From Bacteroidaceae bacterium (GTDB lineage: Bacteria; Bacteroidota; Bacteroidia; Bacteroidales; Bacteroidaceae): a stretch of DNA of 64,000 nucleotides. The position numbers were made by a program, and so were the translations under genes. Location: the NCBI GenBank assembly GCA_017448825.1, contig JAFSKR010000064.1:1-64000 (forward strand), read 5' to 3'. Shown piece by piece: positions 1-64,000 of the stretch; the first letter of the stretch is position 1, and each line of letters begins with the position of its first letter. Under the pieces are notes generated by a model, which ran no database searches, was not told the DNA's origin, and saw only the letters and a program-made list of their open reading frames with translations.

Positions 1-3000
1 ACCAACGAGGAGCCTTACACCGCCCAACTGCTGAGTCCGCAGGGCGTGCTGATTGCCTCCACCGACACCCTCACTCTGAGTGGTCAGCCGATGGAGATGA
101 CCTTCAAGACGGTTCAGCCCATGCACACCGTGCAACTGACCGTACAGACACCTGCCGAAGAGGAGGGCGGCAACCCCACCGACGTGACCGACCAGACCAC
201 CATCGTCTGGATGGATGCCATGGGCAACCGCCTCGGCACGGGCAGCACCCTCGCCCGACAGGTGGAGGGCACCCGACTGCTCTACGGCATCACCCTGCCT
301 ACCGACTTGGCAGCCCGCTACGGTGTGCCGCCACGCACAGAACTGTTGGTGAAGGAAGCGACGGCACAGACCACCGTCACCCTCGCACAGCCCGACACCA
401 TCATCCTGAGTGGCAAGGTGACTGACACGGACGGCAAGCCCATCTCCATGGCAACCGTCACCGCCTCGCTGATGATGAACGGCACCGTGGGCAAGGTCTT
501 CACTGCCACCACCAACGCTCTGGGACGCTATGAACTGACCGCCCTGACTGGTGACCTCACCTTGAGTGCCAGTGCCAGCGGCTATGTGGCAGCGAGACGT
601 GCCTTCAGTGTGGTCGGTGGTTCCTCCACCGACATCGCCCCCATCCAACTCGCTCCCCTCTCAGGCCCCACCATCCACTACGACTTCACCTACACTGCCG
701 CCACCACCGCTGATGAGGAAGCCACCACGCTGCCTTACTACAACGACTACCAGAATGTTGTCGTCGCTGCCTACAACGAGACGACGGGTGAGGCGCTGGA
801 CAGCCTCATGGTGCAGTACCCCGAGGTGCAACTGTTGGACGGAGCCAAGGCGGGTGACCGCATCCGACTGACGGCATCGAGCCTGAAGGATGCCTTCATG
901 CCGGTGGAGGTGACGGTGACCCTCACTGATGAGGAAGAGAAGGCTGATTCCGTCACCTTCGCCCTGAAGGAGTTGGGCGGCGTGGAGGTGTCGTTCTTGC
1001 GGACAAGTAACCAGGCAGTGACGGCGGTCCTCTACGACGCTGACGGACTGCTGTGCCAGCAGGAGACCTTCGCCGAGGCGAGCCTCACCCTCACGGGACT
1101 GAAGGATGGCGACTACACCGTGGTGACCATGGGCAGCGACCCGCTGCTGAGCAAGATGCTCTACCTGAGCGACTACACCGCCGTGGGCATGGAAGCCGAC
1201 AAAGACTACGTGAGCAACAAGGTGAAGGTGGAGAGCGGTATCATCGCCGAGGTGACGAACGACCGCATCCCGACGCTGAATACAGCCCAGTTCTATTACA
1301 CCGATGATACAAAGACTCTCTTCATGTCGAACAAGACGGAGGTGAGCACCAGTTGCAACGTGACTCTGCGTGCTGAAATCGGTTTCAAGGAGGACATCAA
1401 GGAACGTGTGAGCAATGTGCGTCTGCTGGTCACGTATCCGACTAATATGGCTGAGTTTGTGGAAGGCTCTTCGATGACGGGCACGAAGATGGTGAGAGCC
1501 ACCGCCGAGGAAGGCAAGGTGACCATCCCTGTGGAGAACGACTACTTGGACGAGCCGACCCGCTTCATTCTCACCGCCCTCGACCAAGGCACGCTGATAG
1601 CATCGGCACAGGTGCAGTTCGACATCGACGGAAGTACGGTGACACAGCCCATCGGCTTCGCCACTTGCGATGTGAAGTACATGACGATTGTGGCACCAAA
1701 GAAGATTCATAAACTTTCATTCCCTGTCCGAGGCATGGCTCCAGCCCTTTCCTCTATCCGTGTGTATGCTGGCAATAACTTGATGGTGGGCGAAACGGAG
1801 GCATTGGCAGACGGCAGCTGGCAGTTGCATGTGGAACTGCCTGAGTGTCCCAACTTGACAACCATTCCCGTCTATGCCGTCATCACGACCAAGCAGGGAC
1901 GGGAGGCGAAGACCGAAAGAGTGGAAGTCAACTACACAAAGGATATGGTTCATCCACTGCATGTCTATATGTTCCCTCCGCTGGCGGATGAATGGCTCCA
2001 AGAAGGAAGAGGCACCTCCACTGGAACTGCTTACGTAGACTTCGACTTCGAGCATCCTGAAACGCTCAAAAACCAATGGTATGTTGCATATTTCCATGCA
2101 GGCAAGTCCAACTATACCTTTGAAATCGTGTTCAACACCACCGACCAGACCAAAGTAAAGGATGTCATTCTGATATACGAGACAAAGAAGGGTGTGACTG
2201 ACTATCTGGAAGCAAACTACGACAGCAATACAGGGCATTGGTTCTGCAGTGTCGATTTGCCGTGGGATGCTGTCACCACCGTGGATGTGGACTACTTAGA
2301 TGAATCAGACTTGCAGATGGATGCTGACCAACAGTTTGCCCAAACTCATTTTGTGGAATACTACAAGGAACTGATGACTGCCTTGAATGAAGAGGTGGAA
2401 CGCATCATCACCGCACTTGCCAGCGAGACCAACACCGATAAACGCAGGCAATTGATGAACGAACTGGCAGAGTTGATAGGTGTTGATGTGACAGGCATAG
2501 ACACAAAGACTGCCTCCAGCATCACACCCGAAGAGCTCTTTGTGGACATTGAGGAGACATTGGGGGAAGATGCTTTCGATATGAACGAGTTCATCAATGG
2601 GTTTGACCAGTACAACATGGACATGGGCAAGAACATGAGTATTGACCACACCACAGGTCTCAGTCCACAGCAACTGCTGGATGAAGGCTATAACGCCATC
2701 CTGATGACCGATGGAAACACGCTCTATGAACTTGTGGAGGATGGTCACTACGTGATGGTCGATTTTCAGAACGACTTCCGCTTGGAGACGACGAATGGAA
2801 AGGCAGCAGAGGCACTCGCACGCTACAGCCGGGCACGCAACGAGGAGGACTTCTCTACGAAGGTCAATCGAACTTTGGGGGAAATCATGTCTTGGTATGA
2901 CCAACTCAACACGGCGTATAATGTTATCAAGAAGGGTGCCGTTGATGCTTGTCTCGCCTTGCAGCCAATGATAAGCAATTTGACCAATAAGATAGAACTC

Positions 3001-5022
3001 TTCTATCGCGTCTATTATGCACCTGGTTCACCTGCCATATCCCCACAGAATCAGAAGAGTCTGGTCAACATGTGTACGAAGAAAGCGGTATTGGAGAACC
3101 TTAATGATGCCATGTCGCAAATGGCGATTGAGGGACTTGACATAGCCAAGGAAACGGAGAAATATCAGCAACTCGCTCCGAAAACATTCTTGGGGAAAGC
3201 GATGTCTGGCGCATTGAAAGTATTCAGTGGAATAGGACAGGTCTTCTCCTATGTCGCTATCCTCAGCGACCTCAAGGAAGGCTATGACAGGGTGAATGAG
3301 TTGAACAGCATCTGGCGCGAAGTTCCCGACCCTTGCACGGAAGACCAATTCAATGCCACGAGTTTGAGGAAGGATATTGAGGACTTCGCCATGTATCAAG
3401 GCTGGTACTTCATTGCCTTGGCAACATCCGACGTGCTTGCCACAGAGGCAATAGACAAGGGTGTTAAGGCCGTCGTAGGCTCTGGGGGACTCTCTATGAG
3501 TTCCGTGTTTGGAGGTATTTCTGCCACGCTTATCAAAATGGGCGCAAACTATCTCAACGACAGAACTTTTGAAGATAAAGTAAGCCATTATCAGGGCTCT
3601 ATTCGTCTTCTTCAATGCGACAAGGAATACAGGAAGAAACAAGATGCATGGTTCAGGGCTCGCCTTATAGTTGATAATCGTGAGCAACGTCCTAAAGTTC
3701 AGACTATTATCGACCCCTCTGGCTATGTCTATGAAGCCGTGGCGGACAACCGCGTGGAGGGTGCCACCGCTACTATCTACTTCAAGCAGACGGGTGAGGA
3801 CGAGTATGGCGACCTGCACGACGAGGTGGTGAAGTGGGATGCCACAGAGTTCCGTCAGGAGAATCCGCTGTTGACCGACGCAGAGGGCAAGTACGCTTGG
3901 GACGTGCCGCAGGGCTTGTGGCAGGTGAAGGTTGAGAAGGCGGGCTATGAGACGGCTTACTCCGACTGGCTGCCCGTGCCTCCTCCACAGTTGGACATCA
4001 ACATCCCGTTGGTAAGGAACACCCTGCCCGACGTGCAGGCAGCCCGTGCCTACGAGGACGGCGTGGAGGTGACCTTCAACGAGTATATGCGTCCAGAGTC
4101 ACTGACCACTGAACGGCTGATGCTCTCGCAGAACAGACAACCGCTGACCTGCACCATCAGCCAGCAGAACAGGAGCAAGGCGTACAACAGCAAAGACACC
4201 TACGTGTCGCGCATCAAGGTGAAGACCAACACACCGCTTGCCAGTGGCAGCAAGGTGCAGTTGACCGTGCGCCGTCAGGTGGAGGCATACAACGGCTTGC
4301 AGATGCAGAAGGACTACCAGCAGGAGTTCACCGTGGTGCGTGAGGTCTATGCCATCGGCACCGACTCCATCGTGGAGGTGGCAAAGGGTGAAGAACGCAC
4401 CATCACCATCCACGCCTTCCCAGCCTCAGCCGCACAGGGCATGAAGGTGACGGCGAAGAGCGTGATTGGCACCATCGCCACCGTGACGGGAGAAGCGACC
4501 TTCGATGCGAACGGTGAGGCACACCTGACCGTGACCGGCAAGGTGGGCGGACAGACAGCCCTGTTCCTGAGTTTGGAGAACTCGAAGGTGACGGCACAGT
4601 CGGTCATCATGGTGGAAGACCCGTCGCTGCTGCCCGTCTATGCCCCGACTGCATCGCACATCAGCGGCACCTACCTCATGGAGGACGAGAAGGTGACCTT
4701 GTCGTGCGAGACGAAGGATGCTGTCATCTGGTACACGACGGATGGCACCTGTCCATGCGACGAGAACGGCACACGCCATCAATACACGGCACCCATCTCC
4801 ATCACAGAGGCTGTCACCATCCGCGCATACGCCGTGAAGGGTGACGATGTCAGCCGCGTGGTGACCTTCACCTACGGCATCTACGACCCCGTTGGCATCC
4901 GTGAAACCACAACCACGGAAGAGGCAGAGACCTGGTACACCGTAGGTGGTGTGAGACTCGCCACGAAGCCAACGGCAAAGGGTGTGTACATCGTGAACGG
5001 GAAGAAAGTGGTGGTGAAGTGA
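1..5022 (+). CDS. Large secreted multidomain surface protein, 5' end missing
   Basis: The reading frame is open from the first base, so the true start and any signal peptide lie outside the window; the GTG at 46 is only an internal codon. About 1,673 residues are visible. A carboxypeptidase-regulatory-like beta-sandwich lies near nt 400-640 (SGKVTDTDGKPI, then NALGRYEL) and a second related domain near nt 3718-4010 (LLTDAEGKYAWDVPQG). A chitobiase-C-terminal-like fold is seen near nt 4640-4890 (WYTTDGT, then RAYAVKG). The last 45 residues (WYTVGGVRLATKPTAKGVYI and a basic end) resemble the C-terminal sorting segment common on secreted Prevotella proteins. The middle (about nt 2300-3700) is largely helical and I do not recognise it; it is AT-richer than both flanks. 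Inference: an exported surface protein or adhesin of unknown ligand. Confidence 0.75.
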   Translation, partial: TNEEPYTAQLLSPQGVLIASTDTLTLSGQPMEMTFKTVQPMHTVQLTVQTPAEEEGGNPTDVTDQTTIVWMDAMGNRLGTGSTLARQVEGTRLLYGITLPTDLAARYGVPPRTELLVKEATAQTTVTLAQPDTIILSGKVTDTDGKPISMATVTASLMMNGTVGKVFTATTNALGRYELTALTGDLTLSASASGYVAARRAFSVVGGSSTDIAPIQLAPLSGPTIHYDFTYTAATTADEEATTLPYYNDYQNVVVAAYNETTGEALDSLMVQYPEVQLLDGAKAGDRIRLTASSLKDAFMPVEVTVTLTDEEEKADSVTFALKELGGVEVSFLRTSNQAVTAVLYDADGLLCQQETFAEASLTLTGLKDGDYTVVTMGSDPLLSKMLYLSDYTAVGMEADKDYVSNKVKVESGIIAEVTNDRIPTLNTAQFYYTDDTKTLFMSNKTEVSTSCNVTLRAEIGFKEDIKERVSNVRLLVTYPTNMAEFVEGSSMTGTKMVRATAEEGKVTIPVENDYLDEPTRFILTALDQGTLIASAQVQFDIDGSTVTQPIGFATCDVKYMTIVAPKKIHKLSFPVRGMAPALSSIRVYAGNNLMVGETEALADGSWQLHVELPECPNLTTIPVYAVITTKQGREAKTERVEVNYTKDMVHPLHVYMFPPLADEWLQEGRGTSTGTAYVDFDFEHPETLKNQWYVAYFHAGKSNYTFEIVFNTTDQTKVKDVILIYETKKGVTDYLEANYDSNTGHWFCSVDLPWDAVTTVDVDYLDESDLQMDADQQFAQTHFVEYYKELMTALNEEVERIITALASETNTDKRRQLMNELAELIGVDVTGIDTKTASSITPEELFVDIEETLGEDAFDMNEFINGFDQYNMDMGKNMSIDHTTGLSPQQLLDEGYNAILMTDGNTLYELVEDGHYVMVDFQNDFRLETTNGKAAEALARYSRARNEEDFSTKVNRTLGEIMSWYDQLNTAYNVIKKGAVDACLALQPMISNLTNKIELFYRVYYAPGSPAISPQNQKSLVNMCTKKAVLENLNDAMSQMAIEGLDIAKETEKYQQLAPKTFLGKAMSGALKVFSGIGQVFSYVAILSDLKEGYDRVNELNSIWREVPDPCTEDQFNATSLRKDIEDFAMYQGWYFIALATSDVLATEAIDKGVKAVVGSGGLSMSSVFGGISATLIKMGANYLNDRTFEDKVSHYQGSIRLLQCDKEYRKKQDAWFRARLIVDNREQRPKVQTIIDPSGYVYEAVADNRVEGATATIYFKQTGEDEYGDLHDEVVKWDATEFRQENPLLTDAEGKYAWDVPQGLWQVKVEKAGYETAYSDWLPVPPPQLDINIPLVRNTLPDVQAARAYEDGVEVTFNEYMRPESLTTERLMLSQNRQPLTCTISQQNRSKAYNSKDTYVSRIKVKTNTPLASGSKVQLTVRRQVEAYNGLQMQKDYQQEFTVVREVYAIGTDSIVEVAKGEERTITIHAFPASAAQGMKVTAKSVIGTIATVTGEATFDANGEAHLTVTGKVGGQTALFLSLENSKVTAQSVIMVEDPSLLPVYAPTASHISGTYLMEDEKVTLSCETKDAVIWYTTDGTCPCDENGTRHQYTAPISITEAVTIRAYAVKGDDVSRVVTFTYGIYDPVGIRETTTTEEAETWYTVGGVRLATKPTAKGVYIVNGKKVVVK

Positions 5023-5034
5023 ACATATAAACAA

Positions 5035-5145
5035 ACTAAAAGTTAAAAACTAAAAACTAAAAGTGAGAGTATGCTCTGTCAACAGGAGGCTGAGGTAACT
5101 TTAACTTTTAGTTTTTAGTATTTAATTTTTAGTTTTCAGCATACT
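5035..5145. repeat. AT-rich long inverted repeat, family A copy 1
   Basis: Arms built from repeated AAAAACT units (left arm 5045-5064, right arm about 5103-5119, with further TTTTTAGTTTT to 5136) surround a loop containing TCTGTCAACAGGAGGC. Nearly the same loop occurs at 42,790-42,820 and, reversed, at 41,320-41,345. It lies just after the large surface-protein gene and could form a strong hairpin in RNA. Confidence 0.7.
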
Positions 5146-5236
5146 TTTTCCATCAGAAAGTCCTCAGTTCTGATGAAAGTTTCACCTTTTAACAACTTTT
5201 TTGTTTTGAAACTTTCGTGATTCACTTTTTTTTTCG

Positions 5237-5244
5237 CATATTTG
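5237..5244 (+). promoter_or_regulatory. Possible -7 element upstream of rubrerythrin
   Basis: CATATTTG matches TAnnTTTG at seven of eight positions, about 120 nt before the rubrerythrin start. No clear -33 TTTG is at the expected distance. An 8-bp inverted repeat (CATCAGAA 5151-5158, TTCTGATG 5168-5175) lies upstream. Weak call. Confidence 0.35.
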
Positions 5245-5365
5245 CAAACAGAAATCAAAAAATCATTTACTCCGTTTGTGAGTTTATGAATGAGCCTTTC
5301 GGCTGGACGAAACTTAAAAACCTAAAAACTAAAATATTTACTAACTCTTAAAAATCTAACATTTT

Positions 5366-5932
5366 ATGGCTAAAAAATGGGTATGCCCCGTGTGTGGGTA
5401 TGTATATGAGGGAGAGAACCCTCCAGAGAAGTGTCCTCAGTGCAAGGTGCCTGGCGAAAAGTTCAAGCTGAAGGAAGAAAGCGAGGGAGGACTGAAATTT
5501 GCTTGTGAACATGAAGTGGGTGTGGCTAAGGCCATTCCAGAAGGTGAGGAAGGTGACTTCATCCGCCAGGGCCTGAAGAACGATTTCATGGGTGAGTGTA
5601 CCGAGGTGGGCATGTATCTGGCAATGGCTCGTCAGGCTGACCGAGAAGGCTATCCCGAAGTGGCTGAGGCGTTCCGTCGCTATGCGTATGAGGAGGCTGA
5701 CCATGCTTCTCGCTTTGCTGAACTGCTCGGCGAGGTGGTGTGGGACACGAAAACCAACCTGAAGCGCCGCATGGAAGCCGAGGAAGGTGCTTGTGCCGGC
5801 AAACTGAAAGTGGCTCAGCTGGCCAAGAAGCTCAACCTCGACGCTATCCACGACACGGTTCATGAGATGGCAAAAGACGAGGCACGTCATGGTGCTGGCT
5901 TCCAAGGTTTGTATAACAGATATTTTAAGTAG
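5366..5932 (+). CDS. rbr: Rubrerythrin with N-terminal rubredoxin domain (reverse type)
   Basis: A 188-residue non-haem iron protein that reduces hydrogen peroxide, defending anaerobes from oxidative stress in the cytosol. The rubredoxin-like FeS4 domain is at the N-terminus (CPVC at 7-10, CPQC at 23-26) and the ferritin-like di-iron four-helix domain follows, with E-x-x-H-type ligand motifs (EEADH and, near the end, DEARH). In classical rubrerythrin the order is the opposite, so this is the 'reverse' arrangement known from clostridia and Bacteroidales. A stand-alone rubredoxin, a likely electron donor, starts 100 bp downstream. Confidence 0.93.
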
Positions 5933-6032
5933 AAATCGGTTTTACGGTTATGCGGTTCTTTAACACCGTGCAACCGTACAACCACAAAAGCGTACAACCG
6001 TATAATTACAAAACCCCAAAACCGTAATAATT
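5933..6032. repeat. Intergenic imperfect repeats between rubrerythrin and rubredoxin
   Basis: The 100-bp gap contains two near copies of CGTACAACC followed by a short A/C-rich tail, and ends with AAAACCGTAA, the approximate complement of TTACGGTT at its beginning. RNA from it could fold into a hairpin between the two genes. No function is evident. Confidence 0.4.
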
Positions 6033-6191
6033 ATGAAGAAATATGTTTGTGACACCTGCGGTTGGGAGTACGACCCAGAAGTAGGTTATCCAGAAGGTGG
6101 CATTGAGCCAGGTACAGCGTTTGAAGACCTGCCCGATGATTTTGAGTGCCCATTGTGTGGCGTAGGGAAAGACGAGTTTTCAGAAGCATAA
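6033..6191 (+). CDS. Rubredoxin
   Basis: A 52-residue protein starting [18 protein letters not shown]. Four cysteines in two CxxC-type knuckles (C6/C9 and C39/C42) bind a single iron, and the length is exactly that of small rubredoxins. It probably passes electrons to the rubrerythrin encoded just upstream. The ATG is preceded by an A/T-rich leader. Only 3 nt separate its stop from the dusB start, so the two are probably cotranscribed. Confidence 0.95.
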
Positions 6192-6194
6192 TCG

Positions 6195-7223
6195 GTGAAC
6201 ATTCGAGACATCCAACTAAGTGAAAAGCCTGTTCTGTTGGCTCCGATGGAGGACGTGACAGATCAGGCTTTTAGGCTTTTGTGCAAGGAGTTCGGAGCGA
6301 GCATGGTGTATTCGGAGTTCGTCAGTGCCGATGCCCTCATCCGCAGTGTGAACCGCTCGTTGGAGAAGATACGGGTGGACGACCAAGAGCGACCTGTCGC
6401 CATTCAAATCTATGGCCGTGACGTGCCGAGCATGGTGGAGGCTGCCCAAATCGTGGAGAGCGAGGCACACCCCGACATCTTGGACATCAACTTTGGTTGT
6501 CCCGTGAAGAAGGTGGCTGGCAAAGGGGCTGGTGCAGGGATGCTGAAGAATGTGCCCTTGATGCTTGATATCACCCGTGAAGTGGTGAAAGCCGTCAAAA
6601 TTCCAGTGACGGTGAAGACACGTTTGGGATGGGACAACCAAAATAAAATCATTGTCTCGCTGGCAGAACAACTACAGGACTGTGGCATCGAAGCACTCAC
6701 CATTCATGGACGCACCCGTAGCCAAATGTATCAGGGAGAAGCAGACTGGACGCTTATTGGCGAGGTGAAGGCAAATCCCCGAATGCACATCCCCATCATC
6801 GGCAACGGCGACATCTGCACGGCTGAACAGGCTGACGAGGCGTTCAAGCGATATGGAGTAGATGGTGTGATGATAGGCAGGGCTACCTTTGGGCAACCTT
6901 GGCTCTTTAAGGATGTGCGCACCTATCTTGACACGGGCAAGCATGACGAGACGATGACATTGGATTGGAAGATGGCTGTACTTAAACGTCAAGTGCAGAA
7001 GAGCGTCGAGTATTCTCTTCGTGAGGACAATGCCTTGAAGGAAAGAAAACGTACGGAGTTGGGCGGCATCATGCACGTGCGCCGCCATTTGGCAAACAGC
7101 CCCCTCTTCAAGGGCATCCCCGACTTCCGTCAGACACGCATCAAGATACTGCGTGCCGAGACACAAGAGGAACTTTTCGCCTTATTGGACGAGGCAAAAG
7201 AAAGAATCACAAGCCTTGGTTGA
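6195..7223 (+). CDS. dusB: tRNA-dihydrouridine synthase
   Basis: A 342-residue FMN-dependent enzyme that reduces uridine to dihydrouridine in tRNA. It begins with the TIM-barrel signature APMEDVTDQAFR (16-27), has NFGCPVKKV with catalytic Cys102, then GAGAGML, and a later GNGDI phosphate-binding segment. The start is GTG at 6195, 3 nt after the rubredoxin stop; this gives the usual family N-terminus. Length is normal for bacterial DusB. Confidence 0.93.
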   Translation: MNIRDIQLSEKPVLLAPMEDVTDQAFRLLCKEFGASMVYSEFVSADALIRSVNRSLEKIRVDDQERPVAIQIYGRDVPSMVEAAQIVESEAHPDILDINFGCPVKKVAGKGAGAGMLKNVPLMLDITREVVKAVKIPVTVKTRLGWDNQNKIIVSLAEQLQDCGIEALTIHGRTRSQMYQGEADWTLIGEVKANPRMHIPIIGNGDICTAEQADEAFKRYGVDGVMIGRATFGQPWLFKDVRTYLDTGKHDETMTLDWKMAVLKRQVQKSVEYSLREDNALKERKRTELGGIMHVRRHLANSPLFKGIPDFRQTRIKILRAETQEELFALLDEAKERITSLG

Positions 7224-7282
7224 AAATCAACGGTTTATCTACAAAGAAAAGCAGGAAAAGTTGAAGTATATACCTCAAATTA

Positions 7283-7314
7283 TTTTGTTTTCTCAAAAAT
7301 TCACCTTATCTTTG
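7283..7314 (+). promoter_or_regulatory. Bacteroidetes-type promoter for the beta-barrel gene
   Basis: TTTTG at 7283-7287 and TATCTTTG at 7307-7314 are separated by 19 nt, the spacing expected for the primary sigma factor of Bacteroidetes (-33 TTTG, -7 TAnnTTTG). The gene begins 60 nt downstream. Confidence 0.75.
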
Positions 7315-7374
7315 CAAGCTGAACACAGAAATCTATTTACCACCTATTCTCTAAACTACTAACAACTCAACTCT

Positions 7375-8118
7375 ATGAAAAGGATATTGACGCTTGTATT
7401 GCTGTCGATGCTGCTAATGCCAGCGTACAGCCAAATTAAGTGGAAAAAGGATAAGAAGGATTGGTTTGTGGGCGGTCAACTGGCTGCAAACTATGCGGTG
7501 GCTGATAACATCACCGACCACCCCCCCTTCAAGTATTTTGGCAATGCGTTAGGCCTGGGGTTCAACGTCTATGCCGGTAAGTTCTTCACGCCAAAAATCG
7601 GCGCAAGACTTAGTCTGGGTTACGCTGATGTGAGGAACCGAGGCGACCATGAGTATGTGAACGCCAAGAACATGAGAGTGTGGTCTAATCCTCAGTATCA
7701 GGACTTCAGTGACTATTTCGGGCATCATGGTTATTACCATTTCGGAGCGTTCAACGTGTATGGCGATGCCTTGTTCGATTTTACTGCCATGAGCACCTCG
7801 AAAGAACACGCCTTCCATGTGTTAGGCTTGGCTGGTCTGGGGCTTTCCATGACAGGGGAAAAAAGTCTTTATCCAACGTCGATTGCCAATCAGGAAGATA
7901 TTGACCGCGCGCTGAAAGTCCTTGCCAAGGATAAGGATGGTGGCACGTTCTTCACGTTCCGCCTGGGTTTTATCCTCGACTATCGTGTCAGCTCGAATGT
8001 CTCCCTGAACTTTGAAGGTGACTTGAACATCTATGGCGACAAGTTCGACGGCATCGACTATGACGAGCCCCTTGATTTTCTCCTCATCGGCTCTCTGGGT
8101 TTGACCTACTATTTTTAA
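7375..8118 (+). CDS. Outer-membrane beta-barrel protein
   Basis: A 247-residue protein with a clear signal peptide (about residues 1-20, ending PAYSQ) and no lipobox cysteine. The rest alternates aromatic and polar residues in beta-hairpins (for example LGFNVYAGKFFTPKIGARLS) and ends in an aromatic residue (LGLTYYF), as expected for barrels inserted by BamA. It resembles the OmpA/OprF-like 'outer membrane beta-barrel' families of Bacteroidales. The substrate or role is not recognisable. It has its own promoter and is not obviously in an operon. Confidence 0.8.
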   Translation: MKRILTLVLLSMLLMPAYSQIKWKKDKKDWFVGGQLAANYAVADNITDHPPFKYFGNALGLGFNVYAGKFFTPKIGARLSLGYADVRNRGDHEYVNAKNMRVWSNPQYQDFSDYFGHHGYYHFGAFNVYGDALFDFTAMSTSKEHAFHVLGLAGLGLSMTGEKSLYPTSIANQEDIDRALKVLAKDKDGGTFFTFRLGFILDYRVSSNVSLNFEGDLNIYGDKFDGIDYDEPLDFLLIGSLGLTYYF

Positions 8119-8212
8119 TATGAAAGATTCCTGCATATTTTATCGCAGCTAAAACTTTACCCTTTTTTCTCTAAACTAATTAATCTAATTAATAAGTATA
8201 ATAATAGCAACT

Positions 8213-9022
8213 ATGGCTGATTTATCAAATTTTTCTTTGGAAGGTAAGAACGCATGGATTACAGGTGCTTCTTACGGTATCGGTTTCAACATCGCCAAGG
8301 CTTTTGTGAAAGCTGGTGCCAACATGATTGTGTTCAACGACATCAACGAGGCAGCCTTGCAGCGTGGTCTCGACAACTACAAGGAGGCTGGCATCACGAA
8401 CGTGAAGGGTTATGTGTGTGACGTGACCAACGAGGCTGGCGTGAAAGCACTTGTTGACACCATCCACAAGGAAGTGGGTCAGATTGACATCCTTGTGAAC
8501 AACGCAGGTATCATCAAGCGTATCCCAATGCATGAGATGGCACGTGCAGAGTTCCAACAGGTCATCGACATCGACCTGGTGGCACCATTCATTTGTGCCA
8601 GTGCTGTGCTGCCTGAGATGATGGAGCGCAAGGAGGGCAAGATCATCAACATCTGCTCGATGATGAGCGAGTTGGGTCGTGAGACCGTGAGTGCCTACGC
8701 TGCTGCCAAGGGTGGCTTGAAGATGTTGACCCGCAACATCTGCTCAGAGTATGGCGAGTACAACATCCAATGCAACGGTATCGGTCCAGGCTATATCGCC
8801 ACGCCTCAGACGGCTCCATTGCGCGAACGTCAACCCGACGGCTCTCGTCATCCGTTCGATTCGTTCATCTGTGCCAAGACTCCAGCTGGCCGTTGGCTCG
8901 ACCCATCCGAATTGGGTGGTCCCGCAGTGTTCTTGGCTTCTCATGCCTCTGATGCTGTGAACGGACACGTGCTCTACGTGGACGGCGGCATTTTGGCTTA
9001 CATCGGAAAGCAACCGAAATAA
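8213..9022 (+). CDS. SDR oxidoreductase, gluconate 5-dehydrogenase-like
   Basis: A 269-residue classical short-chain dehydrogenase. The NAD(P)-binding motif TGASYGIG is at 18-25, NNAG at 96-99, and the catalytic Ser149, Tyr162 and Lys166 (YAAAK) are all present. It matches the Bacteroidales proteins annotated as gluconate 5-dehydrogenase or 2-deoxy-D-gluconate 3-dehydrogenase (KduD-like), which interconvert keto- and hydroxy-sugar acids in hexuronate or pectin breakdown. No pectin genes are next to it, so the exact substrate is open. A 95-nt A/T-rich leader precedes the ATG. Confidence 0.85.
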   Translation: MADLSNFSLEGKNAWITGASYGIGFNIAKAFVKAGANMIVFNDINEAALQRGLDNYKEAGITNVKGYVCDVTNEAGVKALVDTIHKEVGQIDILVNNAGIIKRIPMHEMARAEFQQVIDIDLVAPFICASAVLPEMMERKEGKIINICSMMSELGRETVSAYAAAKGGLKMLTRNICSEYGEYNIQCNGIGPGYIATPQTAPLRERQPDGSRHPFDSFICAKTPAGRWLDPSELGGPAVFLASHASDAVNGHVLYVDGGILAYIGKQPK

Positions 9023-9121
9023 AGCCCCCCCAAAGGGGGAGGCTATGCAGATGGGTTCTCGGAAGAAAGCAAATGAACGACAAAGTGGAAGCCCTCCCCC
9101 TTCAGGGGCAGGGGGGCTTCT
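9023..9121. repeat. GC-rich palindromic element (family B) overlapping the rnhB N-terminus
   Basis: Left arm AGCCCCCCCAAAGGGGGAGG (about 9024-9043) pairs imperfectly with the C/G-rich right arm at about 9091-9120 (CCCTCCCCCTTCAGGGG and a following G run). The loop contains the ATG codons at 9045 and 9051 used by rnhB. Related elements occur at 9459-9560, 29,863-29,987 and 30,468-30,612. Confidence 0.7.
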
Positions 9122-9818
9122 ACCTTATTATAAACAAGGTGTCATCGAAGCAGGCTGTGACGAAGCAGGCAGGGGATGCTTGGCGGGCAGCGTGTATGCA
9201 GCAGCGGTTATCTTGCCTCCTGACTATCACAACAACCTGCTGAACGACTCAAAACAACTCACCGCCAAGCAACGTTACGCCTTACGTGAGCAGATAGAGC
9301 ACGACGCGGTGGCATGGGCACTGGGCATCGTGACGGCACAGGAGATTGACGAGATGAATATCCTTCGTGCCAGCATCACTGCCATGCACCGAGCCATTGA
9401 CGGCTTGCAGGTGAGACCTCAACACATCATCGTGGACGGCAACCGCTTTATGCCATACCGAAACCCCTCTCCCCAACCCTCCCCCATGATGGGGAGGGAG
9501 ACCGTTCGGATGGCTCTCCACCATCATGGGGAGATGTTCGAAGGACAGAGAGGGTCTGCCATCCCTCACACCACCATCGTTAAAGGGGATGGAAAGTACC
9601 TCTCCATTGCGGCAGCATCCATCTTGGCGAAGACCTACCGCGATGACTACATGAAAGAACTGCATAAAGAATTCCCTTTCTACGGATGGGACCACAATGC
9701 GGGCTATCCTACCAAAGAACATCGCCAAGGTATTGAAAATCATGGGACTACACCTTATCATCGGATGTCTTTCAACCTTTTGGGGACGATGCAACTCGAA
9801 CTTCCCTTCACAGAATAG
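9045..9818 (+). CDS. rnhB: Ribonuclease HII carrying palindrome-derived insertions
   Basis: RNase HII cleaves the RNA strand of RNA-DNA hybrids and single ribonucleotides in DNA. Active-site segments are present: CDEAGRG with D39/E40, NDSKQL (67-72), VDGN (130-133) and the conserved SIAAASILAKTYRD region. At 257 residues it is longer than usual (about 200). Two extra segments explain this: residues 1-24, encoded by a palindromic element ahead of the expected native start near LLPYY, and residues 139-172 between RFMPY and IPHTTIVKGD, encoded by a second element. The catalytic residues are intact, so it is probably functional. The start could be the ATG at 9045 or 9051; no start codon remains at the ancestral position. 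Confidence 0.9.
   Translation: MQMGSRKKANERQSGSPPPSGAGGLLPYYKQGVIEAGCDEAGRGCLAGSVYAAAVILPPDYHNNLLNDSKQLTAKQRYALREQIEHDAVAWALGIVTAQEIDEMNILRASITAMHRAIDGLQVRPQHIIVDGNRFMPYRNPSPQPSPMMGRETVRMALHHHGEMFEGQRGSAIPHTTIVKGDGKYLSIAAASILAKTYRDDYMKELHKEFPFYGWDHNAGYPTKEHRQGIENHGTTPYHRMSFNLLGTMQLELPFTE
9459..9560. repeat. Family B palindromic element inside rnhB
   Basis: 102 nt (34 codons) inserted in frame. The left part (CCCTCCCCCATGATGGGG) and right part (CCATCATGGGGAGATGTTCG) are imperfect complements, and the right part ends with GAAGGACAGAGAGGGTCT, identical to the end of the element in leuS at 29,971-29,988. Confidence 0.75.
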
Positions 9819-9825
9819 GGAAAAA

Positions 9826-9860
9826 CCCCTTGCAATTAGGAGAACTCCATTTGCAAGGGG
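9826..9860 (+). terminator. Hairpin terminator after rnhB
   Basis: A perfect 10-bp stem, CCCCTTGCAA (9826-9835) with TTGCAAGGGG (9851-9860), and a 15-nt loop, lies 7 nt after the rnhB stop. It is followed by a pyrimidine-rich stretch, not a pure T-run. The right arm also overlaps the -33 region of the next promoter. Confidence 0.6.
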
Positions 9861-9881
9861 CTTCTATTTGTCGTAACTTTG
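9851..9881 (+). promoter_or_regulatory. Promoter of the Gly/Arg-rich secreted protein
   Basis: TTG at 9851-9853 and TAACTTTG at 9874-9881 are 20 nt apart, fitting the Bacteroidetes consensus. The coding start is 51 nt further on. Confidence 0.7.
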
Positions 9882-9932
9882 CATCAGAAAAAAATCAAAA
9901 GAGGTATTAACCACTAAAAAAATGATACAACT

Positions 9933-10883
9933 ATGAAGGCTTTAAGAACTCTCCTCACAGCAATCGTACTCCTCGGCGGAGCACTGACGATGAACGCTCA
10001 GCGCATGAGCATCGTAGCAATGCAGAGCAATGCAAGGTTCTTGACTGACCGCATGGCATACACGCTGGGCATTCGTGACCCTTATCTCATCGACGAGATA
10101 TATCGTATCAACTATGACTACATCTGGGGTGTGAACGACTACCTCGACGATGTGGCACTGGGCTACTACTACGATGACTACATCGCTGTGTGCGAGGCTC
10201 GCGACCTTGCGCTCCGCAACCTTCTCGGCATCAGCATCTGGAATCGTCTGATTGGATACAATTACTTCTATCGTCCCATTGTCTTTGCCAATCGCGGCTG
10301 GCACTTCAGCGTTTACGATTTCGACCGCTATGGTCCCCGTCGCTTCTACTTCAACGCTCCACGCCCCTTCCACGGAGGTTATGCAGGCGGACACTTCTTC
10401 CATGGCATGGCACCAAGAGGTGGACGTCCAGCAGGACCAGCTCCAGGTATGGCTCCCCGTGGCGGTATGACTCCCCGTGGCGGCATGACTCCTGCTCCAG
10501 GTGGCATGAATCGCGGTGGCAACCCTCGCGGAGGAAATGTACAAGGTGGTGCTCCACGGGGAAATACCAATCCACGTGGGAACGTTCAGCCCAATGCCCC
10601 TCAAGGCGGTCAGAACTACAACGGACGTTCGGGCAATGCTCAGCCTCAGAACCCTCCACAGGTGCAACCACAGGGTGGTCAGAACTACAACGGACGTGGC
10701 ACAACAGGCGGCATGAACCGTAGTGGTGCAGGTTCTCGCAGCGACAACAATATGCGTAGCTCTTCTCGCAGCAATGCAACCGCAGGTGCCACTCGCGTCA
10801 GCAACGCCAGTATGACTCGCGTCAATGCAGCTCCATCCTCTTCTCGTGGCAATGCAGGTGGTCCCCGTGGTGGTCGCCGATAA
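9933..10883 (+). CDS. Secreted protein with Gly/Arg/Asn/Pro-rich C-terminal half
   Basis: 316 residues. A signal peptide (MKALRTLLTAIVLLGGALTMNAQ) is followed by an acidic, tyrosine-rich region of about 130 residues with repeated DDY/DYI segments. From about residue 155 onward the chain is low-complexity: MAPRGG and MTPRGG repeats, then two copies of GGQNYNGR about 26 residues apart, then a Ser/Arg/Asn tail. The globular part resembles conserved hypothetical proteins of Bacteroidales but I cannot name a family. The tail is strongly basic, so binding to anionic surface polymers or nucleic acid is possible; that is inference only. Confidence 0.75.
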   Translation: MKALRTLLTAIVLLGGALTMNAQRMSIVAMQSNARFLTDRMAYTLGIRDPYLIDEIYRINYDYIWGVNDYLDDVALGYYYDDYIAVCEARDLALRNLLGISIWNRLIGYNYFYRPIVFANRGWHFSVYDFDRYGPRRFYFNAPRPFHGGYAGGHFFHGMAPRGGRPAGPAPGMAPRGGMTPRGGMTPAPGGMNRGGNPRGGNVQGGAPRGNTNPRGNVQPNAPQGGQNYNGRSGNAQPQNPPQVQPQGGQNYNGRGTTGGMNRSGAGSRSDNNMRSSSRSNATAGATRVSNASMTRVNAAPSSSRGNAGGPRGGRR

Positions 10884-10890
10884 GAAGACT

Positions 10891-11037
10891 CGCACTCTCG
10901 TTACATAAGATAGGCTTCGCCTCAGCATAGCTCAAGCAAGCTTGGCTCTGCATTCGGCTCGCACTCTCGTTACATAAGATAGGCTTCGCCTCAGCATAGC
11001 TCAAGCAAGCTTGGCTCTGCATTCGGCTCGCACTCTC
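10891..11037. repeat. 69-bp tandem repeat, two full copies and a partial third
   Basis: Units at 10,891-10,959 and 10,960-11,028 are identical by eye, and the first 9 nt of a third follow (11,029-11,037). Each begins CGCACTCTCGTTACATAAGA and ends near TCTGCATTCGGCT. The unit is a multiple of three, so the complementary strand reads as a 23-residue repeat, but no supported gene exists there. It starts 7 bp after the stop of the preceding gene. Confidence 0.9.
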
Positions 11038-11074
11038 TTTCTACTATATATTGGACATTCTTTTTATTGGTCCC

Positions 11075-11108
11075 AAGGTGGCTCTTCGTGAGAAAAGCCG
11101 CCTTTTTT
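11075..11108 (+). terminator. Rho-independent terminator
   Basis: Stem AAGGTGGCT (11,075-11,083) with AGCCGCCTT (11,096-11,104), one G-U pair, followed by a run of T. It ends the transcript of the secreted protein and tandem repeat before argS. Confidence 0.85.
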
Positions 11109-11184
11109 TATGGGGCATTACTTCTTTTTGACTCCCTACTTGTCACTTTTCACCTATAATTTTTAACTTTCCACTTATTTTCTC

Positions 11185-11192
11185 TACCTTTG
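11185..11192 (+). promoter_or_regulatory. -7 element of argS
   Basis: TACCTTTG matches TAnnTTTG exactly and lies 18 nt before the ATG at 11,211. This placement argues that the in-frame TTG at 11,190, inside the promoter, is not the start. Confidence 0.75.
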
Positions 11193-11210
11193 CATAAAAT
11201 TTTCAGAAAG

Positions 11211-13007
11211 ATGACAATAGAAGAAAGAATCATAGCAGGCGTACAAGAAGCTGTGAAGACGTTGTACGGACTGGAAGCAACAGCACAACAGGTGCAGTTG
11301 CAGAAGACAAGAGAAGAGTTTGAAGGGCACCTCACTGTTGTGGTCTTCCCCTTTGTGAAAGCGGCAAGGAAGTCGCCCGAACAGGTAGGCACCGAAATTG
11401 GGCAGTACCTGACGGAGAACCTGAGCGACGTGGTCGCCAAATTCAACGTGGTGAAAGGTTTTCTCAACCTCGTCATCAGCGATGCTCCTTGGATTGCATT
11501 ATTGAATGACATCAATGCCAACGAGCGTTTTGGCTTCCAACCTGTCACGGAAGCGAGTCCGCTGGTGATGATAGAGTATTCATCACCTAATACCAATAAG
11601 CCCCTGCACCTCGGCCATGTGCGCAACAACCTTTTGGGCAGTGCTTTGGCACGCATCGTCGAGGCGAATGGCAACAAGGTGGTGAAGACCAACATCGTGA
11701 ACGACCGTGGCATCCACATCTGTAAGTCCATGCTTGCATGGCTCAAGTGGGGCAATGGCGAGACACCAGCATCTTCTGGCAAGAAAGGCGACCACCTGAT
11801 AGGTGACTACTACGTGGCGTTTGATAAGCACTACCGCGAGGAAGTGAAACAACTCGTTGCACAAGGAATGGACGAGGAGAAGGCAAAGCAAGAAGCCCCC
11901 CTCATCAAGGAGGCACACGAGATGCTTGTCAAGTGGGAGCAGAACGACCCCGAAGTACGTGGTCTTTGGAAGAAAATGAACGAATGGGTCTATGCAGGTT
12001 TCGATGAGACCTATAAGATGATGGGGGTTAGCTTCGACAAAATCTATTATGAGTCCGACACTTACCTCGAAGGCAAGGAGAAAGTGATGGAAGGTCTGGA
12101 GAAAGGACTTTTCTACCGCCGTGACGATGGTTCCGTCTGGGCTGACCTGACTGCCGAAGGACTCGATGAAAAACTCCTCCTTCGTAGCGATGGCACTTCT
12201 GTCTATATGACGCAAGATATCGGTACAGCAAAACTCCGTTTCCAAGACTTCCCCATCGACAAGATGATATACGTCGTGGGCAACGAACAAAACTACCACT
12301 TTCAGGTGCTCTCCATCTTGTTGGACAAACTCGGTTTCAAGTGGGGCAAAGACTTGGTTCACTTCTCCTACGGCATGGTTGAACTTCCTAATGGCAAGAT
12401 GAAGAGCCGTGAAGGCACTGTGGTAGATGCTGACGACTTAATGGATGCCATGATTGCTGATGCCTACGAAGCCAGCAAGGAGCGTGTGAAGCAGACCGAG
12501 ATGCCAGAAGAGGAAGCCCGCGAGGTGGCACGCAAGGTGGGACTGGGTGCCCTGAAGTACTTCATCCTCAAAGTTGATGCCCGTAAGAATATGCTCTTCA
12601 ACCCCGAAGAGTCCATCGACTTCAATGGCAATACGGGCCCCTTCATCCAATACACCTATGCACGAATCGCCAGCATCCTACGCAAGGCAAAGGAGCAAGG
12701 CATTGAGATTCCTGCTCAGTTGCCGACCCACATCGCCATCTCCACCAAAGAGACCGAACTGATTCAGAAACTCAACCAGTTTAGTGTGACGGTTCGTCAG
12801 GCAGGCATCGACTACAGCCCCTCTGGCATCTGCAACTACTGCTACGAACTTACCAAAGAGTTCAATCAGTTCTACCACGACTTCACCATTCTTGGTGAAC
12901 AGCAGGAAGACCTCAAGCTCTTCCGTCTCTCCCTCGCCAAAGCGGTGGCAAAGGTCATCAGTCTTGGTATGAGGCTTTTAGGTATCGAGATGCCAGAGCG
13001 GATGTAA
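11211..13007 (+). CDS. argS: Arginyl-tRNA synthetase
   Basis: A 598-residue class I synthetase that charges tRNA-Arg. The N-terminal Add-1-like domain comes first, followed by the HIGH-type motif HLGH at 133-136 in PNTNKPLHLGHVRNN, then the KMSKS-equivalent KMKSREGT, and the C-terminal anticodon-binding DALR domain ending GMRLLGIEMPERM, where the last residues match the normal family end. Length is typical. The start is the ATG at 11,211. Confidence 0.96.
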   Translation: MTIEERIIAGVQEAVKTLYGLEATAQQVQLQKTREEFEGHLTVVVFPFVKAARKSPEQVGTEIGQYLTENLSDVVAKFNVVKGFLNLVISDAPWIALLNDINANERFGFQPVTEASPLVMIEYSSPNTNKPLHLGHVRNNLLGSALARIVEANGNKVVKTNIVNDRGIHICKSMLAWLKWGNGETPASSGKKGDHLIGDYYVAFDKHYREEVKQLVAQGMDEEKAKQEAPLIKEAHEMLVKWEQNDPEVRGLWKKMNEWVYAGFDETYKMMGVSFDKIYYESDTYLEGKEKVMEGLEKGLFYRRDDGSVWADLTAEGLDEKLLLRSDGTSVYMTQDIGTAKLRFQDFPIDKMIYVVGNEQNYHFQVLSILLDKLGFKWGKDLVHFSYGMVELPNGKMKSREGTVVDADDLMDAMIADAYEASKERVKQTEMPEEEAREVARKVGLGALKYFILKVDARKNMLFNPEESIDFNGNTGPFIQYTYARIASILRKAKEQGIEIPAQLPTHIAISTKETELIQKLNQFSVTVRQAGIDYSPSGICNYCYELTKEFNQFYHDFTILGEQQEDLKLFRLSLAKAVAKVISLGMRLLGIEMPERM

Positions 13008-13137
13008 TTTGCTTAGGAGAACAGCGAACGATACGATTCAGCGAGAGAAAAACCAAGTCATGCGAGTTTTTTCCGAACGTGAGTACCCTATTCGGAACGA
13101 AATGTAACAAAACAGCAAGCATTTGACCCAATAGCAC

Positions 13138-13194
13138 AAAAAGGTCTTGAGAGAACACGTTACCTTTGTAACGACATTATCTCAAGACCTTTTT
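13138..13194. promoter_or_regulatory. Inverted repeat spanning the GH3 promoter
   Basis: A perfect 15-bp inverted repeat (AAAAAGGTCTTGAGA at 13,138-13,152 and TCTCAAGACCTTTTT at 13,180-13,194) encloses a second hairpin, CGTTAC-CTTT-GTAACG, whose loop is part of the -7 element TACCTTTG (13,161-13,168). The right arm ends 2 nt before the GH3 start codon. It may act as the argS terminator and as an operator or leader hairpin for the GH3 gene. Confidence 0.65.
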
Positions 13195-13196
13195 GT

Positions 13197-15779
13197 ATGA
13201 AAAAAAACCTATGTATGATGGCATTGGCACTGGGTGTCAATGTCTGTATGATGGCACAGATGTTGCCATACCAAGACCCCAATTTGAGTGCGAAGGAACG
13301 AGCCAAAGACCTCTGTTCCCGACTGACCTTAGAAGAGAAAGCCCAATTGATGCTTGATGAGAGTCCTGCCATCCCACGGTTGGGCATCAAGAAGTTCTTC
13401 TGGTGGAGCGAAGCACTCCACGGAGCAGCCAACATGGGCAACGTGACGGTGTTTCCTGAACCCGTGGGCATGGCGGCATCGTTCAATCCCGACTTGCTCT
13501 ACAAGGTGTTCGACGCTGCCAGCACCGAGTTCCGTGCACAGTACAACAAGCGTATGTTTCAAGATGGTGGCGAGGATGAGAAGTTCCACAGCCTTTCAGT
13601 ATGGACACCCAATGTAAACATCTTCCGCGACCCTCGATGGGGGCGTGGACAGGAAACTTATGGTGAAGACCCCTATCTGACGTCTGTGATGGGCACTCAG
13701 GTGGTGAAAGGTTTGCAAGGTCCAGAAAGTGCAAAGTACAGGAAGTTGTGGGCATGTGCTAAGCACTATGCCGTACATAGCGGTCCCGAATACACGCGCC
13801 ACTCCGCCAACCTCATCGACATCACACCCCGCGACCTGTGGGAGACCTATATGCCTGCCTTCAAGACCTTGGTGCAGGATGCCAAGGTGAGGGAGGTGAT
13901 GTGTGCCTACCAGAGGTTGGACGATGAGCCTTGCTGCGGCAACGCTCGCCTCTTGCAGCAGATTCTGCGCGACGAGTGGGGATTCCAGTACCTCGTCGTG
14001 AGCGACTGCGGAGCCATCTCCGACTTCTACGACTCCCACAAGTCATCCTCCGACCCTGTCCACGCATCTGCCAAGGCAACAGTGGCAGGCACCGACGTGG
14101 AGTGTGGTTACGGTTATGCCTACAAGAGCATCCCAGAGGCAGTGAAGCGAGGCCTCATCAGTGAAGCAGAGGTGGATAAACACGTCATCCGTCTCTTGGA
14201 AGGACGCTTTGACCTTGGTGAAATGGATGACCCCTCACTGGTGGAGTGGTCGAAGATTCCCTATTCAGCCATGTCCTCGAAAGAACATCGCCAGATAGCC
14301 CTTGACATGGCACGTCAGACCCTCGTCCTCCTACAGAACAAGAACCAAGTGTTGCCCCTGAAGAAGAATGCCGAGAAGATTGCCGTGATAGGTCCCAACG
14401 CCGACGATAAACCCCTGATGTGGGGCAATTACAACGGCACCCCAAACACCACCGTCACCATCCTTGAAGGCATCAAAGGGAAGCAGAAGTCGCTCTTCCA
14501 CCTTCCTGCTTGCGACCTCACGTATGACAAGGTGATGGACTGTCTCATGAACACGGCTTGTCAGATGGACGGCAAGAAGGGACTCAAAGGCACCTTCTGG
14601 AACAACACCAGAATGGAGGGCAAGCCCGTCACCACACAATACTACACCACCCCTTTGGCTGTCACCACAGCAGGTATGCATAACTTCGCCCCCAATGTCA
14701 ATCTGGAGGACTTTTCTGCTAAGTATGAGACTGTCTTCACGCCTAAAGAGGCGGGCGAATACGTGGTGAACGTAGAAGGTTGCGGTGACTTCCAACTCTA
14801 TATTGACGGTGAGCAGAAAGTGCGTCAGCACACTTGGCGCACCACACCCACACGCACCGCCATCCAAGCGGAGGCAGGCAAGTCCTACAAAATAGAAGTG
14901 CGCTTCAAGTATGTGAAAACATGGGGAGCCAACATGAAAATCAACATTGCCAAGGAACTGCCCATCGACTATGCTGCTATCATCCGCCAGTTGCAGGGCA
15001 TCGACAAGGTCATCTTCTGTGGAGGCATCTCGGCTGCACTCGAAGGGGAGGAAATGCCTGTAAATATCGATGGGTTCAAGGGAGGCGACCGCACCCACAT
15101 CGAACTGCCCAAGGTACAACGTGACCTCCTACGAGCACTGAAAGATGCTGGCAAGACCGTCATCTTCGTCTGCTGCTCGGGGTCTGCCATCGCTTTACAG
15201 CCCGAAAGCCAGACTTGTGATGCTATCGTGCAAGTATGGTATGCAGGGCAAGAGGGTGGAACAGCCATCGCCGATGTGCTCTTTGGTGACTGCAACCCTT
15301 CTGGCAAACTGCCTGTCACCTTCTATAAGTCATCCGACCAGCTGCCCGACTATGAAGATTACTCCATGAAGGGACGCACCTATCGTTACTTCTCCGACCC
15401 GCTCTTTGCCTTCGGCTACGGACTAAGCTACACCCAGTTTACACTTGGGGAAGGTAAGGTGGCAAAGCAGGGAGCCAACTACACGCTGACCGTTCCTGTC
15501 ACCAACACTGGCAAGCGTGACGGCACCGAGGTGGTGCAGGTCTATATCCGTGACCTCTCCGATCCCGATGGCCCGCTGAAGTCGCTCCGCGCCTTCCAGC
15601 GTGTCGAAGTCAAGGCAGGACAGACCGTGAATGCCCAACTGGTGTTGACACCCCAATCTTTCGAGTTCTTCGACCCCGAAACCAACACGGTGCACACCAA
15701 GCAGGGCAACTTCGAAGTGCTCTACGGAACCAGTTCCCGAGACCAAGACCTCAAGAAATTGGCACTAACAGTAAAATAA
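13197..15779 (+). CDS. GH3 beta-xylosidase/beta-glucosidase with PA14-like insert
   Basis: 860 residues. A short hydrophobic N-terminus (about 1-20, VNVCMMAQ) looks like a signal peptide for export to the periplasm. The GH3 N-terminal barrel follows, with RWGRGQETYGEDP and the nucleophile Asp270 in VVSDCGAI. A PA14-like segment (about 460-590, FSAKYETVFTPKEAGEYVV) interrupts the second domain, and a fibronectin-III-like domain closes the protein. This layout matches the Xyl3-type enzymes of Prevotella, which release xylose or glucose from oligosaccharides; the substrate cannot be fixed by eye. The GH16 gene and hybrid regulator nearby suggest a shared glycan-use role. It ends 3 nt from the convergent methyltransferase gene. 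Confidence 0.9.
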   Translation: MKKNLCMMALALGVNVCMMAQMLPYQDPNLSAKERAKDLCSRLTLEEKAQLMLDESPAIPRLGIKKFFWWSEALHGAANMGNVTVFPEPVGMAASFNPDLLYKVFDAASTEFRAQYNKRMFQDGGEDEKFHSLSVWTPNVNIFRDPRWGRGQETYGEDPYLTSVMGTQVVKGLQGPESAKYRKLWACAKHYAVHSGPEYTRHSANLIDITPRDLWETYMPAFKTLVQDAKVREVMCAYQRLDDEPCCGNARLLQQILRDEWGFQYLVVSDCGAISDFYDSHKSSSDPVHASAKATVAGTDVECGYGYAYKSIPEAVKRGLISEAEVDKHVIRLLEGRFDLGEMDDPSLVEWSKIPYSAMSSKEHRQIALDMARQTLVLLQNKNQVLPLKKNAEKIAVIGPNADDKPLMWGNYNGTPNTTVTILEGIKGKQKSLFHLPACDLTYDKVMDCLMNTACQMDGKKGLKGTFWNNTRMEGKPVTTQYYTTPLAVTTAGMHNFAPNVNLEDFSAKYETVFTPKEAGEYVVNVEGCGDFQLYIDGEQKVRQHTWRTTPTRTAIQAEAGKSYKIEVRFKYVKTWGANMKINIAKELPIDYAAIIRQLQGIDKVIFCGGISAALEGEEMPVNIDGFKGGDRTHIELPKVQRDLLRALKDAGKTVIFVCCSGSAIALQPESQTCDAIVQVWYAGQEGGTAIADVLFGDCNPSGKLPVTFYKSSDQLPDYEDYSMKGRTYRYFSDPLFAFGYGLSYTQFTLGEGKVAKQGANYTLTVPVTNTGKRDGTEVVQVYIRDLSDPDGPLKSLRAFQRVEVKAGQTVNAQLVLTPQSFEFFDPETNTVHTKQGNFEVLYGTSSRDQDLKKLALTVK

Positions 15780-15782
15780 GCA

Positions 15783-16313
15783 TTAAACCATCATCTGTTT
15801 GGCAAACTCCCAGATGACCATGCCAGCTGCGGTGCTGACATTGAGCGAGTGTTTGGTACCAAACTGAGGAATCTCAATACACCCATCCGAGGCGTTCACC
15901 ACATCCTGGTGAACGCCCTTTACTTCGTTGCCCAAAATCACGGCGTATGAAGATGCCTTGTCAGCAGAGACGGTCTGCAAAGGCGTTGAACCTTCACATT
16001 GTTCGATGGAGAAGACCGTATAACCCTCCTCCTTCAGTGCCTTCACCGCATCCATTGCTGTGGGGAAATGCCGCCATGCCACGGTGTCTTCGGCTCCCAG
16101 TGCAGTCTTGTGAATTTCGGGATGGGGCGGCTGGGCAGTGATGCCACACAGATAAATCGCCTCCACCCGGAATGCGTCGGCTGTGCGGAACACGCTACCC
16201 ACATTGTACATACTCCTCACATCGTCCAACACCACGACCAGCGGCATCTTCTCCGACGCACGAAACTCTTCCGCGTTCATGCGCCCCATCTCTGTGATTT
16301 TCAGTTTACGCAT
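15783..16313 (-). CDS. SpoU/TrmH-family RNA 2'-O-methyltransferase
   Basis: About 176 residues. SPOUT-fold motifs are clear: LDDVRSMYNVGSVFRTADAF (motif 1, Asn and Arg for catalysis), VILGNEVKGV (motif 2) and IPQFGTKHSLNVSTAAGMVI (motif 3, the SAM-binding knot). It methylates ribose in tRNA or rRNA; the position cannot be told. I chose the ATG at 16,313 (MRKLKITEMGR), the usual N-terminus in Bacteroidales homologues; a GTG at 16,322 overlaps the upstream stop and is an alternative. It lies directly downstream of the DUF4294-like gene and is probably cotranscribed. Confidence 0.88.
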   Translation of the reverse strand: MRKLKITEMGRMNAEEFRASEKMPLVVVLDDVRSMYNVGSVFRTADAFRVEAIYLCGITAQPPHPEIHKTALGAEDTVAWRHFPTAMDAVKALKEEGYTVFSIEQCEGSTPLQTVSADKASSYAVILGNEVKGVHQDVVNASDGCIEIPQFGTKHSLNVSTAAGMVIWEFAKQMMV

Positions 16314-16318
16314 TGCTT

Positions 16319-16972
16319 TCACATTTGTCCGCTTTCAATGAGCAGGATGGCTCGTTCCGTCAGTCGGTCATCCATGTCGGGGTCATACTCCTTCTTCAAA
16401 CTTGCCCCAAACAGCGAGGCGAACGCATTGTAGAATCCTGCCTTGAAACCACCCATATATTTCTTGATTAACTCATACCCCGTCATGTCACATTGGCGGT
16501 CTATGAGCTTGATGAGCAACTTTCCTTGTGCAAACGACAATTTCTTCAATTTCGGATAATACTCTGCCTTCAATTCCTTCTCCGCCTGTTTCAAATAAGC
16601 ATCCTTCTCTCGTTTCGTGGGCAGCGAGTCCATGTGAGCCACCGTCTTGTCCACGGTGCGGCGAATCTCACACGCAATCGGATACACCTTCTTGATGTTG
16701 TTCGCAATCTTATAGTACTTCTTCGCCTGAGCTGGACTCTTGAATACTAATTTCTTGAACACATAGAAATCGCTGTACATGAAACTCGGTATCATCTCCC
16801 CGTCATACGCCACCATGCCCGTGTAGTAGAGCTTGTGGGAAAACACAGGCTCACCAGTCATGGCGCGGTCAGTCTCCGTGTCAGCCAGCACTTCCTGCCC
16901 ACAGCATCCCCCTCTCGCCAGCATCCAGATGGCGATGAGCACAGTCAGCCGTATTTTCAATGCACTTTTCAT
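16319..16972 (-). CDS. Exported DUF4294-like protein
   Basis: 217 residues with an N-terminal hydrophobic stretch (about 6-22, VLIAIWMLARGGCCGQ), probably a signal peptide. The core segment MVAYDGEMIPSFMYSDFYVF and the later YPIACEIRRTV and FAQGKLLIKLIDRQ match the Bacteroidetes family DUF4294, whose role is unknown. It is rich in lysine and helical. A -7 element lies 26 nt upstream. It overlaps or abuts the methyltransferase gene, a pairing that may be conserved but says little about function. Confidence 0.75.
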   Translation of the reverse strand: MKSALKIRLTVLIAIWMLARGGCCGQEVLADTETDRAMTGEPVFSHKLYYTGMVAYDGEMIPSFMYSDFYVFKKLVFKSPAQAKKYYKIANNIKKVYPIACEIRRTVDKTVAHMDSLPTKREKDAYLKQAEKELKAEYYPKLKKLSFAQGKLLIKLIDRQCDMTGYELIKKYMGGFKAGFYNAFASLFGASLKKEYDPDMDDRLTERAILLIESGQM

Positions 16973-16997
16973 TCTTGTCTCTATGCAGAATTGGCTG

Positions 16998-17005
16998 CAA
17001 AATTA
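16998..17005 (-). promoter_or_regulatory. -7 element of the DUF4294-like gene
   Basis: On the minus strand TAATTTTG fits TAnnTTTG exactly and lies 25 nt upstream of the start codon at 16,972. No convincing -33 element was seen. Confidence 0.55.
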
Positions 17006-17336
17006 GCAAGAAATCCCCATATTTCTTCCCTTTTCAACTTTTATAACACTCTTTTTTAGTGTTTTTCACACTTTCATCCTTGCCACTTACCTTCATACCC
17101 TACTTCTTGTACGCCATGAAATTCCTGCCCAAAGTCCCCAAATGACGACAAAAGTGATACCGACACACACCTTTGGGGACACAAACATCCATCTCAACTT
17201 CAAGTAAAAAGACACTCTCTTCTTTGCAATAAAAATCAAGCTTTCAAAGAACAATGTTTCAAAATTAAAAGGCCCCGTTTCGTACAATCTCGAAAAAATT
17301 CTGAAACAGGAACGATGAAATATGAATTTTTATATG

Positions 17337-17344
17337 TATCTTTG
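17337..17344 (+). promoter_or_regulatory. -7 element of the hybrid two-component regulator
   Basis: TATCTTTG, an exact match to TAnnTTTG, 32 nt before the ATG at 17,377. Confidence 0.7.
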
Positions 17345-17376
17345 CACTCGCTAACTAAAACTTACCTTTCTATTTG

Positions 17377-20300
17377 ATGAAACGAACAATTACCACCATA
17401 TTGTGTGCAGCACTGCTTGCACTGGGTGTGAATGCCCAGGTAGTGCGCCTCTACACCAACCAACATGGCCTGAAGACCAACAATTGTTATAGCGTCGATA
17501 TTGACTCAAAAGGGTTCGTATGGGTTTCAGGCTCGAACACGCTGGGACTCTTCGATGGCACCCATTTCCAATACCTGCCTACCACAGAAGCCGATCCCCT
17601 CTCGCCACAAGGGGAACGCCCTCTCTTCCAAATGGCATACGGTGTCAAGGAGGTGACCTCTTCTGATGCCCTAAGAGATGGGAATAATACTACCCAAAGA
17701 AACAACACAAAAGATGATGCCGACGGGAAATTCTGGGTATGCACTTCCCATGGACTCTTCCTGCTTGATGCCCGACAGATGAACTATCAGCACATCTTCA
17801 TGCAAGAAATAGAAGACAGCATCTACGGCTATGCCACCAATGCCATCATCGACTATCCGAAGGAACATTACAAACTGGTGACCACAGACGGATTTAACAC
17901 CTATGTGCTCAACACCCAGACATTGAAGGTGGATCAGAAACTGACCGACCAACTCAACGGCATCATCCAAGAGTCCTTCGTCACCCTCCCCCTCATCGAC
18001 AAACAAGGACGCCTGTGGGTTGCCACCAAACAGGCACCCCTCATCTGCATCGACCTCAAGACACTCAAACGGCATGACATTCAATACACTCCCGCTGCTG
18101 CAGCCATGATTCGCAACTGCACCGTAAATGCCCTGCTTGAAACCGACAAAGGCTTGATGATAGGCACCAACTACGGCCTGTTCACCTACGATGAGGCACA
18201 AAACATGGTTGAGGTGGCACCCATCACCCTGCCAGACGGAGCCAGCAGCGAATCGCTCTGCATCAGTTGCATCATCCGCACACATGATGGGCGCATCCTC
18301 ATCGGTACTGATGGAAGAGGCATCTGGCAATACAAGAAACAAAAGGGCATACACACCATGACCCCCATGTATGACCAAGTGGCAGACCTCGACCTCTCTT
18401 ATGGAAAAGTGAAAGACATGAAAGAAGACCACCGAGGCAACGTCATCGCTGTCTTCCTACAAAAAGGTCTCGTTGTCATCCCACCACAGAACGACTGCTT
18501 CCACTACCATCCCATCTCTCCGCAAGCCAACGGCAAAAATGCCACCAGCGTCACTTCGATGGCAATTGATGCCAACGAAAACTATTGGGTGGGCACCGAC
18601 GGATGCGGGGTCTTCACCACCAACGGGATGCACCTCTCCACGGCCCACCCCGTGAACGAAGGACTGCGTTCCATGCTGGTGCAAGACATCAAAATTGACA
18701 AGCATGGTACCGTGTGGGTAGCCACCTTCGGAGGAGGTGTACAATATTTCGAAAGCGGCAGATGGGTCACCACATGGCTTGACACACTGAAACATGAACT
18801 CGTCATGACCATGTTCTATAACCCCGACACCGACCAGATGCTCATCGGCACCAATGGCAACGGCATCCTGTGCGCCGACATCGCCAGCCGAACAGTCACA
18901 CGCATGGACATCCCCTTCTCCTATAACCCGTGGCTCAACTCCCTCCTGCAAGACACCAACCAAACCCTATGGATGGGTACCAGCAGCGGACTCTACTACT
19001 ATAACCCCAAGACCCGCAAGCACAACGAACTGAAACTGGGCGACACACGCATCTGCAATGCCAGCGCCATCCAGCAAGACGGCGACCACATCCTTGTGGC
19101 CACCGATGACGGACTCCTCATCTACAACCCAAAGACCCAAGAGAAACAACTCATCGGCAAAGAACAAGGACTCAGCAACCTCATCACCCGCTCCATCACC
19201 GTCACCCCCACCCACATCTGGCTTGCCACGCGCACCAACATCGTCTCAATCGACAAGCAGACACACAATCTCTGCAACTACTCCTCTTTCAGCGGCTATC
19301 AGATAGGTGAATTCCACCGCAACGCCTCCCTCCTGCCTGGACATGGCTACGTCCTCTTCGGAGGCGACAACGGCATCATCTGCTTCACCCCACGACTCAT
19401 CAACGATCGCCCTGCCACCCTCAACCACGTCTATTTCACCAACTTCCTCACCTCACGGCACACCGAGACACTCGATGCCAACATCTTATACGCACAAAAT
19501 ATCTACCTCAAACCCAACAACAACACCTTCACCATCGAGTTCTCCTGCGTGGAAATCAGCGACCCTGAACGCATCCACTACGAATACATCCTCGAAGGAC
19601 ACGACGACGGGTGGCATACCGACATCACCTCACCCCACGCACGCTATTCATCCCTCCCCTCTGGACGATACACCTTCCGTGTGCGTGCTTATCTCGAGGA
19701 CAACCCCAGTTCCTACACCGAAAACACCATCACCATCCATATCGCCGCACCTTGGTACGCCACCTGGTGGGCATTCCTCCTCTACACCCTCATCCTCCTT
19801 GCCATCGCATGGTTCATCTACCAGCAACTTCAGGCACGCAAGCAACAAAAGGAGCAACTGCGCCGCTCAGCAGAGCAAGACCGCATGAAAGAAGCCAAAC
19901 TGCGCCTCTTCACCTCCATCACCCACGAACTGCGCTCGCCCCTCACCATGATAGAGTCCCCTCTGCGCCAACTCATGGCAGAAGACACCAATGAGGCCCA
20001 CCAGTCACTCTACACCGTCATGCAGCGCAACTGCGACCGACTGCTTGGCATCGTCAAACAAATCACAGACATTCGCAAGATAGACTCTGGACAACTCACC
20101 CTCCACCTCCAAGAACAAGACTACGTCACCTATAGCGACCAAGTCTTCCAGCAGTTCAAGGGAGTAGCCACCGTCAAAGACATCCACTTCGGCATCCATC
20201 ATCAAGCAGAGGAACTCCCCATGATGATAGACACCACACACTTCGAGAAAATCATCACTAACCTCCTTTCCAATGCCTTCAAGTTCACACCAGAAGGAGG

Positions 20301-21459
20301 CACCATCATCGCCACCAGCGGCATCGTGGGCGGACAAGTAGAACTGCGCTTCTACAACAGCGGTTCCCACTTTGCCGACGAAGACCTTGCCCACCTTTGG
20401 GAACGCTTCTACCAAGGCACCGCCTCCAGCGAATCCACAGGCTCAGGCATCGGGCTCAACCTTGTCTATGAACTCGTCCGACTCCACCACGGCACCATCC
20501 AGGCACACAACGTCAACCAACCACCTATCACTGTCAGCGACAGCACCACCCCCTCTGAACAGTCGAAAGGTACACCGACAGACACCTCTGGCGTCGAGTT
20601 CATTCTACATTTCCCCACCTACAATCTCCCCTCCGCCACCTCATCAGGCAGCAGCCAGGCACGTCCCACCGTCCTGCTCGTCGATGACGACACTGAACTT
20701 GCCACCTACATCACCTCGCAACTACAGCGCGACTACACTATCGTCTATGCCACATCAGGCAACAGTGCATGGAAGAAAGTGCTCGCTGGGCGACCCGATG
20801 TCGTAGTCACCGACTATCGAATGCCCGACGGCAATGGCATCGAACTGTGCCAACAAATCAAGAATAACCCTGAAACACTCAACACACCCGTCATCATGTT
20901 GACAGGCGAAGGCGATGAAACACTCCAACTCCACAGCCTCAACCTTCAAGTCGAGCACTATCTGGAAAAACCTGTCAACCTCCCCATGCTGCGCTCCGCT
21001 ATCCAGCAAGTCCTCCGTGTGCGCGAAAACCTGCGCAACAAGGCACGCCGCACCGAGATAGTCAGCGAAACACCCAAACCTGTCATCGAAAACGCCGAAG
21101 ACAAACTCTTCCTCCGTATCAACGACGCCATACGCCACCACCTCGACGACTCCGAGTTCTCCGTACAGCAACTCTCCGAAGAAGTGGGCATCAGCCGAGT
21201 GCATCTCAACCGCAAGATGAAAGAACGCTACGGCATCTCCCCCAACCTCTTCATCAAGTCCTTCCGCCTCAAGCAAGCCGCCTACCTCCTCGTCCACAAC
21301 AGTGTCAACGTCTCCGAAGTAGCCTATACCGTCGGCTTCTCCTCCCATAGCTACTTCACCACATCCTTCCACGACTACTTCGGTATGTCGCCCAAAGAAT
21401 TTGTCACCTTCTACACTCAACCCGAAAATACAGAAGCCCTCGACAAACTCCTACAGTAA
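17377..21459 (+). CDS. Hybrid two-component system sensor/AraC regulator
   Basis: 1,360 residues combining sensor and regulator in one inner-membrane protein, the usual controller of Bacteroidales polysaccharide genes. In order: signal peptide (1-21), periplasmic propeller of 'reg_prop' repeats (GKFWVCTSHGLFL, TVWVATFGGGVQYF, TLWMGTSSGLYYYN), Y_Y_Y domain (about 690-790), membrane segment (about 795-815), histidine kinase with His850 in THELRSPLTM, HATPase, receiver with Asp1103-1105 and phospho-acceptor Asp1146, and a C-terminal AraC helix-turn-helix (about 1250-1345). Residues about 72-115 (PLSPQGE and an Asn/Thr-rich stretch) look like an insertion between two propeller blades. A TTG at 17,374 is less likely to be the start. 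Adjacent GH3 and GH16 genes are plausible targets. Confidence 0.93.
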   Translation: MKRTITTILCAALLALGVNAQVVRLYTNQHGLKTNNCYSVDIDSKGFVWVSGSNTLGLFDGTHFQYLPTTEADPLSPQGERPLFQMAYGVKEVTSSDALRDGNNTTQRNNTKDDADGKFWVCTSHGLFLLDARQMNYQHIFMQEIEDSIYGYATNAIIDYPKEHYKLVTTDGFNTYVLNTQTLKVDQKLTDQLNGIIQESFVTLPLIDKQGRLWVATKQAPLICIDLKTLKRHDIQYTPAAAAMIRNCTVNALLETDKGLMIGTNYGLFTYDEAQNMVEVAPITLPDGASSESLCISCIIRTHDGRILIGTDGRGIWQYKKQKGIHTMTPMYDQVADLDLSYGKVKDMKEDHRGNVIAVFLQKGLVVIPPQNDCFHYHPISPQANGKNATSVTSMAIDANENYWVGTDGCGVFTTNGMHLSTAHPVNEGLRSMLVQDIKIDKHGTVWVATFGGGVQYFESGRWVTTWLDTLKHELVMTMFYNPDTDQMLIGTNGNGILCADIASRTVTRMDIPFSYNPWLNSLLQDTNQTLWMGTSSGLYYYNPKTRKHNELKLGDTRICNASAIQQDGDHILVATDDGLLIYNPKTQEKQLIGKEQGLSNLITRSITVTPTHIWLATRTNIVSIDKQTHNLCNYSSFSGYQIGEFHRNASLLPGHGYVLFGGDNGIICFTPRLINDRPATLNHVYFTNFLTSRHTETLDANILYAQNIYLKPNNNTFTIEFSCVEISDPERIHYEYILEGHDDGWHTDITSPHARYSSLPSGRYTFRVRAYLEDNPSSYTENTITIHIAAPWYATWWAFLLYTLILLAIAWFIYQQLQARKQQKEQLRRSAEQDRMKEAKLRLFTSITHELRSPLTMIESPLRQLMAEDTNEAHQSLYTVMQRNCDRLLGIVKQITDIRKIDSGQLTLHLQEQDYVTYSDQVFQQFKGVATVKDIHFGIHHQAEELPMMIDTTHFEKIITNLLSNAFKFTPEGGTIIATSGIVGGQVELRFYNSGSHFADEDLAHLWERFYQGTASSESTGSGIGLNLVYELVRLHHGTIQAHNVNQPPITVSDSTTPSEQSKGTPTDTSGVEFILHFPTYNLPSATSSGSSQARPTVLLVDDDTELATYITSQLQRDYTIVYATSGNSAWKKVLAGRPDVVVTDYRMPDGNGIELCQQIKNNPETLNTPVIMLTGEGDETLQLHSLNLQVEHYLEKPVNLPMLRSAIQQVLRVRENLRNKARRTEIVSETPKPVIENAEDKLFLRINDAIRHHLDDSEFSVQQLSEEVGISRVHLNRKMKERYGISPNLFIKSFRLKQAAYLLVHNSVNVSEVAYTVGFSSHSYFTTSFHDYFGMSPKEFVTFYTQPENTEALDKLLQ

Positions 21460-21548
21460 AAAAATCACACCAAAATCGTGCCTGTCATGCTGCGCTTCTT
21501 CGCAACGCCTGTGCCCGTCATTTGGTAAGTCATCGAATCAGGGGCAAA

Positions 21549-22448
21549 CTACGGCGCAGGGGCACTGAGGACATGGCTATGGTGAGGTGTGGCCTGCTGA
21601 TACACACGCACATAATCAATCTCGTACTTTATCGGTAAGGCTGAGTCGTCAATCTCGCCACCGTTGTCGCCTCCGAGGGCAAGATTGAGCAGGAGGTATT
21701 GCGGACGTGTGAAGGGGTTAATGTTTTTGCCAATGGAACCATTGACTATTTGGCTCATGGGAATGTCGTTGAGCTGTTCGTCGTCAAGATAAATGCGGAT
21801 GGCTTCGGGCGACCAATCCATGCGCCACAAGTGAAACTGCTCTGCCCACTGAGGGTCTTTCTCCGTAAAATGGCTGAAAGGTATCTTCTTCGAGTTCCAC
21901 ACGGCGCTGTAGGGCTGGTCGTTGCCCCAAGCTGCATTGGCCAAGATGTGGGGCACACCCTCGATGCGGTAGTACTCCATCACGTCAATCTCCCCACACG
22001 AAGGCCAGGGCATCCCCTCCCCCAACAGCCAGATGGCTGGCCATGCACCACCAGCCGTGGGTATCTTGGCACGCACTTCGAGACGACCATAGAGGAAAGA
22101 AAAGGATTTTCGTGTTGTCAATGAGGAGGCGGTATATTCGATGAACTCCCGTCCGCTGCGCCAGTCCCTCATCCCTTCCGACCAATAACGTGGATTCTTT
22201 TTCTGCTCCTTTCTCGCCTCAATCACCAGACAACCGTCCTTCTGGTAGACATTCTCCCCTTGATACCACTGCGCCTCATGATTCCTCACAAAGCCCTCTT
22301 CGGGTTCCCACACCTCATGGTTGTAGTCGCCCTCCGTGTTAAACTCGTCACTCCAAACAAGTGTCCACTCACCCTGTACCTGTGCCGACAAGGGCAGTCC
22401 CATTATCAGCACCCCAATGGCTGCCAGCCACAATGCTCTCTTGTTCAT
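21549..22448 (-). CDS. GH16 endo-beta-glucanase (laminarinase-like)
   Basis: 299 residues, with a signal peptide ending near LSAQ (23). The GH16 active-site signature E-x-D-x-x-E is intact (Glu153, Asp155, Glu158 in CGEIDVMEYY), preceded by the conserved GAWPAIWLL, and the family's C-terminal YEIDYVRVYQ. Such enzymes cleave beta-1,3 or mixed-linkage beta-glucans; laminarinase or licheninase activity is likely. No lipobox is seen. The ATG at 22,448 was chosen over the TTG at 22,454 because the signal peptide starts there. It follows the HU-like gene by 7 nt and is convergent with the hybrid regulator. Confidence 0.9.
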   Translation of the reverse strand: MNKRALWLAAIGVLIMGLPLSAQVQGEWTLVWSDEFNTEGDYNHEVWEPEEGFVRNHEAQWYQGENVYQKDGCLVIEARKEQKKNPRYWSEGMRDWRSGREFIEYTASSLTTRKSFSFLYGRLEVRAKIPTAGGAWPAIWLLGEGMPWPSCGEIDVMEYYRIEGVPHILANAAWGNDQPYSAVWNSKKIPFSHFTEKDPQWAEQFHLWRMDWSPEAIRIYLDDEQLNDIPMSQIVNGSIGKNINPFTRPQYLLLNLALGGDNGGEIDDSALPIKYEIDYVRVYQQATPHHSHVLSAPAP

Positions 22449-22455
22449 AGTCAAA

Positions 22456-22893
22456 TCATTTTTTCAGTCCCAGAATATCCACGATGTTCATGCGGATGTT
22501 CTTCTTGTTGCAGGCGGCTTTCAGCCGTCTTTTCGGGTAGAAGCGGAGGCGGCAACGTTTCACACTTTCCTCATTCGCCTCCTCTGCCATCTCCACCACC
22601 TTACTGTTCAGATTCACACTGAATGTGCCCAGATAAGGCACCTGCACCGAATGCCCATTAGCACAGAAATAGTCAATCGCGTCGAAAAGCGCTTCTTGAG
22701 CCAGTATAATGGAACTTTCTGGCACATGAGACGCCTGTGCAGCATACTGCGTGATATCCTCATCCGTGATGGTCGCTCCCCTTGACCAATGCAGACGGTA
22801 CTTCTCTGGCTGTCCCTCCATGTAGTAGAGCTTCACCTTCTCGGGGTACATCGTGATAGCCCCCTTCGGTCCTGATGTCGTTGTTTTCATCAT
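22456..22893 (-). CDS. HU-like DNA-binding protein, Bacteroidetes type (second copy)
   Basis: 145 residues from the ATG at 22,893 (a GTG at 22,935 would overlap the upstream gene and adds residues with no family look). It resembles the HU/IHF-related proteins with an extra N-terminal domain that are abundant in Bacteroidetes: an amino-terminal strand segment (VKLYYMEGQPEKYRLHW), then helices with ITDEDITQYAAQASHV, and the beta-arm core VPYLGTFSVNLNSK. It probably binds and bends DNA. It lies between another HU-like gene and GH16, 7 nt from the latter. Confidence 0.8.
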   Translation of the reverse strand: MMKTTTSGPKGAITMYPEKVKLYYMEGQPEKYRLHWSRGATITDEDITQYAAQASHVPESSIILAQEALFDAIDYFCANGHSVQVPYLGTFSVNLNSKVVEMAEEANEESVKRCRLRFYPKRRLKAACNKKNIRMNIVDILGLKK

Positions 22894-22924
22894 ATTTAAG
22901 TTTAGCAAATTTTCTATTTGAAGT

Positions 22925-23323
22925 TTACTTATCACTCAATGACTCATACTTTCTCAACTGAGCCTTTCCCAACAGATTCTTAATGTCAGCACTGGGCGTG
23001 AAGCACAACGTCGTCCGCTTCACCGTGTCAGCCAGACACTCCTCAGGCGTATCCACACACGTGTTCTCCACCTTCAGGTGAAACTTCCCGAATTTCCCGA
23101 ACGACACCCTGTGCCCATTGATGACATAGAATTGGATGGCATCCGCAATCGCCATCGTGCAAGCCCTCACCATACTTTGAGGAATTTGCGCCGAGTTCAA
23201 AATATATGCCACCAAGTCATCCTCTGTGATGATGCCCTGACTCAGAAACTGCACTTTGTACCCCCGAACCTTTCGTTTGTACAAGTCCAGATTCACCTTC
23301 TTCACTCTGTACTGAAGTCCCAT
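22925..23323 (-). CDS. HU-like DNA-binding protein, Bacteroidetes type (first copy)
   Basis: 132 residues with the same layout as the downstream paralogue: an N-terminal strand region (VNLDLYKRKVRGYKVQF), the helical ITEDDLVAYILNSAQIPQ, and HU core FGKFGKFHLKVE followed by a charged tail. Gene order on the minus strand is this gene, the second HU-like gene (gap 31 nt), then GH16. A well-formed promoter and a symmetric repeat array lie upstream. Confidence 0.82.
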   Translation of the reverse strand: MGLQYRVKKVNLDLYKRKVRGYKVQFLSQGIITEDDLVAYILNSAQIPQSMVRACTMAIADAIQFYVINGHRVSFGKFGKFHLKVENTCVDTPEECLADTVKRTTLCFTPSADIKNLLGKAQLRKYESLSDK

Positions 23324-23435
23324 AACCTTGTCCTCCTTTCGTTTAATTCAAATTACGACTCGTTTTATCAATCATTCTTTCCATAGAAGCACCTCTTCCA
23401 TCAAGACGAGCGCACCTCCACATACTATTACGGTA

Positions 23436-23467
23436 CAAAGATAAGCCTTTTATTCCGAATACACAAA
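23436..23467 (-). promoter_or_regulatory. Promoter of the HU-HU-GH16 operon
   Basis: On the minus strand TTTTG (plus 23,463-23,467) and TATCTTTG (plus 23,436-23,443) are 19 nt apart, an excellent match to the Bacteroidetes consensus. It is about 113 nt from the first HU-like start and only 3 nt from the repeat array at 23,471-23,554. Confidence 0.8.
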
Positions 23468-23470
23468 ACA

Positions 23471-23554
23471 ATTTAGCTTGAATACAACTTTTGATTTAGC
23501 TTGATTATACTTTAGTGTATTCAAGCCAAATTGATTTGTGTATTCAAGCTAAAT
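23471..23554. promoter_or_regulatory. Symmetric array of four inverted 10-bp motifs (candidate operator)
   Basis: ATTTAGCTTG occurs at 23,471-23,480 and 23,494-23,503; its complement-type forms CAAGCCAAAT (one mismatch) and CAAGCTAAAT are at 23,522-23,531 and 23,545-23,554. Spacing within each pair is exactly 23 nt and the whole array is symmetric about 23,512.5. The outer pair extends to a perfect 16-bp inverted repeat. The setting upstream of the HU operon promoter suggests a regulator or nucleoid-protein binding site. Confidence 0.75.
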
Positions 23555-23737
23555 ATATTCATCTTAATTGGCTATAACAAACAACTTTATGCCGTATCAT
23601 TCACAGAAAGTATTCGCAGCAATTTGTAGAGACCATTTTTTTGAATAATTGTAACAAAAAAGGGGACAAATCGCAATAAAGCATCTTTGTTTATTAAATA
23701 TTGCGGCTTTCTGTGTGCCGTTTTCAGATAAAATGCG

Positions 23738-23745
23738 TATCTTTG
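23738..23745 (+). promoter_or_regulatory. -7 element of the DinD-like gene
   Basis: TATCTTTG matches TAnnTTTG exactly, 77 nt before the ATG at 23,822. The -33 region is unclear. Confidence 0.6.
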
Positions 23746-23821
23746 TAACAAACTTTCTCCCCTCAGAAAAAGTGACAATCTTTACTTGTAGAAATGATGT
23801 GGAACTTAGAGGATTGGCGTC

Positions 23822-24196
23822 ATGAAAAAAGAAGAGATACATACTTTGTTTAAGAGCTACGAAGATGCCGTTTGTGTAATTGACGAGACCGAGTGTTGGA
23901 GTGCAAGAGAACTCCAGAAGCTGCTGGGTTATAGTCTCTGGCAAAACTATATTAACGTCATCCATAAGGCCAAGGACTTTGCAGCAGAGATGACCAGCGT
24001 CAATGTACAAGCCAAAGACCTACAAGGTGAGGTGTCTATTACACAAGAGCATATAGATAACAATGCCGCTGTCCGTAAGATGCTCACCGAACGTGACATC
24101 ATTCCAGAGAACTTACCAGCAGCTGAAGATGTCAAAAAAGTAGAAAGGCGTTTGGCGAGCGAGGAAAAGAAGATGATAGGAAAGAGGAAAAAGTAA
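23822..24196 (+). CDS. Shortened DinD-like protein (internal deletion)
   Basis: 124 residues. The N-terminal part (about 25-60, WSARELQKLLGYSLWQNY then VIHKAK) resembles the start of DNA-damage-inducible protein D, a BRO-N-related fold. The C-terminal part (about 72-118, ITQEHIDNNAAVRKML, then IIPENLPAAEDVKKVERR) resembles the end of DinD-type proteins. The family is usually about 270-290 residues, so the central half is missing while the reading frame is kept; the join is near nt 23,990-24,020. DinD of E. coli is an SOS-induced protein that interferes with RecA filaments. Whether this version works is unknown. It has its own promoter and terminator and borders a restriction-modification pair. 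Confidence 0.65.
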   Translation: MKKEEIHTLFKSYEDAVCVIDETECWSARELQKLLGYSLWQNYINVIHKAKDFAAEMTSVNVQAKDLQGEVSITQEHIDNNAAVRKMLTERDIIPENLPAAEDVKKVERRLASEEKKMIGKRKK

Positions 24197-24224
24197 TAAC
24201 AAAATAAGGATATTCACAGATATT

Positions 24225-24254
24225 GATGGTTGTCATTGGCAACCATCATTTTTT
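24225..24254 (+). terminator. Terminator of the DinD-like gene
   Basis: Perfect 8-bp stem GATGGTTG (24,225-24,232) with CAACCATC (24,240-24,247), then a run of T. Confidence 0.85.
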
Positions 24255-24696
24255 TTCAGAAGAATACTTTGTGCTTTACAGAAAAAGGTGTAATTTTGCA
24301 ACGTTTTACCTAAATAGACGCACTTCCTGAAGTCGTACAATAGGTGAACAAACTACATATTAAAAGGCGTTACTGACGCTTTGTTTTTGGTTCTCGAAAC
24401 TTCCACTTTCAGATTTGCAATCGAAAACAATGCAGAGGTGATGCTCATGGGAGTGTAGTATATGCACATCCCAAGTGTGCGGAGGGGCATGCACCCTCAT
24501 GCACACTTTAGGGTGTTCAATATACTTCCTTACGTGGGTGTTTGACTCTGTCCTGTTTATTGCAAAGGTTGTGGAAGACCTCGAGAACGAACAGGCAGAT
24601 GGCAAGCACCTCGTTTTTTGTATGTGGTTTCATAACACAAAACTATAAACAACTGCTTAGAGGTGCGTGGCAGTTTTTCTTGCAAACGTGCATAAA
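24255..24696. other. Non-coding stretch before the restriction-modification pair
   Basis: About 440 nt with no supported plus-strand gene. The minus strand reads open from 24,605 to 24,360 as up to 81 residues rich in His and Cys (HILHSHEHHL), but the start is unclear and I do not recognise it; it may be a gene remnant. Direct and inverted GTGCATG/GCATGCA words occur near 24,470-24,510. It may mark the left edge of the accessory patch. Confidence 0.35.
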
Positions 24697-26013
24697 ATGC
24701 CACGAAACGAAAAAGCATTGATTTCTAAAGGTTTGTCCATGTTCGATGTGGTCAAACGCACAATTGATAAGGCTGTTAAAGGAGTGTTTGATGAAACCTG
24801 CCTTGATGAAGATGGGCATGTTTTATCTTTTAATGAGCAAGTCGCAATTGTCACGCACTATTTGATGCTGAAAGAAAGCGGCATGTTTTGTAGCACTTAT
24901 GAGGGGAAAGGACGCGACATCTTAAAACTGTGGTACGAATTTGCCACAGGGGAATCTTCAGAATTTGAGTCTGAATACATAGCCAGCGAAGACACTTTCT
25001 ATGGAAGTTTCTTTCACAACGTAACATTAGCGCCATTCCATGCACAAGAAAAACCCACATTTCGTTTTATAGATCTTTTTGCGGGTATTGGGGGATTCCG
25101 AATCGCTATGCAGGATTGCGGAGGTGAATGTGTATATTCATCAGAATGGGACGAAAAGGCTCAAAAAACTTACTATGTCAATTTCGGAGAGTTTCCATTT
25201 GGAGATATAACACAAGAGTACAACAAACGTTTGATTCCTGATGGATTTGATGTGTTGTGCGCAGGATTCCCATGTCAAGCCTTTTCAATTGCAGGATATA
25301 GAAAAGGATTTGAAGACACCCGTGGGACATTGTTTTTTGATGTTGCAGAAATTATACGTCGCAAAAAGCCTAAAGCGGTATATTTAGAAAATGTAAAGAA
25401 CCTATATACACACGATAATGGTAAAACTTTTCAAGTAATTAAGAATACGTTGGAAGAATTAGGCTATGTTGTGTATCATAAAGTGATGAACGCAATGGAA
25501 TATGCAAATGTGCCTCAAAACAGAGAGCGTATCTTCATTGTTTGTTTTGATCCTCAACAAGTACCTAATCATACAGAGTTCACTTTCCCTGAAAAAGAAC
25601 CATTGGAACGAACAATACATGACTGCATTGATTACACGAATAAAGAAACGAAACTCTTTTATGGCGACAACATGGGGCATATTGAAGAGATTCGTTCTGG
25701 CGTAAGATCAAAGGATACTATTTATCAATGGAGGCGTCAATATGTCCGAGAAAATAAGAGTAATGTATGTCCAACACTTACGGCCAACATGGGAACAGGA
25801 GGGCATAATGTCCCTTTAATCTTAACAAATGAGGGCATTCGCAAACTATCGCCAAAAGAATGTCTAAATTTTCAAGGATTCCCAGAAGAATATACTTTCC
25901 CTAAAGACATAGCTGATTCTGCAAAATACAAACAAGCAGGGAATTCTGTCGTTGTACCTTTAATCAGAAAAGTATGCAAGAACATCATTACAACAATCTC
26001 CAAGAGTTCTTAG
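24697..26013 (+). CDS. DNA (cytosine-5-)-methyltransferase of a type II R-M system
   Basis: 438 residues from the ATG at 24,697 (an in-frame GTG at 24,667 is possible). The C5-MTase motifs are in order: FIDLFAGIGGF (motif I, 124-134), GFPCQAFS with catalytic Cys193 (IV), ENVKNL from Glu231 (VI), QNRERIFIV (VIII) and QAGNSVVVPL (X). The target recognition region is short. About 120 residues before motif I form an extra N-terminal domain that I do not recognise; M.HhaI-type enzymes start almost at motif I. It methylates cytosine in an unknown site, protecting host DNA from the nuclease encoded next, whose start overlaps by 40 nt. Codon use is AT-richer than the neighbouring genes, which suggests transfer. 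Confidence 0.92.
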   Translation: MPRNEKALISKGLSMFDVVKRTIDKAVKGVFDETCLDEDGHVLSFNEQVAIVTHYLMLKESGMFCSTYEGKGRDILKLWYEFATGESSEFESEYIASEDTFYGSFFHNVTLAPFHAQEKPTFRFIDLFAGIGGFRIAMQDCGGECVYSSEWDEKAQKTYYVNFGEFPFGDITQEYNKRLIPDGFDVLCAGFPCQAFSIAGYRKGFEDTRGTLFFDVAEIIRRKKPKAVYLENVKNLYTHDNGKTFQVIKNTLEELGYVVYHKVMNAMEYANVPQNRERIFIVCFDPQQVPNHTEFTFPEKEPLERTIHDCIDYTNKETKLFYGDNMGHIEEIRSGVRSKDTIYQWRRQYVRENKSNVCPTLTANMGTGGHNVPLILTNEGIRKLSPKECLNFQGFPEEYTFPKDIADSAKYKQAGNSVVVPLIRKVCKNIITTISKSS

Positions 26014-27149
26014 GAGGATGGCAAGAGAATGAGAAATACTTTGAGATGCTTAAATTGATGGCTCAATTAAGCAAATTGTTCTCTGAAAATGAAGTACCTT
26101 ATCTTGACTATCGCTTGACTGAGAACCTGTTTTGTCGGTACTACCAAGCGATGAATGATGCAAGGTCTTGTACAGCATACGATGCAAGAATCTCAGCTGT
26201 AGGTATTGGTATTAAGACATTTATCCTCAAGAAAGACCAATCCATAGAAAAGATAGCAGAGTTCAATAGATTGAAAAAGAATCTTGAAGGATTAAAGGGG
26301 ATTGAATTAGCACGGAAAATAGGAGAATTTCGAAATGACAGAATGCACTTTGCTAATAATGTTTTTGATGTTTCGGAAACACAATATCACATTGTTGGAC
26401 GCAAAGAAGGGTTATTGAGAGTCTTCAATTGCCCTTATGAAGAAGTTGATGTTGAGAACATCATACTCAGGAAGGATGATGCCACGTCTATCACCTTTGA
26501 GGATGGGAAAAACGAATTTGTATTCAACAAAAGCAAGAGCGTTTTGATGAAACGTTTTGAAGTTCCATCAAAGGGATATAAAGATGTCGAGGTTGAGATT
26601 GTAAAAGAACCCTTGACGTTGCTTGAAGATTTCTTTATAAACTACAATAAAAAAATAGCAAGCACCCCCAAGCGGGTCAAAGGTGTTGATTATGTTATAC
26701 TGCCATTGTATTCTGTCCGCAATGGAGAAGTACCCATGAAATCCGGTCTTAACCAATGGAATGCTGGTGGACGTGTAAGGCATGAAGATGAAGTGTACAT
26801 TCCCGTACCCATTGCCATACACAAAAATTACCCTCATTTCTTTCCAAATCGTGAAACACCTTTCGTTTTATATTTACCCGATGGGAATATCCTTTCCGCT
26901 AAAATCTGTCAAGAAAATGGTAAGGCGTTAATGTCAAATCCTAATCGTAAGTTAGGCCATTGGCTACTTCGTAAGGTGTTAAAGAAAAAGCCTTGGGAAC
27001 TCGTAACATGGAATGACCTAAATCGTTATGGCTTTGATAGTATATGTGTGGAAAACTTACATAGCTCAAACGACGTTGGAGAAAGTGAATTCCGATTGTG
27101 CTTTGCCTCTTCAAGCGAATCGTATAGTGAATTTATAGAGAAAGAATAA
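25974..27149 (+). CDS. Putative type II restriction endonuclease with C-terminal B3-like domain
   Basis: 391 residues, overlapping the methyltransferase gene by 40 nt in another frame. The C-terminal part (about 245-375) contains SGLNQWNAGGR, EVYIPVPIAIH, FFPNRETPFVLYLPDG and LGHWLLRKVLKKKPW, which resembles the B3-like DNA-binding domain of BfiI and NgoAVII-type enzymes. The N-terminal half lacks the HxK motif of the PLD nuclease usually joined to it; instead Asp70 and VGIGIKTF (76-83, Lys81) look like a PD-(D/E)XK-type active site, with FRNDRMHF downstream. The nuclease assignment rests on this motif and on the methyltransferase partner. Base composition is as AT-rich as its partner. An internal start at Met25 or Met29 cannot be excluded. 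Confidence 0.7.
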   Translation: MQEHHYNNLQEFLGGWQENEKYFEMLKLMAQLSKLFSENEVPYLDYRLTENLFCRYYQAMNDARSCTAYDARISAVGIGIKTFILKKDQSIEKIAEFNRLKKNLEGLKGIELARKIGEFRNDRMHFANNVFDVSETQYHIVGRKEGLLRVFNCPYEEVDVENIILRKDDATSITFEDGKNEFVFNKSKSVLMKRFEVPSKGYKDVEVEIVKEPLTLLEDFFINYNKKIASTPKRVKGVDYVILPLYSVRNGEVPMKSGLNQWNAGGRVRHEDEVYIPVPIAIHKNYPHFFPNRETPFVLYLPDGNILSAKICQENGKALMSNPNRKLGHWLLRKVLKKKPWELVTWNDLNRYGFDSICVENLHSSNDVGESEFRLCFASSSESYSEFIEKE

Positions 27150-27351
27150 CCAGAGATTGCTGAGAAGGTTAGGCTGTATGCTTTCACACATCCCCCAAGG
27201 GTTATACTATCAGACAATCATATTTGGCAAACATAAACTCTTTATTAATTTAAGGTTATTTAAAAGAATTAGAGCGAGAAGCAATATGTCGGAAATTCCG
27301 ACGAACTGCTCAATATGGTGCGATTGAATGTATTATTCTACTTAATAAATG
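27150..27351. other. AT-rich spacer after the restriction gene
   Basis: Roughly 200 nt with no supported gene. It contains a perfect 15-nt palindrome-like site, GTCGGAAATTCCGAC (27,288-27,302), flanked by GAGC and GCTC. It may mark the right edge of the accessory patch. Confidence 0.35.
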
Positions 27352-27389
27352 AAAAGCCCCAAGGTCAAAAGAAAGACTTTGGGGCTTTT
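27352..27389 (+). terminator. Terminator downstream of the R-M pair
   Basis: Stem AAAAGCCCCAAGGTC (27,352-27,366) with GACTTTGGGGCTTTT (27,375-27,389), one G-U pair, ending in T. It could work in both directions. Confidence 0.85.
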
Positions 27390-27447
27390 TCGTGGGGGTG
27401 ATGTTCAATTCTTTACGCTTGATTCTTCATACTTCGTTTTTTATCAC

Positions 27448-27455
27448 TACCTTTG
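27448..27455 (+). promoter_or_regulatory. -7 element of leuS
   Basis: TACCTTTG matches TAnnTTTG exactly and lies 29 nt before the leuS ATG. Confidence 0.7.
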
Positions 27456-27483
27456 TACCCAAATTGAAAATCACTAACAAACA

Positions 27484-30465
27484 ATGGAATACAATTTTAG
27501 AGAGATTGAGAAGAAATGGCAGCAGAGGTGGGTGGAGGAAAAGACCTACCGTGTTGCTGAAGATAAGAACAAGCCGAAGTTTTATGTGCTGAATATGTTC
27601 CCCTACCCGAGTGGGGCAGGTTTGCACGTGGGACACCCTCTGGGGTATATCGCCAGTGACATCTATGCTCGCTTCAAGCGGTTGCAGGGATATAATGTGC
27701 TGAACCCGATGGGGTATGATGCGTATGGGTTGCCTGCGGAGCAGTATGCAATTCAGACAGGACAACATCCTGAAAAGACGACGTTTCAAAATATTGACCG
27801 TTATCGTGAGCAATTGGACAAGATTGGCTTCTGCTTCGATTGGGACAGAGAGGTGAGGACGTGTGCGCCTGGGTATTACAAGTGGACGCAGTGGGCATTC
27901 CAGAAGATGTTCGGTTCTTTCTTTAGTAAGAGCCCCCTAACCCCCGAAGGGGAAAGCTATCCAGGCGGCAGGGCTTATCCTATAGAGGAGCTGGTGGCGT
28001 ATTTTGAGGAAAAAGGCACGGATGGGTTGGATGAGTATGGTGTGGCTCAGACGGAGAACCTGACGTTCTCTGCTGAGGAATGGAAGGCGATGGATGAGAA
28101 GCAGAAGAGCGACACGCTGATGAACTACAGGATTGCCTTCATGGGCGAGACGATGGTGAACTGGTGTGCAGGACTGGGCACGGTGTTGGCGAATGATGAA
28201 GTGGTGGATGGTGTGAGTGTGCGTGGTGGTTTCCCTGTGGAGCAGAAAAAGATGAGGCAGTGGTGTTTGCGTGTGAGTGCGTATGCTCAGCGGCTGTTGG
28301 ACGGACTGGAGACGATTGAGTGGAGCGACTCTATCAAGGAGACTCAGAAGAACTGGATAGGACGAAGTGAAGGTGCTGAGGTGGAATTCAAGATAGCTGA
28401 TTCTGACGAGAGTTTCACCATCTTCACCACTCGTGCTGACACGATGTTCGGTGTGACGTTCATGGTGCTGGCTCCTGAGAGTGAACTGGTGGAGAAGGTG
28501 ACAACTGCAGAACAGAAGGCTGCTGTGGAGGACTATATTAAATATGTGAAAGGACGCACGGAGCGTGAACGCATGATTGACCACAAGGTGACGGGCGTGT
28601 TCTCGGGTTCGTATGCCATCAATCCTTTCACAGGCGAAAAGAACCCCATCTGGATTTCGGAGTATGTGTTAGCAGGGTATGGTACGGGTGCCATCATGGC
28701 TGTGCCTGCTCATGACAGCCGCGACTATGCGTTTGCCAAACACTTCAATCTCCCCATCATCCCACTCATCGAGGGGGCTGACATTTCAGAGGAGAGCTAC
28801 GATGCTAAGGAGGGTATCGTGACCAACTCACCTCGCAAGGATGTGAAGCCATACATTGATTTCAGCCTCAACGGACTCACGGTGAAGGAAGCCATTGCTG
28901 CCACGAAGAAGTATGTGAAGGAAGCAGGGTTGGGTCGTGTGAAGGTGAACTACCGCCTGCGCGATGCCATCTTCTCCCGTCAGCGTTATTGGGGCGAACC
29001 TTTCCCTGTCTATTACAAGAACGGCATCCCCACGATGATTCCTGAGGAGTGTCTGCCCATTGAATTGCCAGAAGTGGATAAATTCTTGCCTACTGAGACT
29101 GGTGAACCCCCACTTGGCAACGCTACAGTTTGGGCTTGGGACGAGTTGAACAAAAAGATAGTGGAGAACAGCAAGATTGACAACAAGACCGTGTTCCCCA
29201 TTGAGCTTTACACCATGCCAGGCTTTGCGGGCAGTTCTGCTTATTACCTCCGCTATATGGATCCACACAATGACGAGGCATTGGTGAGCAAGGAGGCTGA
29301 CGAGTACTGGCAGAATGTGGACTTGTATGTGGGTGGCAGTGAACACGCTACAGGTCACTTGATTTACAGCCGTTTCTGGAACAAGTTCCTTTTCGACCTC
29401 GGCGTGTCCTGCAAGGAAGAGCCTTTCCAGAAGCTCATCAATCAAGGCATGATTCAGGGACGAAGCAACTTCGTGTATCGCATCAAGGACACGAACACGT
29501 TTGTCTCTTTTGATAAGAAGGACGGCTACGATGTGACTCCGATTCATGTGGATGTGAACATCGTGAGTGCCGATGTGCTTGATGTGGATGCTTTCAAGGC
29601 ATGGCGACCTGAATACGAGACTGCTGAGTTCATCCTCAACGACGAGGGTAAGTACGTATGTGGATGGGCAGTGGAGAAGATGTCGAAGTCTATGTTCAAC
29701 GTGGTGAACCCCGACATGATTGTGGAGAAGTTCGGTGCTGACACTTTGCGTCTCTACGAAATGTTCTTGGGTCCTGTGGAACAAAGTAAGCCTTGGGACA
29801 CCAATGGCATTGACGGTTGCCACCGCTTCCTGAAGAAGCTTTGGAAGTTTATGACACAGACAGACCCCCTCTGTCCTTCGGACATCTCCCCCTCTATGGG
29901 GAGACCTTGCGGCGAGGGAGCTATTGAGAACAAGCCGAATGGCAATCTCCCCATAGAGGGGGAGATGTCCGAAGGACAGAGAGGGTCTTCTCCTTCGAAG
30001 GAGGAACTGAAGGCACTCCACACGCTCATCAAGAAGGAAACGGCTGACATCGAGGCCTTCTCATATAATACAACCATCGCTGCCTTCATGGTGTGCCTCA
30101 ACGAACTCACGAAGTTGAAATGTACGAGCCGTGAGGTGAAGGAAACGCTTGTCATCCTGCTCGCTCCGTTCTGTCCACATCTTGCTGAAGAGCTCTGGCA
30201 CTTGTTGGGTCATGACACCTGTGTGTGTGATGCTCCTTGGCCAGCCTTCAACGAGGAATACCTGAAGGAGGACTCCGTGAAGATGATGGTTGCCTTTAAT
30301 GGTAAGGCACGTTTCCCATTGGAGTTCCCTGCTGACGTGACCAAAGAAGATGCCGAAAAAGCCGCCCTTGCTGACCCACAATCTGCCAAGTGGATGGAGG
30401 GCTTCACGGTTGCCAAAGTCATCGTGGTGCCTGGCAAAATGATTAACGTAGTGCTGAAGAAATAA
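27484..30465 (+). CDS. leuS: Leucyl-tRNA synthetase with in-frame palindrome-derived insertions
   Basis: 993-residue class I synthetase that charges tRNA-Leu. HIGH motif HVGH at 48-51, CP1 editing domain with the Thr-rich [15 protein letters not shown] segment, a DDSRDYA-type editing motif ([11 protein letters not shown]) and KMSKS at 732-736. Two segments do not belong to the family: SPLTPEGES (150-158) ahead of PIEEL, and about 42 residues (794-835, [13 protein letters not shown] up to GQRGS) in the anticodon-binding helical domain. The latter is encoded by a nearly perfect 42-bp inverted repeat. As the sole leuS seen here, with catalytic motifs intact, it is presumably functional, so the extra loop must be tolerated. 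Confidence 0.95.
27931..27960. repeat. Short GC-rich hairpin insertion in leuS
   Basis: AGCCCCCTAACCCCCGAAGG followed by GGAAAGCT encodes SPLTPEGES, a peptide not expected in LeuRS. The AGCCCC...GGGG and AG...CT ends are self-complementary. It looks like a short relative of the family B elements. Confidence 0.5.
29863..29987. repeat. Family B palindromic element inside leuS (best copy)
   Basis: A 42-bp left arm (29,863-29,904) and 42-bp right arm (29,946-29,987) are complementary with one mismatch by eye, around a 41-nt loop. The left arm starts GACCCCCTCTGTCCTTCGGA; the right arm ends GAAGGACAGAGAGGGTC. It is read through in frame as about 42 residues. Confidence 0.9.
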
Positions 30466-30467
30466 GA

Positions 30468-30612
30468 GACCCTCTCTGTCCTTTGGACATCTCCCCCTCT
30501 ATGGGGAGAATTGCCATGCGGCGAGATTGTATAAACTATGGTTCAAGAACAAAAGACAAACAAACCGAATGGTCTTCCTCCCCATAGAAGGGGAGGATGG
30601 AGGTGGGGGTCT
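30468..30612. repeat. Family B palindromic element between leuS and the YitT gene
   Basis: The left arm (30,468-30,509) is almost identical to the leuS copy (CATCTCCCCCTCTATGGGGA). The right side (about 30,577-30,612, CCTCCCCATAGAAGGGGAGG) is more diverged. The loop includes AAACCGAATGG, also present in the leuS copy as AAGCCGAATGG. The start codon of the YitT gene (30,538) lies in the loop. Confidence 0.8.
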
Positions 30613-31866
30613 GAACTAAAGGATTATGCCCTCATCTCTGTGGGTGTAATCCTATATGCTATGGGAGTGACCGTGTTCATGCTGCCCTACAGTTTGACAA
30701 CAGGTGGTGTGGCAGGTGTGGCTTCCATCATCTACTACGCCACAGGCATTGAGGTGCAGGTCACTTACGTTGTTATCAACATCATCCTGCTTATCATAGC
30801 CATCAAGGAACTTGGCATCCGCTTCTGCATCAAGACCATCTATGCCGTCTTCTTCATGACCTTCGTGCTGTGGCTCTTCCAACGTATCATTGAAGTCCCC
30901 GACCCTGTTCATGCAGGAAAGACGATGTTGCCACACTTCATTGGCGACGAATCCTTCATGGCTTGTGTGTTGGGAGCTATCCTGTGTGGTTCTGGTGTGG
31001 CACTTTGTTTTGAGAACAACGGCTCCACGGGAGGAACCGACATCATTGCCGCCATTGTGAACAAGCACAAAAACATGTCGTTAGGCAGTGTCATCATGGC
31101 TTGCGATGTGGTCATCATCTCTTCCTGCTACTTCATCTTCCACGACTGGTTCCGCGTCATCTATGGCTTCGTGATGCTGTTCATCTGCTCCACCACGATT
31201 GACTACTGGATGCGCCGCCGTCACCAATCTGTGCAGTTCATGATATTCTCCCGTAATGCCGATGCCATTGCTGATGCTATTGTCAGCACCCATCATGGAG
31301 TGACGGTCTTGAATGGTGAAGGGTGGTTCACCCATACCGACCGCAAAGTCATCATCAGTGTCATCCGTCGTCGCGAACAGGCTATGATACAACGTATGGT
31401 CAAGCAGATAGACCCCTACGCCTTTGTCTCTATGACGGATGCCAGCGGTGTGTGGGGCGAAGGATTCGACCAGATGAAAGTGAGCGATGGCACGTCCAAG
31501 AATTTCCTTTCCAAGAAGAAGAAAGAAGAGAGACGGAAGAGAAAGAACACCGTGTTAGTGTGTGTAACAAACAACACCACCAAGATTGACACCGCTCAAC
31601 AGGCACTTGGCGACTGCTACGACATTCGTTCCCTCCTGCAAGTGGGGTGTGACACACGCAAAGAGTTCTATTCCGTCGTGCTTGGTCAGGAACCTCGCAA
31701 ACGTGTTGCCTTCATCAAGAAGTTTTTCGGCTTCGATGCCTTCTACATGGCGAAGGACGGTACCGTCACCCTTGTACAAGGCAACTATGACCAGGCCGAG
31801 TATGACATCACGGAACACACCAACCTTGAAAACCTAAAGACCTATCTGGAAGGAAAGAAGAAATAG
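30538..31866 (+). CDS. YitT/DUF2179 membrane protein with extra C-terminal domain
   Basis: 442 residues. The YitT membrane region (about 28-215, five or more hydrophobic helices, signatures TTGGVAGVASI and ENNGSTGGTDIIA) is followed by the DUF2179 domain (about 225-310, ending GVWGEGFDQMK). A basic linker (KKKKEERRKRK) then leads to about 105 residues not usual in the family: VCVTNNTTKIDTAQQAL, SLLQVGCD and FIKKFFGFDAFYM, which look like the N-terminal half of RdgB/HAM1 NTP pyrophosphatases. The first 20 or so residues (KPNGLPPHRRGGWRWGS) are encoded by a palindromic element. Function of the family is unknown; some members are annotated as transporters. Confidence 0.85.
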   Translation: MVQEQKTNKPNGLPPHRRGGWRWGSELKDYALISVGVILYAMGVTVFMLPYSLTTGGVAGVASIIYYATGIEVQVTYVVINIILLIIAIKELGIRFCIKTIYAVFFMTFVLWLFQRIIEVPDPVHAGKTMLPHFIGDESFMACVLGAILCGSGVALCFENNGSTGGTDIIAAIVNKHKNMSLGSVIMACDVVIISSCYFIFHDWFRVIYGFVMLFICSTTIDYWMRRRHQSVQFMIFSRNADAIADAIVSTHHGVTVLNGEGWFTHTDRKVIISVIRRREQAMIQRMVKQIDPYAFVSMTDASGVWGEGFDQMKVSDGTSKNFLSKKKKEERRKRKNTVLVCVTNNTTKIDTAQQALGDCYDIRSLLQVGCDTRKEFYSVVLGQEPRKRVAFIKKFFGFDAFYMAKDGTVTLVQGNYDQAEYDITEHTNLENLKTYLEGKKK

Positions 31867-31902
31867 TAGGAAAAAGTTGTGTGAAAGACGCATTGAGCAA
31901 AA

Positions 31903-31955
31903 AACAATGGCATTTTGGAAGAGAAGAACAAAAAAACTTTCAAAGTGCCATTGTT
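31903..31955 (+). terminator. Terminator between the YitT gene and putA
   Basis: AACAATGGCATTTTG (31,903-31,917) pairs with CAAAGTGCCATTGTT (31,941-31,955) with one G-U pair, followed by a T-rich stretch. Confidence 0.7.
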
Positions 31956-31971
31956 GTTTATTTATTTTCTG

Positions 31972-31979
31972 TAACTTTG
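31972..31979 (+). promoter_or_regulatory. -7 element of putA
   Basis: TAACTTTG fits TAnnTTTG exactly, 44 nt before the ATG; TTG at 31,951-31,953 is a possible -33 element that overlaps the preceding terminator. Confidence 0.65.
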
Positions 31980-32022
31980 CAAAAAGATTAGCAACAGAAA
32001 AACAAACTAAACTAACCTAACT

Positions 32023-35000
32023 ATGGCTGAACAAAAATTACCAACCATCGAAGAAGTTTTCTCATGGATGAGGAAACTCTACGATGAGAGCTATTCGGGC
32101 TTGACCCAAACCGAAAAGAATGAGCAACACATGTATGGCACGATGGTGACCACACCGAACGACAAGAAGTTCATCGTGCGTATGTTGGACGAGACTTCAC
32201 AGGTGCGCGACACTCAGAAACTCGCCATCCGTGTGAAGGACTTGATGGATCAGTACGGCATCCCGAAATTTCTCGGGGCTGGCGACCACTTCCTCTTCTG
32301 GATGTATCAGAAGTTTGCCTATCAACCCCTGTTCAACTGGGCTGCTGTGCCCATCATCAAGTGGCGATTGCGCCGCGACACGGGTCGTGTGATTATCGAT
32401 GCCGCACGTCCTAATTTGACTAAGCACTTGGCAACCCGTTTTGACCAAAACATTGGTCAGAATGTGAACCTGCTGGGCGAAGTGGTGTTGGGTGATGGTG
32501 AGGCTGACAAACGTTACTACTCTTACTTGGAGGCACTGAAAGAGCCCGACATCAACTATATCTCAGTAAAGATTTCAGGCATCTATGCACAGACCCACGC
32601 ACTCAACTACAAAGAGTCGTTCCCCGAACTTATCAAGCGTATGTCAGCACTCTATCAAGCAGCCATCGAAAACCCCTATACTGACCCGAACGGAGTGACC
32701 AAGCCCAAGTTCATCAACCTCGATATGGAGGAATACAAAGACGCACACTTAACGATGAAACTTTTCAAGGATGTGCTCTCACTGCCACAATTCAAGAACT
32801 ACGAAGCAGGTATCGTGGTACAAGCTTATCTGCCCGATGCATGGGGTTTCCAAAGTGAGTTGCTGGAGTTTGCCAAGGCACGTGTAGAGGCTGGTGGCTC
32901 TCCCATCAAGATGCGTATCGTGAAAGGTTGCAACCTTGACATGGAAAACATCGTCAGCGATATGCGTGGATGGCCGAACCCCGTCAGAAGCAACAAGACC
33001 GAGGTGGATGCTAACTACCTGCACATTATCGAACGTGGCTTGAAGCCCGAAAATGCAAAAGTGCTGCACATCGGCATGGCATCTCACAACCTCTTCACCA
33101 TCTCCTATGCCTACTTGCTCACCGAGATGTATCAGACCCCCAAGGACTGCTTCTGTTTCGAGATGCTGGAGGGCATGGCCAACCACGTATGGAGGGCACA
33201 AAAGAAGTTGGGCAATCACGTGATTCTCTACACCCCTGTGGTGAAGAAGGAGCATTTTCTCAATGCCATCAGTTATCTGGTGCGCCGCATGGACGAAAAC
33301 ACAGCTCCCGACAACTTCCTCACTCACTCCTTCTCTTTGAAACCCAACACAAAGGAGTGGAAGGACTTGGAGCAGCAGTTCATCAATGCTTACAACATGA
33401 AGGACAACATCACCCACACTCCTACCCGCACTCAAGACCGCAACAAGCCTTATGAAGGTCAGGAACCACAGGATGAGATGCTCAACGAACCTGACACCGA
33501 CTTCGACCGCTTCTGCAATCAAGAATGGGTGGAATCCATCTTCTCGAAATGGCAGTCGAAAGGCATCATGTCGGGCGAGAAATCAACATGGGGTGATTGG
33601 AAACCAGGAGACCTGCTTCCCACCCAAATTGGCGAAAAACTCTTCTATAATGATGACCATGCCAAGTACTACGACAGAAGTCAAGAAGGTGATGTCATCG
33701 TCTGCGAAATGTCGCGTGCCAACAAGGTGCAGACTGCCCAAATACTGGATATTGCCGAGAAAGACCCCGCAGGATGGAGAAAAACCAGCATCGAGGAGCG
33801 TCACCGCATCATGTACAAGGCAGCCAACATCATGGGACAGATGCGTGGCGACCTCAATGGTTCCATGTGTGCCATCACTGGCAAGACCATCGAAGAGGCC
33901 GATGTGGAAGTGTCGGAAGGTATCGACTATTGCCGTTTCTACACCACCACGATGAAGAAATATGCCCAACTCGCTGATATCGACATGAAGGCAAAAGGCA
34001 CCGTGTTAGTGCTCTCACCGTGGAACTTCCCCTGCGCCATCCCATGTGGTGGTGTGGTGGCAGCCTTGGCATCGGGCAATACCTGTATTCTGAAACCAGC
34101 CACTGTAGCCGCTCCTGTAGCATGGCTTTTTGCCAAAGCGTTCTGGGAGGCTGGTGTGCCGAAAGAAGCCCTGCAAGTCATCATCACCGACAAGGAAGCC
34201 ACCCCATTGCTCACCTCTTCTCCTGTGGTGAAGCACATCATCCTGACAGGTGGCACCGAGACCGCACAGAGCATTGCTCATGCCAACCCAAGGAAACCGC
34301 TCAGTGCCGAGACGGGTGGCAAGAACGTAATGATTCTCTCTGCCAAAGGCGACCGAGACCATGCCATCATGAACGCTTGCCGCAGTGCCTTCGGCAATGC
34401 AGGTCAGAAGTGTTCGGCTTGCTCCATCCTGCTGGTGGAACGCTCTGTGTATAATAGTCCTGAGTTCTTCGAGAAACTCAAGGATTGTGCCTCTTCGCTG
34501 AAAGTGGGTGGTGTATGGAACGCAGGCAACATCGTCGGCCCCATGATTACCAACCACAACGAGAAATTAGAGCAAGCATTCAAACTTGAACCTGGCGAGA
34601 AGTGGCTCATTGCGCCCGAATTTGTGGATGAGAAGAAGTACATACTCAAGCCCACCGTGAAGTACAACGTGAAGCCCACCTCGTTCACTTTCCGCACTGA
34701 GTTGTTTGCACCACTCTTGGCTGTTACACCTTACGACACACTGGAAGAAGCGGTTGACCTCGTCAATAGCCTTGATTATGGCCTTACATCAGGTCTCCAA
34801 TCACTTGATGAACAGGAACAACGCTACTGGAAGAACCACATCATGGCGGGCAACCTCTACATCAATCGTGGCATCACGGGAGCCATCGTCAACCGTCAAC
34901 CTTTTGGTGGAATGAAACTCTCTGCCTTCGGCCCTGGACTGAAAGCAGGTGGTCCTAACTATTGTGCCCAGTTCATGGTCATCACCGACAAGGTAGGCTC

Positions 35001-35502
35001 CACTACCAACTACCAGAAGTCATACGCTGAGTGGTGGGAAAAGGAATTCCGCCATGCTCGCAACATCCAGCCCAAGATACGTGGCGAACAAAATGTGTTC
35101 CGCTACCTGCCACTAAAGGGAGGCATGGTGTTGCGACTCTTTGGCGATGAAACCTTAGAACAAATTCAGATGGTGCAGTTGGCTGCTCAGACTGTGGGGA
35201 CACCCCTCATCATTTCGGTGGATGACAACAACCCGATGGCCACCCAACTCACAGGCATGGTGAAGAAGGAGAACCTTGCCGCCTTCTGCGAAAACATCAA
35301 ACGCTACGAACGTGTGCGCACTATCTCCAGTCAAGTGCCTGACATCGTGTTCGAGTCAGCTGCCAACCATGACAAATACATTGCCCAATCAGTCCCCGTC
35401 AAGAATGGCCGCATCGAACTGGCACTCTATATCAAGGAACAATCTATCGCCAACGAGTACCATCGCTATGGTTCGCAGATAGAAGTGCCTGTTATCGAAT
35501 AA
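32023..35502 (+). CDS. putA: Bifunctional proline dehydrogenase/delta-1-pyrroline-5-carboxylate dehydrogenase
   Basis: 1,159 residues oxidising proline to glutamate in two steps. The first half is a FAD-binding PRODH barrel (for example SVKISGIYAQ, VVQAYLPDAW, RIVKGCNLDMEN, then a region with NHVILYTPVVKK). The second half is an aldehyde dehydrogenase: SPWNFPCAIPCGG, TGGTETAQ, LSAETGGKN with Glu763, and GQKCSACS with nucleophile Cys797. No N-terminal DNA-binding domain is present, so unlike E. coli PutA it is not its own repressor. This fused form is typical in Bacteroidetes. It has its own promoter and terminator and is monocistronic. Confidence 0.95.
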   Translation: MAEQKLPTIEEVFSWMRKLYDESYSGLTQTEKNEQHMYGTMVTTPNDKKFIVRMLDETSQVRDTQKLAIRVKDLMDQYGIPKFLGAGDHFLFWMYQKFAYQPLFNWAAVPIIKWRLRRDTGRVIIDAARPNLTKHLATRFDQNIGQNVNLLGEVVLGDGEADKRYYSYLEALKEPDINYISVKISGIYAQTHALNYKESFPELIKRMSALYQAAIENPYTDPNGVTKPKFINLDMEEYKDAHLTMKLFKDVLSLPQFKNYEAGIVVQAYLPDAWGFQSELLEFAKARVEAGGSPIKMRIVKGCNLDMENIVSDMRGWPNPVRSNKTEVDANYLHIIERGLKPENAKVLHIGMASHNLFTISYAYLLTEMYQTPKDCFCFEMLEGMANHVWRAQKKLGNHVILYTPVVKKEHFLNAISYLVRRMDENTAPDNFLTHSFSLKPNTKEWKDLEQQFINAYNMKDNITHTPTRTQDRNKPYEGQEPQDEMLNEPDTDFDRFCNQEWVESIFSKWQSKGIMSGEKSTWGDWKPGDLLPTQIGEKLFYNDDHAKYYDRSQEGDVIVCEMSRANKVQTAQILDIAEKDPAGWRKTSIEERHRIMYKAANIMGQMRGDLNGSMCAITGKTIEEADVEVSEGIDYCRFYTTTMKKYAQLADIDMKAKGTVLVLSPWNFPCAIPCGGVVAALASGNTCILKPATVAAPVAWLFAKAFWEAGVPKEALQVIITDKEATPLLTSSPVVKHIILTGGTETAQSIAHANPRKPLSAETGGKNVMILSAKGDRDHAIMNACRSAFGNAGQKCSACSILLVERSVYNSPEFFEKLKDCASSLKVGGVWNAGNIVGPMITNHNEKLEQAFKLEPGEKWLIAPEFVDEKKYILKPTVKYNVKPTSFTFRTELFAPLLAVTPYDTLEEAVDLVNSLDYGLTSGLQSLDEQEQRYWKNHIMAGNLYINRGITGAIVNRQPFGGMKLSAFGPGLKAGGPNYCAQFMVITDKVGSTTNYQKSYAEWWEKEFRHARNIQPKIRGEQNVFRYLPLKGGMVLRLFGDETLEQIQMVQLAAQTVGTPLIISVDDNNPMATQLTGMVKKENLAAFCENIKRYERVRTISSQVPDIVFESAANHDKYIAQSVPVKNGRIELALYIKEQSIANEYHRYGSQIEVPVIE

Positions 35503-35525
35503 ACCAAGCATCATCAACTTACACA

Positions 35526-35567
35526 GAGCGTCACTTGCCATCCGAATAGCAGGTGACGCTCACTTTT
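35526..35567 (+). terminator. Terminator of putA
   Basis: GAGCGTCACTTGC (35,526-35,538) pairs with GCAGGTGACGCTC (35,549-35,561), one G-U pair, followed by ACTTTTTG. Confidence 0.88.
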
Positions 35568-35818
35568 TGTTCTCAGTTTTTTTACGAGTTTCATTTACCC
35601 ACTCTTTCATCCCTTCATCGATGAATTTGTTAAAAGTTTGCGTGGAGGAATAGGGCAAAAGTGGTTCCGTAGATGTAAAAAACATTAAAAAAGAGCGATT
35701 TTTGACTGGATAGACAGAAAATCAGCAGAATAAAGGCTAACTTTGCATGATTTTGTGCGTAGAAAGAAACGACCTTTCGATAGAAATCAAATTTAGAAAA
35801 CTAAAAATAACTGAAACA
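35568..35818. promoter_or_regulatory. Upstream region and promoter of the FKBP lipoprotein
   Basis: No gene is supported between the putA terminator and 35,819. A -7 element, TAACTTTG, is at 35,738-35,745, giving a leader of about 65 nt. The reading frame of the following gene happens to stay open from 35,747, but that codon is within a few bases of the expected transcript start. Confidence 0.6.
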
Positions 35819-36682
35819 ATGAAAAAAATTTCGATGATGGCAGCCGCTGTAGCAATGACTGCCATGACTATGGTTTCTTGTGATGGTGGCAGCAATGCCA
35901 GTCTCAAGGATGGTGTGGACTCACTCGCCTACAACCTCGGCGTTGCTCAGGCAGAGGGTTTGAAGCAGTACATGACTTACCAACTGGGTGTTGACACCGC
36001 CTACATGGACGAGTTTATCAAGGGTATGCAAAAAGGTGCCGTGAGTGAATCCGACCCCAAGAAGGATGCTTACATGAAGGGTACAGAGATTGGTCATCAG
36101 GTTCAGCAGATGGCAAAGGGATTGGGTCAGCAGGTGTATGGTGACGACTCCACCAAGACCGTGAACGTGAAGAACATCGTGGCTGGTCTTGTTGATGGTC
36201 TCACCCATAAGGCTGCCATGACCTCCGAAGAGGCCAGCAAAGAGTTCCAGCGCATGATGGAGCCTATTCAGCAGGCAGAACTGGAGAAGCAGTATGGAGA
36301 CAACAAGGCTGCTGGCGAGAAGTATCTGGCAGAGAACAAGAAAAAGGACGGTGTGAAAGTGACAGCCAGCGGTCTTCAGTACAAGGTGCTGGTAGAAGGC
36401 ACGGGTGCACTGCCCACAGACACAACAAAGGTACAGGTGAACTACGAAGGCAAGCTCATTGACGGTACCGTGTTCGACAGCAGCTATGAGCGTAATCAGC
36501 CCTTCACAGTAGATATGGCTCGCCCCAGTGTCATCGACGGTTGGGTGGAAGTGCTCAAGATGATGCCTGCCGGCTCAAAGTGGGAGGTTACCATTCCACA
36601 GGAACTGGCTTATGGTGCCAAGAACATGGGACAAATCAAACCCTTCTCTACGCTGATTTTCACGATTGAAGTACTGAAGTAA
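35819..36682 (+). CDS. FKBP-type peptidyl-prolyl isomerase lipoprotein
   Basis: 287 residues. The N-terminus MKKISMMAAAVAMTAMTMVSC ends in a lipobox, so Cys21 is probably lipidated and the protein faces the periplasm. An FkpA/Mip-like helical dimerisation domain (about 28-175) precedes the FKBP domain (about 178-287; VKVTASGLQYKVL, VNYEGKLIDGTVFDSSYERN, PQELAYG). It assists folding of exported proteins. The ATG at 35,819 was chosen because it opens the lipoprotein signal. A related exported FKBP follows 120 nt downstream, separated by a long inverted repeat. Confidence 0.92.
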   Translation: MKKISMMAAAVAMTAMTMVSCDGGSNASLKDGVDSLAYNLGVAQAEGLKQYMTYQLGVDTAYMDEFIKGMQKGAVSESDPKKDAYMKGTEIGHQVQQMAKGLGQQVYGDDSTKTVNVKNIVAGLVDGLTHKAAMTSEEASKEFQRMMEPIQQAELEKQYGDNKAAGEKYLAENKKKDGVKVTASGLQYKVLVEGTGALPTDTTKVQVNYEGKLIDGTVFDSSYERNQPFTVDMARPSVIDGWVEVLKMMPAGSKWEVTIPQELAYGAKNMGQIKPFSTLIFTIEVLK

Positions 36683-36684
36683 TA

Positions 36685-36797
36685 AGTTAAAAACTAAAAA
36701 CTAAAAACTAAAAGTTTAAGTCACATTTTACAAATTACGTGTTCGCCGTGTATGGCAGATAACTTAGACTTTTAGTTTTTAGTTTTTAACTTTTAGT
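36685..36797. repeat. AT-rich long inverted repeat, family A copy 2
   Basis: Left arm of AAAAACTA repeats (about 36,686-36,714) and right arm ACTTTTAGTTTTTAGTTTTT (about 36,769-36,788) flank a loop unlike that of the other copies. It fills the space between the two FKBP genes. Confidence 0.7.
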
Positions 36798-36802
36798 CAT
36801 TT

Positions 36803-37828
36803 ATGAGAAAGTCATTCATACTGATGATAGCAGCGTTTGCCGTGGCAAGCGCTGCTATCGCACAGACGGAGACAAAGGATTCTGTCTGGGCAGCCAAGGC
36901 TGCGGCGAAAGCCAAGAAGGCACAGGACGCAGCCGACTTGAAGGCATTTAAGGAGAAGCAAAAGGCTGACCTCGCCGCGTTCATTTTAGCTCAGAAGGAG
37001 GGCAAGAAGGCTGTGACCATAGAGGTGGAGAAACCTACTCTTGCCAACGAGGGCGACTCGCTCGGCTATCTGTATGGCATCGCTATGTCGCAGGGCTTGA
37101 AGCAGCACGCCACCACTAACATGGGGGTGGACGAGGCTTTCTTCGACACCTTTGCGCAAGGCATTCTCGACCGTTCAAAAGCCGACCCCAACGATAAGGA
37201 ACTGGTGGCACGCAGCGCAGGCGAAACCATTGGTGGACAGATTCTGCAGAACGCCCAGCGTTTCTCCAACGACTACTATGCAGCCGATGAGGGAATGAGC
37301 ATTGACCCTGCTATCATCATCAGTGGACTGATGGCAGCCCTCTACGAGAAGAACGACGTGCCTGTCAACGAAGCAGGTCAGCAGTTGCAGACCAAGATGA
37401 AGGAACGTGAGGCTGCCAACAAAGAGAAGCAATATGCCGCCAATCGCGAGGCTGGCGTGAAGTTCCTCGCAGAGAATAAGACCAAGCCTGGTGTGGTGAG
37501 CACAGCCAGTGGCTTGCAATATAAGATCATCACACAGGGTGATGGTGAGAAACCTACTGCCTCGCAGAAGGTGAGTGTTGACTACGAAGGCCGCCTCATC
37601 AACGGCACCGTGTTCGACAGTAGCTATAAGCGTGGCAAACCTTCCACCTTCGGCGTGACACAGGTCATCAAAGGCTGGACAGAAGCCTTGCAGCTGATGC
37701 CTGTCGGCTCGAAGTGGGAATTGTATATCCCCTACGAACTGGCTTATGGCGACCGCGAGACAGGCAAGGATATCAAGCCCTACTCTGCCCTCATCTTCAC
37801 TGTGGAACTGAAAGGAATCGAAAAGTAA
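36803..37828 (+). CDS. Exported FKBP-type peptidyl-prolyl isomerase with coiled-coil insert
   Basis: 341 residues with a cleavable signal peptide (about 1-20, AVASAAIAQ) and no lipobox. An Ala/Lys-rich helical segment (about 28-70, AAKAAAKAKKAQDAADLKAF) is extra relative to the upstream paralogue. The Mip-like helical domain and the FKBP domain (SGLQYKIITQ, VDYEGRLINGTVFDSSYKRG, IPYELAYG) follow. Its stop is 3 nt from the DUF2723 gene start, so both are probably cotranscribed; a folding helper next to a membrane glycosyltransferase-like protein may be meaningful. Confidence 0.92.
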   Translation: MRKSFILMIAAFAVASAAIAQTETKDSVWAAKAAAKAKKAQDAADLKAFKEKQKADLAAFILAQKEGKKAVTIEVEKPTLANEGDSLGYLYGIAMSQGLKQHATTNMGVDEAFFDTFAQGILDRSKADPNDKELVARSAGETIGGQILQNAQRFSNDYYAADEGMSIDPAIIISGLMAALYEKNDVPVNEAGQQLQTKMKEREAANKEKQYAANREAGVKFLAENKTKPGVVSTASGLQYKIITQGDGEKPTASQKVSVDYEGRLINGTVFDSSYKRGKPSTFGVTQVIKGWTEALQLMPVGSKWELYIPYELAYGDRETGKDIKPYSALIFTVELKGIEK

Positions 37829-37831
37829 GAC

Positions 37832-40800
37832 ATGAAACAGTATCGCATTATCAACAATGTGGTTGGTTGGGTGGTGTTTGCCATCGCTGCATTCACCTAT
37901 TGTGCCACCATCGAACCTACGGCCAGTTTTTGGGACTGTCCTGAGTTCATCACCACCGCTGCCAAACTGGAAGTGGGTCACCCACCTGGTGCACCTTTCT
38001 TTATGCTGTTTGGCAACTTCTTCTCTCTCTTCGCCAGCGACGCTTCGCAGATTGCCAAAATGATCAACATGATGAACGCACTGCTTAGTGCGGGGTGCAT
38101 CCTGTTCCTCTTCTGGAGCGTCACCCACTTGGCCAAAAAACTCTTGGTGAAGGACGAAGAAGCCCCCTCGTTAGGTCAACTTATTGCCGTGATGGGCAGT
38201 GGCATCGCTGGTGCCCTCATCTACACATGGAGCGACACCTTCTGGTTCTCGGCTGTGGAGGGCGAAGTGTATGCCTTCTCCAGCTTTTTCACGGCATTGG
38301 TGTTTTGGCTGATTCTCAAGTGGGAAGACAATGCCAACAAACCTCACTCCGACCGCTGGCTCGTGTTCATCGCCTACTTGGTGGGTCTCTCCATTGGTGT
38401 ACACCTCTTGAACTTGCTGTGTATTCCTGCCATCGTGCTGGTTTACTATTATAAGATGAGCAAGAACCCCACAGGGAAAGGCTCTCTGTTGGTGTTGGGC
38501 GTGGCAATTGTCATTATCGCTGCAGTGCTTTATGGCATTGTACCAGGCATCGTGAAGATAGGCGGATGGTTTGAACTGCTGTTTGTCAATACACTTGGAA
38601 TGCCTTACAACACAGGTCTCTACATCTATCTGCTGCTCTTGGCAGCCAGCCTCGTCTGGGCACTGTGGGAAACGACGAAAGCCAAGAACGAAAATCGTAT
38701 GTACATCTCCTTCTTGGTGAGCACAGCCTTCCTTGGCATCCCCTTCTATGGCTTTGGTGTCGCATCGGTAGTGGTGGGTGTCATTGTGTTGGCAGTTATC
38801 GCTGGTGTGCTCTTCTTTACGAAGAAAGCCACACCGCGCATTCTTAACACCGCCATCCTCTGCATGACGCTGATGACGGTGGGTTACAGCTCATACGCTG
38901 TCATCGTCATCCGTTCGGAAGCCAACCCGCCAATGGATCAGAACTCACCAGAAGACGTGTTCACATTGGGTGAGTATCTGGGGCGTGAACAATATGGAGA
39001 TCGTCCATTGTTCTTTGGTCAGACCTACAAATCGCAACCAGAGGTAAAAGAGGATGGCGAGGGTCGTCTGGTGTATGCCACCGAGAAGGGGGCACCTGTT
39101 TATCAGCGAAAGGCGAAGAAAGACGAGAGCGAACAGGACGAGTATATCTTGGTACGCACGAAGGATAAACTCAAATATCCCACGAACCAGTGTCTGCTCT
39201 TCCCCCGCATCTACAGTGATGACAATCGTCACCCACAGGACTATGAATCTTGGTTGGGCGGCGTGACCACCCATTCCGTGGAGTATAAGATACCAGGACA
39301 TGAGTCGCGCACGGTGGAGATACCAGGGCAGATAGACAACATACGCTTCTTCCTCTCTTACCAGATGAACTTCATGTACTGGCGCTACTTCATGTGGAAT
39401 TTCGCTGGCCGTCAGAACGACATACAAGGCAACGGCGAACTGGAGCATGGCAATTGGCTTTCAGGTTTCTCGCTCATTGATGATGCACGCTTGGGCAATC
39501 AAGATATGCTGCCCTCTGACTTGAAAGAGAACAAGGGACACAATGTCTTCTATTGTCTGCCCCTCCTGCTCGGCTTGCTGGGTTTCTTCTGGCAAGCATT
39601 CCGCGACCGCAAGGGCATCCAGCAGTTCTGGGTGGTGTTCTTCCTCTTTTTCATGACAGGCATCGCCATCGTTATCTATTTGAACCAGACACCTTCACAG
39701 CCCCGTGAACGTGACTATGCCTATGCAGGTTCGTTCTATGCATTTGCCATCTGGTGCGGTTTGGGCATCGCTGCCATCTATGAGCTGCTGGGCAAGTGGC
39801 TGGGTGGCAAGATGAATCCACGCGTGGCAGCCATTGTGGCAGCTTGTGTGGGACTGGTGCCAGCCATTGCCGTGCCATTGCAGATGGTGAGTCAAACATG
39901 GGATGACCATGACCGCTCTGACCGTTATGCTTGTCGCGACTTCGGCCTGAACTATCTGGAGACCATTCCCCACGATGGTGTCATCTATACGAACGGAGAT
40001 AACGACACCTTCCCCTTGTGGTATAACGAAGATACAGAGGGCAACCGCACGGATGTACGTGTGTGCAACCTCTCCTACCTGCAAACCGACTGGTACATCG
40101 ACCAGATGAAGCGTCCTGCCTACGAGGGTGAAGGACAGTCAAGTCCGCTGCCCATCAGCTGGAGCCGCTACCAATACACAGCGGGCAAGAACGAGATGAT
40201 TGACGTAAATCCCGAACTGGGGGAAGGCTTGACCATCAAAGACGTGATTCGTCAAGTGGCAGAACAAGATTCGGCGATGGCAAAGCGTCTGTGGGGCGAG
40301 AACCCCTTTGAATTGAAGAATGCCATCCAGAAGTTCATACTCCAAAAGTATGAAGGTTTGTCAGACACAGAACTTGACCTCGTGAAGAGCATTCCTGCTT
40401 GTTTCCCAAGCGACACACTCTACGTGACAGTAGATAAGGAAGCCGTGAAGCGTTCAGGTATGCTCATTCCTAATGACTCCATCCCCGACCAAATGGTTAT
40501 CAGCTTGAAGGGACAGGGACGCGTGACGAAGAGCTTCGCCATGATGCTGGAGATGATTGCACAATCGAACTTCTCGCGGCCACTCTATATGTCCACCACC
40601 GTGGGTGCCAGCAACTTCGGCAACCTTTGGCGTCACTTCATCCAGGAAGGTATGGCATGGCGCATCAGTCCGTTCGTCTTCCCCGAAAACGAAATCACCT
40701 CTTACGGCATCGTGCGTTCGGTGATTGACACAGACAAGATGTACGACAACATGATGAACAAGTACCGCTACGGCAACTTGAAGCAACCAGGACTCTACCT

Positions 40801-41290
40801 CGACGAGACAACCCTGCGTATGTGCTTCACACACCGTCGCTGGTTCGCCACCCTCATCACACGCCTTGTGAAGGAAGGCAAGCTGGACAAAGCCTTGAAG
40901 GCACTGGAGAAATGCGAGACAGAAATACCCTCCTACAATGTGCCTCACTCCATGAGCAGTTCATCGCTTGACCTCGTGAATGCCTACATCGATTGTGGCA
41001 AACCCGAGCAAGCAGAAGCCATCCTCAGCACCTTGGCAAAGAAGTCTAAAGAATATGTGGCATGGTATCTGTCACTCAACGACACCTACTTCCGCAACGA
41101 CTTCCGCGACTGCTACAGCGAGATTTACTCGCTGATGAACATACAGGAGGTGTATGTCAAACTGGGCGAGTCGAAATCAAAGAACGCCGCTGACTATCAG
41201 AAGCAAGCCAAGAAGATGGAAGATGACCTTCAGGCACTCTATGCAGCCTTCGTGTCCAAGTGTGACAACACTGGCGTGCAGCTAAACTAA
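37832..41290 (+). CDS. DUF2723 polytopic membrane protein (GT-C glycosyltransferase-like)
   Basis: 1,152 residues. The N-terminal DUF2723 signature is clear: TIEPTASFWDCPEFITTAAK and VGHPPGAPFF, with about ten hydrophobic segments up to residue 680, and a large soluble C-terminal region (about 700-1152), where ITNGDNDTFPLWY-like residues (near 720) and tetratricopeptide-like helices near the end are seen. The family is related to protein O-mannosyltransferases, and in Bacteroidetes is a candidate for glycosylating exported proteins or lipids; this is not shown for this protein. Its stop codon lies inside a family A repeat. Cotranscription with the upstream FKBP is likely. Confidence 0.88.
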   Translation: MKQYRIINNVVGWVVFAIAAFTYCATIEPTASFWDCPEFITTAAKLEVGHPPGAPFFMLFGNFFSLFASDASQIAKMINMMNALLSAGCILFLFWSVTHLAKKLLVKDEEAPSLGQLIAVMGSGIAGALIYTWSDTFWFSAVEGEVYAFSSFFTALVFWLILKWEDNANKPHSDRWLVFIAYLVGLSIGVHLLNLLCIPAIVLVYYYKMSKNPTGKGSLLVLGVAIVIIAAVLYGIVPGIVKIGGWFELLFVNTLGMPYNTGLYIYLLLLAASLVWALWETTKAKNENRMYISFLVSTAFLGIPFYGFGVASVVVGVIVLAVIAGVLFFTKKATPRILNTAILCMTLMTVGYSSYAVIVIRSEANPPMDQNSPEDVFTLGEYLGREQYGDRPLFFGQTYKSQPEVKEDGEGRLVYATEKGAPVYQRKAKKDESEQDEYILVRTKDKLKYPTNQCLLFPRIYSDDNRHPQDYESWLGGVTTHSVEYKIPGHESRTVEIPGQIDNIRFFLSYQMNFMYWRYFMWNFAGRQNDIQGNGELEHGNWLSGFSLIDDARLGNQDMLPSDLKENKGHNVFYCLPLLLGLLGFFWQAFRDRKGIQQFWVVFFLFFMTGIAIVIYLNQTPSQPRERDYAYAGSFYAFAIWCGLGIAAIYELLGKWLGGKMNPRVAAIVAACVGLVPAIAVPLQMVSQTWDDHDRSDRYACRDFGLNYLETIPHDGVIYTNGDNDTFPLWYNEDTEGNRTDVRVCNLSYLQTDWYIDQMKRPAYEGEGQSSPLPISWSRYQYTAGKNEMIDVNPELGEGLTIKDVIRQVAEQDSAMAKRLWGENPFELKNAIQKFILQKYEGLSDTELDLVKSIPACFPSDTLYVTVDKEAVKRSGMLIPNDSIPDQMVISLKGQGRVTKSFAMMLEMIAQSNFSRPLYMSTTVGASNFGNLWRHFIQEGMAWRISPFVFPENEITSYGIVRSVIDTDKMYDNMMNKYRYGNLKQPGLYLDETTLRMCFTHRRWFATLITRLVKEGKLDKALKALEKCETEIPSYNVPHSMSSSSLDLVNAYIDCGKPEQAEAILSTLAKKSKEYVAWYLSLNDTYFRNDFRDCYSEIYSLMNIQEVYVKLGESKSKNAADYQKQAKKMEDDLQALYAAFVSKCDNTGVQLN

Positions 41291-41370
41291 AAACTAAAAG
41301 TGAAAGTGAAAGTTACTTTTGACTCTCGTTGACAGAACATCCTTTCACTTTTAGTTTTTAGTTTTTAACT
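41284..41370. repeat. AT-rich long inverted repeat, family A copy 3 (reversed)
   Basis: AACTAAAAACTAAAAGTGAA (from 41,285) pairs with CACTTTTAGTTTTTAGTTTT (from 41,346). The loop contains GTTGACAGAACAT, the complement of the ATGTTCTGTCAAC seen in copy 4, so this copy is in the opposite orientation. It overlaps the DUF2723 stop codon. Confidence 0.7.
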
Positions 41371-41384
41371 CTTAATTAAATTTT

Positions 41385-42026
41385 ATGATTATTGAACAAC
41401 CCATCAAGTGGCTACGCTGGCTCTATCCCAGCGCGATTTGGAGAATGAATCCGACGGAGAAGGCTGTGTATCTGACCTTCGACGACGGACCCATTCCCGA
41501 ATCGACTCCCTGGCTGATAGAGACATTAGATCACTATGGGGTGAAAGCAACCTTCTTCATGGTAGGCGACAACGTGAGGAAGTATCCTGAACTCTTCGAA
41601 CTGATACGTTCGCATGGCCACCGTTTGGGCAACAACACCTTCAACCATCTGGGGGGGCTGACAGTGTCGAGCCGCCACTATCTGCGCAACGCCAACGAAG
41701 CAGATATGTTGATACACACCAACCTGTTCCGCCCTCCACGCGGATGGATGACCAACTCACAGTACATCCACCTGCGACGGCACTACACCATCATCATGTG
41801 GGACTTGCTCACACGCGACTACTCCAAGCGGCTCACAGCCAACGATGTGTTCAACAACGTGAAGAACTATGCCCAAAACGGTTCCATCATCACCTTCCAC
41901 GACTCACTCCGCAGCATAGACAAACTAAAAATAGCCCTCCCACGCTGCATCGAATGGTTGCAACAAGAGGGCTATGCGTTCAAGGTGTTTGACGAGAAAC
42001 AACAGCACTCGCGACACCTTAAGTGA
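41385..42026 (+). CDS. NodB-like polysaccharide deacetylase with altered metal motif
   Basis: 213 residues without a signal peptide. The NodB fold is evident: motif 1 TFDDGP (31-36, Asp33/Asp34), motif 2 LGNNTFNHLGG (81-91), motif 3 RPPRGW, and motif 5 ITFHDS. In this family motif 2 normally supplies two metal-binding histidines (H-[ST]-x-x-H); here the first is Asn84 and only His88 remains. Either the metal site is changed or activity is lost. The family removes N- or O-acetyl groups from polysaccharides or peptidoglycan. It is convergent with the Lrp-type gene, 16 nt away. Confidence 0.85.
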   Translation: MIIEQPIKWLRWLYPSAIWRMNPTEKAVYLTFDDGPIPESTPWLIETLDHYGVKATFFMVGDNVRKYPELFELIRSHGHRLGNNTFNHLGGLTVSSRHYLRNANEADMLIHTNLFRPPRGWMTNSQYIHLRRHYTIIMWDLLTRDYSKRLTANDVFNNVKNYAQNGSIITFHDSLRSIDKLKIALPRCIEWLQQEGYAFKVFDEKQQHSRHLK

Positions 42027-42042
42027 TGGCGGTTTCGCACTT

Positions 42043-42567
42043 CTATTCGTCCTCATCCAAGATAATCTTGGCCTTTCCACCTTTCTGAATCTTCTCTTCA
42101 AGGTTATCCGTCACACAGATGGGCACCTCTTTCTTGATGCTTTGGTCGAGCGAGATGAGCGTTTCGGTGGAATCGACACCCGTGATGCCCTGAATCTTGC
42201 GGTTCAGCAAATCCATCAACTGCTCGTTGTCGCGAGCATACAACTTCACCAGCATCGTGTAAGGACCCGTGGTGTAGTGACACTCCACAATCTCGGGAAT
42301 CTTCTTCAGTTCGCCCACCACGCGTGAGTACATCGAACCCTTCTCCAAACGGATGCCCACATACGTGCAAGTGTTGTAACCAAGGCTCTTAGGGTTGATG
42401 ACATAGCCAGAACCCACAATGACATTCGTGTCGATGAGACGCTGCACACGTTGGTGTATCGCTGCACGAGAAACGCCACACACGGCTGCCACATCCTTGA
42501 ATGGGATACGGGCGTTAGAAGAGATAATCTCCATGATCTGCTTGTCAAGCTTATCAATTTTTTCCAT
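42043..42567 (-). CDS. Lrp/AsnC-family transcriptional regulator
   Basis: 174 residues. Winged helix-turn-helix at about 5-60 (LDKQIMEIISSNARIPFKDV, VSRAAIHQRVQRL) followed by the RAM/AsnC_trans_reg effector domain (about 70-150, ECHYTTGPYTMLVKLYARD). Such proteins form octamers and sense amino acids. The last 20 residues are a charged extension. It has a good promoter and probably regulates itself. Targets are unknown. Confidence 0.92.
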   Translation of the reverse strand: MEKIDKLDKQIMEIISSNARIPFKDVAAVCGVSRAAIHQRVQRLIDTNVIVGSGYVINPKSLGYNTCTYVGIRLEKGSMYSRVVGELKKIPEIVECHYTTGPYTMLVKLYARDNEQLMDLLNRKIQGITGVDSTETLISLDQSIKKEVPICVTDNLEEKIQKGGKAKIILDEDE

Positions 42568-42620
42568 TCTTTTCAGCTTTTTTTATCAGTCTTTTCAAGT
42601 TTTCTTCAGCAAATTGTAAA

Positions 42621-42652
42621 CAAAAGTATGCCTTTTTTTTCTCTTTGTCAAA
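42621..42652 (-). promoter_or_regulatory. Promoter of the Lrp/AsnC gene
   Basis: On the minus strand TTTG (plus 42,649-42,652) and TACTTTTG (plus 42,621-42,628) are 20 nt apart, a good match to the Bacteroidetes consensus, 53 nt before the start codon. Confidence 0.75.
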
Positions 42653-42767
42653 CAAAAACTTCAAAAAGTGACAAAAAACACAAAAAATAGTGGAAAAATG
42701 CTAACAAGTGTAAAAGAAAAGTGCTAAATTCGCAGCGGCTTCGCCTAAATGATAAATGATAGATAAA

Positions 42768-42880
42768 AAATTAAAACTAAAAACTAAAAGTGAGAGAATG
42801 TTCTGTCAACAGGAGGCAGAGCGAACTTTAACTTGAACTTTAACTTCTAACTTTTAGCTTATAGTTTTTAGTTTTTTTGT
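42768..42880. repeat. AT-rich long inverted repeat, family A copy 4
   Basis: AAAACTAAAAACTAAAAGTG (about 42,773-42,792) and later TTTTAGCTTATAGTTTTTAG (about 42,852-42,871) form the arms. The loop GTTCTGTCAACAGGAGGC is nearly the same as in copy 1. It occupies the leader region of rdgB. Confidence 0.75.
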
Positions 42881-42903
42881 TTTTAACTTAAATAACAAAA
42901 TTT

Positions 42904-43527
42904 ATGAATACCTTAGTTTTTGCCAGCAACAACGCACATAAGCTGGAGGAAATACATGCCATCTTAGCCGACAAGTTTGAAATCAAGAGCCTAAAAGAAA
43001 TAGGCTGCAACGTCGATATTCCCGAAACGGGTGCCACCTTCCGCGAGAACGCCATGCAGAAAGCCCACTACGTGAAGGAACACTTCGGACTCAACTGCTT
43101 TGCCGACGACTCAGGACTGCAAGTGGAAGCATTAGGCGGCCAGCCTGGCGTTTATTCAGCCCGCTATGCGGCCATGCATGGACATCGTGATGAACCCACC
43201 AAAGATGAGGCAAACATGGATGTCCTGCTCGAAAAGCTGGCGGCATTCCCATCCGATGACATAGGTTGGAAAGCCTCCTTTCGTACTTGCATCGCCCTAC
43301 TTTACGAAGGAGAAGCCCACTATTTCGATGGCATCGTCGAGGGTCATATCATCCCCGAGAAGCGAGGCACTGGCGGTTTTGGCTACGATCCCATCTTCGT
43401 TCCCGAAGGTTACACCCAGACATTCGCAGAACTTGGCAACGACATCAAAAACAACATCAGCCACCGCGCCCGTGCCGTCGCACAACTCGCAGCATTCCTA
43501 AGAAATGTTTCGATAAATGAGAAATGA
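42904..43527 (+). CDS. rdgB: XTP/dITP diphosphatase (non-canonical purine NTP pyrophosphatase)
   Basis: 207 residues. RdgB/HAM1 hydrolyses dITP, ITP and XTP to monophosphates and keeps deaminated purines out of nucleic acids. Motifs: FASNNAHKLEE (6-16, phosphate binding), IPETGATFRENAMQKA, FADDSGLQVEAL with the catalytic Asp pair, GTGGFGYDPIFVP and SHRARAV near the end. Length is normal. The leader contains a family A hairpin. Confidence 0.95.
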   Translation: MNTLVFASNNAHKLEEIHAILADKFEIKSLKEIGCNVDIPETGATFRENAMQKAHYVKEHFGLNCFADDSGLQVEALGGQPGVYSARYAAMHGHRDEPTKDEANMDVLLEKLAAFPSDDIGWKASFRTCIALLYEGEAHYFDGIVEGHIIPEKRGTGGFGYDPIFVPEGYTQTFAELGNDIKNNISHRARAVAQLAAFLRNVSINEK

Positions 43528-44094
43528 AACCATAGCCTCTGCAACAGCAGCCACGGCAGCCTCCACGGTGGCTCGGGCACTATTGGGGCACAAAGGTACA
43601 ACATTTTTCACACCCCTGCAATAGTTAAGTTCCCCCAACATTTAACACTTTTAACCTTCGCTCTTCTCCAAACCCTCATTGACGACACCTGCGAAGGGGT
43701 TAGCTCACTGTGTGGCGGCAGGATAGCCAAGTGATGGAGTGATGGACACCCAAGGGACAGACAAGAGGATAGCCAAGTAATCGACACGTGGCAAGCAGGG
43801 TGGCATGTGGCAAGAAAAAGCCCATGAAGACGTTCACCCTCGCGGCCACCCTCATCATCGGCATCCAGCCACCCCACCGTGGGAAACACTCAACATCTGC
43901 TTCTGATGTAGCCAATTAAGAACCTTTAGTAGCCAATCAAGAACCTTTGGCTCAGTGTAGCCATTTAAGAGTTAAGAAAGAATGTGAGCTAACGAGCAGA
44001 GTACTTTTCTAAATTCTTACCTCCTAATTCTTATTTTTTAGCCTCTTTTCAGGAAGTTAGCGGTTTTTTGTTGGGGTGTTCGGTGAAAAAGTCG
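43528..44094. other. Non-coding region with short direct repeats
   Basis: About 570 nt with no supported gene. GGATAGCCAAGT occurs twice near 43,720-43,780. TAGCCAATTAAGAACCTTT (43,910-43,928), TAGCCAATCAAGAACCTTT (43,931-43,949) and a looser TAGCCATTTAAGAGTTAAG (43,959-43,977) form a direct repeat. Minus-strand open frames here have odd composition and no family look. Confidence 0.5.
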
Positions 44095-44102
44095 TATCTT
44101 TG
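44095..44102 (+). promoter_or_regulatory. -7 element of purL
   Basis: TATCTTTG, exact match, 25 nt before the ATG; a TTG 21 nt upstream may be the -33 element. Confidence 0.65.
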
Positions 44103-44127
44103 CAGCATCAATTTTCTTACGTAAGTT

Positions 44128-47100
44128 ATGATTTATTTTTTCAGAACACCAGCGCAGAGCGTGATAGCCACTCAGGTGGGTGGCGAACTGTCGGCTGATG
44201 AAACCCGAGAACTATGCTGGCTTTATGGTGAAGCCCAACTTGAGAGTGAAGATAATTTGAAGGGCTATTTTGTCGGTCCCCGTCGTGAGATGATTACGCC
44301 TTGGAGCACGAATGCCGTGGAAATCACACAGAACATGGCCATCCAGGGCGTGCAACGTATTGAGGAGTATTTCCCTGTGGAGGGGGAGGATGCGGAGCAT
44401 GACCCGATGTTGCAACGTATGTATAAAGGCCTTGATCAGGACATTTTTACGGTGAACATCGAACCTGCTCCCATCTTGTACATCGAGAATCTGGAGGAGT
44501 ATAACGAGCAGGAGGGTCTTGCCCTTTCACCTGAGGAAATAGAGTATCTGCACAAGGTGGAGGGTCAGTTGGGCAGAAAGTTGACGGACTCTGAGGTGTT
44601 TGGCTTTGCTCAAATTAACTCTGAACACTGCCGCCACAAGATTTTTGGTGGCACGTTCATCATCGATGGCAAAGAAAAAGAGAGTTCGCTTTTCCAAATG
44701 ATTAAGAAGACTACGCAGGAGAATCCCAACAAGATACTTTCGGCGTATAAGGATAACGTGGCGTTCAGTCAAGGTCCTGTGGTGGAGCAGTTTGCTCCTG
44801 CTGACCACTCGACAAGCGACTATTTTGAGGTGAAGGATATTGAGTCGGTCATTTCGCTGAAAGCTGAGACACACAACTTCCCAACGACGGTGGAGCCATT
44901 CAATGGTGCTGCCACGGGCACGGGTGGTGAAATTCGCGACCGTATGGGTGGTGGTGTCGGCTCATGGCCTATTGCTGGAACGGCGGTGTATATGACCAGT
45001 TATCCACGCAATGGTGTGGCACCCAGCCAGCCACACAGTTATCCGAAGTGGACTAAATCGGACAAAGAGGGAGATATTCGTCCTTGGGAAGAGATTCTTC
45101 CTATCCGTCAGTGGCTATATCAGACTCCCGAACAAATCTTGATTAAGGCATCTAATGGTGCTTCTGACTTTGGCAATAAGTTTGGTCAGCCGCTTATCTG
45201 TGGTTCCGTGTTGACGTTTGAGCATGCGGAGCAGCAGGGGGATGTGAAGGAGGAGTATGGCTATGATAAGGTGATTATGTTGGCTGGTGGCGTTGGCTAC
45301 GGCACGAAGCGTGACTGTCTGAAGGGTACTCCTGTGAAGGGCAATAAGATTGTTGTGGTGGGTGGCGACAACTACCGCATCGGCTTGGGTGGAGGTAGTG
45401 TGTCTTCTGTGGATACGGGGCGCTATTCATCGGGCATCGAGTTGAATGCTGTTCAGCGCGCCAATCCTGAGATGCAGAAGCGGGCGAACAACCTTGTCCG
45501 CGCGCTGTGTGAGGAGGAGGTGAATCCTGTGGTGAGCATCCACGACCACGGTTCGGCTGGTCACGTGAATTGCCTCTCTGAGCTGGTGGAAGAGTGTGGC
45601 GGCCTTATCGACATGACGAAATTGCCCATTGGCGATCAGACGCTCAGCTCTAAGGAAATTATTGCCAACGAGAGTCAGGAACGTATGGGCTTGCTGATAG
45701 ATGAGAAGCACATTGACCATGTAAGGAAGATTGCGGAGCGCGAAAGGGCACCGCTGTATGTGGTGGGCGAAACGACGGGCGATGCCCACTTTGCCTTCCA
45801 GCAGGGTGATGGGGTGCGTCCGTTCGACTTGGACGTGGCACAGATGTTCGGCCACTCGCCCAAGACGGTGATGACGGATGAATCTGTGGAGAGGAAGTAT
45901 GAGGATGTGGCGTATTCGTATAAGGAGATAGAGACATATCTGGAGAATGTACTGCAGCTGGAGGCTGTGGCTTGTAAGGACTGGCTGACGAACAAGGTGG
46001 ACCGCTCGGTGACGGGCAAGATTGCCCGTCAGCAATGTCAGGGCGAGATTCAGTTGCCGCTTTCCGACTGCGGTGTAGTGGCACTCGACTATCGTGGTGA
46101 GAAGGGTATTGCCACGGCGATTGGTCATGCACCACAGGCTGGTTTGGCTGACCCGAAAGCTGGTTCTGTACTTTCTGTGGCAGAGTCGTTGACGAATCTT
46201 GTTTGGGCACCCATGGCAGAGGGTCTTGACTCTGTAAGCCTGTCGGCCAACTGGATGTGGCCTTGCCGTTCGCAGAAGGGTGAGGATGCACGTTTGTATG
46301 AGGGTGTGCAGGCTCTGAGCGACTTTTGTTGTGCCTTGCAGGTGAACGTGCCGACGGGTAAGGATTCTCTGTCGATGACACAGAAATATCCTGACGGCAG
46401 CAAGATTATCTCGCCGGGAACCGTCATTGTTTCCTCTGGCGGTGAGGTGAGCGACGTGAAGAAGGTGGTGAGTCCTGTGCTGATGAACGATACCGACACG
46501 ACTCTCTATCATATCGATTTCTCGTTCGACACGCTGAAGTTGGGTGGCTCTGCATTTGCCCAGAGTCTCGGCAAAGTGGGCAGCGATGTGCCTACGGTGA
46601 AGAACCCCGAGTACTTCCGCGATGCTTTTCTGGCTGTGCAGGAGTTGGTGAAAGAAGAACTTCTGCTGGCTGGTCACGACATCAGTGCTGGTGGTCTCAT
46701 CACCACTTTGTTGGAGATGACCTTTGCCAACCAGAAGGGAGGTATTAAAGTGAACCTCAACGGCATCATGGAGAACGACCCTGTGAAGTTGCTCTTCGCT
46801 GAGAATCCCGGTGTGGTGATTCAGGTGAAGAACGCTGACAAGAAGGCTGTGGAGAATCTGCTGAACAAGGTAGGTGTTGGCTTTGTGGAAATCGGACAGC
46901 CAATAGCCGAACGTGAGATTGTGGTGAAGAAAGGTGGACGTAATCGTTATTTCGATATTGACAAACTGCGTGACATTTGGTACAGCACTTCTTACCGCCT
47001 CGACACGAAACAGTCGTTCAACGGTATGGCGAAGGAGCGTTTCGAGAATTACAAGAAACAGCCTATCGAGCATCTATTCCCAGCCTCGTTCACAGGTAAG

Positions 47101-47913
47101 TTGGCACAGTACGGCATCAGTGCTGACCGTCGTGAACGCACGGGCATCAAAGCAGCCATCATCCGTGAGAAGGGAACCAATGGTGAACGCGAAATGGCTT
47201 ATTCACTCTATTTGGCAGGCTTCGACGTGAAAGATGTGATGATGACCGACCTTGTGAGCGGCCGCGAGACGTTGGAAGACATCAACATGATAGTGTTCTG
47301 CGGTGGTTTCTCCAACTCTGACGTATTAGGCAGCGCGAAGGGATGGGCTGGTGCTTTCCTCTTTAACCCTAAAGCGAAGGCTGCCCTTGATGCTTTCTAT
47401 GCTCGTAAGGATACGCTGTCACTGGGCATCTGTAACGGGTGCCAATTGATGGTGGAATTAGGTCTGCTCAATCACAACCATGCCGTAACCGATGCAAAGG
47501 ACTATGCACAGATGCTGCATAACGTGAGCCATAAGTTCGAGAGCGAGTTTGTGACGCTGCAGATTCCTGAGAACCAATCCGTGATGTTTGGCTCGCTGAG
47601 TGGCAGCAAACTGGGTTTGTGGGTTGCTCATGGCGAGGGTAACTTCCGTTTGCCAAAGGCTGAAAGCGAGTACAATATCGTGGCAAAATACAATTATTCT
47701 GGCTACCCTGGCAACCCGAACGGTTCTACTTACGACGTGGCAGGTATCGCTTCGGCTGATGGGCGTCACCTCGCCATGATGCCTCACTTGGAGCGTGCCA
47801 TCTTCCCTTGGCAGGAAGCAAACTATCCTGCTGACAGGAAGAGTGACGAGGTGACTCCTTGGATTGAAGCCTTTGTGAACGCACGGAAGTGGGTGGAAGA
47901 GAGAGTGAAATAG
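44128..47913 (+). CDS. purL: Phosphoribosylformylglycinamidine synthase, large single-chain form
   Basis: 1,261 residues catalysing the ATP- and glutamine-dependent step from FGAR to FGAM in purine synthesis. This is the long form combining the synthase and glutaminase: AIR-synthase-like domains with SLKAETHNFPTTVEPFNGAA and GTGGEIRDRMGGG, a linker with NSEHCRHK near the start, and a C-terminal class I amidotransferase with Cys1102 in LGICNGCQ and the His/Glu pair in MMPHLERAIFP. Length is typical for gamma-proteobacterial and Bacteroidetes PurL. Confidence 0.96.
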   Translation: MIYFFRTPAQSVIATQVGGELSADETRELCWLYGEAQLESEDNLKGYFVGPRREMITPWSTNAVEITQNMAIQGVQRIEEYFPVEGEDAEHDPMLQRMYKGLDQDIFTVNIEPAPILYIENLEEYNEQEGLALSPEEIEYLHKVEGQLGRKLTDSEVFGFAQINSEHCRHKIFGGTFIIDGKEKESSLFQMIKKTTQENPNKILSAYKDNVAFSQGPVVEQFAPADHSTSDYFEVKDIESVISLKAETHNFPTTVEPFNGAATGTGGEIRDRMGGGVGSWPIAGTAVYMTSYPRNGVAPSQPHSYPKWTKSDKEGDIRPWEEILPIRQWLYQTPEQILIKASNGASDFGNKFGQPLICGSVLTFEHAEQQGDVKEEYGYDKVIMLAGGVGYGTKRDCLKGTPVKGNKIVVVGGDNYRIGLGGGSVSSVDTGRYSSGIELNAVQRANPEMQKRANNLVRALCEEEVNPVVSIHDHGSAGHVNCLSELVEECGGLIDMTKLPIGDQTLSSKEIIANESQERMGLLIDEKHIDHVRKIAERERAPLYVVGETTGDAHFAFQQGDGVRPFDLDVAQMFGHSPKTVMTDESVERKYEDVAYSYKEIETYLENVLQLEAVACKDWLTNKVDRSVTGKIARQQCQGEIQLPLSDCGVVALDYRGEKGIATAIGHAPQAGLADPKAGSVLSVAESLTNLVWAPMAEGLDSVSLSANWMWPCRSQKGEDARLYEGVQALSDFCCALQVNVPTGKDSLSMTQKYPDGSKIISPGTVIVSSGGEVSDVKKVVSPVLMNDTDTTLYHIDFSFDTLKLGGSAFAQSLGKVGSDVPTVKNPEYFRDAFLAVQELVKEELLLAGHDISAGGLITTLLEMTFANQKGGIKVNLNGIMENDPVKLLFAENPGVVIQVKNADKKAVENLLNKVGVGFVEIGQPIAEREIVVKKGGRNRYFDIDKLRDIWYSTSYRLDTKQSFNGMAKERFENYKKQPIEHLFPASFTGKLAQYGISADRRERTGIKAAIIREKGTNGEREMAYSLYLAGFDVKDVMMTDLVSGRETLEDINMIVFCGGFSNSDVLGSAKGWAGAFLFNPKAKAALDAFYARKDTLSLGICNGCQLMVELGLLNHNHAVTDAKDYAQMLHNVSHKFESEFVTLQIPENQSVMFGSLSGSKLGLWVAHGEGNFRLPKAESEYNIVAKYNYSGYPGNPNGSTYDVAGIASADGRHLAMMPHLERAIFPWQEANYPADRKSDEVTPWIEAFVNARKWVEERVK

Positions 47914-47937
47914 GATGGAAGAGCTATAGCAACTCCA

Positions 47938-47953
47938 TTTCTATATATAGAAA
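47938..47953. promoter_or_regulatory. Perfect 16-bp palindrome upstream of the chromate transporter
   Basis: TTTCTATATATAGAAA lies 28 bp before the first transporter start. It could be an operator; its composition also makes a chance palindrome or an AT-rich promoter element possible. Confidence 0.4.
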
Positions 47954-47980
47954 GCATAGAATATCTGGAACCAAGCGAGC

Positions 47981-48514
47981 ATGGGAATCTGTACAGAGAT
48001 GTTCCTCACCTTTGCCAAGATAGGCAGTTTCACCCTCGGAGGAGGTTATGCCATGGTACAAATCATGGAGAAGGAGGTGGTGGACAAGAAACACTGGCTG
48101 GACAAGGAGGAATTCATGGACACGCTGGTGGTGGCGCAGAGCACGCCTGGACTCTTTGCCATTGATATGGCATCGCACATTGGCTTTAAGTTGAGGGGTG
48201 TGAAGGGTGGCATCGTAGGTGCCTTGGCCGTTGCCCTTCCCTCTATCATCTCTATCTTGCTGATAGCCATGTTTTTCCAGAGTTTCAAGAACAATATCTA
48301 TGTGGAAAAAATCTTCATGGGTGTACGTCCCTGCGTGGTGGCGCTCATTTTGGCTCCATGCTTCAGCATGGCGAAAAAGGCGAAGCTGAACAAATATAAT
48401 TGGTGGATTCCATTGGTTTGTGCACTGCTGATTGTGGCTTTGGGTGTATCTCCCATTTGGTGTATTCTTGCCGCTGGTGTGGGTGGCTTTATTTATGGTC
48501 AACTAACAAAATGA
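47981..48514 (+). CDS. Chromate transporter family protein, first half-size subunit
   Basis: 177 residues, about half of full-length ChrA. The family signatures FAKIGSFTLGGGYAMVQIM, VAQSTPGLFAIDMASHIG and GVRPCVVALI are present, with about five hydrophobic helices. A second half-size protein is encoded immediately downstream with an ATGA overlap, so the two are translated together and probably form a heterodimer in the inner membrane. The family exports chromate or other oxyanions; the physiological substrate in anaerobes is uncertain. Confidence 0.9.
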   Translation: MGICTEMFLTFAKIGSFTLGGGYAMVQIMEKEVVDKKHWLDKEEFMDTLVVAQSTPGLFAIDMASHIGFKLRGVKGGIVGALAVALPSIISILLIAMFFQSFKNNIYVEKIFMGVRPCVVALILAPCFSMAKKAKLNKYNWWIPLVCALLIVALGVSPIWCILAAGVGGFIYGQLTK

Positions 48515-49083
48515 TTTTTTTACAACTTTTCTACGTCTTTTCCAAGATAGGCATCTTCAATTTTGGAGGTGGCTATGCGATGCTGTCGCTCATACAAGAC
48601 GAGGTGGTGAACAAATACCATTGGTTGACGGTGAAGGAGTTTACGGACATCGTGGCTGTGAGCCAATCGACTCCTGGCCCCATTGGCATCAATTGTGCCA
48701 CTTATACGGGTTATACGGCAGTCATCCATGCTGGTTTCCCTGTTTGGGCTGCGGTGCTGGGTGCGGTCTTGGCTTCGTTGAGCGTGATATGGTTGCCGTT
48801 CATCTTGATGGTGAGCATCAGCAGATTCCTCATCAAGCATGGTAGGTCGAAGGTGTCCAATGACATTTTTGGCTCTTTACGACCGACGATTGTGGGACTT
48901 CTGTTGGCAGCAGCTTTGATGCTGATGTCGAAGGAGAACTTTGGTTCGCCTACTGAATCTCCTTTTGTGTTCACCTTGAGTGTTGTGATTTTCCTGTTCG
49001 CCTTTGTGGGAACAAGATTGTATAAGATTCATCCGATTCTGATGATTCTGTTGTGTGGATTGGTGGGATTGATGGTCTATTGA
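48511..49083 (+). CDS. Chromate transporter family protein, second half-size subunit
   Basis: 190 residues starting at the ATG at 48,511, which overlaps the stop of the first subunit (ATGA). Matching signatures: FSKIGIFNFGGGYAMLSLI, VSQSTPGPIGINCATYTGY and SLRPTIVGLLLAAAL. It has about six membrane helices. The reading frame is open further upstream but those codons lie inside the first subunit. The M16 peptidase gene begins 10 nt later. Confidence 0.9.
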   Translation: MIFLQLFYVFSKIGIFNFGGGYAMLSLIQDEVVNKYHWLTVKEFTDIVAVSQSTPGPIGINCATYTGYTAVIHAGFPVWAAVLGAVLASLSVIWLPFILMVSISRFLIKHGRSKVSNDIFGSLRPTIVGLLLAAALMLMSKENFGSPTESPFVFTLSVVIFLFAFVGTRLYKIHPILMILLCGLVGLMVY

Positions 49084-49093
49084 ATAGAAGGTA

Positions 49094-50425
49094 ATGGGAA
49101 GACAGGTATATCTGAGGGAGAAGGAAAAGATGAGAGGAGGGAAGGAAACGGCTCGGATGCATGAGTTTGAGAATGGGTTGCGACTTATCCATGTTGCGTC
49201 ACCGACAAATGTGGCGTATTGTGGCATCAGCATTGATGCTGGGACAAGGGATGAAGAAGGTGGAGAGGAGGGCATGGCGCACTTCTGCGAGCACATGATG
49301 TTCAAAGGGACGGAGAAGAGGAAGGCATGGCACATCATCAATCGAATGGAGGCTGTGGGTGGCGACCTCAATGCCTACACCAACAAGGAGGAGACCGTGG
49401 TGTATGCCGCTTTCATGAAGGAGCATTTCGAGCGGGCAGCAGAACTGATTTTCGACATCGTGTTCCACAGCACTTTCCCACAACATGAGATGGACAAGGA
49501 GTGTGAGGTGATCGTGGATGAGATTGAGAGTTACAACGATACGCCTGCCGACCTTATCTTTGACCGTTTTGAAGACCTCATCTACAAAGGAAATAGCCTT
49601 GGGCACGACATTTTAGGAACAGCGGAGAACGTACGGAAGTTTAGGAGGGAGGATGCGCTTCGCTTCACAAAAAGGTTGTATCAACCCAACAAGATGGTGT
49701 TCTTTGTTTTTGGCGATATGACGTTCGAACAGGTGACGCGAGTGGTGGGGAAGAACATCGTGAAAGCTGGTGCATCAGAAAGTCAGGAGGATTTCGGAAG
49801 ACAGGAACTTTCAGAAGTGGCAACAAGTTCGGATTGCTTGGATTCTATGGAGGATTCGGAGAGCGTGGAGAGCCTGCCAGGCATTTACACGGAAGAGAGG
49901 GGTACCCATCAAGCCCATGTGATGGTGGGGCGTGCAGCATACGGAGCGAAGGATGACAGACGGATTGCTCTCTACTTCCTCAACAATATCTTGGGAGGAC
50001 CTGGGATGAACTCGCGGCTGAATGTTGCGCTGAGAGAACACAGTGGATTGGTTTATATGGCAGAGAGCACGCTGACCAACTATACTGATACCTCTACGTG
50101 GGCCATCTATTTCGGTTGCGATGCAGAAGATGTGGAGAAGTGTCTGCGCATCGTGCGTCGAGAATTGGACAAGTTGATGAACAGCCCCTTGACCGAACGG
50201 CAGTTCAAGGCAGCGTTGAAGCAAATCAAGGGGCAGATAGGTGTAGCTTGCGACAACTTCGAAAACTATGCGCTTGACACAGCAAAGTCATTCCTGCACT
50301 ACAACAAGTTTGAGGGGATGGAAGACACCTTTGCTCATCTGAAAGAACTCACACCACAACTGTTACAGGAAGTGGCACAAGAGATATTTGACGAAGCCAA
50401 ATTGACAACATTGATTTTCAAGTAG
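49094..50425 (+). CDS. M16-family (insulinase-like) zinc peptidase
   Basis: 443 residues. The inverted zinc motif HFCEH is at 63-67 and Glu143 sits 76 residues later, the spacing of the third zinc ligand. The C-terminal inactive-type M16 domain follows (about 225-430; GPGMNSRLNVALREHSGLVY, with the R/Y pair typical of substrate binding). No signal peptide is seen, so it is probably cytosolic, resembling processing-protease/YmxG-like proteins. The first 12 or so residues (MGRQVYLREKEK) look extra, and the ATG at 49,130 is an alternative start. Confidence 0.9.
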   Translation: MGRQVYLREKEKMRGGKETARMHEFENGLRLIHVASPTNVAYCGISIDAGTRDEEGGEEGMAHFCEHMMFKGTEKRKAWHIINRMEAVGGDLNAYTNKEETVVYAAFMKEHFERAAELIFDIVFHSTFPQHEMDKECEVIVDEIESYNDTPADLIFDRFEDLIYKGNSLGHDILGTAENVRKFRREDALRFTKRLYQPNKMVFFVFGDMTFEQVTRVVGKNIVKAGASESQEDFGRQELSEVATSSDCLDSMEDSESVESLPGIYTEERGTHQAHVMVGRAAYGAKDDRRIALYFLNNILGGPGMNSRLNVALREHSGLVYMAESTLTNYTDTSTWAIYFGCDAEDVEKCLRIVRRELDKLMNSPLTERQFKAALKQIKGQIGVACDNFENYALDTAKSFLHYNKFEGMEDTFAHLKELTPQLLQEVAQEIFDEAKLTTLIFK

Positions 50426-50490
50426 TGGCACCATCATGACACATCAAAACGTGTGGTAACCGCTATCATATAGATTAGAAAGAAGAATAT

Positions 50491-51417
50491 ATGCGAAAAG
50501 TAATCGGCATCGGGGAAACCATCCTCGACATCATCTTCAAAAATGAACAGCCAACGGCAGCTGTGCCTGGTGGTTCAACCTTCAACGGCATCATCTCGTT
50601 GGGACGATTGGGTGTGCCAGTTACCATGATTACCGAAACGGGGAATGATAAGGTTGGCAGCATCATAAAACAATTTATGAATGATAACGGGGTGGATGAC
50701 TCCTGCGTGTGTGTGTACGAGGATGGTCGCACCGCCATTTCGCTTGCTTATTTGAACGAGCGTAACGATGCCGAGTACACGTTCTATAAGGATTACCCCA
50801 AGGCGCGGCTCGATGTGGAATGGCCAGAAGTGCACAAGGACGATATCGTCATGATGGGTTCCTATTTTGTACTCAATCCTGTGTTGAGAAACAAGGTGAA
50901 GGAGTTTCTCGAATATGCCACCCAGCGTGAAGCTCTGATTTATTATGACATCAACTTCCGTTCCTCCCATGCATCAGAAGCCATTAAGTTGTACTCCACC
51001 ATTTTGGAGAACTTTGAGTATGCCAGCATCGTGCGTGGCTCGACAGAAGATTTCCAAAATATGTTCAAACTGTCCGACCCCGAAAAGGCCTATCGGCAGG
51101 AGGTGCGCTACCACTGCCGCCAGATGCTCTGCACCGATGCCGATGGTGAAATCAGCCTCTTCTCGCCCAGCGTGACGAAAAAATATCAAGTCAACAAGAT
51201 AGAAACGGTCTCCACCATTGGAGCAGGCGACAACTTCAACGCAGGCATCGTCTTCGGTCTCATGAAGGAAGGCATTGGCCGCAACGACATCGCTTCCACC
51301 ACAGAAGAACAATGGAATCGCATCATCGCCCACGGCCAGGCATTGGCTGCCGAAGTTTGTCAAAGTTTTAACAACTCGATAAGTAAAGAATTTGCAACAT
51401 ATTATGGAAGAAAATAA
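50491..51417 (+). CDS. PfkB-family carbohydrate kinase (fructokinase-like)
   Basis: 308 residues. The N-terminal GIGETILDIIF and PGGSTFNGIISLGRLG bind the sugar, and GAGDNFNAGIVFG near 249-261 contains the catalytic Asp. It phosphorylates a sugar such as fructose or a related ketose; the exact substrate is not evident. Its last 14 nt overlap the helicase gene. Confidence 0.9.
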   Translation: MRKVIGIGETILDIIFKNEQPTAAVPGGSTFNGIISLGRLGVPVTMITETGNDKVGSIIKQFMNDNGVDDSCVCVYEDGRTAISLAYLNERNDAEYTFYKDYPKARLDVEWPEVHKDDIVMMGSYFVLNPVLRNKVKEFLEYATQREALIYYDINFRSSHASEAIKLYSTILENFEYASIVRGSTEDFQNMFKLSDPEKAYRQEVRYHCRQMLCTDADGEISLFSPSVTKKYQVNKIETVSTIGAGDNFNAGIVFGLMKEGIGRNDIASTTEEQWNRIIAHGQALAAEVCQSFNNSISKEFATYYGRK

Positions 51418-53527
51418 AAACTTACAAGAAACTATGGACAACGAATTGTCTAACATGGAACAAGAGCTGCCACAGACAGATGTGGAACAAACAGCCGAAG
51501 CAGAATCGACAGTAGAAAACGCCTTCTTGAAGACAGGTTCCACCTTCGAAGAACTGGGTGTCTCAGGAGAGATTCTGAAAGCGATTCAAGAGATGGGCTA
51601 TGTGAACCCCATGCCAGTGCAGGAGAAAGTGATACCTTATCTTCTGGGTCACAACAACGATGTGGTGGCACTCGCCCAAACGGGCACAGGCAAAACAGCG
51701 GCATACGGTTTACCTGTATTGCAGAAAATAGACACCGAACGTACCGAAGTGCAAGCCATCATCATGGCACCCACACGCGAGCTGTGCTTGCAGATTACCG
51801 ATGACCTGAAAGACTATTCCAAGTACATCAAAGGACTGCACGTCCTGGCTGTATATGGCGGTGCAAGCATCGAGCCACAGATTCGTGCCTTGAAGAAAGG
51901 AGTGCAAGTGATTGTCGCTACGCCAGGTCGTTTGGTGGATTTGATGGAACGAGGCGTGGCGAAACTGGGAACAGTAGAGAACGTCGTGCTGGATGAAGCC
52001 GACGAAATGCTCAACATGGGCTTCTCGGAGAGCATTGACACCATCTTGGCAGGTGTGCCAGCCGAGCGAAACACGTTGCTCTTCTCTGCCACCATGAGCA
52101 AGGAGATAGAACGCATTTCGAAAAACTACCTCCACGATGCCAAGGAAATTGTGGTAGGCAGCCGCAACGAAGGAGCCGAGCACGTCAACCACATATATTA
52201 TATGGTATCCGCGCGCGACAAGTACAACGCGCTCAAACGTGTGGCCGACTACTACCCCGAAATCTATGCCATCATCTTCTGCCGCACACGCATGGAGACA
52301 CAAGAGATAGCCGACAAACTCATCAAGGACGGCTATAACGCAGAGTCTCTGCATGGCGAACTCTCTCAAGCACAACGCGACCTCACCATGCAGAAGTTCC
52401 GCCAACATCGCGTACAGCTACTGGTTGCCACCGATGTGGCTGCCCGTGGTTTGGATGTGGACGAACTGACCCACGTCATCAATTACGGCTTGCCCGACGA
52501 TATCGAGAGTTACACCCACCGTTCGGGTCGAACAGGTCGAGCAGGACGTTCCGGCACCTCCATCTCCATCATCCATGTGAAAGAGAAACGGAAAGTGCGT
52601 GACATCGAAAACCAAATCAAGAAAAAGTTTGTGCCAGGCATCCTGCCCACAGGTCAAGAAATTTGCGCCAAGCAGCTCTATAAGGTGATTGACGATATAG
52701 AGAAGGTAGAGGTGGATGAAGAAGAGATAGCCCCCTTCCTCCCCGAAGTGTATCGCAAGTTCGACATGATGGAAAAGGAAGACCTCATCAAACGCATGGT
52801 GTCGATGGAGTTCAACACCTTCCTCAACTATTACAAGAACGCCCCCGAAATCATCCAGCCCTCAGAAAAGTCAGAACGTGGCAAGAAAGAAAAAAACTTC
52901 GACGGCGAAAAGCATGGACGCAGAGAGCGCAGTCGCGACCGTGGAGGCAGCCGCAACCGCACAGCAGAAGCTGGCTACACCCGTCTCTTCATCAACCTCG
53001 GCAAGAAAGACGGCATCAACCCCAAAGTCTTCATGGGATTCATCAACCGTGTGGCACAAGGACAGCACATCGACCTTGGCCGCATCGACCTCATGCAAAA
53101 CTACTCCTTCTTCGAAGTGCCAGAACCACAGACCCAAGCCGTGCTTGATGTACTCAACGGCACCGACTTCGATGGCAGGCGCGTGAACGTGGAAGTGACA
53201 GATCAGGCAGAAGGTCAGAGAGACCACGGCAAGGGAGATGGCGGACGAGACAAGGAACGCTTCCGCTCCGTCAGAGGCGAACGCACCAGCCGCGTTGACC
53301 GTCGTGGGGAGCGCGGTGCCCGTCGAGACCGCTCCTTCGAAGAAAAGAAAGGAAAGAAAGGAAACGGAATGGTGCGTGGGGCAGCAGCCAAGCCCTCGCG
53401 TGAAGAACGAGGTTACACTGCAGCCAGAGGCCCGAAAGGAGCAGCCGAATGGGCAAAATTCTTCGAAGGTCAAGTAGAGTCACAACCCTTCTACGAAACA
53501 TTCTCCAAGAAGAAAAAGAAAAAGTAA
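51404..53527 (+). CDS. DEAD-box RNA helicase, DeaD/CsdA-like
   Basis: 707 residues from the ATG at 51,404; a TTG 12 nt earlier and an ATG at 51,434 are alternatives. The acidic N-terminal tail (1-44) precedes the Q-motif region (FEELGVSGEILKAIQEMGY). Walker A AQTGTGKT is at 91-98, PTREL at 123-127, DEAD at 197-200, then SAT, ARGLDVD and HRSGRTGRAG. A DbpA-type RNA-binding domain follows (about 525-600, TRLFINLGKKDGINPKVFMG), and the end is Arg/Gly/Lys-rich. It remodels RNA in ribosome assembly or cold adaptation. The start overlaps pfkB by 14 nt. Confidence 0.93.
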   Translation: MEENKNLQETMDNELSNMEQELPQTDVEQTAEAESTVENAFLKTGSTFEELGVSGEILKAIQEMGYVNPMPVQEKVIPYLLGHNNDVVALAQTGTGKTAAYGLPVLQKIDTERTEVQAIIMAPTRELCLQITDDLKDYSKYIKGLHVLAVYGGASIEPQIRALKKGVQVIVATPGRLVDLMERGVAKLGTVENVVLDEADEMLNMGFSESIDTILAGVPAERNTLLFSATMSKEIERISKNYLHDAKEIVVGSRNEGAEHVNHIYYMVSARDKYNALKRVADYYPEIYAIIFCRTRMETQEIADKLIKDGYNAESLHGELSQAQRDLTMQKFRQHRVQLLVATDVAARGLDVDELTHVINYGLPDDIESYTHRSGRTGRAGRSGTSISIIHVKEKRKVRDIENQIKKKFVPGILPTGQEICAKQLYKVIDDIEKVEVDEEEIAPFLPEVYRKFDMMEKEDLIKRMVSMEFNTFLNYYKNAPEIIQPSEKSERGKKEKNFDGEKHGRRERSRDRGGSRNRTAEAGYTRLFINLGKKDGINPKVFMGFINRVAQGQHIDLGRIDLMQNYSFFEVPEPQTQAVLDVLNGTDFDGRRVNVEVTDQAEGQRDHGKGDGGRDKERFRSVRGERTSRVDRRGERGARRDRSFEEKKGKKGNGMVRGAAAKPSREERGYTAARGPKGAAEWAKFFEGQVESQPFYETFSKKKKKK

Positions 53528-53561
53528 AAATACGAAGCCGCCACCTAAAAAACAAGACACC

Positions 53562-55373
53562 ATGAACAGTTTCGACTGGATGGGCACATACCATCAACTG
53601 AACAGCAAATTCCATACACAGGAAACACGCCCCGTCATCGGCATCACAGGCAACTACGACAAAGAGACCTGCACACTGGCTGAAGGTTACTACCAGTCAG
53701 TGCTAAAGGCTGGCGGCATCCCCCTCATCATTCCCCCCTTCGAGGAAGTCCAACAGCTGGGCGAACTGTTAGACCGTCTTGACGGCATCCTCTTCAGTGG
53801 CGGAGGCGACATCAACCCCCTGTTGTTAGGAGAAGAACCCATCAAAGAACTGCACGCCATCACCCCCGAGCGCGACCGTCAGGAACTGCTCTTGGCACGT
53901 CTGGCCTACGACCGCCAAATCCCCATGCTGGGCATCTGCAAAGGCATCCAGACCATCAACGCAGCCCTTGGAGGCACCAACTATCAAGACATCTACACCC
54001 AAAAAGAAGGCACTCGCATCAAACACAGCCAAGATGAAGACCGCCGTTATCCCTCCCATCGGGTGACACTCACCCCAGGCACCATCCTCGCAAGGTTATT
54101 TGGCGAAACATTAGCCGTCAACTCCTTCCATCACCAAGCCTGCAAAGAGCCAGCCCCCAACCTCCGAGTCGCCGCCCTCAGCCCCGACGGCATCATCGAA
54201 GCCATCGAAAGCAACGAGTTCAAGTCCATCCTTGCCGTACAATGGCATCCCGAAACCTATGTCCTCAGAGGCTCCCATGAAATGCTCCCTATCTTCCAAT
54301 GGCTCATCCGGGAAAGCACCGAGTTCAAGCAAGCCAAGCAGCTGCACGCCAAGATGCTCACCCTCGACAGCCATTGCGACACCCCCATGTTCTTCCCCCA
54401 AGGCATCAACTTCGCATCGCGCGACCCCAAGATACTCGTCGACCTCCACAAGATGACAGAAGGACACCTTGATGCTACCATCATGGTGGCATACCTCGAG
54501 CAAAAAGAACGCGACCAAGCATCCTTAGAGAACGCCACCGCCAAAACCCATCAGATACTCACCCAAATCGAAGAGATGGCTGCCCAAAACTGCACAGCCC
54601 TCGACATTGCCTACACACCCGATGACCTGTGGCAACTGAAGGCACGAGGGAAAAAAGCCATCATGCTGGGCATTGAGAACGGCTATGCCATCGGCAAAGA
54701 CCTCCGCAACGTCGAAGCCTTCCGCAAGCGTGGGGTGGTGTACATGACCCTCTGTCACAACGGCGACAACGACCTCTGCGACTCCGCCCGAGGCAACCAC
54801 GAACACGGAGGCGTGAGCAACTTCGGCACACAAGTCATCGCCGAGATGAACCGCGTAGGCATGATGGTCGACCTCAGCCACGCCTCCGAAGACAGTTTCT
54901 ACGACGCCCTCCGCCTGAGCAAGACCCCCATCGTGTGCAGCCACTCGTCAGCACGTGCCCTGTGTGACCATCCACGCAATCTCACCGACGCTCAGCTTCG
55001 TGCCCTTGCCCATGCAGGCGGTGTGGCGCAGGTGACAATCTATCATGGTTTCTTAGTGAAAAATTCCGTCGATTACAATCCACAAAATGTGCTTCGTTCT
55101 TTTGACTCACCCACCCAGGGCGTGACCGAAGCCACCATCCTCGACGCCATCGAACACCTCAACCACATGGTCAACATCATGGGCATCGAGCACGTAGGCA
55201 TCGGCACCGACTTCGACGGCGACGGAGGCATCCGAGGTTGCGCCTCAGCCAGCGAACTCATCAACTTCACCCGACACCTCCTCCGTCAACGCTACACCGA
55301 AGAACAGATACAGATGATTTGGGGAGGAAACTTCCTACGAGTCATGCGAGAGGTACAAGCATACCAAGCATAG
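53562..55373 (+). CDS. Fusion of a C26-type glutamine amidohydrolase and an M19 dipeptidase
   Basis: 603 residues. Residues about 24-250 are a class I glutamine-amidotransferase-like hydrolase of the PuuD/C26 family, with Cys126 in LGICKGIQ and His229/Glu231 in AVQWHPETYV. From about 262 on it is an M19 (renal dipeptidase-like) zinc peptidase: LDSHCDTP with His271/Asp273, GIENGYAIG, LTHCH-like TLCHNGDND, VDLSHASE, SHSSARAL and GIGTDFDGDGG. No signal peptide is seen. A gamma-glutamyl hydrolase joined to a dipeptidase could degrade gamma-glutamyl or glutathione-like peptides stepwise; that is inference. Confidence 0.92.
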   Translation: MNSFDWMGTYHQLNSKFHTQETRPVIGITGNYDKETCTLAEGYYQSVLKAGGIPLIIPPFEEVQQLGELLDRLDGILFSGGGDINPLLLGEEPIKELHAITPERDRQELLLARLAYDRQIPMLGICKGIQTINAALGGTNYQDIYTQKEGTRIKHSQDEDRRYPSHRVTLTPGTILARLFGETLAVNSFHHQACKEPAPNLRVAALSPDGIIEAIESNEFKSILAVQWHPETYVLRGSHEMLPIFQWLIRESTEFKQAKQLHAKMLTLDSHCDTPMFFPQGINFASRDPKILVDLHKMTEGHLDATIMVAYLEQKERDQASLENATAKTHQILTQIEEMAAQNCTALDIAYTPDDLWQLKARGKKAIMLGIENGYAIGKDLRNVEAFRKRGVVYMTLCHNGDNDLCDSARGNHEHGGVSNFGTQVIAEMNRVGMMVDLSHASEDSFYDALRLSKTPIVCSHSSARALCDHPRNLTDAQLRALAHAGGVAQVTIYHGFLVKNSVDYNPQNVLRSFDSPTQGVTEATILDAIEHLNHMVNIMGIEHVGIGTDFDGDGGIRGCASASELINFTRHLLRQRYTEEQIQMIWGGNFLRVMREVQAYQA

Positions 55374-55396
55374 GCTATACTTTTGTCCCCAAAAGC

Positions 55397-55465
55397 GGTC
55401 TGACTCAGACCACCTCGATGGTGTGACTCAGACCGCCAAGGCGGTGTGACTCACACCGTTTTTAT
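55397..55465 (+). repeat. Three 23-bp direct repeats, each a mini-hairpin, ending in a T-run
   Basis: GGTCTGACTCAGACC (55,397-55,411), GGTGTGACTCAGACC (55,420-55,434) and GGTGTGACTCACACC (55,443-55,457) are spaced exactly 23 bp. Units 1 and 3 are perfect 6-bp stems around ACT; ACCGCCAAGGCGGT bridges units 2 and 3. GTTTTT follows, so the last hairpin can terminate transcription after the fusion peptidase. Confidence 0.85.
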
Positions 55466-55605
55466 GATACAGAGAAAGCCTCATTTAGACATTGCCTCAT
55501 GTCGTCTCGGAGGAAAAAAGGATGAAACTTTTTTGATAATTTTCGTTCATTTGTGCAATGTTTGTGGCATGACCATCGTATATAGAAGTAGAAGACCTCA
55601 GAAAA

Positions 55606-56166
55606 ATGGCGACTGAAACAGAACTGAATATGATACAGGGGCTGCGGAAACAAAGCCCCCAAGCGCAGCAACTCATGCTGGAGCGTTATGGCAATGATGT
55701 CTTCGCTCTGGTGTCGAGGATGGTGCCACAGATGGAAGATGCAGAGGAGGTGTATCAAGATGTTATGCTCAAGGTCTTCAGCAATATCGAGATGTACGAT
55801 GAAGGAAAGTCGTCGCTCAAGACTTGGATTTCGAGAATCGCCTACAACGAGTCCATCACCTTCCTGAGGCACAAGCGACCGTTGAAAATCTATATCGACG
55901 ATTATGAGGAAGAGGTGGAGGCGCTATCCGAGACAGAAGTGGAAGAGGCATTCGGACATCCCAACCCCGAAACCGTGCAACTGATCAGAGCGGCTCTGAA
56001 GCATCTGCCACCAGACGAGAAAGCCATCATCACCATGTTTTACTACGAAGAGATGAGTCTGAAAGAGATTGCTTTTGTCACCGAATCCATCCCCACCACC
56101 ATCGCCTCGAAACTGAGCCGAACGAGAAAGAAGCTTTGTGGAATCATCAAAAAATTACAATCATGA
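55606..56166 (+). CDS. ECF-type RNA polymerase sigma factor
   Basis: 186 residues. Region 2 (about 22-85, EEVYQDVMLKVFSNIEMYD and LKTWISRIAYNESITFLRH) and region 4 (about 125-175, LPPDEKAIITMFYYEEMSLK and IPTTIASKLSRTRKKL) are present with the acidic linker between them. No other domain is seen. It overlaps the next gene (ATGA), which encodes a candidate membrane anti-sigma factor. Confidence 0.92.
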   Translation: MATETELNMIQGLRKQSPQAQQLMLERYGNDVFALVSRMVPQMEDAEEVYQDVMLKVFSNIEMYDEGKSSLKTWISRIAYNESITFLRHKRPLKIYIDDYEEEVEALSETEVEEAFGHPNPETVQLIRAALKHLPPDEKAIITMFYYEEMSLKEIAFVTESIPTTIASKLSRTRKKLCGIIKKLQS

Positions 56167-56567
56167 AAGAGGACAATATCGACACATTACGGCAGAAGGA
56201 CGTGAACCTTCGTGAAGCCATCAGCATGGAGGAGATGGAGCGTCCTCAGATGCCCTCCGACCTCAATGCTCGCCTGATGCAAAGGGTGGCAAAGGAGGTC
56301 AACAAAAAGAAGGCGCACAGCCGCATCATTTGGCCTTGGTTGGCTGCTGCTTGTGTGGCTGGTGTAGTGGCCATTTTCTTGACTCCGCCCAAAACCAATG
56401 AACAATGCCAACTGATTGCCTCCTACCGCCATTATAAGATGACACAAAAGCCATACGTCTGCAATATGGATGAGGCTTATCATCGAAAGAGCTTTGAGGA
56501 TGAAGAGCGAGTGATGAGAGGCAGATACAACAAATTGTTAAACGAATTAGAAACCAATGAAGAATAG
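56163..56567 (+). CDS. Small single-pass membrane protein, candidate anti-sigma factor
   Basis: 134 residues from the ATG at 56,163 that overlaps the sigma stop codon. About 55 cytosolic residues (MPSDLNARLMQRVAKEVNKK) precede one membrane helix (about 56-76, IIWPWLAAACVAGVVAIFL) and a short periplasmic tail. The layout and overlap with the sigma gene are those of anti-sigma factors, but no zinc-binding HxxxCxxC signature is present. The function is therefore inferred from context. Confidence 0.7.
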   Translation: MKEDNIDTLRQKDVNLREAISMEEMERPQMPSDLNARLMQRVAKEVNKKKAHSRIIWPWLAAACVAGVVAIFLTPPKTNEQCQLIASYRHYKMTQKPYVCNMDEAYHRKSFEDEERVMRGRYNKLLNELETNEE

Positions 56568-56573
56568 AAACTT

Positions 56574-57743
56574 ATGAAAAAGATAGTATTGAGTGCATCA
56601 CTGATTCTCACACTTGGGGCATGCACCCCCAGCACGACACCGCTCGTTAAAACTCCCGAGAACTTCATGGAGCTGATGGAAGGAGTGCAAGCATTGGGAA
56701 ACGACGTGAGTTACACCATAACAAGCGACTCTGCTGGCTATTCAGAGTACTACGACACCCATTTCTTCCATAAGGATCCTGAGGATATAAGAAAGATGCA
56801 TGACTTCACGGTGACCATCGATTCTGTCAAAGGAACCAAAAAGGATTATCGTGAAGTGGGTGACAGCATCATCGAACATGAAGAAACTATCAACAACTAC
56901 ATCAAAGATAATGTCAAAGCATTGATAGAGAAGTACGCCCCTACTGCGGTCAAATGCTATCAATACGACACCCACATCGATGGCAAGGACACCACCCAAT
57001 ACATCATTGCCTTGCAGGAGGTGGAGGACACCATCCCCGAATGGGCAGAGAAAGAGGGATTTAGTGAAAGTTTCCGCTGGTATCCCGAGTTCTTCAGGTA
57101 CGATTGCCACAGTACCGACAACTCCGAAACCTTCACTTGGATGACCTATCACAAAGAAGCGACAGTGGTTGGTAAGGCGGAAACCACCCCTGAGGAAACC
57201 GAACGGCTGGTACACGATTTCATTGCCAAGCAGAAGAATGTGAAGCAGAAAGCGAGGAAATACGCCATCGATGAAGGCTTCGCCATGGGAGAAGAGGATT
57301 ACAATTGTGTCTCCTTCTCCAGAGCCATGCAGAAGACGGACAGCATGCTCATCAATGCCACCCACTACATCATCCCCGTGTTGGGTGAGGAACGCAGAAA
57401 GGTGGCCGACGACCTGTGGAGCCTCTTCTCCAACCATGTGAAGAACCACTACTCAAAGGTGCATGGACACTGGGGCTTCGAGTGTGTCAAACACAACGAA
57501 ATCAGCGATGACATTCACCAAATCGACCCTCAACTCCTGCAAATGTCCATCGCTAAGGATGAAGACGGCAAGATGCTCCACTTCCAGGTTGGCATCGACT
57601 CACGAGGTCTCCACATCCTCGTCATGCACATCGAGACCCGCCGCTTCTACATCCCTGGCAACTGGCTTTACATTGACAGCATCCACAACAAGGATGTGGT
57701 TGATGACATGGATTTTGGGAAAAGTGAAAAAAGTGATATGTGA
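56574..57743 (+). CDS. Lipoprotein of unknown function in the sigma-factor operon
   Basis: 389 residues. MKKIVLSASLILTLGAC is a lipoprotein signal with the lipobox cysteine at 17. The rest is rich in Asp/Glu/His and aromatic residues and contains no motif I know. It follows the membrane protein gene by 6 nt and so is probably the third gene of the operon, possibly the target or the signal of the sigma system. Confidence 0.75.
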   Translation: MKKIVLSASLILTLGACTPSTTPLVKTPENFMELMEGVQALGNDVSYTITSDSAGYSEYYDTHFFHKDPEDIRKMHDFTVTIDSVKGTKKDYREVGDSIIEHEETINNYIKDNVKALIEKYAPTAVKCYQYDTHIDGKDTTQYIIALQEVEDTIPEWAEKEGFSESFRWYPEFFRYDCHSTDNSETFTWMTYHKEATVVGKAETTPEETERLVHDFIAKQKNVKQKARKYAIDEGFAMGEEDYNCVSFSRAMQKTDSMLINATHYIIPVLGEERRKVADDLWSLFSNHVKNHYSKVHGHWGFECVKHNEISDDIHQIDPQLLQMSIAKDEDGKMLHFQVGIDSRGLHILVMHIETRRFYIPGNWLYIDSIHNKDVVDDMDFGKSEKSDM

Positions 57744-57750
57744 AAAATAA

Positions 57751-57823
57751 AAAGTGAAAAATTTGCTACCGCGATTGTAGGCCAGTTGTTGGAAAACTCT
57801 CGCGGTAGCAAATTTTTCACTTT
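57751..57823. terminator. Bidirectional terminator (24-bp perfect inverted repeat)
   Basis: The arms 57,751-57,774 (AAAGTGAAAAATTTGCTACC and GCGA) and 57,800-57,823 are perfectly complementary around a 25-nt loop. The convergent lipoprotein and FKBP genes end on either side. Confidence 0.85.
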
Positions 57824-57836
57824 TCACTTTTACCTT

Positions 57837-58445
57837 TCAAAGCACCTTGATCAATTCTACATCGAAAATAAGTGTGGCGAACGGAGGAATCGATGCACCA
57901 GCACCACCTTCGCCGTAAGCCAGCCTATAAGGAATGTAGAAACGATACTTGGCACCTTCGCTCATCAGTTGTACACCTTCTGTCCAGCCTGCAATGACTT
58001 GTTGCAAGCCGAAGTCGGCTGGGGCGTTGCGCTTGTAGCTGCTGTCGAACACGGTGCCGTCGAGCAGGCGACCTTCGTAGTGGCAGCGCACGGTGTCGGT
58101 GGCTTTGGGCTTCCGTCCCGTGCCTTCGGTGAGCACTTCGTATTGCAAGCCGCTCTTGGTCACGATGATGCCGTCTTTCTTGGCGTTCTCTGCTAAGAAG
58201 GTTGCGCCTTCTGCCTTGGCGGCCTTGCCTGCTTCTGCCTTGGCGGCATTTTGCTCTGCCTCCAGTTTCTGGAAGAAGGTGTTGACGATGTGCTGTGCTT
58301 CCTGATGTGGCACTTTCAAGGGGTTGTCTGCGAGCACGTCAGCGATGGATGCTGCAAAATCTTCGATCACGAGGTGGCCTTTGAGCCCCATCTGCTTGAG
58401 TTGCTGACCGATGCCCAAACCTAATGCATAACTTAGTTTATCCAT
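57837..58445 (-). CDS. Cytosolic FKBP-type peptidyl-prolyl isomerase (FklB-like)
   Basis: 202 residues, no signal peptide. The helical dimerisation segment (1-85, MDKLSYALGLGIGQQLKQMG) and an Ala/Lys-rich hinge lead to the FKBP domain (about 92-200, SGLQYEVLTEG, CHYEGRLLDGTVFDSSYKRN, IPYRLAYGEGGAG). It is the third FKBP of the window and the only one that appears to stay in the cytosol. Confidence 0.93.
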   Translation of the reverse strand: MDKLSYALGLGIGQQLKQMGLKGHLVIEDFAASIADVLADNPLKVPHQEAQHIVNTFFQKLEAEQNAAKAEAGKAAKAEGATFLAENAKKDGIIVTKSGLQYEVLTEGTGRKPKATDTVRCHYEGRLLDGTVFDSSYKRNAPADFGLQQVIAGWTEGVQLMSEGAKYRFYIPYRLAYGEGGAGASIPPFATLIFDVELIKVL

Positions 58446-58474
58446 AAAAATTGGTTATTTTTTCAAATTCTGTG

Positions 58475-58482
58475 CAAAGGTA
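58475..58482 (-). promoter_or_regulatory. -7 element of the cytosolic FKBP gene
   Basis: Minus-strand TACCTTTG, exact match to TAnnTTTG, 29 nt before the start codon at 58,445. It is back-to-back with the plus-strand promoter at 58,497-58,504. Confidence 0.65.
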
Positions 58483-58496
58483 AGGCTTTTTTTCCG

Positions 58497-58504
58497 TATC
58501 TTTG
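58497..58504 (+). promoter_or_regulatory. -7 element of the thioesterase-dprA operon
   Basis: Plus-strand TATCTTTG, exact match. If used, the leader of about 190 nt contains the whole family D repeat copy that follows. Confidence 0.6.
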
Positions 58505-58527
58505 CAAAAAAGTTTATATTAAATAAT

Positions 58528-58683
58528 TCAAGTTTCGCAAGTTGTATGTTTTTGAAGTTAACGAAGTTAGCGAAGTGAGCGCTTCGCTCGAAGTTAACGA
58601 CAATAGTTACGGACAGTGAAACAGCATTGAAAACTATCGCCGATTACTTTGATTACTTCGAGCGAAGCGATAACTTCAGAAAG
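58528..58683. repeat. Dispersed hairpin repeat, family D copy 1
   Basis: Begins TCAAGTTTCGCAAGTTGTAT and contains GAAGTTAACGAAGTTAGCGA, followed by GCTTCGCTCGAAGTTAACGA, and later a complementary TACTTCGAGCGAAGCGATAA. About 156 bp, in the leader of the thioesterase gene. A second copy is at 63,671-63,845. Confidence 0.85.
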
Positions 58684-58701
58684 TTAAGTAAATAAATAAC
58701 G

Positions 58702-59112
58702 ATGATGGCTAATTATATCTTTGAATTGAAGGACAAGGTGCGCGACTATGAGTGTGACTTGCAAGGTATTGTGAACAATGCGAACTATCAGCATTATCTA
58801 GAGCACTGTCGCCATGAGTTTCTGCTGGCGCATGACATCAGTTTTGCCCGTCTGCACGAACAGGGTACGGATGCTGTGGTGGCTCGTCTGACGATGCAGT
58901 TCAAGGTTCCGTTGAGGAGTGGTGACGAGTATGTGACGAAGCTTTGGATCAAAAAAGATGGGTTGAAATATGTGTTCATGCAAGACATCTTCCGTCTGAC
59001 TGACATGAAATTGTGCATCAGGGCTCAGGTGGATTCGGTGTGCCTGGTGGACGGAAGACTGTCCGAGAGTGAAGAGTTGAATGAAAAGTTTGCCCCCTTC
59101 CTGCAACCATGA
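58702..59112 (+). CDS. Acyl-CoA thioesterase of the 4-hydroxybenzoyl-CoA (hot-dog) family
   Basis: 136 residues. The signature VRDYECDLQGIVNNANYQHY has the catalytic Asp of the YbgC/4HBT group (D-x-x-G-I-V). It hydrolyses acyl-CoA thioesters; the substrate is not evident. The dprA start overlaps its stop by 4 nt (ATGA). Start ATG at 58,702 or the adjacent 58,705. Confidence 0.88.
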   Translation: MMANYIFELKDKVRDYECDLQGIVNNANYQHYLEHCRHEFLLAHDISFARLHEQGTDAVVARLTMQFKVPLRSGDEYVTKLWIKKDGLKYVFMQDIFRLTDMKLCIRAQVDSVCLVDGRLSESEELNEKFAPFLQP

Positions 59113-60236
59113 ATGCCCAAGAATCTATCTACGCGATTGCCTTGACAAGGTTGAGGGGCTTGAGTTTGCTGAATGCTCGCAAGCTTTATGAGGCGATGGG
59201 GTCGGCTGGTGAAGTTTATGTGCATCGGAAGGAAATTCTTGATTGCATTCCAGATGCCAGTGAACGGTTGGTAGAGGCTCTGAATGGCATGGATGATGCT
59301 GTGCGGTTGGCTGAGCAGGAGATGGTTTTTGTGGAACAGAAGGGGGTGCAAGTTCTCACACTGAATGACCCTGACTATCCAAAGAGGTTGAAAGAGTGCG
59401 AGGATGCTCCTTTGGTGCTTTATTACTATGGCACAGCTCATCTGAACGCCTCACATATTGTTAGTGTGATAGGGACGCGCAGGTGTTCGGAGTATGGAAG
59501 GGGTATTTGCAATAATTTCATCGCAAGCCTGAAGCAGTGCTGCCCTGATGTGTTGGTGGTGAGTGGCTTGGCATACGGCATTGATATCTGTGCACATAGG
59601 GCCGCGCTTGCCAACAAGATGACGACGATTGGTGTGTTGGCTCATGGGCTGGACACCATCTATCCGTCGATGCACCGCCAGACGGCTATCGAAATGGTGC
59701 GTGAAGGGGGCGGACTGCTGACTGAGTACATGACGCATACGACTCCCGAAAAGATGAATTTTGTAAGTCGGAACCGCATCGTGGCGGGGTTGTGCGATGC
59801 TTGTGTCGTGGTGGAAAGTCCTGCGAAAGGGGGGTCGCTGATTACTGCAGATTTGGCTAACGATTACAATCGTGATGTGTTTGCTTTTCCTGGGCGAGTG
59901 TATGATGAATCCTGTGCTGGATGCCTCAGGCTGATTCAGCAGAATGGAGCTAAGCTGCTGATGAGTGGGGAGGATTTGGTGGATGCGATGGGGTGGCCTA
60001 ACGCGCTGCGTGACAAGCCTCAACAAAAAGCCACCCAACAGGAACTCTTTCCCGTCCTTACTGAGGAAGAGCGTACGCTTGTGAATGTGCTGAGGAATGT
60101 GGATAACAAGCATATCAATCAGATTGCCATTGATGCCAATATCCCCTGTGCACGCGCCAGCATGATTCTTCTCGACCTTGAAATAAAGGGCATCGTCAAA
60201 GAACTTGGCGGCGCAAGGTATAGGATTGTGAGGTGA
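59109..60236 (+). CDS. dprA: DNA-processing protein DprA
   Basis: 375 residues. An N-terminal HhH/SAM-like segment (about 5-65) is followed by the Rossmann-like DNA-binding domain: IGTRRCSEYG, VVSGLAYGIDICAHRAAL, GVLAHGLDTIYP, NRIVAGLCDACVVVESPAKG, and DVFAFPGRVYD, then a C-terminal winged helix-like domain (about 315-375). DprA loads RecA on incoming single-stranded DNA in transformation. It is convergent with the ABC exporter gene. Confidence 0.94.
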   Translation: MNAQESIYAIALTRLRGLSLLNARKLYEAMGSAGEVYVHRKEILDCIPDASERLVEALNGMDDAVRLAEQEMVFVEQKGVQVLTLNDPDYPKRLKECEDAPLVLYYYGTAHLNASHIVSVIGTRRCSEYGRGICNNFIASLKQCCPDVLVVSGLAYGIDICAHRAALANKMTTIGVLAHGLDTIYPSMHRQTAIEMVREGGGLLTEYMTHTTPEKMNFVSRNRIVAGLCDACVVVESPAKGGSLITADLANDYNRDVFAFPGRVYDESCAGCLRLIQQNGAKLLMSGEDLVDAMGWPNALRDKPQQKATQQELFPVLTEEERTLVNVLRNVDNKHINQIAIDANIPCARASMILLDLEIKGIVKELGGARYRIVR

Positions 60237-60241
60237 GGGGG

Positions 60242-62080
60242 TTATAAGGCTTGCATATCATTGAGCTTCTTGTAGTAGCCGTTGGCGGTGATGAGTTGCT
60301 CATGGGTGCCACACTCCACGATGTGACCATCATGAAGAACGTAGATTTCGTCTGCGTTCTTTATTGTTGACAGACGGTGGGCTATGGCGATGGTGGTGCG
60401 CGACTTCATCAGTTTCTCCAAAGCATCCTGCACCAAACGTTCGCTTTCGGTGTCAAGGGCTGAAGTGGCCTCGTCGAGAATCAGGATGGGAGGATTCTTG
60501 AGGATGGCGCGGGCGATGGAAATACGTTGGCGTTGCCCTCCTGAGAGTCGGCATCCACGATCACCCACGTTGGTTTGATAACCTTGTTCCATCTCTATGA
60601 TGAAATCGTGTGCATTAGCGATGCGAGCCGCTGCCTCCACTTGCTCTTGTGTGGCGTTTTCCATGCCAAAGGCTATGTTGTTGAACACGGTATCGTTGAA
60701 AAGTATCGCTTCTTGGTTCACGTTACCAATAAGGCTGCGGAGCGAGTGCAGGGAGAGGTTGCGAACATCTTCGCCATCAATGCGAATCGTTCCAGAGGAG
60801 ACATCATGATAACGTGGAATGAGATCTACCAGCGTGCTCTTGCCGGAACCCGACTGCCCCACCAGGGCAATGGTTTTTCCCTTCGGAATCGTGATATTGA
60901 TGTCGTGGAGGATGGTTCGTCCTTCTGTGTATGCAAAACTGATGTGGTCTATCTGGATGGCTTCGTTCAGTGTCTGTATCTTCTTGGGATGGGCACATTC
61001 CTTGATGTTGTTCTCGGCACCTAAAATCTTGTTGATGCGTTCCAAGGAGGCAAGTCCCTTCTGGATGCTGTAGCCTGCTTTGGAGAGGTCTTTGATGGGC
61101 TGCAAGGTGGTGTAGAGGATGACCAGGTAGTAGATGAAGCCGCTGGCATCAATGGGACTCTTGCCCGAGAATATCAAGTAGCCGCCAAACCACAGCACTA
61201 TGACAATCATGCAGGTGCCCAGAAATTCGCTCACGGGATGGGCTGCCGACTGGCGGATGGCCACACGCATGGAAGCTTCGCGGTATTCGTTGTTCACCTT
61301 TGTGAAGCGGTCTTCCATCTTTCGTTCGGCAATGAAGGCCTTGATGATGCGAAGCCCTCCGAGGGTTTCCTCTATCTGGCTGATGCCGTCACTCCACTTT
61401 GACTGTGCGTAAAGTGACCTCTGTTTCAGTTTCTTGCCAATGCGTCCTATTCCTCCTGCCAACAGTGGTACGACCAGCAGCGTGAACAATGTGAGCTGCC
61501 AACTCATCGCGAACATGGTGCCCACATAGACAAGGATGAAAATGGGATTCTTGATAATCATGTCCAGCGACGAGGTGATGCTGCTGTCTATTTCGTTCAC
61601 ATCGGTGCTGACACGTGCCAAGATGTCGCCTTTGCGTTCCTCTGAGAAGAACGAAAGCGGCAATGAGAGAATCTTCTTGTAGATGTCTGTGCGGATATCA
61701 CGCACAATGCCTGTACGCAGAGGCATCAAGAACGCTGAACCTGCAAAATAGGTGGCTGTTTTCAGCAAGGTGAGGACAGCGAGAATGACACCCAGCATCA
61801 ACAAGGTGGTGGAGGGACCATAGCTGTCCACCATCAACTGGGAATAGTAGTAGCCGTTGTTTTTCAGCACTTCCACCAAATTGTCCCAACCGCCTGTTCC
61901 CCACTCCACAAATGCATACCGCTCGGTGTTCACCTTGAAGAGAATCTGCAAGATGGGCAACAAGACAGAGAAAGAGAACACATTGAACAGTGCTGCCAAG
62001 ATGTTCATGGCAAACGTTCCGCCGATATATCCCTTGTAGCGGGCAAAGTACTTGCCCATTTGATTGAAAAACTCCTTCAT
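60242..62080 (-). CDS. ABC transporter, MsbA-like exporter (fused membrane and ATPase domains)
   Basis: 612 residues. Six membrane helices in the first 340 residues, then the nucleotide-binding domain with GQSGSGKST (Walker A), LSGGQRQRI (signature), ILILDEATSALD (Walker B) and AHRLST (switch His). It works as a homodimer in the inner membrane, probably flipping lipid A or another lipid; many relatives are multidrug exporters, so the substrate is not certain. Its start codon directly abuts the sufE stop. Confidence 0.93.
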   Translation of the reverse strand: MKEFFNQMGKYFARYKGYIGGTFAMNILAALFNVFSFSVLLPILQILFKVNTERYAFVEWGTGGWDNLVEVLKNNGYYYSQLMVDSYGPSTTLLMLGVILAVLTLLKTATYFAGSAFLMPLRTGIVRDIRTDIYKKILSLPLSFFSEERKGDILARVSTDVNEIDSSITSSLDMIIKNPIFILVYVGTMFAMSWQLTLFTLLVVPLLAGGIGRIGKKLKQRSLYAQSKWSDGISQIEETLGGLRIIKAFIAERKMEDRFTKVNNEYREASMRVAIRQSAAHPVSEFLGTCMIVIVLWFGGYLIFSGKSPIDASGFIYYLVILYTTLQPIKDLSKAGYSIQKGLASLERINKILGAENNIKECAHPKKIQTLNEAIQIDHISFAYTEGRTILHDINITIPKGKTIALVGQSGSGKSTLVDLIPRYHDVSSGTIRIDGEDVRNLSLHSLRSLIGNVNQEAILFNDTVFNNIAFGMENATQEQVEAAARIANAHDFIIEMEQGYQTNVGDRGCRLSGGQRQRISIARAILKNPPILILDEATSALDTESERLVQDALEKLMKSRTTIAIAHRLSTIKNADEIYVLHDGHIVECGTHEQLITANGYYKKLNDMQAL

Positions 62081-62506
62081 CTATCCCTGTTTTGCTTTGA
62101 ACGCCATCGCATACAGTTTCATCTGCTTCATCATCGCCAACAAGCCATTGCTGCGTGTGGGCGAAAGATGCTCCTTCAAGCCGATGTCCTCAATGAAATG
62201 AAGGTCGGCTGCCAGTATTTCGTCGGGAGTGTGGTCGCTAAGCACTCGGATGAGCAACGTCACAATGCCCTTCACGATGAGGGCATCACTTTCAGCCTGA
62301 AAGTGTATCTTTCCTTCAGGAGTAAGGTCTGCCTGTAACCACACACGGCTTTGGCAACCATCAATCAAGTTGCTTTCCACCTTATACTGCTCTGACAGCG
62401 GCTCTTGCTCGCTGCCCAAGTCAATGAGCATCTGATACTTATCCATCCAGTCATCGAAACCTTCAAACTCCTCGATGACTTCTTGCTGTATTTCTTCTAT
62501 TGTCAT
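62081..62506 (-). CDS. sufE: SufE-family Fe-S assembly sulfur acceptor
   Basis: 141 residues. The SufE fold with the conserved cysteine in LIDGCQSRVWL, which accepts sulfane sulfur from SufS cysteine desulfurase. The ATG at 62,506 overlaps the stop of the M28 gene (ATGA) and gives the usual N-terminus (MTIEEIQQEVIEEF). No other suf genes are in the window. Confidence 0.93.
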   Translation of the reverse strand: MTIEEIQQEVIEEFEGFDDWMDKYQMLIDLGSEQEPLSEQYKVESNLIDGCQSRVWLQADLTPEGKIHFQAESDALIVKGIVTLLIRVLSDHTPDEILAADLHFIEDIGLKEHLSPTRSNGLLAMMKQMKLYAMAFKAKQG

Positions 62507-63510
62507 GGTTCTGTCCATATCACCTCCAGCATGGTTTGCCCCACGGCCTTCAGTGTCTCCTTGTTGATGTTTTCGATGTTGTCGTCAATGGTGTGCCATG
62601 TGGCAGGGAATCCACCACCTCTGGTGTCGGTGCCTATCACGTCAATGCAGGGGATGCCCCCACGATTCACTTGCAGGTGGTCGTCTATCATCTGACCTCC
62701 TTCATCCTCGTAACTGAAGAACTTTCCATACCCGATGCGATGAGCTGCTGCCCACACCTTGTCCACCACAGAAGGAGCGTATGCCATCGACAGACCCTCG
62801 CGGTAGAACACCGTATTGCCATTGCCCACCATGTCGAGGTTGATGCCATAGCGGGCTGTGTAGCCTTCCAGATGACGTTTACCCGCCCAATACTGACTGC
62901 CCAGACACCATGTGCTTTCGTGTCTGCCCTCATCGTCAGCAAACGACGGTGTGCCACAATCTTCCGCATCCCAGCAGATGAAGTCGATACCAAACGCTGG
63001 ATGCTGTGCCAGGAAAGAAGAATCCCCTTTCTCCATTGCGTCCTTCTGCAACACACGTGCCAACTCCAGCATCACTCCCACGCTGCTACCTCCGTCGTTA
63101 GCCCCATCAATAGGTGTATGGTGATTGGCTTCATCCCGGTCATGGTCTGCCCACGGACGACTATCCCAATGCCCCGAAATGATGATGCGTGCGGGAGCCT
63201 CTGGATGGAATGCCGCCACGATGTTGCGCATCCTGACTGGTGTGCCATCATACAATTTCGAGTCAGCCCACTGATTATACACCACAGCACCGTAGCCCTC
63301 GAACTTCCGTGCAATGTAGTCACCACATACGTCATGTGCTGCTGTGTTCATCACACGGGGCCCAAACGCACATTGTTCAGCCACAAACAGATAGGCAGAG
63401 TCAGCATCGAAAACGGGTGCTGGCGACACATAACTGGTCTCCACCTGTCGGTTCCCCCCACAACTGGCCATCAGCAGCGGAAGAAGCATCCCATATAATA
63501 AACTCTTCAT
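62503..63510 (-). CDS. M28-family lipoprotein, glutaminyl-cyclase-like
   Basis: 335 residues with a lipoprotein signal, MKSLLYGMLLPLLMASC (Cys17). The metal-binding segment ISGHWDSRPWADHDRDEA, then DGANDGGSSVGVMLELARVL and WDAEDCG match M28 peptidases and especially the glutaminyl-peptide cyclotransferase relatives that Bacteroidales use to cyclise N-terminal glutamine on exported proteins. Aminopeptidase activity cannot be excluded by eye. It is the first gene of an operon with sufE and the ABC exporter. Confidence 0.88.
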   Translation of the reverse strand: MKSLLYGMLLPLLMASCGGNRQVETSYVSPAPVFDADSAYLFVAEQCAFGPRVMNTAAHDVCGDYIARKFEGYGAVVYNQWADSKLYDGTPVRMRNIVAAFHPEAPARIIISGHWDSRPWADHDRDEANHHTPIDGANDGGSSVGVMLELARVLQKDAMEKGDSSFLAQHPAFGIDFICWDAEDCGTPSFADDEGRHESTWCLGSQYWAGKRHLEGYTARYGINLDMVGNGNTVFYREGLSMAYAPSVVDKVWAAAHRIGYGKFFSYEDEGGQMIDDHLQVNRGGIPCIDVIGTDTRGGGFPATWHTIDDNIENINKETLKAVGQTMLEVIWTEP

Positions 63511-63541
63511 GTCCTATTTTTTAGAGATATAATAACGCGTG

Positions 63542-63573
63542 CAAAGGTACGAAAAATCGGGTGAAGAGCCAAA
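63542..63573 (-). promoter_or_regulatory. Promoter of the M28-sufE-ABC operon
   Basis: Minus-strand TTTG (plus 63,570-63,573) and TACCTTTG (plus 63,542-63,549), 20 nt apart, 31 nt upstream of the start codon. A good match to the consensus. Confidence 0.75.
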
Positions 63574-63670
63574 GAAAAGAAATCATTTTTTCCTTGACCC
63601 TTCGAGTGCCCGTCATTTCAGCGCAACCTACAGCCCCATATCCATCACCACGTTGAGTACTATTATTAAC

Positions 63671-63845
63671 TCAAGTTTCGCAAGTTGTATATCTTTGAAG
63701 TTAACGAAGTTAGCGAAGTTATCGCTTCGCTCGAAGTTAACGACAATAGTGAAGGACATCGGAACAACATCGAAAACAACCGCAAAAAGTATCGTCGATA
63801 ACTTCGTTAACTTCGATAACTTCGAGCGAAGCGATAACTTCAGAA
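63671..63845. repeat. Dispersed hairpin repeat, family D copy 2
   Basis: Starts TCAAGTTTCGCAAGTTGTAT like copy 1. The left arm (63,698-63,743) and right arm (63,794-63,842) are largely complementary, made of GAAGTTAACG/GCGAAGTT words, around a spacer of about 50 nt. Between the M28 promoter and recX. Confidence 0.88.
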
Positions 63846-63900
63846 GTAATTATGACTAAGCCAACGGCAAGGCGACTACGACGTGGTCGATTTCCGTTCT

Positions 63901-64000
63901 TCACGCTTCCATGCTTCCCACCACTTTCATGATGTCATCCATAGCGAAGCCCCTTCCTAAGGCAAAACGAATGAGTTTGGCACGTATTTCGTAGTCGCTC
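63901..64000 (-). CDS. recX: Regulatory protein RecX, 3' end only
   Basis: The last 33 codons are visible, reading into the window edge: ...SDYEIRAKLIRFALGRGFAM, then DDIMKVVGSMEA and stop. The KLIRFALGRGF motif matches the C-terminus of Bacteroidales RecX, which modulates RecA. The rest lies outside the window. Confidence 0.7.
   Translation of the reverse strand, partial: SDYEIRAKLIRFALGRGFAMDDIMKVVGSMEA

Follow-up and report, generated by a model that had tools for sequence, protein, structure and literature searches.

The leuS locus and its palindromic insertion

The window, i.e., the whole stretch of 64,000 nucleotides that was analysed, belongs to an uncultured gut Bacteroidaceae genome (G000) of 2.95 Mb, which is assembled in 75 contigs and is 86% complete. 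It carries leuS, the gene of leucyl-tRNA synthetase (LeuRS), and this gene is the host of a palindromic element that is kept in frame (Table 1). The closest named relatives of the protein come from uncultured Bacteroidaceae, Prevotellaceae, and Bacteroidales assemblies, mostly metagenomic, and several isolates are named after sheep, reindeer, and other animals. Just upstream of leuS, at positions 24667-27149, a C-5 cytosine methylase gene is followed by an open reading frame with an NgoFVII-type restriction domain; the two are likely a restriction-modification pair.

Table 1. Genes and element copies located in the window
Feature	Position	Strand	Basis
leuS, leucyl-tRNA synthetase, host gene	27484..30465	+	ORF, 993 aa; Pfam tRNA-synt_1_2, tRNA-synt_1, Anticodon_1; PDB 1h3n, E 6e-178
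127-bp palindromic element in frame in leuS, short nuclease-less form	29862..29988	+	inverted repeat; relatives; alignment to both ends of the DUF559 element
Left arm of the leuS palindrome, AGACC... terminal inverted repeat	29862..29904	+	inverted-repeat search
41-nt loop: left subterminal (CCTTGCGG) joined to right subterminal (AACAAGCCGAATGGC) of the full element	29905..29945	+	
Right arm of the leuS palindrome, ...GGTCT terminal inverted repeat	29946..29988	+	inverted-repeat search
Decayed single left end of AAGCCCCC-type element, in frame in leuS, residues about 149-163	27928..27975	+	alignment with L028/L029; end approximate
Second element copy at the leuS|yitT junction, carries ATG	30467..30612	+	repeat search; relatives
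YitT-family gene, first residues (MVQEQKTNKPNGLPPHRRGGWRWGS) encoded by the element	30538..31866	+	ORF; Pfam YitT_membrane, DUF2179; start inferred from frame
rnhB, ribonuclease HII, second host gene in the window	8964..9818	+	frame and Pfam RNase_HII; start codon not fixed
Element copy in frame in an rnhB loop, residues about 167-199	9461..9557	+	left end approximate

The two arms of the leuS palindrome (43 nt) are 98% complementary, with one mismatch, and enclose 41 nt, and the open reading frame of 993 aa runs right across them. A palindrome with one mismatch, a 41-nt loop, and an open frame is what the original prediction had described, and the repeat coordinates and the reading frame confirm it. 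The pairing of the arms also stood, but they had been given as 42 bp within 29863..29987 and are in fact 43 bp within 29862-29988. The left arm had further been seen about 0.5 kb downstream, outside leuS, and it does recur there, at 30467-30509 (95%). The predicted RNA fold of the palindrome reaches -99.9 kcal/mol; shuffled sequences average -45.4, and none of 200 folds as well (z -14). The linker of leuS that holds the element measures 186 nt in the window versus 87 nt in L003 and many others, a net increase of 99 nt. With the loss of about 28 nt of native linker taken into account, LeuRS gains 33 codons net and not the 42 or so foreign residues that had been proposed, although the insertion itself is real. 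The placement within the anticodon-binding region was not upheld: Pfam Anticodon_1 begins at residue 842, and the insert sits at the N-terminal border of that domain.

LeuRS was aligned with relatives from 37 of the 60 other genomes searched, of which 29 were among the matches listed and eight came from nine additionally chosen loci (three of the nine were chosen for interrupted matches, and L038, with no usable frame, was left out). A short native linker occupies the palindrome site in 34 of these 37, which confirms the insertion. In the remaining three, the same linker holds two other element types, one in L002 (AGACCCTCTCCCCAACC...) and one in L028 and L029 (AAGCCCCCTCCCAACC...), and native DNA is again missing (35 nt in L002, 40 nt in L028). 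Only two of 80 named LeuRS relatives have an insert at that linker, and these are taken to be the same genomes as L002 and L029. LeuRS has been entered at other points too. Residues about 149-163 are an insertion point in the window, where a decayed single end remains, in L028 and L029, and in others among the 80 named relatives; short elements lie at residue 306 in L028, L029, and L031, with 13 nt of native DNA missing in L028. At residue about 307, LeuRS of L037 (G037) carries an extension of ~18 residues without arm-like sequence, located at the same point of entry to the editing domain as the elements of other species.

Dispersed copies and their host genes

The leuS element gives 75 strand-wise matches in G000, palindromes being counted on both strands. 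These were merged to 33 places on 20 contig stretches and the window (a C29 match was left out), two of which are the two ends of one copy with a DUF559 domain. Eleven of the 31 copies examined lie in frame in ten genes with a Pfam match above the cut-off, i.e., those of LeuRS, FolP, Mfd (two copies), CbiJ-CbiD, IF2, TruA, FtsK, GSCFA, glycoside hydrolase 88, and RNase HII; the host gene names include leuS, folP, mfd, infB, truA, ftsK, rnhB, and cbiJ-cbiD. Several in-gene copies are partial (31-70 bp matched). Outside the ten stand L043 and L048, where a Pfam match is missing, and L054, which falls below the cut-off. The count is silent on how often insertion does harm because disrupted genes would not appear as spanning frames. 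No Rfam family matched the palindromic element within the window.

The claim that a dispersed palindrome had entered an essential gene with its frame kept is thus borne out by relatives that lack it, by the many copies, and by nine further Pfam-recognised hosts besides leuS. The view of it as a mobile or formerly mobile palindrome that tolerates coding use is likewise supported by the relatives without it and by the in-frame copies. The segment is not present in LeuRS of all relatives, and the repeat does occur elsewhere in the genome.

Complete copies are poor in stop codons: on average, 1.73 of 6 frames are open versus 0.99 in dinucleotide shuffles (15 copies). In seven hand-chosen cases, the right arm is read in one phase in leuS, folP, truA, infB, rnhB, and a TPR gene and in another phase in one mfd copy. 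A frame preference was dropped as a claim, as seven self-chosen cases are too few.

Of the ten host genes, leuS, rnhB, and folP were compared with relatives. The element in folP replaces the loop around G(T/N/S)P..MQ, with about 37 nt of target missing. A native loop is kept in 27 of the 29 relatives compared; the remaining two are a truncated sequence and one that carries a different insertion. Because the element removes this loop, the folP copy of G000 at L042 (G000:C49) may be impaired. In rnhB, 4 of 29 relatives compared have another element type in the same loop and 25 are without one. Across sites, about 12-40 bp of target are lost on insertion. No target-site duplication was seen at leuS, leuA|leuC, or leuS|yitT; the target is replaced instead.

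Two other stretches of G000 are of a different kind. At L046 (G000:C42:1-11900), five scanned MacB/FtsX-type permease genes stand in a run with six element copies between or beside them, and the like loops of these copies suggest segment duplication. At L043 (G000:C72:49000-53500), three head-to-tail left-arm stretches lie in one open frame of 832 aa without a Pfam match, as if the arm had been amplified within a coding region.

The full-length form and its DUF559 nuclease

The single DUF559 match of G000 lies on C44 between leuA and leuC and is flanked by element arms. The full form consists of an inverted arm (AGACCC...), a gene for a DUF559 (Vsr-like/EDxHD-related) endonuclease, and a second inverted arm (...GGGTCT). 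Since the leuS copy aligns with both outer ends of this element, including the subterminal CC(A/T)TGCGG and CCG(A/G)ATGGC, it looks like the DUF559 element minus its middle, with the ends joined.

Among 31 DUF559 sequences hand-chosen from 44 stand-alone frames, 18 columns are invariant, including R-Q, D-F, E-x-D-G, and H. Its profile matches PDB 3hrl, an endonuclease-like protein (E 2e-32), and 3r3p, a "Mobile intron protein" (E 5e-7), which we take to be I-Bth0305I. DUF559 is under purifying selection, with dN/dS of 0.05-0.13 in 11 of 15 pairs (two dS values exceed 2, and four pairs are saturated at synonymous sites). Several copies are broken, however; among 42 genus matches, 3 contain a stop codon. 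In Caulobacter, a DUF559 protein is reported to cause an SOS response in a methyltransferase mutant (PMC12907096), which by analogy would fit DUF559 as a DNA-cutting enzyme.

Arms were scored around 50 DUF559 loci, stand-alone and embedded ones together, which are 60 minus eight without a motif match and two with too short a flank. They exceed the 99th percentile of mismatched flank pairs at 21 loci and the 95th at 29, the latter being passed by 20 of 25 loci of the genus and 9 of 25 outside it. The stand-alone DUF559 genes include six close clades at orthologous sites, which also fits long vertical inheritance. Arm similarity within such clades was therefore dropped as proof of movement, since the flanks are orthologous, and the empty-site test at leuA|leuC was used instead.

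This junction could be compared in 43 genomes of the genus with a leuC match, of which 8 are occupied and 35 are without DUF559. In 30 of the 35, only 26-46 nt separate the end of leuA from the conserved WDAH codons of leuC, typically the leuA stop followed by ACAATGGGAAAGACATTATTTGA. The other five (G017, G023, G028, G030, and G335) have longer spacers, and those of G030 and G335 open with an AGACC-like stretch. Occupied sites read leuA stop, AGACCC...GGGTCT, and AC(T/C)TTATTTGA or close to it, and one of the eight copies, in G029, is decayed. The element replaces the leuC start codon, and in all eight an in-frame ATG in the right end reads into leuC, whose open frame is 487-499 aa in the occupied genomes versus 463-466 in 24 of the 35 others. 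In G031 and G335, which lack the nuclease, this junction contains ATGGGGTCT, which reads like a relic of the element.

On a quick leuC tree built without bootstrap, occupancy needs 7 changes, of which starred branches force 6. As shuffling gives a mean of 7.4, the occupied genomes are no more clustered than chance would have them. Among the seven of eight occupied genomes compared, the nuclease of G000 shares 80% identity with its G021 counterpart versus 58-59% with those of G034, G036, and G012; for leuC, the order is reversed, with 81% to G021 versus 86-87% to G034, G036, and G012. In sequence terms, the pattern fits repeated gain of the element at leuA|leuC, as homing predicts. Part of it could come from loss by recombination with empty alleles.

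A start codon is also replaced at the other end of leuS. Where the window has its second copy, eight relatives have a short native yitT leader (e.g., ...KSNIFHELKDYA), and in most native leaders, the ATG overlaps the leuS stop, as judged from the frame. The junction is occupied in the window and in G036 (L002), where the element supplies MVQEQKTN...; yitT was not found downstream in 21 of 30 loci examined. In some full elements, leuC has a leader (MEQNKMTNIPDG) similar to that of YitT. From these alignments, the element seems to provide a replacement start codon at two gene junctions, those of leuC and yitT.

Across the order, DUF559 was found in 124 of 295 genomes sampled. At least 25 of the matches listed, by a count made by eye, fall within open frames of 300 aa or longer, and hosts were assigned for 17 of those 25, six having given no motif match and two being outside the Pfam scan. 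LeuRS is host in nine genomes from seven families, always at one site, the entry to the editing domain, and IleRS in three genomes, in one loop. Other hosts are ValRS, a DegT aminotransferase, two DNA methylases, and a sugar-biosynthesis protein, and one further in-frame case, within the genus, is in an epimerase-family gene. In a tree of 62 nucleases, the G000 enzyme groups with 18 of the 20 in-frame nucleases in a clade of strong support (100/99). On this tree, the LeuRS label requires 4 changes against a shuffled mean of 8.6 (0 of 500 as low) and the IleRS label 1 against 3.0, with a bootstrap that is not fully settled. Nuclease lineages thus go with host sites, and the LeuRS-embedded nucleases may have a single origin. 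Around 18 embedded DUF559 domains, inverted arms score above the 95th percentile of same-gene controls in 10 cases and above the control maximum in 4.

A conventional splicing element around the nuclease was considered and rejected, as neither kind of model matched in the material scanned. Pfam scans of 16 proteins with an embedded DUF559 gave no intein (Hint splicing domain), and among 19 loci, of which 18 have an embedded nuclease, no Rfam group I or group II intron family exceeded its gathering score, a single tRNA being the only match.

What may move the element and what it means

A dispersed family of stop-poor palindromes lies in frame in core genes, and its ends are common to a nuclease-bearing element with a homing-like distribution. 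Judging from these shared ends, the leuS palindrome is probably a non-autonomous, internally deleted copy of a homing DUF559 element with inverted arms. The nuclease would cut empty sites, such as leuA|leuC, the entry to the LeuRS editing domain, and the IleRS loop, and an occupied copy, often that of another species, would serve as the template for repair, so that the element homes. Now and then, ectopic repair would place the ends at unrelated sites, whether or not the nuclease comes along, with a loss of about 12-40 bp of target. Because the arms are stop-poor and a start codon in the right end leads into the next gene, the host gene could keep working after insertion into a loop or at a gene start, and selection would retain the in-frame insertions. 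The insert would then stay in the protein as an extra peptide, no sign of splicing having been found. The larger element would be autonomous, and its nuclease would cut, and so move, both forms.

Co-occurrence within the genus points in the same direction. Both the element and a strong DUF559 match are present in 20 genomes and both are missing from 12; 2 genomes have only DUF559 and 11 only the element. The element is thus present in 20 of 22 genomes with strong DUF559 versus 11 of 23 without (Fisher p 0.003, with kinship and genome incompleteness ignored). Three genomes with weak DUF559 matches were counted as without; one of them is G029, which has the decayed leuA|leuC copy. As 11 of 23 genomes without a strong match carry the repeat, the nuclease may have been lost, may be unassembled, or may not be the sole mover.

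Those 11 genomes are also what one would see if the palindromes were miniature transposons of an unrelated transposase and DUF559 were a passenger caught between two arms. The many types of arm sequence around one nuclease family would fit such a passenger, as would the 21 of 50 tested DUF559 loci whose arms score below the 95th percentile. However, DUF559 lies between arms in 20 of the 25 genus loci tested, it is kept by purifying selection and is kin to a mobile-intron nuclease, its pattern at leuA|leuC is homing-like, it forms a domain inside insertions of LeuRS, IleRS, and ValRS, and target duplication is not seen at leuS, leuA|leuC, or leuS|yitT. An unrelated transposase is therefore considered unlikely. 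REP-type repeats moved by a RAYT (Y1/HUH) transposase are a narrower version of the idea, to which each arm, readable by eye as short REP-like hairpins, lends something, as does the reported presence of REPs inside genes in several species (PMC3733652). The transposase survey, which covered Y1 enzymes, gave no Y1_Tnp match in the 86% complete G000, and RAYT was rejected as the mover on that ground. Moreover, Y1 exceeds the cut-off in 14 of 45 genus genomes and does not track the element: a Y1 gene occurs without any element match in G024, and the element matches number two in G004 and one in G014. The REP reading is, consequently, extremely improbable.

It might also be asked whether the leuS segment is an insertion at all and whether it reaches the protein. 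Repeats can mis-join in a 75-contig assembly that is 86% complete, and the segment might be an artefact or ordinary native sequence; but it is flanked by sequence collinear with that of relatives, it leaves the frame intact, and the same spot holds two different element types in three other species, so that this reading is hardly credible. The predicted mRNA hairpin is very stable, as one might expect if the insert were removed by RNase III processing, translational bypass, or protein splicing and LeuRS were made without it. Against this, the net length in leuS, 99 nt, is a multiple of three, the host frames are open, and no intein or intron model matched in the scanned loci; removal is thus very unlikely. 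The preferred reading remains that of a DUF559 homing element and its internally deleted copies.

Like the EDxHD homing endonucleases, it has a related nuclease with conserved residues, occupied and empty sites, and insertion into conserved genes, a link that rests on 3r3p presumably being I-Bth0305I. The polymorphism of occupied and empty sites with horizontal gain is seen at leuA|leuC, in the stand-alone form. Unlike in that family (I-Bth0305I; PMC3943268), the nuclease was found with neither a group I intron nor an intein around it; inverted arms enclose it, it is in the host open frame when it is in a gene, and short nuclease-less derivatives are dispersed in the genome. Bacterial MITEs (ERIC, Correia/NEMIS, and RUP) are short, have terminal inverted repeats, and are in some cases in frame in genes (PMC2229807). 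The present palindromes likewise have terminal inverted repeats and appear to be internally deleted versions of a larger, presumably autonomous element, but no target duplication is seen and the partner is a nuclease, not a transposase. REP/REPtron repeats with RAYT are likewise palindromic hairpins, some in genes (PMC3733652), but they differ in architecture and by the Y1 transposase, which has no match in G000.

The nearest parallel is provided by the Rickettsia palindromic elements (RPEs), which are palindromes of 105-146 bp found between genes and in frame in conserved protein genes (PMC2229807, PMC10969869). The original prediction had drawn this comparison, and it holds in the sense of "works like": here, too, a 100-150 bp palindrome sits in frame in many unrelated protein genes, as compared by description. 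The phylum is different, however, and a full-length form with a nuclease gene exists, and targets are replaced. Nearly half of the RPE copies are in genes (PMC10969869), versus 11 of 31 copies in Pfam-recognised genes here. Target duplication by RPEs is marked with a question mark, and the movement of such elements is named as a future question (PMC2229807). In the literature searched, as far as its accessible parts go, neither the combination of a palindrome with DUF559 nor a Bacteroidales equivalent was found described, which agrees with what had been stated at the outset, and the titles and abstract openings of DUF559 papers mention no such element. The present analysis goes beyond the original prediction in that a DUF559 homing-type nuclease, present in the full-length form and with occupied and empty sites, is a likely cause.

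Whether a separate class of mobile elements is at hand appears to us evenly balanced. In such a class, a Vsr/EDxHD-type homing nuclease between palindromic arms would invade conserved genes in frame without a splicing device, by means of arms that encode a harmless peptide and of a substitute start codon, and it would shed nuclease-less palindromes that add peptide segments to essential proteins. For the coding palindromes of Rickettsia, no mover is known to us. Since a candidate enzyme, empty and occupied sites, and short derivatives are found in one genus, the question of movement becomes testable in a laboratory strain. If the proposal is true, it would provide a candidate mechanism for coding palindromes, perhaps also those of Rickettsia, and DUF559, a domain of unknown function, would gain a proposed role. 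It also suggests that selfish DNA can live in essential genes without introns or inteins and that it may be a source of new peptide segments in essential enzymes such as LeuRS, RNase HII, IF2, and FtsK.
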